This document shows positions 1-64,000 of a stretch of 64,000 bases of DNA, one piece after another. Position 1 is the stretch's first letter. The number at the start of each line of letters is the position of its first letter. The stretch covers positions 6,634,001 to 6,698,000 of the forward strand of contig JAOVFP010000002.1 in assembly GCA_025738555.1 (NCBI GenBank), written 5' to 3'. A model generated the notes under the pieces. The model was given only the letters and a program-made list of their open reading frames with translations, was not told where the DNA came from and made no database searches. This DNA is from Cyathus striatus. Lineage: Eukaryota > Basidiomycota > Agaricomycetes > Agaricales > Nidulariaceae. The position numbers and the translations under genes are program-made.

Positions 1-2746
1 TTTTTGCTTTGTCTTCTCATTCTCGTGTTAAATTGTAGATGATATATCACGGTGATGGCTCAGGCTACCACAAAGTTTGCTCCCTGTGATATGAGGTGTG
101 TTATGAATGTGCAATGGGTAATACTGCTCGTGATAGTGTATGTATGTGATGTAGCAAGTAGTTAGTGTTATTATAATATGTATACAGTTAATGGTTTGTA
201 TGTAGTATATATGGTAATAATATTTGATTGTTTATTTCTCAGAACGAAAGGCAGGTAAACCAGAAGCTGTATATAATATTATATATGAGGCACGCTGCAA
301 CTGATTTGGGCCCAATAACGACCCGAGAAAGGGAAGCGAACATATGCTCACCCATAATTCCTTAAATATGGATGAGCATAGCTACGACGTTTAAGTGCTC
401 ATCCGTGTTCGGGCGTATGCTCACCAATTCGGCTCAAATCACATAATTAGCATATGCCCTACATCCGCCCGTGTAGAAGTAAAAGAGCGCATGGTATATA
501 GAGTAGGTTGCCGGCGGTCGGCGTTTCGAGGTTGTTTCAAGGGTTTGATCATTGTTATTATCCGGGTCCCTCAATTGAGGACCCCACATTATATTCCATT
601 TTTACAGCACATCGTTTTAATCACCATAGAGTCTCATAGAGCTGGAGATAAACGTGGAGAAGACGGTGAGAAGAAGAACCGGTAAATTGAAAACCGCGTG
701 TGAGCTCTCCGGGGATAATGTGGTGTTGCCGAAGGCTGAGCGAGAAAATAAATAATGTGTGTATCCGATATCGTCAACTATCTTACAATTACCAATCACA
801 AAGAGCTATGCTTTCCCTGTGCAAATTTGCTAATGTTATGCCAAGAACATGCCATATCTCGAGAAATATTTTTATAGTAGAGCTTTCACAGAAAGCATTC
901 GACCAAGTGATGAAATAACTAATCAACCTACGGGGATCGGGTGGACTGGACTATTAGTTGTTGGAGCTGAACAACTACAGCTACACCCAGGAAATTGTTG
1001 CATCGCTGGCGATTATACGCCATGTCTATTTAATAACTCCGAAAATGTTTCTTTGTCGGCACATATTGCTCGTGATTACGTAGCACTCCCTAAACCCTTC
1101 CTGCGCTGTACAAGTATCAACTCCCGCCGTCCATCCACACGAAAGCATGGTACTTACCCACTAAGGATCCTCGCCTACTCCCAAAGTCCCAACAGCATAC
1201 GCCAGCTACAATCCGAACACGAACACTCAGCATTACGTCGACCGCCTTATCACTTGACACTGTTTACGAGCCACATATCGTCCTACGCATCCAGGGGGAC
1301 GAGAGGGCGGCTGTCTGGGAGCCACGGTCCGTCAAGTTTTGCGAAGGTGAAAGTGCGTGTATGCGTCGGAGTCATTCGTAGGCGTTACCGAATCCTACTG
1401 AGGTAGTGATGGTGGCGCCGAAGCACCTAAGGTGGGTTGAAGATTGCGGTGGTGATGATGGTGGTGGGGTGGTAGTGACGAGAAAGGCGCAGAGGCGAAT
1501 GAATACTGACGCCTGCAGTACCCTCCTCCACACGATGCATCCAGGGCTTCAGTCTGCCGTTGGCAAGTATACGAGCCAGTTGGAGGCTCTCGCTAGTGAA
1601 CAATCTCCCTCAGGCATGCGTCCCGCGGAATCAGTTCGACCGCTGGCTGGCAAAGAGGCACGAACAACCCCAATCACCGTGTTACGAAGCTTTGTGTTCT
1701 TGATGAGCGGTGGCACTTGGAGGGATGGGATGGGAAGTGTAAGATGGTTGATCCTTCGTAGGTGTCGTTGGTTCAAACTCAGTTTTAGTCGATGGCGATG
1801 TTGACAATGAGGGCCTAGGGGGAATTGAGAGGGACGGTGGTGGTGGTGGTGGTGGTGTGGAAGGCGGAGGCGGTAACGAGAGGGTGGATGACGGGTCGTC
1901 TTTATCAAGGTTATATAGCTTTATCTCCAGCTTTCGAATCTCCAGCCATTACGGTATCCTCTCACTCATGATGCATAAGGTGCCCGGAATGTCAGGTTTG
2001 TGTTGGCATGTTCGACGAATTCAACCAGCAGTGGTGGTAATATCTAACGAGGCCTGCGTTAGCAGTTCAATAATACGAGCGAAAGTTTGGCTTACTGTTG
2101 TCATCGTGTATACCTCAAGCAACCGAGATCCTCCCCACCCCCCCAACTATAACTCAGCACCTACAGCCGCCAGTTCCCTTGCAGCGGCACATGTCAGTGG
2201 CAGCAAGCCCCAGCTTCGCATCTAAGGCTATCGTATTGGGCTCTAAAGAGCTGGTAGAGCCATTCCACACTTCCCGTAGACTAGCTCCTGGACGTGAAGC
2301 TTCGACGAGGGATTATGAAGTAAGGAGAAGGTGACACGGGCTAGCTAAGGTGACAGGTCTATCAGGCTTTTCGGGGGTGAGTAGGATTTTGTGTAGAGTT
2401 GGCGAGTTCGTTGTAAATGTTGTTGGATCATCTGAAGTTTGTTCAAACGGGTGGTTGCTTTATAAGTACATGCATTTGTATTCAGGAGGGGGGGGCAGGA
2501 AGAGGGGGTGTCTGGTGTCAGTACGAATGCGAGAGATGAGTGAGAAAAGCGAGCTTACAGTAGTCAATGATTAATGATGTCTTGATAGGTGTTGATGTGG
2601 GTACGGAAGTAAGGGATATGTAGAACAAGAGGAGAAATGATGAGGGCATACGCGTCAGTTAACCGGTCACATGTGACAGTGCACTGATCAGTGATACGGC
2701 CGAAGGGCCGGGGATGCATATGGGCCCAGATGAACACAATATTCAT
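1..2746. other. CpG-rich sequence, no supported gene
   Basis: Open frames of 60-185 codons occur on both strands (849-1406 +, 1406-1804 +, 1549-1908 -). They overlap one another, match no family I know and show no convincing intron chain. CpG is frequent here, unlike in the transposon-filled parts of the window, which suggests host sequence that has not decayed. A real spliced gene may exist, but I cannot define one. Confidence 0.5.
1837..1858. repeat. GGT microsatellite
   Basis: A run of about seven GGT triplets. On the minus strand it gives a poly-histidine stretch in the 1549-1908 frame, which is one reason to distrust that frame as a gene. Confidence 0.85.
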
Positions 2747-2755
2747 ATGTACTTC

Positions 2756-2928
2756 CAGGCTCCTAAAACCATCCACTCGACTCGCATTGAGGGGGCCCCA
2801 TCCTACACATCAGTGATTTGTAATGTATGTACAAATAAAACCAATCTCAACTCTCCCCTCCTCAACACGAGTTAGCGGCTGGCAAATGTCGCCTCACGTG
2901 ATGTAGTCACCTTTTGCTGTGACCTTAA
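2756..2928 (+). repeat. Left terminal inverted repeat of the DUF6589/RecQ element
   Basis: Reads outward to inward as CAGGCTCCTAAAACCATCC, then a GGGGGCCCCATCCTA block, a CAACTCTCCCCTCCT block, and GGCTGGCAAATGTCGCCTC. The same blocks recur in the same order, reverse complemented, at 8905-9082. Confidence 0.85.
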
Positions 2929-3206
2929 ACTGACCTAAGATACTCTCACAAACCCTACAATAGGGCTACATATACTTATGTCAGCAATGTTTTTTCTACA
3001 ATACTTCTACAATACCATCATTTATAACATCTCAATATGGAATTCACATCAATTTTTGGGTAACATTGAGTAACACAGTGCAAGATCCATGCCAGCAATG
3101 GTGTAAAAGTCAACAGTGCAAACCATGCCACCCAACCAATGGAAATGGACTATTGAAGAAATCCGAGGGCTTGTACAGTCCAAATTTGACAAGTGTGCAT
3201 GTTGGA

Positions 3207-3681
3207 TGTTACGATTTTCTTTCTTTTTACATATGCTTTCTTCCAAAATCATTGACTTGTTTGGCATCACCTTTGATACCAAACACAAGACTTCTACCTA
3301 CACGGTTGTCATTCCATTTTGATTCATTCTGAGTCACTTTACTATACCTAGTTATACTTTCTTTCTTCTTACTACACTGCAGTAATGCACAGTTGATACA
3401 TGGCTTGATGACTGATTTGGTTATATTTTACTTATTATTAGTACAAGTTCATTTGTATTTAAACAGTAGTAACTTGGGCTGTAGAGCTCAAGCTTCAGCT
3501 TAAATCAAATTGGCTTTACTTTGATTCATTCACTTCACTCATACTTAAGTCTAAACAACTTAAGAGCTCATGAATTGAGACTACTTGATTTCGATACTGA
3601 TTCACTTGTTCTTTGAACTTGTAAATCATGTGACTATCGGACTTGTACAATAAAAGTCCCAACCAGAACTTTATTGTAACA
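3207..3681 (-). mobile_element. Solo LTR of the 9520-18962 retrotransposon family
   Basis: 475 bp beginning TGTTACGAT and ending TTGTAACA, colinear with the reverse complement of the LTR at 9520-10001. It is flanked by the 5-bp duplication TTGGA (3202-3206 and 3682-3686). Removing it and one copy of the duplication restores a continuous helicase frame through CACWMKMKIALVLY, so it inserted into a coding exon and its internal region was later lost by LTR recombination. Confidence 0.93.
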
Positions 3682-4854
3682 TTGGATGAAAATGAAAATA
3701 GCATTGGTGCTTTATTCAGGGAAACATGTCATAGGCTGTGCTGCAATGGGTGTGGGAAAAACACTCTCATTCTAGATCCCACTGGTTATGGCCCTCAAGG
3801 AAGGGCATGACAAAATGATGATCATGATCACACCACTGAATCTATTAGGAAAGCAAATGTTGAAATGTTGGCAAAGGCTAACATTTGAGCAATTGCTATC
3901 TCACAAGAGAATGCTGTGGTGAAGACATTCAAAGTAAGTGTTGTGTTTCAATTAACAGGAGTAATATGCTTACACACTGTAGGATGTTGGAGAGGGCATT
4001 TACCATGTTGTTGTGATGAGCCCAGAACTTGCAATGGGAAATGATCATGTTCAACTTCTGTGGGACCAGCCCAAAGTAGTCATGCAAATACTGAATATTA
4101 TCATAGATGAAAGTCAGTGTATGAGTCAATGGAGCTCATTCCAAAAGGAGTACTCACTGCTCAGCTCACTCCATTATATTATATCCCACAAGATACCCCT
4201 CTATGCAACAACTGGAACCTTGCCAGATTCTGTAATGCATGACATTAGCAAGATACTACAGCTTCAGCCTGATGAGATGGAGTACATACTGTGCTCAAAT
4301 AACCATCCTGAGATATGGCTCAAAGTGAAGACTATGGAATATCTGGTCAACAGCTTTCAAGACTTGGCTTTCATAATTCCAGATGGCTTTAAGGATGGGG
4401 ATGAGCCTCCACCAAAGTTCATCATATTCTTTGACAGCACAAAAGAGGCAGAGCATGCAGCCAAGTATCTGCAGGAGAGACTTCCACCTTCAATATGTGA
4501 TAATATATGTTACTTCCACTCCAAAATGACACCAGCATGGTGAGAGGAAAACTTTGATGCACTTTGTGATTCAACAATATGGGGGCTCTGTGCTACTAAT
4601 GCCTTTGGTATGGTGTGTATTCTGTTAGCCATCTTAATTAGTATTTCAACTGAATCCTAAACAATGTACACTTACAGGGTATGGATCTGCCAGACATCAA
4701 ACTTGTTGTCTGGTAGAAGGCATCTTGTGGGCTTTGTGTGATGTGGAAGAGGTTTGGTTGTGCAGCACAGGGGCAAGGTCAGGAGGGGATAGCACTGCTG
4801 ATTGTTGAGAAAAAGGACACAACTGAAGGAAGAGGTGACAGTGATATAGAGCAT

Positions 4855-5400
4855 GTAATATAGTGCATGTAACCATTATACAATATTATTAATAGAACCT
4901 AAACAAGATGGCCATAAAATATGAATGTAGAGTCGTTATTACCATGCAGAAATACACTATCTATATCCATAATATCAAAGAAATGCAAAATGAATTGGAG
5001 TAGTAATGTTAATTTGAATGAATTGCATATAGGTATATCACATAAGCTCAACCCCATGAGCTGATCAAAATGCAAAACCGAGGTTTTGCTTTAAACACAA
5101 GCACAGTCTATATTAATATACACTATTAGCTTATTTAAAAGTGTTACTGTTGCAAAAGTATCATTTCCCTCATTTTTATTCAATGAACCCCCTATGGGTA
5201 CCTGAGGGTTACGGGTCTTCAAGACCTGACCCATACCCATACCCACCAGTACCCTTACCCGTGACCTGTGCAGGTATGGTGTACCCATGCATTTGCCTAG
5301 TCGTCACAGTCCTTCAGGTCTATTTTGGGAATGATAAGTGAAGTGAGCACCCTTTGTTCTCAGCTATGAAAGTATGTTACTTACTCATGTCTCTAAGAAT
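4855..5400. other. Non-coding interruption in the helicase gene, with TACCCA-like repeats
   Basis: No conserved helicase sequence lies between the GIALLIVEKKD segment and the C-terminal cysteine region. 5195-5290 is rich in TACCC/GGGTA motifs (CCCATACCCATACCCACC), as in small repeats found in other elements of the window. It may be a long intron or a small insertion. Confidence 0.45.
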
Positions 5401-5879
5401 CAGATGATCATTTATACTGCAACACAACATCTGGTGGTTGTACCCATTGCAAGCCAAAAGTCTTCCCTTTCTGCCACAACAACTGCAATTCCAAGTACTC
5501 TGGTGACATAAGCAATTACTCCCCCCTTCCAAAGGAACATAGTGGACCAAGCAAGTCAAAGATCAAAGCCTTCAACCTGGGCCCACAACATGTTGAACTC
5601 AAGCAGGCCTTGACCACCTGGAGAGAGAAGGCAGCAAAGAAGAAATTTGGATCAGCAATGGTTAATAACTATGGTGTGCACCTATTGATGCCAGATGAAA
5701 TTGTGGAATGTATTATTGCTTGTGTGCAAGTCTTCAAAGTCGAAACAATCAACCATCTTCTGAAGGAAACAGGTTGGCTGAAGGAGCCATATTACACCAT
5801 GCCAGTACACCATCCAATCAAAGCAACCCCCATGTTTGCCCTGCAAGTACAACCACATCCTTGGTCATTCACCCTCTTG

Positions 5880-6232
5880 TGAAACCTATTTGTGCTATAT
5901 CCTTGGACACTTGCCCCCCACTTTCAGTTAACCACTCCCCTCTTCTTACAACACCTATTTGTGCTATATCCTTAGATGCTTGCCCCCCACTTTCGGTGAA
6001 CCATCCCCCTTCTCTTGTGACACCTATTTGTGCCATGTCATTGGTCGTATTCCCAGATGCTCATCCCCCTCCTCTTGTGACACCTGTTTGCATATCCTCA
6101 GTCAACCACCCCCCTCCTCTTGTGACACCTATTCATGTTGTGCCCTCAGTTGTATTCATGGACACTTGTCCCCCTCCTCTTGTAACACCTGTTTGTCACT
6201 CCCTAACTGTTCACCCATGCATTGAATACCTC
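5880..6232 (+). repeat. Proline-rich coding-type minisatellite
   Basis: Imperfect units built around CCCCCTCCTCTTGTGACACC, about 50-85 bases apart. In the 5708-6304 frame they encode repeated NHPPPLVTPICA-like blocks without a stop until 6304. It follows the conserved end of the helicase and may be a variable C-terminal extension or 3' sequence. Confidence 0.7.
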
Positions 6233-6634
6233 ACCCACCCCACTTGTTCAATGTCTCCTGTCCTTCTATTATCAATATCTGCCACTGTCCTCTCCAATGT
6301 CTAATCCCTTATCATCTCTGACTCCCATTCCCTTGCCTCAGTTTGGACTCTTCACTACACCTTCATCCCATGTGATGTGAACTCCATCTCAACAACCATC
6401 CCAGTCTCTTTTCACTGCCATTCCCATTGTCCCCTCTGCCACAATGTCCATTGCTGCCAATCCCAGTCAGTCAATTGTGGATACTGTATTCAGGTGAGGA
6501 GCTTGTGCCATTTCTCATTGCAGACATGCTAATGAAGTTCTCTGTCTCTATGCTTCTGTCAACTTTTTCATCCTCAAGCCAAGGGCCTTAGCTCTCTGTC
6601 CCAAGGGCTCTTGTACAGCTTCGACCTCTCAGCA

Positions 6635-8800
6635 TTAAATGTCAATACTTCCATCATCCTCAATCTTCAGGTCTTCATCAGGTAAGTCTATCCATTCCGA
6701 TTCAGCCTCTCCCCCAGTTTCAATATTGGTTGATTGTTGTGTTAGGAAATACTGCATGCCTTTTGCCATTACATCTGGTATACAGCATGTAGATTTGCGC
6801 CCTTGCTGTTGACTCCAGGTTCTTTTATCCTCCATATATGCTATCAACTTTTTGAAGGTTGCTTTCATGTTTGGTGGGGAATGTCATATAGTCTTATGCT
6901 TCAAGCAAAACATTTTTTCAAATTGAATATGTATGTTCTTAAAGACTTCAATCAATGCCGATTCTTTTAAGATTCTTTTCAGCAATTCCTACATGCTGAA
7001 TCACTTCATGCATGCACCGAAAACCTGGTTTTGTTTCAATTTTGGTTTTCTCACTTGGCTGAATTTTGCTGACATGATCCATTAGACTATTTTTGTCACC
7101 ACTTACACCCTTCATTTTTATGAACACTTGCCAAATGGCATCAGCACATGCCATTTTTAGGTGAAATAGTCCTAGCACTGCAATTATAAAGTGGAAGTGC
7201 CTTACTGGTGTTGGCTCCACTGAACATGATTCTAGGAGACTGTGAAGGCTCTCTAATATGAGTAAATCACCAAAGACTAATATAACTTTGTTTCCAGCAT
7301 CTGTCAGGTCTTTGTCCTTTGAGGTGTCACCTACTCCTGCTTGATTGAGAAAGGACTCCAATGCTTGTGCATTCTGTGCTGCTGTAGAAGGACTTAGGTC
7401 AAGTGTCTTGAGTGGTACCTGCCATGTTTTTGTCCTGGGTATTTGTTCAATTACCTTGGGATTTCCAAGAAGACAGTGATAATGCTGAAAGAATTTGGGT
7501 CCAAAATAAATCAAGTCATGCAAAATCTTCCAGGTGTTATACTGCTCCCACATTGACAAGCCATGGATGGGGCTCTTTGATAAAATGCTCTAGTACTTTT
7601 GTGAATGGTATTTGGTAAGAACTGTCTGCATCTGCCAATGTGTTATATTTTGACCTCTTCCACAGCTCTTCTGAACAGTCAAGGTTGCTTAATGTTACAT
7701 CATGCTCAAGTGGGAGCATGGTTCCTGTGGTCAGATGCACTAATGTGTCTTCAGGCCTCTTGACAGTTGGCACTGCATGCTTGAGATCAATATCCAAGTT
7801 GTCATATGCATATGTGGTAAGAAATGTCTGCCCCAACTGGTATGTCTCTCTATTAGCTTCCTGGGACAAACTCATCACAGCTTGGTTAATTGCTGTTGTT
7901 GAGATAGATAGACCAACTCAACTCAGCAGCTCACAAACTGCTTCAGGTGCATTACAAGAGTGCAAGAATATTCCTAGAACACTCTGAAGTGCATTACACA
8001 CTTGGTTGGTGCTCTGCATCATTATGCTTAGGCATATTACCTGCTTCTATAAAGTTACAGCAAGCATCATCCTCTGTTTCAATTTAAATTGAACCGTAAG
8101 CTTACAATTGTGATCAGAACTTTCTGTCACTCTTCCAAATGATCCTTTATATCCTCTGGCATGTCTTCTCCTTCCTCAACAATATCTTCAGCCTGATTCA
8201 CTTCTTCACCCTCAGACTTGGCTCCAATATCTCTCATTTCAATGTCACCATCATCACTGTGCAAATGGATTTCTGTTTCACCTCGAGCCTCTGATGCCAA
8301 TTCACTTGCACCCATTCTGCCTTGTTCTTGGCATTTCAAGTTATGTTTTTTTGTTTGCTTTGGATTTGCATCAAGCAGCTGAGCAAATAAGTCCCACAGA
8401 GCAGGTGCATATTTTTTCATCTTTCCCACTGTATCTGCTAAACTGAAATTGCACAGCTTTTCTTGTGTCATATTTGTGGCACCAAAGTGAAAGCCAGCAT
8501 TCTTGTCTGTCAATGTGGTGACTTCATGTGAATAGATTTGTTGCATCCTATGGCTGGTCCACTCTCTCACTATATTTGCTGTACTAGGATGTCCAGCAAG
8601 TGCCTGGTATATCTTACCACCATGCTCTGCAAGAGATTGCACTTGCTTGCTTCATATGAGGATAGAGTCATTGTCATGTAATAGATCTAGTAGAAACTCT
8701 GCAACAGTGATATTATTTTCAGAGAGTTTGTTGAGGACATTGCAAGTAGAGGGCAGCATCAAAATGATGGTAGATTCTTTGTCATACTTCACCTGCTCTA
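6635..8800 (-). pseudogene. DUF6589-type protein, decayed
   Basis: Matches the DUF6589 protein type that is abundant in Agaricomycetes. In coding order: an upstream segment (about 8800-8650), an N-terminal part with WTSHRMQQIYSHEVTTLT and APALWDLFAQLL (8127-8642), a middle part with AYDNLDIDLKHAVPTVKRPE (7537-7878), the core block VILVFGDLLILESLHSLLE followed by FHFIIAVLGLFHLKMACADA (6948-7559), and a C-terminal block with GRKSTCCIPDVMAKGMQ (6635-6868). An acidic stretch ends the 8127-8642 frame. Joining the blocks needs frame changes and passes stops, including a TGA before SKQVQSLAEH near 8650, so this copy is not intact, although some breaks may be introns. Function is unknown. Its place beside a helicase inside a TIR element makes it a candidate recombinase (inference). 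Confidence 0.82.
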
Positions 8801-8904
8801 TGCAGACACAAATGATCTTACATAATTCAAAAAATAGTAATAGCCACAAAAATATAAATAGCTGAATCATTATATTCAACCCTATCAGTGGGTTTATGGC
8901 AACA

Positions 8905-9082
8905 TTCTGAGGTCACAGCAGAGGGTGACTATATCACATGAGGTGACATTTTGCCAGCCTATCTTCACAGGAAGGAGGGGAGAGTTGAGTTTGGTTCTAT
9001 TTATATTTGTACATTGTTTGTACCAAGCTACTAGGATGGGGCCCCCCCTTCCTGTGAATGATAGGATGGTTTTAGGAGCCTG
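8905..9082 (-). repeat. Right terminal inverted repeat of the DUF6589/RecQ element
   Basis: Reverse complement of the left repeat, with point differences and small indels. The outer 18-19 bases are identical. It is followed immediately by the second copy of the 9-bp target duplication at 9083-9091. Confidence 0.85.
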
Positions 9083-9091
9083 ATGTACTTC

Positions 9092-9514
9092 AATTTGGTA
9101 GTTATGGTGGACTAAATATCAAAGCCTCTGGAGCCATAGTAAGTTCCTTATTATGCAGCCTTATAATTTTACTTACTTCCATTATTTACTTATTTGATCT
9201 TAACCAGAGTCTCCACCACAGCTTCATTATGTCCCCAACAGTTCAAAAGCTCAACCATTGTCTCCTTATCTGGCAAGTATATGTGGCAGTGAACATTGTT
9301 GCTGCTATTGTTAACTGTGGTAAGATACATTTATTAAATGTTTGTCAAACCCGAAATGATTGGCACTTTAAATTGCATACCTGTCGCATTGGCACTAGTG
9401 GCTATGCCATTGAAAAGTGTCGTGCCAGAGATACTAAATTCACAGACTTGATACATTATTCCCCTTGTTAAGTATTAAAGCACAAGCTGAAGTTTGCTAA
9501 ACAAAGTAGTTGTT
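9092..9514 (+). other. Short inter-element stretch with an unassigned 80-codon frame
   Basis: Lies between the right end of the DNA transposon and the left LTR. The 9229-9471 frame starts MSPTVQKLNHCLLIW and has a hydrophobic segment, but no family is recognised. A possible intron precedes it (about 9138-9209). It could be the remnant of a gene split by the neighbouring insertions. Confidence 0.25.
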
Positions 9515-9519
9515 GTGTA

Positions 9520-10001
9520 TGTTACGATAAAGTTCTGGTTGGGACTTTTATCATACAAGTCCGATAGTCACGTGATTTACGAGTTCAAAGAACAAGTAGA
9601 TCAGTATTGAGTTCGAGTCTCTATTCATGAGCTCTTAAGTTGTTTAAACTTAAGTATGAGCGAAGTGAATGAATCAAAGTAAAGCTAGTTCGATTTAAGC
9701 TGAAGCTTGAGCTCTACAGCCCAAGTTACTACTGTTTAAATACAAACAAGTTCGTACTAATAATAAGTAGAAATGTAGCTAAATAAGTCAAGATGCTACG
9801 CATCGACTGTGCATGACTGCAGCACAGTAAGAAGAAAGAAAAGTATACTAAGTAAAGTAAATGACTCAAGATGAGTCAAGAATAAGTGACAGTTGTGTAA
9901 GTAAAGAAGTAATGTGTTTGGTATCAAAGGTGATACCAAACAAGTCATCGAAATGTAAAGAAAACATATGTAAATAGAAGAAAGTAAAGAAAATCATAAC
10001 A
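9520..10001 (-). repeat. 3' LTR of the Ty3/gypsy element (482 bp)
   Basis: Begins TGTTACGATAAAG and ends AAATCATAACA on the plus strand. It differs from the other LTR at scattered transitions and keeps a segment of about 25-30 bp (around 9733-9752) that the 18506 copy lacks, so the insertion is not very recent. Confidence 0.95.
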
Positions 10002-10015
10002 TTATCCCCACATTA

Positions 10016-10375
10016 AAGAGTGAAGTTCACCATAACTTCACTAATATCAGTCGCCCAGATAGAAGTCCATGAGGAGGACGTTGTAGTCATCTGGATCCTC
10101 CATCTTGAGGAGGTGTTCCTCCCATGCCTGTTCCCCTGACTTACCATTGGGTTGAATTCCACAGAAGTAGAACTTCTCCAATTTGACCTTTCTGCCTCTC
10201 TCTCTCTCCCATCGTTCCTCCCTGTGGGAACGGAACCCCTTCCCATCCTTCAACTCCCCCTGCCCTGTGATCTTGCTCCATTGCTCTGTGTAGCAAAACC
10301 CCTTGTAGTGTGAGGCACAGCCATCCTTTCCACAGGGATCCAGGCTGATGGACCTAGAATCTATCTCCACGCACT
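10016..10375 (-). CDS. Retroelement last frame, basic/charged, unknown function
   Basis: A frame of about 107 codons between the zinc-knuckle frame and the 3' LTR, ending about 45 bases before the LTR. It contains DPCGKDGCASHYKGFCYTEQW with spaced cysteines, a very basic middle (SHREERWERERGRKVKLEKFYF) and an acidic end (MEDPDDYNVLLMDFYLGD). No retroviral envelope features such as a signal peptide or transmembrane segment are visible. It may be the second exon or the frame-shifted end of the preceding frame. Function is not recognised. Its position after integrase is unusual for fungal Ty3/gypsy elements. Confidence 0.5.
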
Positions 10376-10433
10376 CCTTCGTTCAGGAGTATATGGTGGT
10401 AAGGAGGTATCTCTTCATGGGGAGGTATGGTCG

Positions 10434-11228
10434 TCATGGAGTGAAGAGATGGGGACAAAAAGGGGCGGTGTGCCCGGGGGCGTTTTGATAACAGCGGTTG
10501 CACCAATAGTCTGGGCAGTCCTTCTTAATGTGTGTTGTGCTGCCACAGAGGAAACAATGTTGATCTGGGTTGGAGATGGACTTCTGGATGGGAGGGCACT
10601 CGTCAGGTAGAGTGTTGCTGGTGGTGGCAAGATAGGGTGCTAAGGTGTTGCTGGTCATGATGGAGCCTCAGGTTTGGATGTCCTTGTACTGTTCAGGAGT
10701 GGTACATTTTCAGAGAGAGTGAGATTGTGGATGGAGGTAGAAACTGCCTCCAATATGACAGACTCCAAGTTCACCGTTCGGCTTATTGTCCTCAGCTCCC
10801 TTACTGCTGCTATTGTTAGAGGGGTTGCTGGTGCATCTAGGAATTGTGCTACTTCAGTGGCATGGTGCAGCCCTGCATTGAACATCCCCTGAATAGCATT
10901 GACCTGATTTCTTCTACAGGCATTCTCCATCTCTATTGCCTCTCTGAAGATGTCAAACTGGGTGACCAGAGCATGCCTATTAGGTAGGTCAGAGAGGAAG
11001 TTTTGAGTCAAGGTTAGCTGATGGTCTGGTACATTTTGCAAGGCATTGCGGTATTCATTAATAAGCTCAAGAGGTGTGGTAGGTCGATCAAGTTGGGAGT
11101 GTCAATAATTGATGTTGGCGATGATAGGGGGTAGTATAAGGGGTTCAGAAGAATGAATAAAACTGGGGCAAGCATTCTCAGTGGAAGGAAGAGAGCCAGT
11201 GGAAGAAGAGATGTTGTTGGAAGACATT
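10434..11228 (-). pseudogene. Post-integrase frame with zinc-knuckle cysteines, decayed
   Basis: Starts at MSSNNISSSTGSLPS (ATG at 11228), downstream of integrase in the sense direction. After one TGA near 11103 it continues as a helical, basic region (NFLSDLPNRHALVTQFDIFR) and ends in CFLCGSTTHIKKDCPDYWC, which fits C-x2-C-x4-H-x4-C, followed by NRCYQNAPGHTAPFC with further C and H residues. A frame change is needed near 10655. The knuckle suggests nucleic-acid binding, as in Gag, yet the gene is at the far 3' end, separate from the gag knuckle at about 15380-15430. It may be an added accessory gene of this retroelement family or a captured fragment of another element. Confidence 0.6.
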
Positions 11229-11400
11229 GTGAATAGAGATTACGATTTGATAGATTGTTGGCAGTTTGTAGTAAACTATTGATTCAGTTTAGACCAGCCT
11301 TCTTCTTATAGTCTTCTAGTAATTCTTGAGCATTGCTCAAGTATTCTTCATGTACCCATTCATCTTTTGCTGATGAATATCCTTTCCATCAGATTCTGTA

Positions 11401-14400
11401 TCACATGATTGGTTCTGTGCATTGATTCTTCCATTTTTTCGGCATCTTGTGACCAACAATTGCTTTGATTTCCCACTCAGGTTTGGCTTCAATAAGGTCC
11501 AGGGGTGGTTCTAAGAAGTTTTTCCCATGGACAGAGGTTTCAACGTATGGCATGAGAAGAACAGTGTTAAAGACAGGATGTATGGTCCATTGTTCTAGGA
11601 GTTCCAATTTGTATGTATAAGGTGCCAATTTCTCAATGATCTTGAAAGGTCCTTCACATTGTGGTGCCATTTTTCTGGATGGGTAAGAGATGAATAGGTT
11701 TTTTGTGTCGAGCCACACCATATCTCCAACTTCATATTTTGTGAATCCTCGTCTTTGTGCTTCACGAGTTTTCTGTTGGGAGATTTGGATGAGAGCCTGT
11801 GCTTCTTTTCTGGCTTTGGCCATATCATCTATTCTGATCTCTGCTTCCCTTACATAAGTGGAGTCTCTCACAGTGGGAGTGGTGATCAGTTTGTATCCAT
11901 GCAATAAATAGAAAGGGGATCTTTGTGTGACTGAATTGACCTGAGCATTTCATGCCATTTCTGCTTCTGGAATGTGATTTGCCCATTCGTGTTGTCTAGA
12001 GCTGCAGAAACATCGAAGGTAAGTCTCGATTTCTTGGTTCATCCTTTCTGTTTGTCTGTCTGTTTGAGGGTGATAGGCAGTGGAGCCTTTCCATTTGATT
12101 TTATGGAAGTGAAGTATTGCTTGGAATACTTCTGCTATGAATCTTGTATCTTGATTGGAGATGATTGCGTTGGGGAGGCTGTATCATCTATAGAGTGTTT
12201 TTCAAATTAAGGTTGCCATTCTTTCTGCATTAAGTCCCTTCATGATGCAAGGTTCGAAAATTACCCCCTTAGTAGACCCATGGTCGACCATGACCATGAT
12301 TGCATCAAATCCTTCGGATTTAGGCAGATCAGTGATGAAATCCATTGATATTTGGGAGAATGGTCGTGTAGTTTCAGGGATAGGAATGGGATTGATTGGT
12401 GGTTTTGGTCTTTGATCATAGGTCATTTGTTGACAGGTGGCACATCCAGTTACGTATTGTTTGACAAAAACTCCCATCCCAGGCCACCAGTATTCCTTTT
12501 TGACTTCTTTTTCTGTTGAGCTTCATCTGTGGTGTCCAGCAGGTAGACTATCATGTTTGAGTGCTACAATGCTTCATCGTAATTCTTTATCTTCGGGAAC
12601 ATAGACTCTATCTCTAAAAAGGATTAGTCCACTTTCAATTTGCCAGTCATCCAGAGAGGAGTGAATAGGAGGAATGTCTTTGGCTTTGATAGCTGTGGCT
12701 ATTTTTTGGGCCAAAGTATCCTTTTCAGTTTGATTGACAACTAAGTTCCAAAGTTCAGTAGATATTAAATTGATGTGTAGATCTGCATCTAGAACATTAG
12801 CAAACCAGTTATCGTGTTTCATATCTAAAGTATTGATGAACCAGTGGTCAGGTAGGACTATTAGACCATTGTTTTCATGTTCCCTGTCAGGGGTTAAATT
12901 GGGTCGTCATGAAATCATGTCAGCTTCGAGGTTCTTTTCCCTTGTATGTGTTGCATGTTGATGTCAAAATCAGAAAGGAAAAGGGACCATTGTGCTTGTT
13001 GTCTGGTAACCTTTTGAGGTTCTTGATAGTATTTCAGGTTTTTGTGGTCAGAGAATACAACTATTTTGTTTGGGTGTCCTTCAAGTAAATGTTGCCATGC
13101 TTTAAAACCATGAACGATTGCATACAATTCCTTGTCATAAATTTGATAATTTCATTCAGTTGCTGTGAACATATGGGATATATATCCACATAGTTTCCAA
13201 AATCCATTCTTGTCTTCTTGTTTAAGAACAGCCCCTGTGGCATAGTCTGATGCGTCGACCAACATAGTGAAAGATTTCTCAGGATCAGGTATCCTGAGAA
13301 TTGGTTCTTTTAAGAAAGCTTCCTTGAGGTCGTTGAAGGCAAGTTGTTGTTCTGTACCCCAATTCCATGATTTGGTGTTCCTGGTTAGCTTGAGAATTGG
13401 TTCTATTCTTTTGCTATAGCAAGGGATAAATTGGTGATAGAAGTTACAGAATCCTGCAAATGATTGGATTTCTTTAACTTTGGTTGGGGCAGGCCAGTCA
13501 GCTATTCTGGCAAGTTTTTTTGGGCCCATTGCAATGTTGTTTGGCATGATAATCATTTCGAGGTAGTCAACTTCTGTTACCTCAAAGGAACATTTCTTGG
13601 GTTTTGCAAATAATCCATTATCCCAAAGTATCTGGAGGATTTCTCGTGTTATCTTCCTATGAAGTTCAAGATCATTTTTTGTGAAAATAAGTATATCATC
13701 TAGATATACTTGAACGAGTCCTTGAGAGATATAGTCTTCAAGTAGATGATTGATCATTTGCATGAAGGTTGCTGGAGAGTTGCAAAGTCCAAAGAACATG
13801 ATGGTAGGTCTAAAAATGCCTCTTTTGGTGACAAAAGCAGCCTTTGATCTGTCTTCTGGAATGATTTGTACCTTGTTGTATGCTCCTCAGAGGTCCATTT
13901 TCATAAATAAATTGGCACCTTTAAGATCTTCTATCAACTGTTTGATGTGAGGTAGTGGATAGTGATCTTTAATGGTTCCATTATTTAGATAATGATAGTC
14001 CTGGCATGGTCTCATGTCATCCGTGTCCTTTTTCCCTACAAAGAAGAATCCTGCAGTGTTTTCAGCATCTGTTGAATCTGGTAGAACTTCTTCGATATAT
14101 CCTTTTGGAGGTTGTCATTGATGAATTCATTCATTGCCTTTTCTTCTCGTATGCTAAGAGGATATACTCTGCTTTTCCAGGGTAAGAAATCTTTCTTCAT
14201 TTGAATGTGATGATCTCATGGTCGTGAAGGTGGGAATTCTTCTGAGGTGTCCTTATCAAATACGTCCTTGTAATCCCAAAGGTGTTTAGGTACCATCTGT
14301 TCAAAGGTTTTTTTTACCTTTTTGGGTTCATAGGATAGTTGTTGTGAGATTGTCTGTTTTACTCTGATGGGAATTCCATATTTTTCAAATATTGGTTCCT

Positions 14401-15180
14401 TCATTTCATAAGACATGCCTAGTCCATGTTCCATAAGAAGAGGATCTTCAATTTCTGCTAAAAAAGCTTGTAAATGGATGCTTTCAGTAGTCATCTCTTC
14501 TAGGTCTTTGTCTTCTGCATCGTTTATTTGCATCCAATATATTTCGATTGGATTCCAGTTGTCCTGTAAAGGTAAGTCCAGGATTTCTATCATCTTCTCA
14601 TCAGGGATTCTTGTATCCTCAAGAGAATACCTGTAGTCTTGAAGGAGTATTTCCATTTTCTCATTCTCTGATTCATCGGGTATTTCTTCAATAGATGCTG
14701 GTGGTCCTGATCATTTGGTTTCTGTGGTGAGCTTTATTATCTTCATTTGAGCAATTGACATAGATTGTGTGAATCTTTAGTTAAATTGCCTGTCTAGTCA
14801 CATTTGATCGATTTTTAAGGTTCCTTCTTTCCAGTTTATTTGAGGATTTGTTTGTTCCAAGAAGGGGTAGCCCATGATAATTGATTCATTCCCTAATCCA
14901 GAAAGATAAAATCGAGTAGGAATAGTAGCTGTTCCAACTTTTACTTTGTCATCGACATAGTGAGAGATATATCCTTTTTTGTTGAGGGTTCCATCTGCAT
15001 TGTATACTGGTGTCAGTTTTTCCAAAGGTTGTGGAGTGAGGTTAAATTTCTTCGCAGTTGCTTGACTCATAAAGTTTCCTCCAGCCCCTGAGTTGATCAA
15101 GGCTGGAACTGATCCCATGTTTCCTAATGTAACAGGAACCCACATAGTATTTCATTCAATATCAGCTATAATTACATTGG
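11401..15180 (-). pseudogene. pol: Ty3/gypsy pol: protease, reverse transcriptase, RNase H, integrase; inactivated
   Basis: Sense order on the minus strand. Protease (15145-14798) has INSGAGGNF where the catalytic motif should be DSGA; the Asp is Asn at 15092-15094. Reverse transcriptase (about 14100-13150) has MFFGLCNSPATF and the active-site YLDD (13695-13706), then AGFCNFYHQFI. RNase H (about 13270-12915) has DASDYATGAVL and YDKELYAIVHGFKAW. Integrase has a zinc-binding region with CATCQQ, a first Asp in SMDFITDLP, and ISNQDTRF where ISDRDTRF is expected, so the second catalytic Asp is Asn (12154-12156); then HPQTDRQTERMN, and a C-terminal part with GDMVWLDTKNL (11401-11904). Stops interrupt all parts, mostly TGA at positions where related proteins have Trp or Arg. 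Confidence 0.93.
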
Positions 15181-15225
15181 AACGTAGAATAGGAGGTCCT
15201 ACAGTGGGATTAATAGTCCTCCTTA

Positions 15226-15812
15226 TTGAAAACCCATCTTGTTAATACTTTCAAAGTATTCAACTTGTTCAGCTCCTGGGAGTTCTGCAACTCGAAGCCT
15301 CATTTCTTCAGTGAGTTCTTTCCCAGTCATTTTCTTGATAAAGGGATTATTATTCTTGTTGTTAGTGCGAGGAGTGGTCTCCCCTTTGTTTCAGTTTGGG
15401 CATTGCTAAGCCATGTGTCCTTTGGTTCCACAAATGAAACATTTCCCAGCTTGCAAATATTCCCCTTGAGTTTTTGTCTCTAGTCAGTTTATCTCCATGT
15501 GATCTACATCCATAGTGTTTGGGTCTTGGGTAGTTGTCTTTGGTCTGGGGGCAAAATATCCCCTTCATCCTGTCTTGTTATATTGTTGTATCTGCCTGTA
15601 GTTTCGATCGAATTTTCTGCCATCTTCTTGCCACTTTGCTATTGTATCAGGAATGTATTTCTGAGTATGAATACTTTGAAGAAGTGGTCAGTTAAGTCCT
15701 GCCTTAAAAAGGTCCATCTTGGTATAGTTGTCAAGGCCTTCTACATGGCTGACGAGTATTTCGAATTCCGTAATGTATTCATCTGCCATTCCTTTTCCTT
15801 GGGTTAAATTTC
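15226..15812 (-). pseudogene. gag: gag, C-terminal part with CCHC zinc knuckle
   Basis: Continues the frame of the N-terminal gag part across the insertion: LTQGKGMADEYITEFEIL at about 15810-15755, then a helical capsid-like region, then CFICGTKGHMA-stop-QC (about 15440-15395), a C-x2-C-x4-H-x4-C knuckle. Stops at GLN-stop-PLL, N-stop-LETKTQ, MA-stop-QCPN and PN-stop-NKG fit single G-to-A or C-to-T changes. Gag would form the particle shell and bind the RNA. Confidence 0.88.
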
Positions 15813-17666
15813 ATCAGGAAACACTGATGCAGTCACATAGCTGCGCGTGAGTTTAGATAGCCGACACCGACTTGGCGCGTGGCTATATGGATCTATGGTG
15901 ACAATGTAAAGCTAGGTAACACCAGCTCAATGTAGGTAGACCAACATAAATAATGTATCTATCACTGCATCTATAAACTCTACATACATTGTATTTGAAA
16001 CTTGTATCACTACATACATCGTTGAGAACACTATGTGTAACTATACATGTTATATGGGTGAGTGACAAGTAGTGACTGATTACAAAATTGACAGTGTGAC
16101 TAGGTGGTCTGTGCATTTTCTTCGTAGTCTCAGACTAAACTCTTTATCAGTCCTCTATCCCCCCTTCACCATCCCTTCCTTCATTCCACCCCATCCTCTC
16201 CTCCTGTCCTTACACCCAGATGATGTCCCATTCCCCTAACACACCACAAGTGATCCTTCCCCTTGGAACACTTGAACCAGGCTATCTCTTACTTTGTGCT
16301 GACATATGGGGGCAATCCTATCATATTCACGGTCTTTCTCTGCCAACCCTCCAACAAGAGCTAACACAATCTTGAAGTATCTTTTGAAATTCAGTAAGTA
16401 TTTCTTCCTTTCTGTCCTTTTTATTCTCGTTGATACACAACTAGAATCATTGTGTTGCACTGTGCACACACCACTTTCAGCTTCGCTAGCTGTAGACGTG
16501 TTACCGAGTTCACTGTATCTCAAAAATGCATCAAGTGAGTATATCTCCTTCATACTTTATGTCATTTGCAGGACTGACATTTCCATGCCCGTAGACGTCC
16601 TAAATGGCACTGCACTGGCAATTTCAATTCTACCCCAACAATGCTGCTATCACGAGTTCCATGTATGTTCCCCCCTGCTTCCTCTGTTTCAAAAATCTTA
16701 CTTATGCTGTCCAACCACTCAATTCAAGGTATGTATCCTCATCATTTAGCCTCAGGTTCCCATGTGAGCGAAACAGAAGGTATGCACTTCCCTTCCAGTA
16801 GCTTTGGGATGTGTTCCCTGCTTGACTCCCCACTGCTTGTGCTTACTTTACGCCTGCATCACTTCCTGTGGGTAGCTGTGCGTCCTATGAGCTACTTTGG
16901 GTTTGGCTCTCCCCACTGCCACAGCCTCCCACCACTGCCTTTTTGCATGTGTTTATGGTCGTACTCCAGTGGGATTAGTGTTCATGGCCATTGTGCCCAC
17001 TGTGTATATTCGAGTTCGTTGTTATCTGGTTATCCCAGCATATGTTACTCACTGCCATGCTTCCCCTCCTGCCGCCACCCTTTTGCATGTTCATGGTCAT
17101 CATGCTCTGGAGGCCTTGCTTCCGTGCTGCCCCTATTGCCTTCACACACGTATTCATGATCTGGGTAGCTGTGCATCCTATGAGCTGCTTTGGGTTTGGC
17201 TCTCCCCACTGCTGCAGCCTCCCACCACTGCCGTTTTGCATGTGTTCATGGTCATACTCCAGTGGGATTAGCGTTCATGGCCATTGTACCCATTGTGTAT
17301 ATTCGAGTTTGTTGTTCTCTGGTTATCCCAGTGTACGTTACTCACTGCCGTGCTTCCTCTCCTGCCGCCACCCTTTTGCGTGTTCATGGTCATCATGCTC
17401 TGGAGGCCTTGCTTCCATGCTGCCCCTATTGTCTTTGCACATGTATTCACAATCATTGTTGTCGTACTCATATGTTCCTCGCTGTTGACCCTAATAGTTA
17501 TACATTATTACCTACATCATTGTACAGCATATGCTCTAGTAATTATATTTAAGCTCGTATTCGAGCAGTGCTATTTCTGGTTCCTTGTCTGACCCCCACC
17601 CCCCCGACTTCTACTTGACGCGCAATCTTCCTGAATAAACTATATTGGTAGCAAAAGAAGTAGAAA
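15813..17666. other. Insertion of about 1.85 kb splitting gag
   Basis: The gag frame stops after EAFYKLQTL at 17667 and resumes with NLTQGKGMADEYI at about 15812, so the intervening DNA is foreign. I see no LTRs, no convincing inverted ends and at most a short repeat (TCAT) at the junctions. On the plus strand 16306-16640 shows exon-like stretches and intron-like boundaries (CA|GTAAGT near 16393, AA|GTGAGT near 16537 with TTTGCAG near 16571), so it may hold part of a captured gene. A 293-bp tandem duplication lies at 16870-17455. Confidence 0.75.
16870..17455 (+). repeat. Two-copy 293-bp tandem duplication
   Basis: GGGTAGCTGTGCGTCCTATG at 16870 recurs at 17163 with one change, and both copies stay colinear to about 17160 and 17455. 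The copies differ at scattered CpG/TpG sites. Long open frames across them on both strands are mirror products of the duplication rather than proven genes. Confidence 0.9.
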
Positions 17667-18440
17667 TCATAATGTTTGGAGTTTGTAGAAGGCTTCATCT
17701 TTTTCATCAACTGGATCAAAATTCTTCTTGAAGTCTTCTTTGAAATCCTTCCAAGTTCCTGGTTTGGGTGTGTCAGTTTTAAACATTTCATTCTGCTTCT
17801 TCTCCTTCCAATTTCCAGCAATTCCTCCTCCAATGTATGACATAGCATACATTATCTTTTTCGCATCTGTGTCGTAAATCTTGTCATTTATAAGAAAGTA
17901 AGATTCGACATCTCGGAGCCATTTTTTGGATTTCTTTTTGTCTCCTTCGAAGATAGTAGGAGGATTCAACCTCAATTCTTTGTTGTTTGTCTTGGGTGTT
18001 TCTTTGCTAGACATGTTGATGTCTGTTTCATGTTCTGAGGTATTGGAAGGTGTAGTTGATCTGGGAAGTGGAGGATATCCTTCGTCTGCTGTGATGTATT
18101 CGTCATTATCAGGTGGTTGGTTCCTTTTCAAGTGTTCGACTAGCTCCTGGGCTGGCGGGGTTTCGGGGATCTGTTGGGTAGGGTTCTGTTGTGTTGGGGT
18201 CAGTTCTTTTGAGAAGAACTGTCTGGGTGTGGGAATCCGTGATAGTGTGGGTTTCGAAGTTGTGGTATCAACTACTCGTTTCCCGATGAATTTTCTTGAG
18301 CTAGCAATAGACACAAATGGGTTTAAGCTTCCTCCCTCTTGTGGCGAGGTCCATATAAGTCCTTCTGGTTTGGACTTCGGTTTCTCTTTGCCTTCTGAGT
18401 CAGAACTTTCTGGAGCTTTGAATCTCCAGGGGGTTGTCAT
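17667..18440 (-). pseudogene. gag: gag, N-terminal part
   Basis: The likely start is MTTPWRFKAPESSDSEG at 18440; the open frame extends to 18494, but the extra 18 residues are not Gag-like. The first part is low-complexity and Pro/Thr/Ser-rich. The capsid-type part has LRLNPPTIFEGDKKKSKKWL, then YFLINDKIYDTDAKKIMYAM and WKDFKEDFKKNFDPVDEKDEAFYKLQTL, typical of Ty3/gypsy Gag in basidiomycetes. The frame ends at the insertion. It is the first gene after the 5' LTR, as expected. Confidence 0.9.
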
Positions 18441-18505
18441 TGTTTCTGTTCGATATGTCAGGGTGCTGCACTGAGTAGTGCAAGCAGTTGGCAAGCTTCA
18501 GCTTT

Positions 18506-18962
18506 TGTTATGATAAAGTTCTGGTTGGGACTTTTATCATACAAGTCCGATAGTCACGTGATTTACGAGTTCAAAGAACAAGTAGATCAGTATTGAGTTC
18601 GAGTCTCTATTCACAAGCTCTTAAGTTGTTTAAACTTAAGTATGAGTGAAGTGAATGAATCAAAGTAAAGCTAGTTCGATTTAAGCTGAAGCTTGAGCTC
18701 TACAGCCCAAGTTCATACTAATAATAAGTAGAAATGTAGCCAAATAAGTCAAGATGCTACGCATCAACTGCGCATGACTGTGGCGCAGTAAGAAGAAAGA
18801 AAAGTATACTAAGTAAAGTAAATGACTCAAGATGAGTCAAGAATAAGTGACAGTCATGTAAGTAAAGAAGTAATGTGTTTGGTATCGAAGGTGATACCGA
18901 ACAAGTCATTGAAATGTAAAGAAAACATATGTAAATAGAAGAAAGTCAAGAAAATCATAACA
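18506..18962 (-). repeat. 5' LTR of the Ty3/gypsy element (457 bp)
   Basis: Colinear with 9520-10001, with TGTTATGATAAAG and AAATCATAACA ends and the GTGTA duplication just beyond. A small internal deletion lies after CTACAGCCCAAGTT. Confidence 0.95.
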
Positions 18963-19092
18963 GTGTATGTACCAAATTCGCAGGTTCTGGCTTCTGACTT
19001 TGGGGCACTGGCTTACTTTTGGTTCTTGGTTTGTGCATAGATAATCATTTCACCAATACCATACATACAAGCCTGTCATAATATAGTTAACA
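18963..19092. other. Short flank between LTR and kinase gene
   Basis: No gene seen. It would contain the 3' untranslated region of the kinase gene. Confidence 0.4.
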
Positions 19093-20350
19093 CTACTCAT
19101 CAGGCTCTTTAAGTAAACGTTCTACATTGCATACAAGGGCCATTTTGGCCTGGGTTATCAATAGTCTTTGGAACCACATTGGTGATAAGTGTGATTCCAA
19201 AATGGGGGTTACAGAAGGCCTTGTGTCAGTGGGTATGTGAGGTTTCAGCCTCTCTATAACTTTTTATAGTAGGCTGTTCCTCTGGATCTCTCTTCCAGCA
19301 ATCCTGAAACATGCTCCAAAATGCGGGGTCAACAGTGTCAGTCATATTTGAAGGGAGACTAGAAGTTTTGTTATGGATTGTCACAGCAAACATCATGTTT
19401 GTGTCTTTCTGTACATCGCTGTATGGAACAGTTCCTGTGATGATCTATTACAATTGAAAGTCAGAGTCAACTAATCTTGTAAAAAATTCGACATTACTTT
19501 GTAACAAGTCGATGCATATGAATAAATGTCACAAGGCATTGTGATCTCTTCCGCTTCATCAGTAAATAATTCTGGAGCTTGCCATCACACTGTTCAGGTA
19601 TGATGGAGACTGGTCACCACAGATGTCCATGTTGGTAAATTAGGTGTCGGAAGGTTGCTTAGACTGAAGTCCACTAGACAAGCCCTACCAAACTCATTTA
19701 CAAGAACATTAACCTACTCTATTTTCAGATGATTGAATATAAAACTAAAAAACATCTTATGCCTTTAATGTCACCATGAATAATATTGATTGCATGACGA
19801 TATCGAATTCCTTCTGCTATATCGGAAATCTTTTGGAACAGAAGTTGAAGTAACTATGTGGTAGATGTGTGTAAAAAAAAATGTACCAGATGATAGCGAT
19901 TAATTTCTGATCCCCTCCACTGGATATATTCCATGACATTGCCATCCTCCATCCACAGAGAAACAAAACATGGCCTGTTAGATTTACTTGGAAGTATAAA
20001 TGCTCCATAAAATGGGAGAATATTGGGGTGTGAAAGTTGATTCCATAAAAAGACCTCCTGCAAAAATGCCTGTGAAGTAACCGTCATTGAGTGTGAGAAG
20101 TTCAAAAGATGAGAGAGTTCTGACATACCTTTGTAACCTTCCCTGGTCCATCATTTTTGTACATCCTTATAACCTTCAAGCAAACCGGCTGCTTATGAAA
20201 TATGCATTTATAAATATCTCCAAATTGGCCATTGTTTGCAGGATACTCTGGAATACTCATATCCCCTGCTTCAACAACAACAGAACTGGGATGTTGTCCT
20301 GACTGGGCTGCAAGTAGAATCTGAACAGTGCTGTGATGCTTGGAAGGCAC
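19093..20350 (-). pseudogene. Tyrosine-kinase-like protein kinase, spliced, frameshifted
   Basis: Kinase domain in order: glycine-rich region GQFGDIYKCIF and ATP-binding VCLKVIRMYK (20350-20110), intron, FLQEVFLWNQLSHPNILPFYG and SLWMEDGNVMEYI (about 20070-19900), intron, SDIAEGIRYRHAINIIHGDIKG (about 19850-19761, HGD replacing HRD as is common in this fungal group), then VDFSLSNL (the DFG Gly is Ser), WQAPELF, CDIYSYAST, ITGTVPYSDV and CWKRDPEEQPTIK. A one-base shift near 19270 (AAAAAGTTATAG) must be crossed to reach VIERLKPHIPTDTRPSVTPI and the stop at 19093-19095. The intron after HGDIKG has a poor donor (GGCATAAG). Introns with GT-AG ends lie at about 20072-20122 and 19857-19890. The N-terminus is not fixed; the first ATG is unclear. 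Substrate unknown. Probably decayed. Confidence 0.85.
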
Positions 20351-20599
20351 TTATATGGCAATCCTTCATGCGATGTTTCCTGTGCTTGCATTTTCATATG
20401 CAACTCCCTAGATACAATAGATACATCACTACAGTAAATAATAAGTCTGCTATACTTGCCTGTATTTGATATTCTATTGTAGGTAGGCATTAAACAAGTG
20501 CTTATAAACTGTAGGTAACCATATGTCTGCGTCTGGTAACAGTAATCTACTAAGGAAATATATGTATTCACTGTAGTGTCTGGGAGTGACTTTAATTTA

Positions 20600-21934
20600 A
20601 TATTTGATTTCAGTAACTACTTTCTGTAAGGCAGTAGTACACTTATCAATATTAATAATAGTGCTACACAAGTGTTATAGTTATCGAAATAAAGCTATTG
20701 ATTTTGTAAATATTTATAACTCTTGAGCCTCCCGCGCCATATACAGAAATTTTTAGCATGTACAGGTAATAGAGGTGTGTAACTAGATAAAGTAAGAACA
20801 CTATAGCAGGTAATATAAATAATTAAATGAATAGCTAAGTATAGTGTGCTCTGCTCACCTCAGTTCTCATAATGAAGAGAGACAACTGAGGTGGGCACTG
20901 GTAACGTAGTAATCTACTTTTATACCAGGAAAGAGTGAAAATTTGTAATATGTGGGTGAGTCAAGTCAGTTAGAAAAATGGCAGTGCACCGCTGGCTGAA
21001 GTGCTGACATGGCACATCAATAGCACAAGGATTGGATGATAAATCTGTGTTCCATAACAGGGATGAGATAAGGGTATGAACTACATGCATAGATACTAAA
21101 TTACTTTTGAGAAAAGTATATGTAGGTACAATATTAATATATTAAGTATTTGAACACAGTCTACCTACTGTATACATTAAAAAACATGGTTATAACATTT
21201 CACAAAGTTGTATATTTTAAACACTACATAGATATGCATATTTATGCACCTTACAACATGACATCCCAAGAAAATTAATTCACCAGCCAGCGGTAATCCA
21301 ACATCCAACACAGGTACATATCTATCAACTTAAGTATAACTACCAGCTTATCAGATAAAATGATTTTCGAAAAAGGTGGGGAGGATCACATTCGTACTGC
21401 ACGGTGTTGTATTATCCCACAAACATACCTTTTGTTTATATAAAAATGCTACTTATGTACATACCGATTTGTAACTTTGATATACATAAACAATTTCACA
21501 GACAAGAGTTTGTAACTATCTCTTAGCTTGACATTCTGGTTGGTAGTTATTTTTTAGCACAATGTATTGAATAGTTGTAGCTCCTCAGTAGTAATTATTC
21601 ATATACTTATCTTAAACACACATACTTTTAACAATGTTACATCACTTTCTGTTTCATGCATTTTATAGCATCGGAAAATGATGTCGAGAGTCATTAACAT
21701 ATGTAGAGGACTGTACCTTTCACACTATTATCCTTAGAGCTTTATAGGTAGAGGAACAGACTAAATGATGAAATCCAACATTAGTATTTTATGTAGTACT
21801 ATGTCATACTTATTGAGGTGAACAAGCACGACTTGAGCATGATAAAGATCGAACCATTTATTTTGTTTTGGATGCAAGCTAGTGTGCAAACAAATAGCTG
21901 GTTGGCAGCTGCTGTTGCCAAGCCATTGCTACCC
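20600..21934. other. AT-rich stretch without a gene
   Basis: No frame above about 66 codons and no family match. The one notable structure is the short inverted repeat at 20858-20912, listed separately. Confidence 0.6.
20858..20912. repeat. Short perfect-ended inverted repeat
   Basis: GTGCTCTGCTCACCTCAGTT and, after a loop of about 15 bases, AACTGAGGTGGGCAC pair with few mismatches. It could be a very short MITE remnant. Confidence 0.6.
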
Positions 21935-21959
21935 AATTCAAATGGGCTGCATACTTTTC

Positions 21960-22490
21960 GAGTTCTTGTCGAGTTTTTCAAGTTATAGTCGAGTCTCACT
22001 TAAGTTATAGTCAAGTTCCACTATTGAGCTTGCTTAACTTTTTCGAGTCAAAGTTAAGTTACCTTAAGTGGCCATTTTCTTATTTCGAGTGGACTCGAGT
22101 TCCCCGATTTTTTTTTTGTGAAAGTTGAGTTCCCTCGAGTGGACTTAAGTTCCTTGCTTGTTTTTTTTCTGTGAAAGTTGAGTTCTCTTGAGTAAACTTA
22201 AGTTCCTCACTTATTTTTTTTTTGAGTGAAAGTTGAGTTCCCTCAAATCAAGTTAAGTTACTACCTTATATTTTTCCAGTGTAAGTCGAGTTCTTAAGTA
22301 ATTTACAGGAGCCATACATCACGGTTTACAGTAAACTACCATGGATAATATATACATTTTATGGTATTGCCTGTTGAGTTAAAGTTAAGCTCTTCACTAA
22401 TTTTTTTTTGGTAAAAGTTGAGTTCCCTCAAGTTATATCAAGTTCCTATCAGGTGTAAGTTGAGTTCCAAATATTCAAGTTTAAAAAGTT
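21960..22490 (+). repeat. Subterminal array, left
   Basis: Repeated AAGTTGAGTTCCCTCGAGT-like units separated by T-rich runs, about 50-60 bases per unit. The same units appear at 24010-24370 and 25085-25160. Such subterminal repeats are often protein-binding sites in DNA transposons. Confidence 0.8.
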
Positions 22491-22954
22491 CAAGTGCACA
22501 GTAAGTATACACTAATCACTACTATAGCTACTGCTCTGTTCCCATACCCCTGCCTAATGTTTTCTACAACTCCGCTCAACAATTCCCACGCACTCTGTGC
22601 ACCTTCATTTACACACATTTGCATGTGTGTTGTACTATCCATCACTTACATCAAATCAAATATTCATCACTGCGACATCAACATATGAACACACCATGAG
22701 ATTGTTGATGGGCACTCTTCCTAGTCATCATCCTTAACAGTTAGCAAGTCTTTTCTTAAAATTTTACCTCAGTTCTTGCTCTTTTTCTTTCAATCTTTTT
22801 GCATCACTTAATGTAAGTTATTATACACATAGTAGACCATATTATATTAAGTAAATAAAATTATAGAAAATGTGAGTTACATATGTTTTAGTCCTTTATA
22901 ATGATATGTTCTGTGCTTTGTACAGTAGAATATGTGATTTGTTGGAAAAGTATA

Positions 22955-23975
22955 TTGATTGTGTGGGAAAGTAAGAGCGGAGGCATGGGAAGCTATGAGC
23001 AGGAGGGCGGGAGATGATGAACAGAGGTGGGAATGATAAGCGAAAGCGTGGGAAATTTTCGAGCGGGGATGCGGACAGCAGTGAACAATAGAAACGGAGG
23101 CGTGGGAAGTAGAAACGGACAGCAATGAGCACCAGAAGTGAAAAGCGGAGGCATGGGAAAATATGAGCGGGAGGGCGGGAAAGTGAAAGAGGTCGGAATG
23201 ATCAGCGAAAGCGTGGGAAAATGTTGAGCGGGGATGCGGACAGCAGTGAACAGCAGAAGCGGAGGCGTGGGAAAATATGAGCGCGAGGGCGGGAATGATG
23301 AAATGCGTGGGAAATTGCGAGCGGATTAGAGAAGCGAGGGTGTGGGAAATCATGAGTGGGAGGGCGGGATAGTATGAGTAGAGATCAGGATGATAGCGGA
23401 AGCGTGGGAAAATGTTGAGTGTGAATGCCAACAGCATTAAACAACGGAGATTATAAGCGAAGGCGTGGGAAATCATGAGCGGGAGGGCGGGATAGAATGA
23501 CTAGAGGTCAGAATGATAGCGGAAGCGTGGGAAAATGTCGATTGAGAATGCGAACATCTGTAAATGGCAGAATAATGTTGAAACCTTTATAATTCAGACA
23601 TTGCACAATAAATATCTACCATAATGTATACAGTATACATTAATATATTGGAAGAAAACTTAGCAAATTAATGAAAGGCGGAAGCGTGGGAAATTATAAG
23701 TGCAATGGCGGAGGGAGACATTGAACACAAAGGAATGTAAGTGCGAATGTTAAGCGGAGGCGTGGGAAATTATGAGCGGAGGTGCGGGTGATAATGAGTA
23801 GAGCATGGGAAACATTGAGCGTGAAAGTATGTAGGCACGATATGTTAAGCGGAAGCGCGGGAAATTATGAGCGGAGGTACGCGCAACAATGAGTATGCAC
23901 AAATTAATGGGAAATGAATAAACATTGAATTATAGGCGCGGGAAAGAATGAGCGGGGGGTCGGGAAATAACACAA
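22955..23975 (+). repeat. CpG-rich minisatellite (GCGTGGGAAAnnATGAGCGG)
   Basis: At least a dozen imperfect units of about 50-60 bases share AGCGGAGGCGTGGGAAA followed by ATGAGCGGGAGGGCGGGA. Units are interrupted at about 23570-23670 by AT-rich sequence. CpG is kept within the units despite the AT-rich surroundings. Confidence 0.85.
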
Positions 23976-24004
23976 ACTACTATATGTATTATTGTAAGGT
24001 ACTC

Positions 24005-24375
24005 CATACAATACAATTGTAGAACTTGCTTATTTTTCAAGTAAAAGTTAAGTTCCCTTGAGTAAAGTTAAGTTTCTCACTTATTTTTTTTATGTAAAAG
24101 TTAAGTTCCATCAAGTGGAGTCGAGTTCCTCACTTATTTTTTTGGGCAAAAGTTAAGTTCCATCAAGTGGAGTCGAGTTTCTGGCTTATAATATTTTTTG
24201 AGTATCAGTCGAGTGGAGTTAAGTTCCTCACTTACACTAAATTCGAGTGGAAGGTAAGTTACCATTGAGTTACCTTCGAGTGGAAAATGCCACTCAACTC
24301 CACTCGAATTTGAGTCGAGTTCCATTCGAGTTCCACTTAAGTTCCAGTCAAGTGTCTAACTTAAGTTCCTCAAGT
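24005..24375 (+). repeat. Subterminal array, right
   Basis: Same AAGTTAAGTTCC / GAGTCGAGTTCC units as on the left, here with several CACTTATTTTTTT spacers. A last short cluster lies at 25085-25160, next to the right end. Confidence 0.75.
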
Positions 24376-25185
24376 TCCATAACAAAAAACCCATACTTTA
24401 TGATTGTGCTCATTGTTATCGTGATCCCTTAGCTTGTTTCCCACACCCACCCCTGCTGCCGCAGATGTGTAAAAATAGTGCCATCACATCATCCATCAAA
24501 TCCCCAATCATTCCACTTGCTTCTGATGCATTGATGGTGATCACATTGCACTTCTTCCATCATCGTGCTCAACAGTGAGCACATATTTTGTGCATTCTTC
24601 TCTCAGTTTTTCGATTTTTCCTGTGATTTTTTTTGTACAATGTAGAGTTAGTTATTTTGTATGTAATATAACATCTTAGCTGTATAAATATCATGTACTG
24701 TGCTTATAGAAAATATTACATGAATAATAATAATTTCAGCTTTTCATACTATTTGATAAGTAGTTTAGTTGTACTGTCAAAGCATTTAATATACATTCCT
24801 ATTCACAAAAAAATTGAGAGGAATCACCCAAGAACTCGACCAGAAATGAAAATAATGGGTGCTCACTGTTTATGACGACAATGAGGCACATGAACACAAT
24901 CAAACGTGCCACAGAAAACAATGTGCGGCACTCATTGATCAATTTGATGGACAGATGAAATTAATGATCGACATTCAGGGGCATGGGAAATAATAAGCAT
25001 GGAGGTGCAATAGTGAGTAAGCATTAATCTAGCAATCCATAGCAGTGTTGGAATGTCTGTCATATACCATACATTTTTCATTTTTCGAGTTACAGGTAAG
25101 TTCTGAAGTCAAGTTCTAGTCAAGTTCCAGTCGAGTTCCATTCGAGTTACCGGTAACTCGAAAAGTTGACAGCCCCAATTCAAAT

Positions 25186-26430
25186 ACTTCGGTTTGACAC
25201 ATTTCCAACCCCCACTATCCCCATCATTCCTTGCCTCTGACTCAGGCATACCGTTCCAATAACTTGCTCTCCCACTGACCAGCTCTGACTTCCACCATAC
25301 AACAATGTTACCCAACGGTAGCAGCAACTTCGCCCAGATCCTTTAGCCAGCATTTTGTGGATGCCTATATTGTTGAATCATTTCAACAGGAGGTTGTACT
25401 TGGCAAGTAGTGAGGTCTCACTCCTCAAGCAAGCACAGAGATGATGGCAATGAGGATACTTCGTTGAAGATTCTGATAGATAACACAGGTCTATTGGTGC
25501 ATGATATTCATTTCCTCAGGTATTCCATACTCTCAGTTGACCGAAACACATCCATCCACAGGCTTCCAGTGCTTCAGTGCTTCTGCCACACCCACAGCTT
25601 CAGTTCTACAAGAAACACCAATTAATGCTGTCCTTGTTAGCGACTCAACGACAGTTTTAACAGTGTTGTTGACCTGCCATTTCAACATGTATGCGCATAT
25701 TGCTGTGATGGCGACCAGGTTAGTAATTTCATTGCAATTTGTGTTTCTACTGATTGTCTAATATCTAGCACACTGAAGTTTGGGAAGTACCTGGGGAGGG
25801 GAGGGGGAACTAGAACTTAGTACCAGTAGTTCTATGGTAGATAGTATACTGTTTAAAGGTTTTGCATGTCTGCTAGAAGTCAATCAAATGTATATTGCAT
25901 GATTATAACATGTTTTAAAGGGATTTCAGTATTATATCGATAAGATGAGCTATAGATGTCAACAAGATGATGTACACATGTCGACGGCATGTTGGCTACA
26001 TGGTAATAATATCTTCTTTAAATGTCGACTACATGTTCTATACAGGTTCTGATCATGCCTATGAGATGTCAATTACACCACAAACCAGAGTCATTTAGAT
26101 GATACACGACTGTCGCTTGGATGCCCAATAGATGGTTGGCACATGACTCAAAAAAGTGCCTTTCGTCATGCAATAGGCATGCATGCCCGCCACATGTCTT
26201 AGACATGATTTTACATGACTTTTCGTGTTTACTGAGGGGGACTACGGACTCAGTTGTAACCAAGTTGTAACAGTCTGTGACTACGGTAGTACGGATTCCA
26301 GGGTCCAGACGATGTTGCTTGTTGTTTGCACATGATATGCAAAAGCTTCGAGGGCGTTCCCTAAGTTGGGCGGTCCATGCATCCAGTTGCTTCCAGCGGC
26401 CGTTAGCCCGTTCCTCTTCATACTGACATA
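25186..26430 (+). other. No supported gene; weak plus-strand frame
   Basis: The 25501-25761 frame (SQLTETHPSTGFQCFSASA, then a hydrophobic stretch) opens after a possible CTCAG acceptor near 25519, but no family is recognised. The rest shows no coding signal. Confidence 0.3.
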
Positions 26431-26709
26431 AATGGCTGGCGCGCTAAGGTCAGGCCACAGTTTAAATATTCAATAATACAACAATAATAGGTGAATTGCA
26501 GGCGAACGTGGACCAACTACCATATTTCAAATCACTACTGTACATTATTCAAGATCGCTTGGGACGACGGGAAGATTAAATATCGATACTACATATGTGT
26601 ATGAAGTAATTCAACTATCTGTACATCCACAAAACTGTTCGCAATGATTCGTGAGTTGATGACCATCAGCCTTCTGTTTGTCGTGCATGCAGGGGCATAC
26701 CATATTATA

Positions 26710-28594
26710 GATGTATACATTCTGATAATGAACACTAGATGTTTTGTTTTTGTTGTTGACTTCAGTTGGAGACGTTGAATTAGTAGCCATTTATATTTAA
26801 AAGAAAGCCTCCATATCACTCGCCTGTCACATTGGAACCACACCCAATACTATCAATCATTGAGGCGGTAGCGACATTAAAATCATGGGCTTGAGTGAAT
26901 ATTCCGGTAGTTGATGATGTAGTATGGACAGTTTTAGTCTTGGTTTCGCTAACTCGTTTCAGATTTGGGGTGTCCGCTGGGGTTTTGAGATACTCAGATG
27001 GCACTTCACCTATGACATCTGTGTTATGATTTATCATCGAAAATTCTGCAGAAGGCTTTACACATCTAGTATGCTTACCGATGCCCACTGACTCCGACAC
27101 TCCGTCTACTGGTTTATATTCTTCTGCAGGAATGACGTTGATAGCTATGTGATTAGCTGATGGTTCGTTTATGCTGGTAGACTCCGAGTGTGGAATGTTT
27201 CTACTCGCATACAGCTCGATCAACTCTTCTATCGTTGGCATCGGATCGTCGAGGTCTACAGTCTGGATTACTTGTTCTCGCGAAATAGTAGTAGCCTCTT
27301 TAACAACCTTAACAGCACTTCGCTGTACTGGAGTTTCAGGTTCGAGATAGAAAAGATTTTCGGTGACAGTTACGGTCGTGGAAGATTTGCTCTGACACAA
27401 ATCGAGAGTCAATTAGTGTTTCTAACCACGTATTTTTAAACTTACCTCAAAACGAACCATAAATTCTGAAGGTTCTGAAGGCTTAAAAGCTGTGTGCGGC
27501 AAATATCCATATTACATAAGTACGAATGTCATAAAACCATACGGACGACGTACCGGACCAATCATGAGCTTTAGCTGCTGTGGGATAGAGATTTTGAGAG
27601 CTTGAATGGCTGAAAATGCTTTCTGAAGTTGTTCTTGAGATGCTTTATTCTTTGATATCTTAACAAACTCCCTAAGGGTATAACGAAGTTGCTTGCCAGC
27701 GTCCGTTTCCGGTATTAATTTCTGAAAATCGATGAGCTCCTCTTGAAGTTTCAAAATATCATAGTCCAGATGGTGCTTTCGCAAAAGGTAGTCAATCATT
27801 GTCCTCGCCGATCCTTGGGTTTGGTCAAATCTAAAGACCTCAGATCCACCCTTAATCATTTCTTTCCAGAAGTCATCCTTCAACTGCTTTAAGCGAGTAT
27901 CCCCCACAGTGGGGTCGGTTAATTTCGACCATTTCGTTGTTCCTAGTACCACGGAAGAAAGGGCATCTTCGCCGCATAACTTCCGAAACACTTGAAGGTT
28001 CTTGAGAGTAGTCCCTAGCATCCTCGTCTTTGATATATCATGAAGGTAGATGACTCCAGCGAGTTTCATGTCACTGGCATATCTTCATCACGATGTCATC
28101 AAATCGAAAAAATTATGAGTCAGAGAAGACTTTAACGTACGAAGTTGCCAGCCAGACTGATATTCGCCGAAGAATTTCCGCGTCATCCACATAAGTGTCA
28201 TCGAACCCGGGAGTGTCAACAACAACCAAACGACTCCATGGATCGAAAGGATGTGGAGCGATTATGTGCTGCAAATTAGATGTGCTTGATTTCAGATCAT
28301 GACCGACAACTGTCACATCCGCATTAAAGTAGGTATTGATAAACTGTTTGTCGCAGCGCATGTGAGCTAAGACCACATAATTAGTTGTTACTTTCATATT
28401 CACCGTGCTTTTCCCAACACCAGTGGGACCCATAATACTAAATTTCATCTTAATGAAAGAGGGAATAAGTAGCTTGTCGTAGGAACACGCACGCAATGAC
28501 CATGTCACTAGGTTGACCATCGGTAACCAATACATCGCGTCTTCTCATAATGGCCTCTCTTCTTTTCGAATTCCAGGTCTTTCTCCTCGGTGGC
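26710..28594 (-). CDS. AIG1-like / P-loop GTPase, multi-exon
   Basis: Probable start MPPRRKTWNSKRREA at 28594. Exons then give the G1 motif GPTGVGKST (28431-28404), FINTYFNADVTVVGHDLKS after an intron (GTGAAT...AAACAG), G3 as VVVDTPGFDDTY (about 28220), and, after another intron (GTACGT...TGCCAG), KLAGVIYLHDISKTRMLG and LGTTKW, which stands where G4 (TKxD) is expected (28069-27512). A short exon (AFKPSEPSEFMVRF, about 27497-27454) links to a Thr/Ser-rich, probably disordered tail (27412-26816). The last intron starts with GCGAGT, a GC donor, giving an end near 26710; unspliced, the frame ends at 26816. The protein should bind GTP; its pathway is unknown. This family is expanded in Agaricomycetes. 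CpG is frequent and no stop has to be crossed, so it may be functional. Exon borders are read by eye. Confidence 0.8.
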
Positions 28595-28599
28595 ATGAT

Positions 28600-31500
28600 T
28601 CGATATGACTATAGAAAGGAAGAATGGGGCCTCGTCTCGTCAGGTACTTGTAGATAATGACTCATTATCCAGGTACCCATATTATCGCTTTAAGAATACG
28701 AGAGCATCGTGCTCGCCACGAGACACTATTCCCATGATCTATTCGTCTCTTCACTAGATTGCCTCCGTGATTAGCAAAATATAAGCCCATTGGGGTGCAT
28801 TAGTATATATTCGGTTTCATGATGTCAGTTGGCTCTATCGTCTCCACAGATTCGTAGTTTTCACTTGGTTTCATGCCTTTATCGTCCTGTTGACTTCAAT
28901 TTCTAAGTTCCGGCAAGTGGAAGAAGTTGGACGGATGAATGAAGGAGAGTCGCATTCAGTTTCATGTGCCTATAATACACCACGCCTAGCCCATGCTTTA
29001 CTGATAATCACGACGCTGACAACCCTTTCTAAGCCCTAAGCCCCGAGAGAGGGGAACCATGTGTAAACGCTCGCGGCGGCTATTGATCCACTATTTTTGA
29101 TACAGCGTGTGTAAGAACACTGTGACGAGAGGTGGAAGAACGCTATCGGTTCTGTAATTCGTTTATATAATATCCTACTAACTACAGATAACACCAAATT
29201 GGGTAGGGCGAATTTGGAGAGAAGAAAATAACTCATTCAGATGTTTCCACAGAATTATAGCGTGAATCGGCGAAAACTAGGGCCAATGATAAGACATCCC
29301 CATGATGTGGAATTGTCAAACAGATATAGGATGAGAATGAGGGTGCGGTGACTACGACAACGGAAATGACTCCAAATGGTTAACGCACATATGACCAGGG
29401 GCTCAGCAGCGTGTCTAACATGCAGCTGCAAGGCTGCATTGTTCGTAGTCGAAAAGGGAGCAGAAAAGGTCCTTCGTATCCAATATACTTCTCTACCTCA
29501 GCCCATCATTCCGATGTTTGCTCAGGAATAGGTGTATCAGCCCGTTTACCACCCAATCTTCCAATGGACGAGCCGCTATTTCTTCCTTTTGTTGAAGAAA
29601 TGTCATTTTTGTTACCACATGTGGACCCTGAACAACACGTCATGCGTCATGTGCAAGCAGTGATTGTAACAAGGAGTCGTCGCATAATGTAACATCCGCC
29701 CTGAAGAGCTCTATGATGAGGAGAAGACGCATGTGCGATGAGGTGAAAGACTACGTGGATAGAAGACATTAACAAGATGGATAGGGTAGATGAAATGAAT
29801 AGAAGCGTACATCACCGAGAGGAAAACATAAACAAAGTAGAAGTGTACAAACGGAACGAAGAAGAACAAGATAGAATGCTGTGTTGTACACTTGAATGAT
29901 TCGAGGAAATCAGCTCTGCCCGCGGCTGTAGGTGCACAGCCTCCATAGGCAATGCAAAAACAGCTGTGTACTCTACCATTTAACGGAATGGGAGCCTATA
30001 GCTAGGAATAGGGAAGCACACAACCGAAACCGAGAAACAAAAAGACAAAAATAGCCAACTCACCCACATCAGACTCAAAACTCCAGCTCGAATGTAAGCA
30101 GCCTCAAGTCTATAGAATCGGATCAGTCGCCCCCTTAATGTCAAATTCCCTGTATGACAACGTAAAACCATCGCTCGCACTTTCTGCCGAACTCCTAGCG
30201 TATTTCCTCCCGAATGCTTAAAAGTACCCCCAAGAACCCAACGCGGTGCTTGCCAGCGGAGAATCCCAACGTATTACAGCTGATTTCAGAATCCTAGGCC
30301 GTTTCCAAAAATTATAGCATGTAGCTTCACGTGCTAAAATGATATCATTTTACATATTTGGTTAAGCACTCCATGGACAGTACTAATTACCGTAGTCCAC
30401 ACTTTGGTTTTCAGCCTCAGCTAAGCCCGCATAGAGTGAATATGACGTTCCCACTACCTTTTAAGGTAGTTGGGTATTGGGGACCTCTGGATTACCCTAA
30501 AAGTCAATTTGTGGATCGCGGTCGGGATCTCACTTTCTGGCGATATGATTGGTCGAAGCCCGTTTACGCTCCGTGATTGGTTGGTCAATCAATCAATTAA
30601 TCACTTGTGACATCCTGTGACAGAGGGTGATTGTCAATATTGATTTTCTCTTATTCAGTTTACTTACCGAGTACTAACCACCTTCCACTTCTCTCGCGAC
30701 AAACAAAGTCCAAGGTCACATGATATCTTTTTTCCTCATATTAATAGTAATAGTAATACTAACGCAGCATGAATAGCCGATAGTGACACGAAAGTCGCTT
30801 CCAACCCGTCACAATCGATGAACCAACCATCGCTTTCACCATATCTATCCTAGAAGGTCTCAAGCACCGCTAAGAAGCACACCACGGACTAGCATACGCC
30901 ACCTCTATCCTACGAGTCTTCAAACCGCGCTATGAAGCACCCAACGGAGTGGAAATAAGCAACGGAGAACTTTCTATTGATTCATCTACCTTCCTTCTCC
31001 CCTTCCGCTCCATAGCACATGACAGTCCCTTTATTGGGAACAGCCTTAGCAGCAGATACATATAACTCTTCCTTATCAAGTAGGAACCTTAAGGTTTGGC
31101 GTGGCGCAAGCGACTTACATCTTAACAACCAAAACGCCGGTTCGAAGGGGGGCGGTGAGGGCGGGGAGGAAGATGTTGGAATGGAGGAGATACAATAGTA
31201 CTTGATGTTAGAAGAGCTGCGAGGAACCGCATGCTAGCGGACTCGTGTAATGGTAATAACCGAAGATACACCACACTCTACGTCTTCCGTGTCTGCAGAA
31301 ACCACATTCACTCCGTCACCTACATCTTCCTTATCTACCACACTCCCATCTCCCGCATTCTCCTCGTCTCATGTGAACTCCCGCAAGCGAACGACACGTA
31401 GCAGATCGTGTGGGTGGATGGCGTCTTCGTATAGTGTTGTAGCAGCCAATGAGACACTGGAGAGAGACGGTATCTTCGATTGCCATGTCGACAACTGGCA

Positions 31501-33780
31501 AGAAAGCAGCAGTCACAGGCCGTATGTGCCTCTCAAGCACCAGGGACTTTGAGATTTGCCGTGGCGTATCCAACTGGCATCGTAAAAATAACCAAACCGC
31601 CAACGAGAAACGAGGGGGAAAATAGTGAGATGGTTCAGTTATGGCGCCGCATGCGATTGCGGATGTCATGGCGGCGAACATGAGTTGGTAGGTGAGGGCA
31701 AGGAGACAGGTCGAGCCTATTGAGGGTTGTTCTAGTATTCCTTTTAGGCCGAAGTATTCTGGGGAGGGCTAGTGGGAGGGGAAGGGAGGGAGAGGCGTAC
31801 TAAGATTCCCAATATACGCAGACCCAGTCTCACTAAACGCCAACGAGTATCCCCAGAAGACCCACTACCCACCTCATTAGCCCAACTCCATGTACTCAAC
31901 AAGGTAGACTCACCTGGAAGGAAACAACAGCCAATGCAGCCATACTCATATATATCATCGACAACGCATTCTTTCTCCTCAATAACCCAGAATAAAAGAA
32001 TCCCACTCCAGGAATCATAATGAACACCAAGGCCATGGACGTCAGCACGAATCCTATGCCGCTTAGGTTATATATGAAGACGTCGCTCGTTGTGTGTGAG
32101 TGTAGGTTTGGTTGGAGGAAATGGTCTTCATGATGCGTCTTAGTGGATACAAAAGGATGGGACGAGTTTGAACTTTAATGATGGCCATTGGTGAAAGAGT
32201 ACACTCGGTCATTCCAGAGGCTATTATGAGTAAGGAAATTTTACTTATCATGTAATGGCTGTATACTATGGATTCATTTTCGCATATCACCACTGATAAT
32301 GTACAACATTTTTTATCCTCTATACAGGACAGATATTTACGTGCATTTCCGATGCCCACCAATGACCAAAAAGTACAAAACACCACTCAATCAAAGTATA
32401 CACTTTGCCCTACAATCCCAGAAACAGCTATTAAAGCTCAGTATTCCAATTCACGGAGATATATTGTACCAGTAATGAATCCAGATTTGCTAGAGGCCAA
32501 AAACGACACACAGTACCAAGTGTGCCAACCGGAGCCTCTTGCACTTGCTACAGCATGTTCGAAGGTATGTCAGCACAATACATGGACTACCCGGATATAG
32601 CGCACCTGGTTATAAAATTCTCCATGATCTCCCAGTAAAGAATCACCCAACTCGTGCACTTCCATATCTCAGCTTTTAAGTTTCAATCTTAACTTGTATG
32701 TAGCTTACACATGATAGTATCAATTGCCCCTGTGATGGACGGTATCAATAAGCAATAAGTGAGAACAGACAGCTTCAGTATGTATGTGAACGAACCTGGA
32801 GAATAAGCGTTGACTGTGATTCCGTATTTTCCTAATTTACTAGCTAGATTTTTGTCAGACATTCCAGAACATACGTAAGGAGTAGGTTTATCAGGTACTG
32901 GCGCTCTGGGTCATCCCTCTTACTGCAAACTTGGAGGTAGAGTAACCACTCATATTGACATAGCCTGTCCACTCGGTGAGAACAATCCTAATCAACTAAT
33001 TATAGAAGACATCACCTTTCTTTCCCACCACGGAAGAAGCACCAATAAGTCTTCCTCCCCGTCCTTGCTTAATCATCTGCAACACAGCATACTTGTAACA
33101 CAAGAAAACACCATGAATTGACATTCGCTCTTGCTTCAATAATCAAATCACTTTCTTACAAAAAATCGAAGATCTTGACACCAAAATTTTAGCACTTTAT
33201 CCAGTAATTTCCTTGCACTTCTCCATTCATAACTCATTTTCATCATTTTAATTAGACTACAAATATGTCATCTGCGATTTCCAGGCCTACTACCAATCCA
33301 GATGACTATTGCATTCAATTTACCTCATTCTCTCTTGTGGATGTTTGTTATAGTTTTATTCATCCCTGTTTGCTTATTCATCTTGTTTTTTTTTAAAGGA
33401 AACTTATTCAAATCTCTCCTCTGGCACTACAATCTTTATTGTAGCTAAATAAGTTCAATGGCTAGATAAATATGCTTGGTTCAGAGTAAGTTTGTTTGTT
33501 TCCTTACTTTTATCTACCATGTTTATGATCTATTTCCATTTCAGATTTATGAACTTCAAATTCTTGGTGTTTATCACTACAATTATTAATGTAGTTTTTT
33601 ATTACCTATTCTGCCTTAATCCAATTTCATCTATAATGAATAGTATTTCTAATGGTAAATTTCTGTTAAATGAGAAGGTAGTGGGCCCTGCCGCTTGCCG
33701 GCCCTATTTTTTATACATGGTACTGAATACATGGCCAGTATTGCATTTATGGTGTTCGTGGTACGGGGAGGAGGGTTGGA
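28600..33780. other. CpG-containing sequence, no supported gene
   Basis: Several frames of 60-116 codons (29411-29692 +, 29980-30180 -, 30358-30576 +, 31250-31552 +, 31331-31681 -, 32268-32600 +, 33492-33911 +) match no family I know. 29980-30180 (minus) has a hydrophobic segment (LSLMWVSWLFLSFCFSVSVV) and could be an exon of a membrane protein. 33160-33660 is AT-rich. Host gene fragments may be present but cannot be assigned. Confidence 0.5.
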
Positions 33781-33805
33781 GGAGAGCACAGCAAGGAAGG
33801 TGCCA

Positions 33806-34137
33806 TGTAGCTAGCATAGGGGGCAAAACCTCCCGGAGGTTTCGCCTTGCCAGGCAAATGGCGAAACCCTGGGGTGGGAAAATGGCGATTCATGGCGAAG
33901 ATGGTGGTTGAGAAATTCCATAATTTCACAGATGTAGACTAATGTTAGTTAATTAAGTACTCTATTGTAGTCCCATTGCATGTAGTACACTCCCAGCATC
34001 CCATTCCATATCATTTTCCCTGCTGACTGTGGTTTGAAGGGAAGGAAGATTTCTGGCATGTATGGTATCAATACAATGGATATTATATACTTCCTCCACA
34101 ATTGGCAGCCAATGACAGTCCATCACCACTCTTGATT
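33806..34137 (-). repeat. Duplicated segment, copy 1 (inverted relative to 57953-58295)
   Basis: Matches the reverse complement of 57953-58295 over about 330 bp with scattered substitutions. It contains a near-palindrome, GCAAAACCTCCCGGAGGTTT, and includes the last codons of the small gene at 34083-34456. The shared part is thus a gene's 3' end plus downstream sequence. Confidence 0.85.
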
Positions 34138-34450
34138 GTGAAACCTGATTGATTCAGTGCCACAAATTCAGCCTCCAGCTCCTGTAGTGTATAATCTTCA
34201 AGATCTTCAATCTCCACATTTTTGGTGCCAGTGATAAAGGGGGTAGGAATTGAGAAGTCATCTATTAGGATATCAGTGCACTCAGTATTGATCCCTTTGT
34301 AAGAAGTAGTATGCATATATGTCCATGTTGACAACATGTTACTTTTCCCTCTTTAACAGCAGCTTCATAGAGCTCATGGTTGTAGTTGTTCTGCAGCATT
34401 CCTAGGTCAGCAGGTTGCCCACCAGTATTTGGAGCCATTGCTGTTGTATG
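34083..34450 (-). CDS. Small two-exon gene of unknown function
   Basis: The likely start is MAPNTGGQPADLGMLQNNYN (about 34438). Exon 1 runs to AAVKEGK, with a GTAACA donor near 34346. Exon 2 starts near the TACAAAG acceptor (about 34297) and reads NTECTDILIDDFSIPTPFI, EDLEDYTLQELEAEFVALN and ends GDGLSLAANCGGSI at 34083. The second part is acidic with a probable helix. I do not recognise a domain. The two exons do not join in frame with the exact splice sites I can see, so either the boundary is different or the gene carries a small indel. Its 3' end is duplicated at about 57960-58005. Confidence 0.45.
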
Positions 34451-34671
34451 ATACACTTGGGATGTGCTATCTCATCACTACCATGTCAGAACCTACCATA
34501 CTTTGAGTTGATCACATAATTATGTGAAAATAATATACCACTGGGTATCACCAGGTGGTGAAAGGTGGTGAGGCAAAACAGTGATGTTTTGCCCACATCA
34601 TTACATCAATATATAATTAGAAAATGTGTGGGAGATTTGTTTAAGGGAAATATGCTAAACTAAATAAGTAT

Positions 34672-35065
34672 CACCTCAGACAGGCCTAAATCGGGTTCAT
34701 GTAAATATGGTACATCCCGATTTTTGTAACAATTAGAATATGCCATAAAATATGTAATGTGTCAGATGCATTAGAAAATTCTAAATTGGGTAATACATCT
34801 GCTTATTGTTCCAATTGTTTTGTGCCGATTTTACCTGTGCAACGTGAACTGAGCCTCCGAAAATTTTCCGATTGGCCTAGGAACAGATGGGGTCACGGAT
34901 CTGATTGAAAATATTGTGCATGGATCGGTCAGTTTTCCTATTCTTGCACATATTCTAGATTTGCCCACACATCAGTCAGATAACATATTTTAATAACTAT
35001 TCTAATTGTTAAGTAAATCGGGTTGTACCATATTTACAGCAATCCGATCCACCATTGTCTGAGGT
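34672..35065. mobile_element. MITE with ~70-bp TIRs
   Basis: The left end CACCTCAGACA and the right end TGTCTGAGGTG are exact inverses. Similarity continues through GTAAATATGGTAC, CCCGATTT and AACAATTAGAAT. Both flanks read TAT, a possible 3-bp duplication. It is 394 bp with no coding capacity. The superfamily cannot be decided from this copy. Confidence 0.8.
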
Positions 35066-35279
35066 GTATATAATAAAGTAGATGAAAGTAGATTATGTAA
35101 TCATCCCAATGGCCTGCAATTGAACACATGGCTTAGATTAGTCAGCATTTGAAAAGTGTGCTCTGGGAATGCACAGCTTGGATTAGTCAACATTTAAAAA
35201 GCACCTGGAGCTCCCAGAGTTAATCAGTGATAAGCATTCACAAGCTATGCTTTGGCTGCATTGAAACATGCAAGCAGTA

Positions 35280-38200
35280 TTTCAGCCCAGTTCTTTCTCT
35301 TCCTTCACTCAATAATCCTGAACCTACTCTCATAGGTAGGGGAAGAGGAAGAGGGAGAGGGAGAGGGAGAGGAGGTGTCATACAATGGGTTAATCCTGTT
35401 ATAAATCCAAATGTAAATGATAATCCTGTAAGTTTACTTAATATATATTTCAGGCTCCATTACAATTTCATCATTGGAATCCTCCAGGTGTTGATCCAGC
35501 AGCTCCAATACCTGTTGCACAACCTGATATTGTTCAGGTGCATATACTATCAATACTTTACATTTTACAATTCTAACATTTATCACTTTATAGGATATTC
35601 AATGGATGGTCCCCATTCTTGCTGATCCAGTTCTATTGCCTACGTATGATCTTCCCATACCTCCCAGGTGAATTCAGATACCATTAGCCAGAAGGCCTTA
35701 TAATTCTAATTGGCCAAAGTTTACTGTTGGAAAATGGAGATAATTTGTTCTGATTGTGGAGCTTTACATTGAGAAAAGGAACAATTAGCTAAATCATCAA
35801 AATTACACTCTAAGTTTGGCATGTGCTGCTTTTCAGGAAAAATTAAATTGCCACAATGGGAGCCTGCCCCTCCTGAACTACAGAATTATTTGCATGGAAA
35901 TAATACCAACTTGAGAAACTCTGTAAACAGATCAGACAATATAATAGTGCTTTAGCTATGACATCAATGGCAGCAGGTGACATTGATCAAAGTTTAATAA
36001 ACTGTAATGGTCCATATACTTTCAGAATTCAGGGAAGAGTTTATCATTTTTCTGGATCTCTTTACCTTGAACAGGGTCAGAATAGAAGATATGCCCAGCT
36101 ATATATTCATGATGGATCAGAAACTGAATAGGAAACTGCACAAAGGTGAATAGATGTTCATTCTGCAAATAGGGGGTGTCTTCATTATATTATGCTGGCA
36201 TTACAGCACATTTTAATGTGTGATCATCTTGGCATTCAATTATACCAGCAAGCCAGAGATTGTACTCAACATATGGGACCTAATGAAAACTGTTTGATTA
36301 CTCTTATAGCTAATCCTCAAACTGATCAACATTGATATAACAATCCAACTGTTAATGAGATTGCTGCTATACTACCTGGAGATGGTGATCAACTGGAAAA
36401 CTCAAGAAGCATTATTGTGCATCTACATGGAGGAACACTAATGCAAATTAGTGAAGTTAATCCACTTTAATGGACACTTCATTACCCACTATTGCTGACA
36501 ACTGGACAACTGCTTTGGCATCCAGAAATTAAATATGCAAAAAATCAGGAGGTGGATGATGTAGAGTTTATGGATGCTTTAAACCCTGAGCAGGAAAATA
36601 ATATCCATCCTCAAAAACAGGATCATGTTTCTCAAGCTGAATATTTTTGCTATTATTTACACCCAAGAGTAGGGGAACAACTTCATTTATTTTTCTCAAG
36701 AAAATTATTTCATAAATTTATTGTTGATGTATGGGCATGCTGTGATCAATTTCACTTAAATTGGATCTCATATAATCAAAGGACAATCTGTGCAGAATCA
36801 TACCAGACCTTAGTCAATGCTGTTACAGCCAATGAAAATGTTCAGGGTGGTGATGTTGACCAGAGAATTATTCTTCCCTCTTCCTTTACAGGTGGTGCAA
36901 GATATATGATACAGAACTGTCAAGATGCATTGGCCACCAACTGTTATTATCATGGAGCTGATCTCTTTATCACTGTTACTATGAATCCTAGTCATCCAGA
37001 TGTTAAAGATGCTTTGGAAGCAGCAGGCTCAGGACTAATACTCAATGACTGTCCTGATATTATACTCCATATATTCCATCAAATGCAAGCTGATCTCATC
37101 CATCACATATATAAAGAAGGAATTCTGGGTCATGCAGTTGCATATGTCTATACTATTGAATTTCAAAAGCATGGATTGCCACACATGCATATGATTGTCT
37201 TTCTGGCTCCTGATGCAAAGTTATAAACTGCTGAGGATGTTGATAGTATGCTCAATGCTGAAATTCCTGATCCAGACACACATCCAGAACTTCATGATTT
37301 GGTTATGAAATGTATGATCCATGAACCATGTGGTTCCAATAATCCAAATGCCAGATGCATGAAAGGTGGACAGTGTTCAAAAGGATTTTCAAAACCATTA
37401 TGAGAACAAACTGTTATTAATGAGGATTCTTTTGCAAAGCTTAGAAGAATGCCAGGAAAAAAATACAAGCTTCCAAATGGCACAGAAGTTGATAACCACT
37501 GGGTGATTCCTCACAACTTATTTCTACTATGGTTTTATTACTGTCATATCAATATTGAATGCATTGCTTCTATTAAAGCAATCAAATATATCTACAAGTA
37601 CATTTACAAGGGACATGATTGCACCACCATGAAATTTGGTACAGCTCAGGATGAGCCTAAATTATACTTGGATGCTTGCTATGTATCAGCTCCTGAAGCT
37701 GTCTGGTGCTTATACTTTTTTTTGACTACATGATGAAGTTCCTAATATCATTCAATTTGCAATACACCTTCCTAATCAATGGACTGTTACCTTTGATCAA
37801 ACAGCTGCAGATTTACAGGAAGTTGTTCAACAAGCTTCAGAACAAGATACTACACTCACAGTATACTTTCAAGCCAATGTAAACCATCCTGAGGCACACT
37901 TTATTATATCAGGATATGCCAAACAAGTTTGTGTGGAATGCAACTCAACATAAATGGACACCATGCCAGAAAGGTTTTGCTATTGGGTGCATATACTATA
38001 TTCACCCTACTGCTGGAGAGGCATACACTGTTGACTACAGTGAAAGGAGCTACTTCTTTTGAAGATCTATGAACTGTAGATGGTGTTCCTTGTCCAAATT
38101 TTTGAGCTGCATGTTTAGCAAGAGGTCTTCTGGAAGATGATAATGAGTGGTGAGAGTGTCTACATGATGCAGCTCATATAAAAACTGATGTACTTAGTAC

Positions 38201-40980
38201 ACAAGTTTTAGAACACTTTAATTATGCTTAGAATAGTTTTACTTATTCCAATAATTTATATTCTAAGTTTCCCATGCATGAAGACTTTGTAAGTTCAAGG
38301 GCATGTGAATTTCAATTCTTTTAAAGTCAAACTAAATTTAGAATATGATTGGTCTATTTTTAAAGCACAGTGGGACTTCAATGATTTTAATTATAGCTGT
38401 CAGGCTTTAATTCAGATTGAGTACAATTCAACAGGTCAAGTGCAATTCAATTCAGTACATCAAAACTCTATACTATTTCTGGTATTTCTGTCTAATACAC
38501 TGCCCTGTCTGTGGGGGGGAAGAATGCCTGTGCAGTTCCTCCTGTATTTCTTCCCCCTTGCTTAGCTATATACTTTTACTGACATGGCTATTTACAGTTT
38601 ACTATCTATTTCAGATTTGCTACCATGTGATAGCTTGAGTCTAGGCTGACAGTGAGTCAGCACCCAGCATTAGTCTGTGCATTCGCAGCCTATCCACTGG
38701 CATTTTCTTGGCCACTATCTGTCACCATAATATGACAGCATGCACTCACACAGGTGCTCCCACAAGTGCCTTCCTAATTTGAAAACTGTGGCAGTGATGT
38801 GTGATGCATCTTTGCTTCACTTGCTCTATTCCTTATCTCATTCTGTTTCCACAAGTGGTACTCACTCAATCCAGATATGTCATCATCATCAAATCATTCA
38901 TTATTATATGTGTACTGGCAAGTCATTATATTCTGGCCTTTTCATTGATGTACTAATTCTTTTCAGTCTTTTGTAAAGGGTTTTATTACTTCAACCCAGG
39001 CTTTTGTATCATAAGGCAATTAGAAATGAAAAGGTATGTATTTATTAAGAGCTTTAAGTTTGAGACTGAGGCAGAGTAATATGTTTTTAGGTATATGTTT
39101 TTATTTTTTATTCCTTGTTTATTTTTAGGAGTCCACCCAGGATCTTGGCTCCTCCTCTCATGTGCCTACTCTGATGTACTCAGCCTGAAGTTCTATTAAT
39201 GAAGAACATGAAATTTAAAGGGTACATTATGATAAAATAGCTTGTGTATCAAAACTGGCAGTCAAATTTGTTGCCATTCTACATGACTGTGCTCCATCTG
39301 ATCCACCTGCACTATGGACTGAGTTCCATGACAATATCTGTGATGACCTCAGACACATTATTCAAAATAACTATCCAAACAGAGATCTCACTGACAAGAA
39401 TATTCGTGACTGTGGACTCTATAAGATTGAAAAAATATTAAGACACTCAGGAGAATCACTTTCTGATTGGGAAGAAATGCCACTTCCACAGGATAATTGG
39501 GAGTGAATGGAAGAAAATCATCTTATTGGTGATTATTGGTACAATTGTGCTGAACAGACACATTTAGCAGAACAAAAAACACCAACTCTGAACATGAATG
39601 AACATGCAGCCTTTGACAGAATTGTAGAGGCAGTTCTCAACCAAACTGTAGAAATATTTTTTCTACATGGACCAGGAGGTACTGGAAAGACCTATGTGTA
39701 TAACACACTATGCTATTTCCTCCAAGGAAGGGGAAAATAGTAATTATAGTGGCATCATCAGGAATTGCAGCATTGCTTATTGTGGGAGGACAAACAGCAC
39801 ATTCAGTATTCAAAATACCTCTGGAAATTGATGAGACTTCTACATGCAGAATTCCACAACAGTCAGAGCTTGCAGAACTTATTGTTGAAGCTGATATGGT
39901 AATTTGGGATGAAGCTCCCATGATGCACTGCCATATTCATGAGGTAGTTGATTGAACTTTAAAAGATTTGAGAAAGAATGACAGCCCTTTTGGGGGATTG
40001 ACTGTAGTCTTTGGAGGAGACTTTCAGCAAATTCTTCCAGTTATTGATAAAGGTTCCAGGCCTCAAATTATTGGTGCATGTCTTTGATGATCATGATTAT
40101 GGGACCACATTGAAGTTCTTCATTTACACCAAAATATGAGACTTGATGTTGGCAATGAAGAGGAACATGTCTTTGCTCAATGGCAGCTGGATGTTGGTCA
40201 TGGCTGAAATGGTCAAATTGATGAGATTACTCTTCCAAACAGCTTCAAATGTCCAGAAAATACAGTGGATTCATTGATCAATTTTATCTATCCAAATATT
40301 GATGGTCAAGAGCCAAAACCAGATGAATACTTCTCAGATCACACTATTATCTCAAGTCATAATGAAGATGTTGACACTCTTAACAAAAAATTACTGGAGC
40401 AATTTCCTGGTGAAACTCAAACCTTTTACTGTGCTGATAAAATTGATGATAAAATCCAGAAGCTCATGGAGGTGAACTTCTTTATCCAGTTTAATATTTA
40501 AATGCAATCAATTGCTCTGGACTACCACTGGCACATTTAGAGCTGAAATTGGGATGTCCTGTAATGACACTCTGGAATCTTAATCCTTCCCAAGGAGTTT
40601 GTAATGGAAGTAGAGAAATTATCACACACATGACATCAAGAGTAATAGAAATAAGGTTATTGACTGGGGATAAGAAGGGGTCAACTGTGTTTGTTCCACA
40701 TATGAAGTTGTCTCCAACTGAATCACAGGTGCCATTCAAGTTTACATGACATCAGTTTCCACTTTGATTATGCTTTGCAATGACAATCAACAAATCTCAG
40801 GCACAGTCTGTCAAATATGTTGGACTGGATTTTAGAACTTCAGTTTTTACTCATGGGCAATTTTATGTTGCAGTTTCTAGGGTAACATCAGTAAGAAATA
40901 TAAAAGTAATTTGAAATGAAAATAGTGATAGAACAGTTACTTCAAATATAGTGTATCCAGAAGTATTATTACAGACCTAA
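35280..40980 (+). pseudogene. Helitron Rep-helicase, decayed and interrupted
   Basis: Helitron rolling-circle transposase in order: an Arg/Gly-rich N-terminal stretch (GRGRGRGRGRGG, about 35337-35377), a zinc-type region with ICSDCGALH and FGMCCFSGKIKLPQWEP (about 35740-35880), the Helitron-like N domain (QGRVYHFSGSLYL; DIDQSLIN), the Rep HUH motif GLPHMHM (37173-37193) preceded by FITVTMNPSHPD, the catalytic-tyrosine motif KYIYKYIYKG (37584-37613), and a PIF1-like helicase with Walker A GPGGTGKT (39669-39692), VIWDEAPM and [13 protein letters not shown]. It ends with [16 protein letters not shown] and a stop near 40980. About ten in-frame stops, mainly TGA for Trp or Arg, and a ~1-kb insertion break it. 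I could not place the TC and CTRR ends of the whole element. Confidence 0.92.
38180..39244. other. Insertion within the Helitron gene
   Basis: Conserved Helitron sequence stops after ECLHDAAHIKTD and restarts at KLAVKFVAILHDCAPSDPP near 39250. The intervening ~1 kb has no recognised gene and no clear inverted ends. Confidence 0.6.
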
Positions 40981-40984
40981 ATAT

Positions 40985-42245
40985 ATTTATAATGTGTACA
41001 TATATTTAATAACAGTACATAATTTAAAGTAGAATAAACTGGGGGTGTCAAGACCTGTATTTCTATGTAAGGTTGGGAGCATAAAGGTAGGGAGTGTGGA
41101 ACAGAAGGACCAACAGCTTCAGCTTATATGCTGTGCCCCTTGTTGTTCTCATGGTCCAGTATTTTGTAATGCAGAAGTGCAGGACAAAAGTGCGGAATAG
41201 GAAGAGGGACAGAAGTATGGAGTGCAGAGTGCATAGTCATTGCTGTGAAGCAACAATTAAGCTGGAGGTGAGTAGAACTCAAGGATAAGTAAAGAGAACC
41301 ATAACTTAGTCAATATTTGAACTGAGTAATAGTAGTACAGGATGTGCTACTTAAATACTATATGACTTTACCAATGACTAATGAATGAATGGGTGATAGT
41401 ATACTAGTTGATAAGGATAATAAGATGGTGGCAGATGGTGGAGTAGTATTTGAATATAATATCTACCAAGAACAGACTAATGATTGAGATGAATGCTGAG
41501 ACTAGTATACCCAGGGTACAATGGAGAAAACATAATGGAGAACAGATAATGAAACAAATAAGTAAGGTGACATAAGTTTGGCAACTTTCAGTCAGAAGAG
41601 CAGAAGGGAAAAGTAAAAGGATGATATCTACTCAAGTCAAGAAGTGCAGTGAGTGCAGTGAGTGTGGAGTAGAAGTGCAAGAATAAGGTAGGAAAAGTAT
41701 GGCTATGACAGGGGGGTGCAGCCCCCCAGCAAGCTGTCACCTGTGTGGAGTGGAGGGGGGGGCTGACAGGCCCCTGGCCCATAGTGAAGCACAGGTGTAA
41801 GGCTTGTGTAGTGTTAATGGAGCCCAGAGGAGAGTTTAGGCACCACATTTGGAAGTTTCTCAGCATGTGGAACATGCGTGTGTTTCTGAAAATGGCCTAC
41901 TATTTTGAAATCAGCTGTAACACAGCTTAAAGTATGCTGTTTGCTGCAAAAATTAGCCTAATGATCACTGAGGTAATACATGTAGGGTGTAGAAGAGGGA
42001 GAGCCCTGCAATGAAGGTTGCAATGATCACCAGCAGAAGCCTGACCCTGCCTGTGCAGGATGCCTTTATTTGTACATGTTGTTTAATGATAATACCTATT
42101 TGATTCAACTTATCAATTGTTTTGTGGCTTTCTTTTGTTCTTGTTTTGTTTTTCAAGTTCTCAAGTTATTCAGATGTTCAGCTTGGACAACTAGGAAATA
42201 AGAAATCAATGTCTTTGAAGGAAAATGGAGCAAAAGATTTCACAC
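40985..42245. other. No supported gene
   Basis: Short frames only. Direct short repeats (GTGCAGTGAGTGCAGTGAGTG near 41645) and a G/C-run segment (41710-41775) are visible. The 3' end of the Helitron may lie in this stretch. Confidence 0.5.
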
Positions 42246-42249
42246 AAGC

Positions 42250-42360
42250 AAAAGAGCCATTCAATGATATCAACAGCTCTAACATGGTATTCCAAACATC
42301 TGATGGCATTGACTTCTACATTCATCATGTTGTAATTTTCCTCACATCACCCTTTTTCTG
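42250..42360 (+). pseudogene. BTB/POZ domain remnant
   Basis: NMVFQTSDGIDFYIHHVVIF, followed by LTSPFF, matches the start of Agaricomycete BTB/POZ proteins (typically VFRSSDGVDFYVHR..LSLASPFF). The frame stops soon after, and the rest of the domain cannot be found in order. The following frame (42376-42630) is not recognisable. Only a fragment is supported. Confidence 0.6.
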
Positions 42361-43690
42361 GTTCCAACTCCTGGTTTGATCTCTCTTGCAAGTCCTGTTG
42401 CACAAAAAAAACTATGGAGCCTGCAAGAAGAATGTAGAAAGTATTATCCTAGCCACTATAAGGAAGTGAATAGGACTAGTAGAACTCCTGAACAACACAT
42501 GATACTCAATACAGGAATGTTCAGTGTGAGAGAACTCTACAATGAAAGTAAAAAGCTAGATGGACAACTTAATTCAACATTGTTAAATGTACATCTCAAT
42601 CAAAGTAGATTTCTTGTCTCACAGTCTTAGATGTTCATCTCTATGTAGATCAAAATTCAACTAGCTAATGCAAGCATCTATAAAACTAAATCAGTGGATA
42701 TATCAAAGGGAAAGCTGCTGTGATACAATTTCAAATCATCATGTCATTCTATTATTCTATATACTGCTGTAGGGTAGTTATGATAACTGCTTCAGGCTTT
42801 ACAGGGATGAGATTGAATGTACAAATCAAGGGAAGTAATGAAATGGGGCCATTACAAATTCATAGCACATTGATGTATGCTGAGGCTCTACTCCATTTCA
42901 GTGTTCCTATCACAAGAGATGGAGATGTTATGTTATAGGAAAGTACTAGTGTGTTGACTTCAATTGCTCCCACTGTCCCTTTTTTCTCTCAATCATCAAT
43001 AGTTTCTGGGAACCAGAAGCATAGGAGAAGCATATGAGGACTAGGGGAGTGATGAAGAGGTTATTAAGTTTAGATGAAGAGTGCAAGATGATAAAAGTAA
43101 AGAATAGAAAGTAAAAAAAGAAGAGATTCATGCTATATGAATTGTCACAGTATACACATCTCCATTTGTTATGTGATTCTCCTTCCACTAGCATTATAAA
43201 TCATATCAAAGGTGAGTTCATTCTCAATGGCCCTTAAAAGCATATGAGAATCTGCCACCAGCCTTCATTACATGGAGAAAACATATATGCTCTCTGGTAT
43301 CAACAAGATATAGGTGCATACCTGCTGTACATAGAGCAATGGCAATGGCAATGTCAGTTCTATGCCTCAATGTCATCCCAACATCCCAAAGTAGTAGAAG
43401 CCATGCAAAAATGAACTGAAGTCACATAGCTGCAGTCTGGCAGAAAGATAACCTATGAACTGAGCACATCCCAATGGCTAGGAAACAGTGAGAATGCAAG
43501 CAATGTGTTGGTGACCATTCTTGTGCAAAATGAGCATAGGTAATCCCTCCTTCCCTTTCTTGCAATATTTCTAGCTTGAATGCACTGAAACCTAATGCAG
43601 TGTTCGACAATATAAGCTGCAGCAACAATGACAAAGATCTCAGTGAACAGTTGGTATATGACCCTAGAGCATAAGGCTGGACCATGTACA
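42361..43690. other. No supported gene
   Basis: Frames at 42376-42630 and 42720-42938 (plus) and 43422-43731 (minus) lack recognised domains. They may be remains of a spliced gene that included the BTB fragment. Confidence 0.4.
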
Positions 43691-43697
43691 TGTACAG

Positions 43698-44300
43698 CAA
43701 GAATCAAGAAACTGCAGCTTACTTTGATCAATAACCCATCTCCCTAAGCCCATCCCAACTCAGTAACATCAACATTCAAATCTTCAGTGTGGTACATGCC
43801 ATTACCACCCATGACCCCCTTTCCTCTTCTCATTTCTTATATTTTGGTGGTGAAGGAGCAACGTGCAGTTCAGGGCACACATAAGGATAGGTAACTAGTA
43901 ATGCATAATGTTTGAGGAAGGAGATCAAGAATGAAAGGGAGTGGTTCTGACAGCAAGGGGTTGAGGATACTTCCCTGCATATGATTTCATCATCAGTTCC
44001 TCCCCCATCTTAACAGAGATAAGAAACAAACCTTGAAACAAATGCCTGCATGCAGCTCTCCTTGGCAAGCTTCCATTGACTCTCCTAAAGCTACAATACT
44101 TTGAGTGGCATGAGGTGCCCATTGTTGGGGTGTGCTGGAGGTTGGCTAGAGGCCTCTCATACATTGTATCTGACTTTGATCAATGAATCAATGGTCTCTA
44201 ACTGTGCTAGAAGGAGTGCAGCAGACAGTTTTGACACTGAACACAACATTGCTCATTGTGGTGAAGTGATGTCAGTAGGAATCTGGATGGCTTGGAGTTA
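43698..44300 (+). repeat. Dispersed repeat, copy 1 (related to 58306-58860)
   Basis: Colinear with 58306-58860 in the same orientation: shared blocks include TTTGATCAATAACCC, CTTCAGTGTGGTA and GGCCTCTCATACATTGTATCTG. It is non-coding as far as visible and may be part of a larger retroelement. Confidence 0.7.
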
Positions 44301-44960
44301 ACATAGAGTACAGAGTCCAGTTGGAGTCCAGACCATAATGGCAGTAATCGAAGATATTCCCAGCATGTGCTTTACTTGTTGCAGCTCAGTTGCTTCTAGT
44401 TCTATTTTCTTTGATTAGACCAGTAGCCAGTCAGTATTGTGAGACTTTGTTCACATGATATGAATGATTGTATCATGTTGATATACTGACCAGTCCAACT
44501 TGTTGAATTTAGGAGGGGTAAAAGTTATTGGCTTTAAGGCTTCAAAAATCTCCTTTTTGGTATCTTCAAATTCTCATGCCCACACCTTATCCCTCATCCC
44601 TCATCTCATCTCTGTCCCCTAGACTGTCCCTCATGCATGCCACTGTCCCTTACCTGGCCCTCTCTGAACTTGAAGCCATAACCAAGAATCACACTAGCCT
44701 TGAGCTCTTTGGCTATTGCCTTGCTCATACTCTCACCTCTACTTGATACCTCATGGACACTAGGCTTTAGGAACTGATTCATGGTAGCAGGGATTATGTT
44801 ACTTTCACTTTACTGTGTGGGGATATGCAGGGATATATAGTGGGGAGATGGTGGAGTTGGTTGAAGGTGCCAATTGGACATGTCTGGTTGAGACAAGGCA
44901 AACTAGTGTGTATACTTTCAGCTTTCTTTCATATACTACACTGCATCTATTGATATATGC

Positions 44961-46513
44961 TAGGGCTGCCAACCATACCATGACAGGTTATGGTCTGTGT
45001 TTTAAAAGCTGTCAACAGTATGGATATCAACCATAACCATCCTGTCTTTCTTTTTTTAGGGAGGCTGATGGTACAGGGCAGGTTGAAAAATGGCTGTATA
45101 CAGGTCGATGCATTTAATATCTCATTTAAAATCGTCCAAACAAGTTATACACACACTGATATGACAATATGTGCATAGCATTACTTAGAGATTCCGAGAT
45201 AATGATATAACAAGCTGGAAATATATAAAACATAAATTTACATGTATTTTAAACTACCAAAAGCAACAGATAAAATATATTACACACCTCCTCATTGTCC
45301 ATTGTGAGATCATCCTTGAAATCAGACTCATCCTCAGAGTCGGAGTGCTCAATTAAATCAGGTACAAACTCTATGTTATTCAACTCTGTGTCACTGTGGC
45401 ATTATCTTCATGACGAACTGCCAGTGGTTTCACAGGCTTAGGTTTACATGGTTTCAAAGTCTTGGGCTTGAAGTGATTTTCAAGTTGGCTAGTCTCATCA
45501 AGCTTCTCTGCATTGAGAAGCTCCTAAAGATGAGTCATGGTCTTGTTATGAGTACAATAAACAGTAGAATCTAAATCACACATACATATCAATAGGCTTT
45601 CAAATTGGCATAAAATTGGGAAGGATTATGTACCTGACCTTGGATTTTCAGAGACTGGCACTGTAGCATCAGTTTCACCAGAGAGTTGAGCAGTAGACTG
45701 AGGAGAAGCAGACATAATAAAGAAGATCTTTGAGTTGACATTTAGACAACAGCAATTCTGCAAATTTTAAATGATGGCTTTTATAGTGAGTGAAAACCAA
45801 CAAGAATCATAACCATTCCAGTGTGACAGTGTCACAAATATTATGCATGGATGTTATCTTCCAATGTTCTGGTGTCATTTTGTCGCAATTCCTGCTCATT
45901 GACATTATCTTCCAATGAAAACTGATCAGACTTACAATAGTCTAATGAGAATGAAGATGATCAATATATTGCTAATGAGCAGAACATCAAACATATGTGC
46001 AGAATGGGATGAATGATAACCCAACATAAATAACCAGCCAATTGAGACTCCAATAGAGGACAGTGCAGAAGCAGTTTGGAAGCAGAGAATACACTGATGA
46101 AGAAATACTTTGGGATTATCCAAGTATTAATACTAGATAATAGTAAATAGTCAAATATACAATGTTTAGGGTCACAGTCAAAGCATAGCACTTACAAGCT
46201 GACATTTAGTAGTCCATGTGGATTCAAGGTGACATGTCCACAGCTCAATCATTATGAAACATGTTATGTGAAAGGACAGCCAAAGGTTTGTTGATTTGCT
46301 ATATGCTATTTACTGAAAACAGGGAATGCAAACAATAGTAAATGTAAACTGTATTGATGGCCATATAATGATACCACAGTATGGGTACTGATGGGTGATA
46401 ACTGCACCATACCCATTCTGTGTTGAGTTCTCTCCAGGCCTCAGATGGTATGGTACCCATGATGTCCATAACTGTACTGTAACCATTTTGCATGGTTACA
46501 GTTGGCAGCCCTA
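44961..46513. mobile_element. hAT-like element nested in the TIR element
   Basis: The ends TAGGGCTGCCAAC and GTTGGCAGCCCTA are exact inverses. The flanks are a perfect 8-bp duplication ATATATGC (44953-44960 and 46514-46521). Sequence of the ends and duplication length both fit the hAT superfamily. At 1.55 kb it lacks a full transposase. It carries the small minus-strand frame at 45380-45715. Confidence 0.88.
45380..45715 (-). CDS. Small two-exon acidic/basic protein inside the hAT-like element
   Basis: Starts MSASPQSTAQLSGETDATV at 45715. A donor AG|GTCAGG or AG|GTACAT near 45635 and the acceptor CATCTTTAG near 45524 lead to ELLNAEKLDETSQLENHF, a Lys/Pro-rich stretch (KPKTLKPCKPKPVKPL) and a stop at 45380. 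A different frame just downstream encodes an acidic run (HSDSEDESDFKDDLTM), so a one-base shift may have cut the protein. It could be the N-terminal relic of a transposase gene whose catalytic part was deleted. No domain is recognised. Confidence 0.4.
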
Positions 46514-46591
46514 ATATATGCTTTGAATTTTATCCTTTAAACACTTAAGTCTCACTGCATTTTGACCAGGACTCAATATAAAGCCACCTAT

Positions 46592-46660
46592 TGGAGCTCG
46601 ATTAGCACAGTGAATGGCAGTGGGCACTTCATCTTGGGTCTTGGACTGTGGATATGGTGA
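46592..46660 (+). other. tRNA(Met)-like 5' segment, degenerate
   Basis: GCTCGATTAGCACAGTGAA followed by GGCAGTGGGCACTTCATC resembles the acceptor/D-arm/anticodon portion of a tRNA with a CAT anticodon, including an A-box-like TTAGCACAGTGAATGG. The T-arm cannot be folded properly. It could be a tRNA pseudogene or the head of a SINE; low confidence. Confidence 0.3.
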
Positions 46661-46993
46661 CGATAGAGATGCTTGTAACATTTATTATGTACATAAAATA
46701 GTAAATGAATGTAAAGTATATAATGAAATGGGAACAAACATGGTAAAGAGGGGAGACAATGCAGAGGACTGGGAGACAAGGCATAGGTGCAAGGATTCGA
46801 AATCCCAAAAAGGAGATTTTTTGAAGCCCAAAATGCCTTAATGCCAATAACTTTTACCCCTCCTAAATTCGACAAGTTGGACCAGTTGGTATATCAACAC
46901 AATACAATCATTCATATCACATGAATGAAGTCTCATGATATCAACCAGCTACCAGTCTATCCTTTGATGATATAGTGTAAGATATTTTTTTTC

Positions 46994-48010
46994 AGTAATT
47001 TACACTCCCCCAAGAGGTCTGTATGGATCTGTACGGATCCGTACAGACCCGTACAGACCTGTATAGATACCATACAGAATTTATATAGTAGCTATTATTA
47101 TTATTAGAGGTGATTATTCTATATGGATTCTGTGTGGATTTATGCATTGCTGCCTTGTCACACATGTCAAGTGTAACCCTAGGTGAAAAGTGTCACACTA
47201 TACAAAATCCATGATATACTCAATATATAGTATCATTCTCAATGCATAGTATCACACTTAATGCATAGTGTTATGCTTAATGTATAGTGTCACACTTAAT
47301 GCAGAGTGTCACACTCATCACTTAGTGTTATGCTTAATGCATAGTGTCACACTCAATACTTAGTGTCATGCTTAATGTATAGTGTTATGTTTAATGTATA
47401 GTGTCACACTTAATGCATAGTGTCACGCTTAATGCATAATGTCACACTCAACACTTAGTGTCACACTTAATGCATAGTGTCATGTTTAATGTATAGTGTC
47501 ACACTCAACACTTAGTGTCACACTCAACACCTAGTGTCACGCTTAATGCATAGTGTCACACTCAACACCTAGTGTCACGCTTATAGTGTCACATTTAATG
47601 TATAGTGTCACACTCAACACCTAGTGTCACGCTTATAGTGTCACATTTAACATATAGTGTCACACTCAACACCTAGTATCACACTCAACACCTAGTGTCA
47701 CGCTTATAGTGTCACATTTAACATATAGTGTCACACTCAACACCTAGTGTCATGCTTAATGCAGAGTGTCACATGCAAGGAAATAAGTATAATAAAATTC
47801 TGTACAGAATTTTCAGGTCTGTAATGCGGAATTCCGAGGAATTCTGCATAATCCGTACAGAATTTTCGGAATCTGTGCGGAATCTGTACAGACCCAAAAA
47901 AACCCCTGCCAAAATGAAAAAAATCTGTGCAGATTCCACACGGACTCCGAAAATTCCGTACGGATTCCGCACAGATCCGTACAGAACACATGGCTAAGTG
48001 TAAAGAGCTC
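46994..48010. mobile_element. MITE-like element with 19-bp satellite, copy 1
   Basis: Runs from AGTAATTTACACTCCCCC to AGTGTAAAGAGCTC, with an 8-T tract on both sides that may be its duplication. It shares its whole structure (end sequences, GTACGGATCCGTACAGA-rich blocks near both ends, internal satellite) with 55562-56324 in the opposite orientation. No protein is encoded; the long mirror frames at 47728-47997 come from the palindromic subterminal sequence. Confidence 0.85.
47165..47770 (+). repeat. 19-bp satellite (TGTCACRCTYAAYRCHTAG)
   Basis: About thirty tandem units of 19 bases such as TGTCACACTCAACACCTAG and TGTCACGCTTAATGCATAG, some shortened to 14. The copy of this element at 55562-56324 has fewer units (about 55825-56080), so the array varies in length. 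Confidence 0.9.
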
Positions 48011-48780
48011 TTTTTTTTACACTATTTCATCATACTTACATATTGTCACATCCTGTTCTATTCCACTAGGGACAAGAACCTCAGAGTAGATAGTCTAATA
48101 GTGGAGTAACTTGTACAACGTTAGTAGGGTGTGTGGGGATGATGAACATGTACAGGAGTAGTGGAATGTTGGCTTCAACTTGTGTGTTGCACCCCTTGGA
48201 CTTCCAGTTCCATATTTAGAACAAAGCGGAGTAAGTGGCAAAATAGCGGAGTTGGCTCAAGGCCCAAGTGGGAGAAGGGTGTAAACGTAGTTGATTTGAA
48301 ACTGAAGTCTATCTACATTACAGGAGTAGTTTATATAGTAAACTACTTTGTCCGAATGCATACAGAGTAATGCCCATGGGTATGTGGCATTCTAGGGTTA
48401 AGTAAACTCCATGAAATGTAGAACATGGTAAACTAGTAGTATGCCTCTAGATTATAGTCATAGGAGAAATGGCTGTAGCCAGAGAACAAGGTAGTAATAT
48501 TAAAGGGAAGGAACAAGTAAACAGTTACAAGTAAACATTAGTAAGGAAGAGTTCGATATATAACAAGTATACATAGTCCGGAGGAAACGTACTAAAAGCG
48601 GAGTAAACCCGGAGTTGACTCCAATGGTACAGGGATTGTCATGGATATGACACATATTTTCTCAACATTGTCAATTTCATTATTTTTTGGTATCCTTTTA
48701 ATTTGTGAACTGATTTAGAAAATTAGAGCCAATCTGGGCTCCTGGGCTTCGAGAAGTTGGTTCCTCAAGTTGGGCACTCA
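48011..48780. other. No supported gene
   Basis: CpG-containing sequence with frames under 70 codons and no recognised motif. Repeated AGCGGAGT-like words (48228, 48245, 48597) are visible but not clearly arrayed. Confidence 0.5.
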
Positions 48781-48784
48781 TACT

Positions 48785-49829
48785 TACATAAACCGCTGGC
48801 ACACTAAGGCCAAGCCATGGTTTAAATATTCAATAATACGACAATAATAGGCAAATTGTAGGTGAATGTGGACCAATTACCATGTTTAAATTGCTACTGT
48901 ACATTATTCAGGATCACTTGGGACGACAGGAAGATTAAATATTGATACTACATATGTGTATGAAGTAGTTCAACTACCTGTACATTCACAAACATGTTCG
49001 CAATGATTCACAAGTTGATGACCATCAGCCTTCTGTTTGCTGTGCATACAGAGGCATACCATATGATAGATGTAGAAATTCTGATAATGAACACTAGATG
49101 TTTTGTTTTTGTTGTTGACTTCAGTTGGAGACATTGAATTAGTAATCATTTAAATTTAGAAGAGAGCTTCCATATCACTCACCTGTCACATTGGAACCAC
49201 ATCCAACACTATCAATCATTGCAGCGGTAGCGACATTAAAATCATGGGCTTGAGTGAATATTCCAGTAGTTGATGATGTAGTATGGACAGTTTCAGTCTT
49301 GGTTACACTAACCCATTTCAGATTTGGGGCGTTTGCTGTGGTTTTGAGAAACTCAGTTGGCACTTCACCTATGATGTCTGTGTTATGATTTATCTTTGGA
49401 CATTCTGTAGATTTTCACATCTAGTATACTTACCTTTTCCCACTGACTCCAACACTCCATCTACAAGTTTATACTCTTCTGCAGGAATAATGTTGATAGC
49501 TATGTGATTGGCTGATGGTTCATCTATACTGGTAGACTCCGAGTGTGGAATGTGTCTGCTCACATACAGCTCACCCCACTCTTCTATTGTTGGCATCAGA
49601 TCATTGAAGTCTACAGTCCAGATTACTTGTTCTCACAAAATAGTAGTAGCCTCTTTAACAACCATAATGGGACTTGGCTGCATTGGAGTTGCAGGTTCAA
49701 TATAGAAGAGGTTTTCAGTAACAATTACTGTGGTCAAAGATCTGTTCTGACACCAATTGAATGTCAATTAGTATTTCTAGCCACCTGTATATACATAAAC
49801 CCAATGTACCATAAATCCTGAAGGTTCTG
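48785..49829 (-). pseudogene. Decayed duplicate of the GTPase gene's 3' end
   Basis: Colinear with 26443-27476, covering the Ser/Thr-rich C-terminal exon, the last intron and about 250 bp beyond the gene. No G1 or G3 region is present, so only the 3' third was copied. CpGs of the parent appear here as TpG or CpA (GGCGCGCTAAG is GGCACACTAAG; AACGTGG is AATGTGG). A stop and shifts break the exon near 49400 and 49620. The last-intron donor reads GTGAGT here and GCGAGT in the parent. The copy ends exactly where the foldback element begins. Confidence 0.88.
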
Positions 49830-49842
49830 GAGTGGTGTCAGC

Positions 49843-50170
49843 CAGCATGATCATTTACCATAGAACTAGCAGAATATTACTATGCTCAAATGTGATCATT
49901 TACTATAATACTAGCAGAATATTCCCATGCTCATATCTGATCATTTACAATAGAACTACCACAGTATTCACATACTCAAATGTGATCATTTACATATTAC
50001 CACCAGAATATCTCACAATCAAATGTGATCATTTACAATAATACTAGCAGAATATTCCCATGCTCAAATATGATCATTTATGATAGAAATAGCAGATTGT
50101 TCCCACACTCAAATGTGATCATTTACTAAAATATTAGCAGAATATTCCCACACTCATAAGTGATCATTAG
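49843..50170 (+). repeat. 45-bp tandem repeat, left arm
   Basis: About seven units of the form TGATCATTTACTATAATACT + AGCAGAATATTCCCATGCTC + AAATG. The junction word TGATCATTTA recurs every 43-46 bases. Confidence 0.92.
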
Positions 50171-51224
50171 GTCATGCAGGTGGCATAATAGGTTGTCATG
50201 CATGTCACACTTTTAGACATGTCACACATTGTCACAACATTGTGATTACCAGAAAGTAGTGTTGACACAATGTGATTTCAGCCTAGTCCTATGAATGTTG
50301 AATTCAACCAATACAGGTAAACAGTAAGAGAAAATGTGATTTTCATAAAGTAGTCAAGTGTCTTTGTCATATAATTTGTAATGCACATGAATCACTTAGT
50401 GAGCACTTTTCATGTGACCTTTTCATGTGACATGTATGATATGTGTGTAGGGTCTGTGTGACTGTGGGGTGTGCAAATGAAAGTATAAGTGCAATTTTAT
50501 TCTTTGACAAGGAGAGTACCATGACAAGCAAGTGATATGAGAAGGAAGTGTGATATGTGTGACAAATGTGAGAATATAACAGGTGTAATATTGACACATA
50601 AGAGATGTATGATACACTTTTTGACATGTCACACATGCCACACATGCCACACATTGTCAAATATGTCACACATTGTCACATATGTCACACCTTTACATAT
50701 GTCACACTTTTAGACACATCACACATTTAGACATGTCACACTTTTTCACCACATATCACACTTTTACATATATCACACATTTATATATGTCACATATTCC
50801 ACATTTGTCTTGTTGTTTATAGTTGTCACACTTCTCACATTTGCTTGTATGATACTGTGGCATGTGTGACAATGTGTGACAATGTGACATGTCGAAAAGT
50901 GTGACATTTGGTGAAAAAGTGTGACATGTAGTGAAAAAGTGTGATATGTCTAGCATGTGTGACAATGTGTGATGTGTTTAAATGTATGACATGTGTGACA
51001 TGTCTAAATGTGTGACGAAATGTGACATGTCAAAAAGCGTGACATGTGTGACATGTATGACATATCTAAATGTGTGACGTGTTTAAAAGTGTGACATGTC
51101 TAAAAGTGTAACACATGACAAAATATAATGTTTGTGACAATGTGTGACATGTCTAAAAGTGTGACATATGTCACATATGTCACACAATGTGATATGCATG
51201 ACAACCTATTATGCCACCTGCATG

Positions 51225-51795
51225 ACCTAATGATCACTTATGAGTGTGGGAATATTCTGCTAATATTTTAGTAAATGATCACATTTGAGTGTGGGAACAA
51301 TCTGCTATTCCTATCATAAATGATCATATTTGAGCATGGGAATATTCTGCTAGTATTATTGTAAATGATCACATTTGATTGTGAGATATTCTGGTGGTAA
51401 TATGTAAATGATCACATTTGAGTATGTGAATACTGTGGTAGTTCTATTGTAAATGATCAGATATGAGCATGGGAACAATCTGCTAGTATTATAGTAAATG
51501 ATCACATTTGAGCACAAGCAATTAGCTAGTCCTATGTAAATGATCACATTTGAGCATGGGAATATTCTGCTAGTATTATAGTAAATGATCACATTTGAGC
51601 ATGGGAATATTTTGCTAGTATTATAGTAAATGATCACATTTGAGTGTGAGCAATCAGCTAGTTCTATGTAAATGATCACATTTGAGCATGGGAATATTCT
51701 GCTAGTATTATAGTAAATGATCACATTTGAGCATAGTAATATTCTGCTAGTTCTATGGTAAATGATCACATTTGATTGCCTAAGCAATCATTTTA
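51225..51795 (-). repeat. 45-bp tandem repeat, right arm (inverted)
   Basis: About twelve units that are the reverse complement of the left-arm unit. Some contain a shorter variant (GAGCACAAGCAATTAGCTAG). The arms differ in length, so the arrays have changed independently since the arms formed. Confidence 0.92.
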
Positions 51796-51839
51796 CCAGG
51801 GCAAAAAATGATCACACTGGCTGACACCACTCTGCTACT

Positions 51840-52135
51840 CATGAACCAGTTTGATGTCCCTTAAAATCTGGGAAGGAGGAGAAGGGGATGTCCCTCATGA
51901 AATCTTCCAGATTTGGCCTACTGTTACAGTCCCTTCGTGCGCCCCAAACTCAGTGCGCAACAAATCAACACTCGTTCCCAAGAAGAAGTGCAACCACGAA
52001 GTTGAGGCTGACTGGGAAGAGATTGAGGCAGGATTGTCAGGATTGTCGGAAAACTAGGCATAGGCATGTGCCCAAGACCTGTTTTACAGGGCATGTCCAT
52101 TCCTACTCTTGGGTGATCCTTGCAATGTCTTCTTG
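51840..52135 (+). other. Leader or Gag-Pol junction of the second retroelement
   Basis: A frame with KKKCNHEVEADWEEIEAGLS (about 51980-52050) precedes the pol region, but no Gag domain or LTR can be recognised. The element is truncated or has diverged here. Confidence 0.35.
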
Positions 52136-55100
52136 GTGATTATGATTCTGATTCATTTTCCAATTCTTTATTTTATTCATATCCTGTTGAGACTTACAAT
52201 AAAACTCTTAGGACTGCTGCTTATGCAACTCCAACCACTGCTCGACCTCTTTTGACTTCTTGGACTCAACGTGCGCTAATTGAAGAAATGAAAACTACCT
52301 GCTTAGCTAGGAAAAAGTACAAGCCAGTCGACCAAAAAGTTAGACCGGTTCCGACCTATATGCCTGACCCAGTGGGACAAGTTTTTAAGAAAATAGAGAT
52401 TCCGATGCTAAGCCCCCTTTCTCTTGATCCTCCTCCTTTATCTTCCTTCTTGCCAACATCATGTTTGACTTATGAACATTTTCATCATATTCTAGGTTCT
52501 GTACCTGAGGGTTTCTTGACCTAGAGAACTTGATCTCTTAGGACATGTGCTCAACACCAGACAGCAAGCACTCACTTTTTCAGATGAGGAAAGGGGTACA
52601 TTTTCGCAAAAATACTACCCTGACTATGAGATTTCTGTTATAGAACACACACCATGGGTTCAGGCACCCATCCAAATCCCTAAAGCTATTGAGGATGATG
52701 TTCAGTGACTGCTACGCAGCCAAATTAATGCTGGGAAGGTTGAAGTCTCAACTGTGTCTTACCGCTCTTGCATGTTTGTTGTCAAAAAGAAGCCTCTACT
52801 CCTATGCACCATTGCTCCCGGGGAACCAAAGCAGGACCAACCCCCTGGCTTGTGGGTAATTCAAGATGTTCAATAACTTAACAAGGTTATGGTTTGAGAT
52901 TTGGCTTTGCCTCTGAGGGTTGAAGATTTTGCTGAGTCATTTGTGGGGAGAACAATTTACAGGCTGATTGATTTACTTTCAGGATATAATGGGCGACGTC
53001 TAGCTGTGATATCACAACCTCTCACCACTTTTATTTGCATGGAAGGACCATTGCGTGCAGGTACACTTCCTCAAGGTGGATGTAACTCAGTCTTGGAGTT
53101 TCAGAAGTGCACCATGCACATGCTTCGCGAAGAGATCCCAGACAATGGGAACGTGTTTATTGACGATACTGGGGTGATGGGACCTTTTTCTCACTATGAT
53201 GGCAAGGAAGTTGCACCGAATATAAAATGCTTCATTTATGAATTCGCTACCACCTTGGACCATTTCTTTGCTAGGTTCATAGAAGCTGGAATTACAGCAT
53301 CAGGGTACAAACTCATCCTGGCAACACCAAGTATGAAGATTGTTGGCACCATTGTTTCCCACCATGAATGGGAGCTCGAGCATGGGCTAGTATCTAAGGT
53401 GTTAAACTGGGGACCACTTGAAAATGTTACTGATGTTCATTCATTCTTGGGGACTGCTGGTGTGGGACGAAAATGGATCAAGGGATTTTCAATTATAGCA
53501 AGGCTGCTCACTATTCTTCTTAGGTCAGACCAGCCTTTCGTATTTGGGGATGGAGCTCAATACGTGAAAGATACTTTACAAAAGAGGATTTCTTCTGCCC
53601 CTGTTCTTATTCATTTGGAGTACAACTTAGCTAAACAATTTTCTCCTCTAGACACTTTACTGTGCCCCTCAGAAGTGGGATTGGTTATCTTTGCTGTCAA
53701 CGCATGTCAAGCAGGTGCAGGCTGGGCTATCTACCAGCTAAGAGAAGATGGTTGCCATCCGGTACTTTTTGGGTCATGCACATATAATCCAGTCGAAAGT
53801 TGGTACTCACAGCCTGTTCGTGAACTCTATGGGGCTTTCCATGGTGTAAAAGACACTTGTCACCATCTTTGGGGAATTCATTTTCAGATGGAAGTTGATG
53901 CAAAGTTCCTACAACAAATAATATCTCAGCTGGATTTGCCTAATGCCCAACTGACGTGTTGGGTTACTTTTCTCTTACTATTTGATTTCCAGGTAGTTCA
54001 TGTGCCTGCAGACAAGCATGTTGTACTTGATGGACTTTCAAGATGTAAGCATACAGATGAAGACTCAGAGGATGAAGACCCAGAAGCCTATCTCGACCGC
54101 ATGCTAGCGCCAGTTGATGCTCAGACTTTCTGTTTACAGCTCAAAGAACTCCATTACCGCCAACGGCCCATTCCCCAAGTACCTTTTGCCGATTTCATAA
54201 CTCAAACTAATGCCATTTCTGTATCCTTCTTAGGTACTCAGGACATCAGTACTATTGGAGGATCAGCACCATGTGTTAAGGACTTTGCCCATGAGAGCCA
54301 GCACGAAAATTCACTCCCTACTTTCACTTCATTATGCTTCACTGATGAACAAGGGTATCAAGGACAGGAGTTTTCAACCCGAAAAGTTGCTTATGAACAG
54401 GTTGAGACATTTGGGCTAGGAGATGAGGAAATCAAACTGGAGTTTTCCACCTTCACTTCTTATGTTCCATTAGACTTAGATTCTGATGAAAATTTACAGG
54501 CTCCATACTATCTTTCATGTGCTACACATTGCTTTGGTGTGCATGACTGAGATGCTTCTGCAGAAGAATGGCAAGAGTACAAGAACTATTTGCTAAATGG
54601 TACGATTCCTACAAGGTTTCTCACTGACAAAGCTGCCAAGAAAAGGTTTATTCAATGTACCAAGCCCTTCTTTGTGTTCAACAATTCGCTTTGGAAGCTA
54701 GGCAGGGCAGGTATGAACCCTAGGCTGGTGGTAACTGATTTAGACAGGTGTGTTGAACTTGTGGCACAAGCACACAATGAAGTGGGCCACCGGGGACACG
54801 ACTCGACTTATCAGCTACTTGTGGAACACTATTACTGGCCCAACCTTTACAACCAGGTCACATACTTTGTTCGGTCATGTTATATCTGTCAATTATGCTC
54901 TCAGAAGAAACCCATTATACCCTATTCGTCTACTTGGCATACTGCTATCCTACACCATTTTGACTTGGACACAATATACATGGAGTGAGGCCATGGAGGC
55001 ATGAACTTCCTCTTACAAGTGATCGAACCTTCAATTGAATGGCCAGAAGCTCAAGCTGCATGCAAGAACAATAGCAAAACATGGGCCAAATTTATCTACG

Positions 55101-56742
55101 AAGATATCATTTGCTGCTATTCATGTATTCCTCTCTTCATTATGGATGGGGGATCTGAGTTCAAAGGCACTGTCGATATTCTCTTCCAACAGTATGGCAT
55201 CAAAGTCATTCTCTCAAGTCCTTATCACCCAGAAGGCAATGCAACCACTGAGCGCACTCATCAAACTCTTGTCAATTCGCTTCTTCATTTGGTCAGAAAG
55301 GAAAGTGCAAAATGGCTGCTTATGATTCCCTCGACTCTCCTAGCAATGTGTAGTATGGCCTCGAAGATGACAGGCTACTCTCCCTTTTACATGTTATATG
55401 GCAAGCACCCATTCTTCTCATTTGACATTGCTGACAAGACCTGGGAACTGCAATGGCCCGAGGTTAGGAATACTGAAGATTTGATAGCTCTTCGAGCCCA
55501 TCAAATTGCTCATCACGACAAAGTGGAGGTCAAGGCTCTTCAGAAGCAACATGAAGAACGGGAGCTCTTTACACTTAGCCATGTGTTCTGTACGGATCCA
55601 TGCAGAATCCGTACGGAATTTTCGGAGTCCGTGCGGAATCTGCACAGATTTTTTTCATTTTGGCAGAGGTTTTTTTGGGTCTGTACAGATTCTGCACAGA
55701 TTCCGAAAATTCTGTACGGATTACGCAGAATTCCTCAGAATTCTGCATTACAGACCTGAAAATTCTGTACAGATTCTGTACAGAATCTGTACAGAATTTT
55801 ATTATACTTATTTCCTTGCATGTGACACTCTGCATTAAGCATGACACTAGGTGTTGAGTGTAACTAAGTGTGACACTAAGTGTTGAGTGTCACACTATAC
55901 ATTAAACATGACACTATGCATTAAGTGTGACACTATACATTAAGCATGACACTAAGTATTGAGTGTGACACTCTGCATTAAGCGTGACACTAAGTGTTGA
56001 GTGTGACACTATACATTAAGCATAACACTATGCATTAAGTGTGATACTATGCATTGAGAATGATACTATATATTGAGTGTATCATGGATTTTGTATAGTG
56101 TGACACTTTTCACCTAGGGTTACACTTGACATGTGTGACAAGGCAGCAATGCATAAATCCACACAGAATCCATATAGAATAATCACCTCTAATAATAATA
56201 ATAGCTACTATATAAATTCTGTATGGTATCTATACAGGTCTGTACGGGTCTGTACGGATCCGCATGGAATCTGTGCGGATTCCATACAGATCCGTACAGA
56301 CCTCTTGGGGGAGTGTAAATTACTGAAGAATGGCAGAAAGCTGTTGATAATTTTAACCAAAAATATGCTAAGTTTTTTTCTTCGCATGACTTCGAGGAGG
56401 GTACTTGGGTACTGGTTTATGAGTCATGGTTGGATACTCAGTTGGGAAACAAGGGAGCCTTGTGATAGATGGGACCTTATATCATTCATAAAAAGCTTAA
56501 TGACACCACTTATAGGTTGCAAGAACTTGATGGGGTTGTGCAACGAGAGTCAGTTTCTGCACATTGTATTAAAATATTCTATTATAGGGAGGACAATCAA
56601 ACAATCAAGTCTGTCTCCCCCGCCTTATACAACATATACCATGCTGCTATGACTTCCTCAGATGCCTCGACACTGCTTTCCCACCTCTCCAACATCAATG
56701 AGCTACCTTACCATCCATCCATTGTCTTATCCAACTGAGCTA
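52136..56742 (+). pseudogene. pol: Second Ty3/gypsy pol, split by a MITE-like element
   Basis: A different Ty3/gypsy lineage from the one at 9.5-19 kb. The N-terminal part (52136-52700) has KKYKPVDQKVRPVPTYMPD. Reverse transcriptase has RLIDLLSGYNGR and the active-site FIDD (53155-53166) in place of YxDD, then HSFLGTAGVGRKWIKGF. RNase H has FAVNACQAGAGWAIYQ and LDGLSRCKH. Integrase has HEVGH-type HRGHDSTYQLL, CYICQLCSQ, DLDTIYM, FIMDGGSEFKG and EGNATTERTHQTL as the three acidic sites. The frame is lost at the inserted element 55562-56324 and resumes as EWQKAVDNFNQKYAKFFSSH and WVLVYESWLDTQLGNKG. Stops occur at 52525, 54551 and 54989. There is no intact copy and no left LTR. Confidence 0.9.
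55562..56324. mobile_element. MITE-like element with 19-bp satellite, copy 2
   Basis: Inverted relative to 46994-48010. It starts GAGCTCTTTACACTTAGCC and ends GGGGGAGTGTAAATTACT. The flanks GAAGAACGG (55553-55561) and GAAGAATGG (56325-56333) match at 8 of 9 bases, a target duplication; removing the insert restores the retroelement frame ...KQHEE to EEWQKAVDN. Length 763 bp. Confidence 0.9.
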
Positions 56743-57952
56743 CCATCATCAACCCAGACCTCGGCACCACTTGAAACTTCAAGATGAAACAGTGACCATT
56801 TTCTTCCCTTACACTCCAAGAGCTTCTCAATCAACCCCAAGACATTAGCATTTACAATTCGGTCTCTTCCAAATTTTCCCTGCTCTGCTCACTTTACATT
56901 CCTGGGTTGTTTTCTTGGTCTCATTAACACACTAAGCTCACATTTTGTTTCAATTTTATTTCTTTTTTCTGCTGAATTATACTTGACCAGTGACGAGGGC
57001 ACCACTCTATGTTTCCCCTGGTTGTGGCTGAAATTCTTGATGTACTCATGAATATCGGCTGTAGCTGGATCCGATGAGAGAAGCCTTCTTCAGGCCGATC
57101 AAATTTGAGATGGAGAAGGATAGCTAGAGGGCACTTACTAATTGTTTTTCTTGCTAGATGCCCAAATTGGGGTTGCTTGAGGGAAGAAGCATGTTGGCGC
57201 AAGTTTCAAGGGAGCTGTCTGGCTCCTGTCAAGGACTTTCAATCAAGAGGGATACCAGTATGGGGTTAGAAGTAGCCAGCCAACAATAGCTTTGTTTTCT
57301 TTTTTTTCCTCCGCTTTTATTTGAATTTACATACTTTTTTTCATTACTTATTTTAAGGTGTTAAAGAATTGCTGGGAGCTGGGAAACTAGGTAAGGTGTG
57401 GAATGGAGCTGCGACCAGGTTGCTGAGGGGCTGCTCTGTGCTGGGGGAGCAGAAGCACATCACAAATAGCCCCAAAGCTCTCAGGACTGCACCCAGAAAA
57501 CACCAAGTCCAGGTTTTCTTCTTTTGGTAATTCTTGACATCTCTCTTTCTTGTTGCTTGACAAGGACTCTTAGACACGACATAGAGTAGTGTAGTAAGAG
57601 AATTGGGGTCTGTGATACAAGAGAACGTGTTGCACAGACCAGCTTTCATTTGTACATAAACCCACTCCCCTCAGAGGGAGAAATCCATCTTCTGTTCACT
57701 CAGTATTTTCTGCAAGACTGTGCTTTGAGCTCAGATCAACTTCTGGTTTTATTCTCTTTGTACTGTGTGCTTTGTACTCTACTAGTGTGATGTTTAAACG
57801 TGTCGTGTTTGTTTCCATGCATGGATTACATAATCCATTGAATGCGTCACTCACATGGTCTAATGGACCGCATTTTGCTTGCCAGAGCTTCATTTACTTG
57901 TACTCTAATACACAGGTTTCTGCCAACAGACTCCCATGTCTCCTCCCCTCTT
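56743..57952 (+). other. Sequence 3' of the second pol, possible LTR
   Basis: After the pol stop there is non-coding DNA. A purine-rich GCTTGAGGGAAGAAGCATG at 57175-57193 followed by TGTTGGCG could be a polypurine tract and LTR start. The T-rich promoter-like sequence with a CATTTGTACATAAACCC word near 57650 would then be within the LTR. No second copy exists in the window to prove it. Confidence 0.35.
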
Positions 57953-58295
57953 CCACATCGAGAGTGGTGATGGACTGTCATTGGCTGTCAATTGTGGAGG
58001 GAGTATATAATATTCATTGTATCAATACCATACATGCCAGAAATCTTCCTTCCCTTCAAACCACAGTTAGCAGGGAAAATGACATGGAATGGGATGTTGG
58101 GAGTATACTACATGCAATGGGACTACAATAGAGTACTTAATTAACTAACAGTAGTCTACACCTGTGAAATTATGGAATTTCTCAATCACCATCTTCGCCA
58201 TGAATCGCCATTTTCCCATGCCAGGGTTTCACCATTCGCCCGGCAAGGCAAAACCTCTGGGAGGTTTTGCCCCTTATACTAACTACAAGAACCAA
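57953..58295 (+). repeat. Duplicated segment, copy 2
   Basis: Reverse complement of 33806-34137. It carries ESGDGLSLAVNCGGSI and a stop (about 57960-58010), the same end as the small gene at 34 kb, then shared downstream sequence including the hairpin GGCAAAACCTCTGGGAGGTT. The rest of the gene is absent. Confidence 0.85.
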
Positions 58296-58305
58296 GAAAC
58301 CATAG

Positions 58306-58860
58306 ATTACCTTGGTCAATAACCCAACCCCATAGGCCCAACCCAGCAGCACTCCAGTCTTCAGTGCGGTAATGCGCCAAAACCACCCACCACACCAGCC
58401 TTCTGCTTACTCATTCCTTCTCTTTTGGTGATGTGATTCAAGGTATATGTGAGGATAGATAACATAGTAACGTCCAAGGAAGGAATATGAGAGCAAAGAG
58501 GGGTAACTCAGTTTTGAGGGTATGGAGATGAGGACTCTTCACTATGTATTGCCTAGTTATTAGTCCCTCCCTCTTAGAAGAGATAAGGGGCGAGCCTTGA
58601 GACAAACACAGTACACCCTCCTTGCATGTAGCACAGCCCTCCTATGCACCCAACTTCCTCCCTTATAATGTGTCAAACAGCATGACTCATGAGCCCATTG
58701 TTGAGGTTGTGAGTTAGATGGCTCTCATACATTGTATTTGAATTTGAAAGTCTAACTATAGGAGAACAAGCACAGGTGGACTTTGTCATTGTGCATTGAC
58801 ATTGTTCGTCATGGTGGGAACAAGGTGGGAATGCCTGGACAGCTTGGGAGTCAGAGTACA
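58306..58860 (+). repeat. Dispersed repeat, copy 2
   Basis: Colinear with 43698-44300, directly next to the 57953-58295 duplicate. The association with a gene's 3' end is not seen at the 43.7-kb copy. Confidence 0.7.
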
Positions 58861-58869
58861 GACCTAGTC

Positions 58870-59725
58870 CCAAAGCCAAACTGGCTAAGACGAGATCACA
58901 CTAGCATCACATGACTGGCATGGAGGTATCTCATCGTCAGTCGCCAATAGACAGTCTGGTAAAATTCATCAAGATTGAAACTGGCATCCCTTACCTACCT
59001 TCGACAAGCAGACTCTCCTCCCTTCCTCATACAAAATGTACATGTTTATCCCATCTTAAAGAGTGCACAGATAGTGGTAAAATTGGTAGTCAATGAGAAG
59101 TTAGTATATGTCATGACTCATCAATCATCGATTCAAGCTTCAAATGCAGAGTAAGAAAAACAAGATTGCTTCATTTCACATACATATGCTGCAGTGAACA
59201 CCATTCTGGTTCCAGTAAGTATCGAAACTCAAAAATTCTCCTCCTTGAGGTCATTGGTTAACTATTTCTTAGTCAATGACCTATGGGTAGCCAATGATAA
59301 AGCTTTTCATATTTAGGACATTGAGTCTCAGGCTCTCCTGATCTGTGTACTTACTCAGGAAGCAAGGCAGTGTGACTATTAATAGTGCTGCTAATACCGG
59401 CTGACAGCAATGTACATGCTCTATGTCAGTAAAGCAAGTATTATATGAACCAGAATAGCCCTCAGTGTCTAAGAATCTCATTATATTACAGCATGACCAA
59501 ATTTATGACCCAATGAGTGCACTGGCATGCAATATATGCTAAGTGAAGTTATAAATATATGATTCACCATAACATTTGAGCATTTGAGTTAGACAGGAGA
59601 TGCCTCTAGTAGTAGTATTGATTTATGGGTACTTCCTTGATAAGAAGTTGCTGTGAAGTTCATCAATGAATGTCTTACACTCCGATGCATATATTGTCCC
59701 ATCGTTGACATACTGGTTAATCACC
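58870..59725. other. No supported gene
   Basis: Only short frames. The promoter region of the following membrane-protein gene would lie at the right side. Confidence 0.5.
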
Positions 59726-59730
59726 ACCCA

Positions 59731-61845
59731 ATGCTCTTCTACATCCTATTTTATCTAATATTTCGAAATGCATCCCTTGGACCTGTGGATGCATTTCCCA
59801 TACAGAATACATCATCATCAAGCTACTCACTCCCCATATCACTTTTATCCCTGAACACAACCTCCCTCGATTCTGAGCCACTTTGCAATTGCAACCAGCA
59901 ATCTGTACTTAACATTATATGGAGCTGTGCTTCGAGGCTTTTCCTCTGCACTTGGGTTGCTGTACATCCAAATGTCCCCAATCCAAATGAGGAAGGTTGG
60001 AAAGCCTTGTGGAGATGTCTTAAAATGATGTACTGGAGTATTTTAGCCCCAGAACTTGACCTTACATAGGCATTTTACCAATAGAGAAATTCAAATATGA
60101 CTATTTTGTAGCATTACTACATGTTGCTATGGAACAGTCACTACAACCTTGCCAAAAAACATGATCAGAAATTCAAACAGAGAGTTCTAACATAAACATT
60201 CCCTGTGTTTCACTCTCTTCCACTTTGAAATCCCATTAAAATTTTGGAAGTTGGGTAAATATTAATATATTCAAACATTCTATCTAATAAATTATATATT
60301 TTCATAAGGTGAAAGGAAGTGGTTCTTGTAAGTACAATCCAAATATTATGAACTCCAAACTGATCGCTGCTCATTCTTCTTGGCAACGATACAGAAATCA
60401 CTGTAGCATATCACGTAACTTCAATTTTGAATTCCCCTAATATGTGGGTGCAAGAATGATTTTTCATCAATATAAGAAACCAGGTGGGTACTCATTTTTA
60501 TCTTTTGGCAATACAAACTTATTTGTATCAAGAATGCAACTGGACCATGAAACATGCTCACTTCCTTCAATTGGGAGGGTTTCATCTGTGTCATAACAAG
60601 CATACAGAAGTACTAGACCTAAATAATTTCAGTATCTGTCTCCAAGAGCAGTCAATATTATTTCCAAATGTTAAGAAAGCGGAGATCGAGGACAAAAGCA
60701 AGGCAGATGGCCTCTCAAAGATTGTTCTCCTTGTACAAACACTCTGGTTTGTCATACAGTGCATTGGAAGACATGCTCAGGGACTACCTTTGGCTCAGTT
60801 GGAGGTGGCGACACTCGCCACCATTTCAAGCGCATCTATGTTATGTCTTATATGGTGGAGTAAACCATTTGATGTCAGCTTCCCAATTTATTTGGACGCC
60901 AAGGATACTTTTGGAGATAGAGGTGGGAATAACCAGAGCATGCAAGGAAACACACTACATATGACAAGTGCTGAAGGTGAAATGCTTCCCATTGACTCAG
61001 ACAGTGCGAATGACACCTCAAAGAACCTGAGTAGTAAAGAAAAATTGGAGGAACAAGAGGATTCAGTACAACAGGAAATTGTTGATGGAGTCACATATGA
61101 AGGGGGCAGCACAAATACTGGCCAAGTAGTTACTGAGTTCAAAAGTGCCACAAAGACCTCCACTGATAAAAACACCAACCTGTCTGCAAGTCACAGGCCA
61201 AAATTGAATTATATGTGGATTCATTGTTTTTTCACTGACCACATCATACATCATTTAAACACACTCCGTCATACCATACACTCAATTGGCAAAACTATTT
61301 ACAGGGCAGTTGGTGTGTCTTCAAACAAAGAAGGCCCTATAGTTCTGTCTACAATGTCAAAAGTGGCTTTTTGGTGGCCATTCTTAGAGCTGATCATCAA
61401 TATGCTACAAAATGAACACCACACTGTATATGCAGGGAGAGTTTCAGTGTACTTCACTATCAACCAAGCTGACCCAAACAAGTACATGGATGCACTAAAA
61501 GCTACTGTGATACCACTGTCATGTGGAACACTATTTGGTCTGATACACTGCATTGCATGGAACTGTCATTTCCCAACAACAGTCCAAAAAACATTATGGC
61601 GATTTTCTGTGATTGCTGTTCCTGCCCCACTGGATATTATCATAGGAAGCCCCACTCCTATCCAGTGGTCACGACATGTTTGGAAACATCAAGAATGGTT
61701 ATTTATGTTTCTCTGTGGGGTTATTGCTCCAACATATCTAGTATCTCAGTATTTTCTGATTTTGGAATCCTTCTTGGCACTTAGAACACTTCCTCCATCC
61801 ACACTTGAGACTGTGCAGTGGTCTAATTTCCTTCCACATATATAA
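59731..61845 (+). pseudogene. Agaricomycete multi-pass membrane protein, two Trp-to-stop changes
   Basis: Belongs to an uncharacterised family common in Agaricomycetes. Start MLFYILFYLIFRNASLG at 59731 gives a signal-peptide-like N-terminus. It is followed by LCNCNQQSVLNIIWSCASRL, CTWVAVHPNVPNPNEEGWKA and MMYWSILAPELDLT. The next codons are TAG (60067-60069), AFYQ and TAG (60082-60084), both where the family has Trp (TWAxRQW). A short exon with LAKKHDQKFK (about 60140-60180) and a last exon from about 60531 follow: TMKHAHFLQLGGFHLC, IEDKSKADGLSKIVLLVQTL, CIGRHAQGLPLAQLEVATL, LIWWSKPFDV, a variable acidic region, four or more membrane segments, and VQWSNFLPHI at 61845. The long last exon is open. 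The two stops make function unlikely unless that first part is spliced differently. Confidence 0.8.
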
Positions 61846-61849
61846 TGAT

Positions 61850-62150
61850 AGTCAAATTGTATTCATGTTGTTATGATACATAAACCTACCCCACGATAAC
61901 TTATAAATGCACTTGGGTACTACTGGAATACCAAATCCAATCATTATCAATAAGCATCTTAAATCGACTTAATGATCCTGATTCCTGAGTGAAGCACTAC
62001 ACACTTATCCAAGGCCTAACCATCAATCAACACTGCCGAGAAAACCACAAAAAAAGAATTAAAAACACATCTACTCCAAAAAATTGAAAACAAATAAATA
62101 AAATACACATGCATTCAACCCCTCCTCACTCCAACCTCACACAAATGACG
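61850..62150. other. Convergent intergenic region
   Basis: Lies between the membrane-protein gene (+) and the unknown gene (-), so it should hold both 3' ends. AT-rich; nothing else is seen. Confidence 0.5.
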
Positions 62151-62153
62151 AAT

Positions 62154-63080
62154 CTACCTCTCCTGCCTCCTCCCTTCCCTTCCATCTCTCCTCCTCACAG
62201 CACTATTCAAAAGCACAGTCTTCAAAGCACTTACATCACCAGTACTCATCTCCGACCTCTGCATCTTCACACCAGCACCCAACTTCACCAACATCTCCCC
62301 AAAGGCGGACATATCAATGCCTGAATCTTCAAGGTAGGCATACTGGCTCCCAAGTCCCTCAGACTCATCGAGCTGGGAGTGATGTTTGGGGCAAAATATC
62401 CTGTGTGGAGAGAAGATAGTCCTGGAGGTATTATTTCTTCTACTTCCCCCTTCGATCTGTGAGGTTCGAATTTGTATTTTGTCGTCACTGGCTCTGGTGT
62501 GGAATACCCCCTCTTCAGCTCCGAAAAAAGAGGTGGAGAAGAAAGAGGTTTCTCATCCAAATCAGGAGTTGTAGCCCAACTTCCATTCTCACTTCCCCAA
62601 GGTGTACTTTCTTCACTACCCCATAAACTTTCCTTGCCCCTCAAGCTTCCACTACTTCCTCCTTCACTCTCATTTCTGGTGCTCTCATTACTCCCATGCT
62701 GACTGGCACCTCCAAACCCGGATTTAGAGTCATACGAGGCACAAGACCAGGCATCCCAGCCTTCTTCTGCGAGCCAGGCTCACACAAGGGGGTGTGTGGG
62801 CATTGGATTGTAGGATGTGAGTTGGAAGAGTTCAGGTGTGTGGTGGAAGGTGCTTGTTGGGTTGAATAAGGGGAGTGCTGATGGAGAGTTAGTATGGTGC
62901 ATTGGAGATGAATGGGTAAAATGAAGTAAGAATGATAAAAATGTGCTGGAAATAAGAATGCATGCCTCAGACAGGCTAGACACGGCTGGTAGAGAGCACA
63001 TACACCAGCACCAGCACCAGATATCCAAATCAAACTAGAAGCCAAAGGCAACAAAAAGCATGCTCCATAGCCCTGCCCAG
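62154..63080 (-). CDS. Ser/Gly/Trp-rich protein of unknown function, possibly 5'-truncated
   Basis: A coding frame runs from about 62770: AWLAEEGWDAWSCASYDSKS, GFGGASQHGSNEST, GKESLWGSEESTPWGSENGS and DLDEKPLSSPPLF. With a frame change or intron near 62430-62530 it continues as FCPKHHSQLDESEGLGSQYA, YLEDSGIDMSAFGEMLVKLG, MSTGDVSALKTVLLNSAVRR and RDGREGRRQER, with the stop at 62154-62156. Upstream, separated by an intron with an acceptor near CTCGCAG (about 62777), a 63054-62964 segment is hydrophobic (LPLASSLIWISGAGAGVC). The long runs without stops in one biased frame support a real gene, but I do not recognise a family. The TIR element at about 63105 begins right at its 5' side and may have cut it off from its start. 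Confidence 0.5.
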
Positions 63081-63373
63081 CCTTGTGACCATGACCACCT
63101 CCTAGACCGGAAGCCAGTCAGTTACATGCAAGCACATGATATGAATGATTGAATTATGTCAATATACCAACCAGTCCAACTCATTGAATTTTAGCATACT
63201 AAACCTTACATCCTTACCCACTTCCTTTTTTGGATTTTCAGAATGGCTCCATCTCAATGTCGCGTCCCAGCACTCTTCTCTCACTCTGCCCTCTCCTCTG
63301 TCCCCTCCACTCATCTCTCTGTTCTCTTCTCTTATGTACCTTGTAGTTACTATCATCACTGTTTTCATTCACT

Positions 63374-63778
63374 ATGAACATTGAAGCTAGAAACATTACT
63401 TTGTCCAATATCCAAGAGCTCATATGTATAGAAGAAGCAAGAAGTATGGTTGAGCAAGTTATTCCCTGTGAGCGCAGACTCCCAGATGATTTTTGGATTG
63501 GATATGGCGATGAAGAAGTTCAGCTTGGGCTGAAGGCCTGTCTTTGTATCTATGTGGTCTCTGCTGGAAGTATTGTACCAAGGGAGTTTCAACTCAAGGC
63601 AACACTTGCTCAATTGACTGGGAATGACTCACTAGTGGATGTTGGAAGCAGGTATGGCAAAACCCTTCACTTGATCTTACTGTACCTGCTCTTCCCAGAT
63701 GATATAGCCCTTGTTATTTCTCCTCTCATGCTTGTCATTTTGGTTAATCAGACAGCATTGGTTCAACTGGAACACTAA
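63374..63778 (+). CDS. RecQ-like helicase N-terminal part, partial
   Basis: Starts MNIEARNITLSNIQEL at 63374. The first 80 residues match the variable N-terminus of Agaricomycete RecQ-like helicases. REFQLKATLAQLTGNDSLVD leads into Walker A VGSRYGKT (related proteins have VGTGYGKT), then LLYLLFPDDIALVISPLMLV, the motif Ia region. The frame stops at 63778; a donor-like AAAGTAAGT follows at about 63803, so more exons may lie further on. Some residues are unusual (R instead of G in Walker A), so it may be decaying. It is the first gene after the TIR, the same arrangement as at 2756. Confidence 0.65.
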   Translation: MNIEARNITLSNIQELICIEEARSMVEQVIPCERRLPDDFWIGYGDEEVQLGLKACLCIYVVSAGSIVPREFQLKATLAQLTGNDSLVDVGSRYGKTLHLILLYLLFPDDIALVISPLMLVILVNQTALVQLEH

Positions 63779-63780
63779 AC

Positions 63781-64000
63781 AATAACATATCATCCAGTAC
63801 AAAGTAAGTATGAAGGTAACAAACTGGTTCTCATTGGTCAGAGACATACTACCAGCCGCCCTCCTACCTGCAGCTCTTCCAACTTCCCCACCTCCTGTGT
63901 GCCCTCCCTTTCTTCCCTGTTGTGCTTTAGCATGAGCTGGACTGGTACTGCTGGCAGTGTTACTTGAAGAGCTGATGTGAAAGAGCTGAGTCACCTGCCA
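63781..64000. other. Window end, not assignable
   Basis: A minus-strand frame (63677-63994) has a Gly/Arg-rich stretch (QQGRKGGHTGGGEVGRAAGR). It could be the end of another gene or an intron of the helicase. Confidence 0.3.

Follow-up and report, generated by a model that had tools for sequence, protein, structure and literature searches.

In the window, by which we mean the whole 64,000-nucleotide stretch of the Cyathus striatus assembly analysed here, a DNA element of 6,327 bp occupies positions 2756-9082 and is enclosed by two copies of ATGTACTTC, an exact 9-bp target-site duplication (left copy, 2747..2755; right copy, 9083..9091) whose chance of arising at given ends is ~4e-6 by our own arithmetic. 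The element starts with CAGGCTCCTAAAACCATCC, its outermost 19 bp are identical and inverted (2756-2774 and 9064-9082), and pairwise alignment of the ends delimits terminal inverted repeats (TIRs) of ~170 bp, 75% alike, at 2756..2925 on the forward strand and 8910..9082 on the reverse strand. A paralogous unoccupied site ~87 kb downstream (G000:C2:6729983-6730251; 85% identity) aligns to bases 16-299 of a 300-base query and holds a single copy of the 9-mer with one base changed; because this site spans the joined flanks with only one 9-mer, the window element can be recognized as an insertion. The 6.3-kb unit with exact inverted ends, ~170-bp TIRs and a perfect 9-bp duplication, which had been proposed in a sequence-only reading of this DNA, is thereby confirmed and supplemented by an empty site.

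The element contains the remains of two convergent genes, as that reading had also described: a DUF6589 gene (PF20231, E 8e-31) on the reverse strand and a RecQ-like helicase gene on the forward strand, the latter recognized by alignment to the helicase of a related element (L042). The window DUF6589 gene was aligned to this related copy and to a full-length protein (P0002). The first helicase piece, found by tblastn with the L042 helicase, lies at 3143..3208 and is followed by a nested, MITE-like repeat of ~480 bp (3206..3682, defined by alignments), which splits the gene and has other copies in the window at 9519-10002 and 18506-18962. Alignment to L042 then identifies two overlapping pieces at 3683..3939, each with one stop and together including a degenerate Walker A motif (GCAAMGVGKT, 3734-3763); a piece at 3986..4636 with one stop, carrying DESQ and CMSQW (4100-4132), which we take to be motif II and the RecQ-type loop, respectively; the end of the Helicase_C core at 4663..4845, with one stop; and a Cys-containing C-terminal extension at 5400..5786. 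On the opposite strand, alignment to relatives places the C-terminal DUF6589 exon at 6638..6976 (one stop), a part with a YDN motif (7786-7809) at 7564..8043 (one stop) and the N-terminal part at 8094..8741 (two stops), while the core at 6975..7598, delimited by profile match and alignment, contains FGD (7260-7277) and GLFH (7155-7172). Most aligned pieces of both genes carry in-frame stops, with four across the helicase and five across DUF6589, one of the latter inside the overlap of two frames. An internal deletion at ~6976 removed the equivalent of residues ~504-676 of P0002, including the region in which the third acid is predicted (see below). Judged from its sequence, the window copy is degenerate and dead, with a deletion in DUF6589, stops in both genes and a repeat inside the helicase gene.

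In the host genome, 50 insertions from four families with different end sequences were tested, and exact duplications of 9 or 10 bp flank 39 of them. In family A (CAGGCTCC...), 12 of 15 tested pairs have an exact 9-bp duplication and the other three have one or two mismatches (17 pairs were listed, two of them without extracted flank). Family B (TAGTCTCGG...) has exact 9-bp duplications in 8 of 11 pairs tested out of 16, three of the 40 matches having been left out of pairing; two further pairs with one mismatch, and the missing duplication of element L059, whose 452-bp TIRs are 100% identical, were scored by eye. Family C (TAGTCCGG...), with TIRs of ~307 bp and two copies that are 99.85% identical, shows exact 9-bp duplications in 8 of 12 chosen pairs and none in four, including C11, which spans two nested end pairs. 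Among 12 chosen pairs of family D (TAGGCTC...GAGACTA), one of which (C5) has only 6 bases beyond its right end, the duplication is exact in 11, being 9 bp long in four and 10 bp in seven; two large copies readable either way were counted as 10 bp because other copies put the element end at GAGACTA. The right end of this family is a separate sequence, and no nearby inverted partner was found for any of its 40 scored left-end matches. By our reading of the coordinates, a DUF6589 match lies in 20 of the 50 insertions, of which 13 have an exact duplication; the other 30 lack such a match, and 26 of these have an exact duplication. Both kinds are present in all four families. The expectation that DUF6589 genes would lie within TIRs and 9-bp duplications is supported as regards the duplications, with 10 bp as a variant, whereas long TIRs are not universal. 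Empty sites were obtained for all three elements searched (the window element, C6 and C13) of the five whose flanks were extracted. For C6, an unoccupied relative shows 99% identity across the junction; the C13 case is weaker, with many repeat copies spanning the junction at up to 94% identity but starting only ~20 bases before it, and with the aligned junction copy differing at three of the nine duplicated bases.

A search of the host assembly (107 Mb, 24 contigs) returned at least 105 DUF6589 matches, which merge into 93 loci, so that the domain is multi-copy rather than single-copy. When the genome was searched with a single helicase exon from a related element, 113 helicase matches were found, and 79 of the 93 DUF6589 loci have one no more than 8 kb away, all 79 in convergent orientation; random placement would pair ~1.9% of loci at this distance. 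The association with RecQ-like genes suggested for the window copy therefore recurs across the genome. The remaining 14 loci have no helicase match within 8 kb (one has it at 8.5 kb), and 31 of the 113 helicase matches lie more than 8 kb from every DUF6589 match. Natural fusions of DUF6589 and the helicase were sought with a chimeric query among proteins that share exact words with it; of the four matches, none carries both domains.

Several lines of evidence point to DUF6589 as the transposase of these elements. At a Pfam threshold of E 0.01, the 105 stop-to-stop open reading frames (ORFs) of at least 95 aa in seven elements (six from family A, the seventh from family B) contain no known transposase family, which extends to related elements what had been noted for the window copy. 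The leading domains are DUF6589 (11 ORFs), DEAD (11) and Helicase_C (6), and the other matches (SecA_DEAD, DUF2620, ResIII, ORF29, zf-MYST and DUF6063) are weak or helicase-related. AlphaFold models of two DUF6589 subfamilies that are only ~17% identical (pLDDT 88.8 and 89.2; pTM 0.89 each) both show a predicted RNase H-like fold of the transposase type, with Hermes as the best solved match. The VIA Z values for the two models are 10.8/12.3 with Hermes, 8.6/9.3 with the P element, 6.8/8.9 with RAG1 and 6.2/8.5 with Transib; only DDE transposases and RAG1 appear among the fold matches ranked 1-30 for the first model and 1-25 for the second, and among the first 14 Foldseek matches in the PDB, whose TM-scores are low. 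A search of PDB sequences with the DUF6589 profile gave a best E of only 0.12. In a viral structure library, the first hit was an uncharacterised phage protein (TM 0.06/0.08) and the second a hAT-like pandoravirus protein (TM 0.18/0.23), neither of which was used.

Conservation across 146 DUF6589 sequences is consistent with these models: D228 is present in 139/140, D406 in 144/144, H441 in 145/146, D653 in 138/138 and E657 in 132/136, and such near-invariant D, D, H and E/D residues fit a DDE enzyme, with E579 (140/142) as a further candidate acid. The first predicted acid would lie in YDN and the second in FGD, GLFH would occupy a C/DxxH-like position, and the third acid, chosen from aligned ranges, lies most likely in VEHxN. 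The core block with FGDLL, singled out earlier as the place to look for catalytic acids, would contain the second acid, the first lying elsewhere, and the VEHxN stretch with the most likely third acid is missing from the window copy. An RNase H-like fold with three acidic residues is what the two predicted models and the conserved D228, D406 and either E657 or D653 together suggest. Among family A copies, dN/dS could be computed for DUF6589 in 6 of 10 pairs (0.07-0.11) and for the helicase exon in 5 of 10 (0.02-0.08), values that are rough because dS exceeds 1 throughout and the remaining pairs are saturated at synonymous sites; they suggest that selection maintains both genes. Taken together, the fold models, conserved acids, duplications and gene pairing support the earlier proposal that DUF6589 is the transposase of a helicase-carrying DNA transposon, and we hold it very probable that a DUF6589 transposase and a RecQ-like helicase belong to one such element. 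The ends, duplications, empty sites and gene pairing are direct observations, and the fold, catalytic residues and selection are deduced from models, conservation and rough dN/dS.

The partner enzyme is best described as RecQ-like. The helicase ORF of family D matches TIGR00614 at 5e-47 (160.7 bits), with WRN as its best solved relative (3e-26), and a helicase exon of family A matches it at 5e-21 (75.0 bits). Both scores are below the NCBI cut-off for RecQ (219.8 bits); a RecQ-type core is recognized in the family D ORF, though under that cut-off. DEAD and Helicase_C matches occur in the ORFs of DUF6589 elements, and neither a RecQ zinc-binding nor an RQC domain was detected by Pfam in the two helicase ORFs, a search that could miss divergent forms. 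Compared with the RecQ helicases WRN, BLM and bacterial RecQ, the element helicases are alike in their TIGR00614 and WRN matches and unlike them in these sub-threshold scores, with no zinc-binding or RQC domain recognized by Pfam in the two ORFs scanned.

In the mechanism we propose, DUF6589, as a DDE transposase with an RNase H fold, would recognize and bind the element ends, cut them, and join the element to target DNA with a stagger of 9-10 bp. The RecQ-like SF2 helicase, read from the opposite end, would most likely open the end or the target DNA at or after the strand-transfer step, or alternatively may help to repair, replicate or process the intermediate, and copies consisting of ends only are presumably moved in trans. 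The lower dN/dS of the helicase exon relative to DUF6589, seen in all five pairs in which both are computable, and its presence at 79 of 93 loci suggest that its role is important. The same two observations would suit a replicative (copy-out) pathway driven by the helicase, rather than plain cut-and-paste that it merely assists; paired duplications and empty sites are compatible with either pathway, and we regard copy-out as a rather unlikely alternative.

The new part of this work appears to be the functional assignment of DUF6589, the kind of element probably being already known as AcademH. DUF6589 is a Pfam family of unknown function, and its proteins had been remarked upon as numerous in mushroom genomes, in agreement with the 560 clusters from one protein search and 145 from another, in which all clusters with an organism name come from mushroom-forming fungi. 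No mention of DUF6589, and hence no printed link between it and a transposase, was found in the literature searched, a body that lies outside subscription journals and Repbase. If DUF6589 is a DDE transposase, hundreds of "hypothetical proteins" would become annotated transposon genes, annotators would have a profile with which to find such elements and the short copies derived from them, and the question of why a DDE transposon carries its own RecQ-like helicase would become testable.

AcademH elements occur in fungi and animals. In the portions consulted of a 2023 paper, AcademH is described with duplications of 9 or 10 bp and linked to a helicase, and AcademX with duplications of 3 or 4 bp and linked to a nuclease (PMC10045372). 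According to excerpts of another study, AcademH is found in Basidiomycota, Ascomycota and Mucoromycota, and the DEAD and Helicase_C domains are assigned there to AcademH, KolobokH or Helitron (PMC10799480); widespread putative non-autonomous Academ elements are mentioned in a passage on Marasmius oreades (PMC8290104). Judged by such reported traits, the DUF6589 elements probably belong to the AcademH lineage, to which the co-occurrence of 9-bp and 10-bp duplications in family D makes them a close fit. Of the earlier idea of a DNA-transposon group with its own helicase, the helicase-carrying transposon is supported, while the group is probably the AcademH already described rather than a new one. 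The elements could instead represent a DDE lineage outside Academ whose RecQ helicase was gained separately, as happened in KolobokH: the solved structures nearest to DUF6589 in fold are Hermes (hAT) and the P element, and helicase capture is recurrent, a RecQ helicase being carried by KolobokH, known only from fungi according to the part of PMC9587614 consulted. However, a fungal element that combines 9- and 10-bp duplications with a DEAD/Helicase_C helicase matches the description of AcademH (excerpts of PMC10045372 and PMC10799480), which makes an independent lineage rather improbable. We are similarly doubtful of a broader proposal, in which DUF6589 transposons would constitute their own superfamily, near hAT and P in structure, with the convergent RecQ-like helicase kept through deep divergence (~17% identity between subfamilies) as a partner that the DDE reaction requires, and with either long TIRs or nearly repeat-free ends tolerated.

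Among other known systems, hAT elements typically generate 8-bp duplications. Hermes is the best solved fold match for both DUF6589 models; membership in hAT was nevertheless rejected, since the duplications here are 9-10 bp, and no hAT Pfam domain occurs in the 105 ORFs. Mutator elements (MULEs) have long TIRs and 9-bp duplications, as do families A-C, whereas family D lacks long TIRs and the MULE transposase domain PF10551 has no match in the host genome or in the 105 ORFs of seven elements, on which ground DUF6589 as a MULE passenger was rejected. More generally, that DUF6589 is an accessory or passenger of ends moved in trans by another transposase, e.g., of a MULE, is highly improbable: the long TIRs, the 9-bp duplications and the many short, non-autonomous copies would suit it, but it is opposed by the absence of PF10551 from the genome and of any transposase family from the ORFs of the seven elements, by the predicted DDE-type fold and conserved acids of DUF6589, and by its association with four different end sequences. 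Like the present elements as interpreted here, KolobokH is a DDE transposon of fungi and carries a RecQ helicase, but Kolobok uses the 4-bp target TTAA (PMC9587614, in the part consulted), and identity with it was rejected because the duplications here are 9-10 bp of varied sequence. With AcademH, as characterized in the excerpts of PMC10045372 and PMC10799480, the elements share the helicase (79 of 93 loci), the 9- or 10-bp duplications (39 of 50 insertions) and a basidiomycete host, a likeness in reported traits.

The helicase gene of the decayed 6,327-bp transposon (window positions 2756-9082) holds a nested copy of a repeat of approximately 480 bp, which is present three times in the window (3206-3682, the nested copy; 9519-10002; and 18506-18962), with the copies showing 79-91% mutual identity and bearing the termini TGTTA.../...TAACA. 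By eye, a possible duplication of 5-7 bp flanks the nested copy. Open reading frames (ORFs) for a Helitron-like N-terminal domain and for retroelement reverse transcriptase/RNase H (36471-37223; 13155-13886; 52898-54547) constitute additional mobile DNA in the window, which also contains minisatellites with 19-bp and 45-bp units (47241-47773; 49848-50168; 51229-51775; 55865-56080), a second array of each kind being present in inverted orientation.

Elsewhere in the host genome, the elements L086 and L059 have nearly identical or perfect terminal inverted repeats but no target-site duplication, its absence being perhaps a result of inter-copy recombination. The left end of a family D element is adjoined by a second, distinct ORF on the minus strand (L058:1083-2411), in which helicase-like motifs were recognized by eye.
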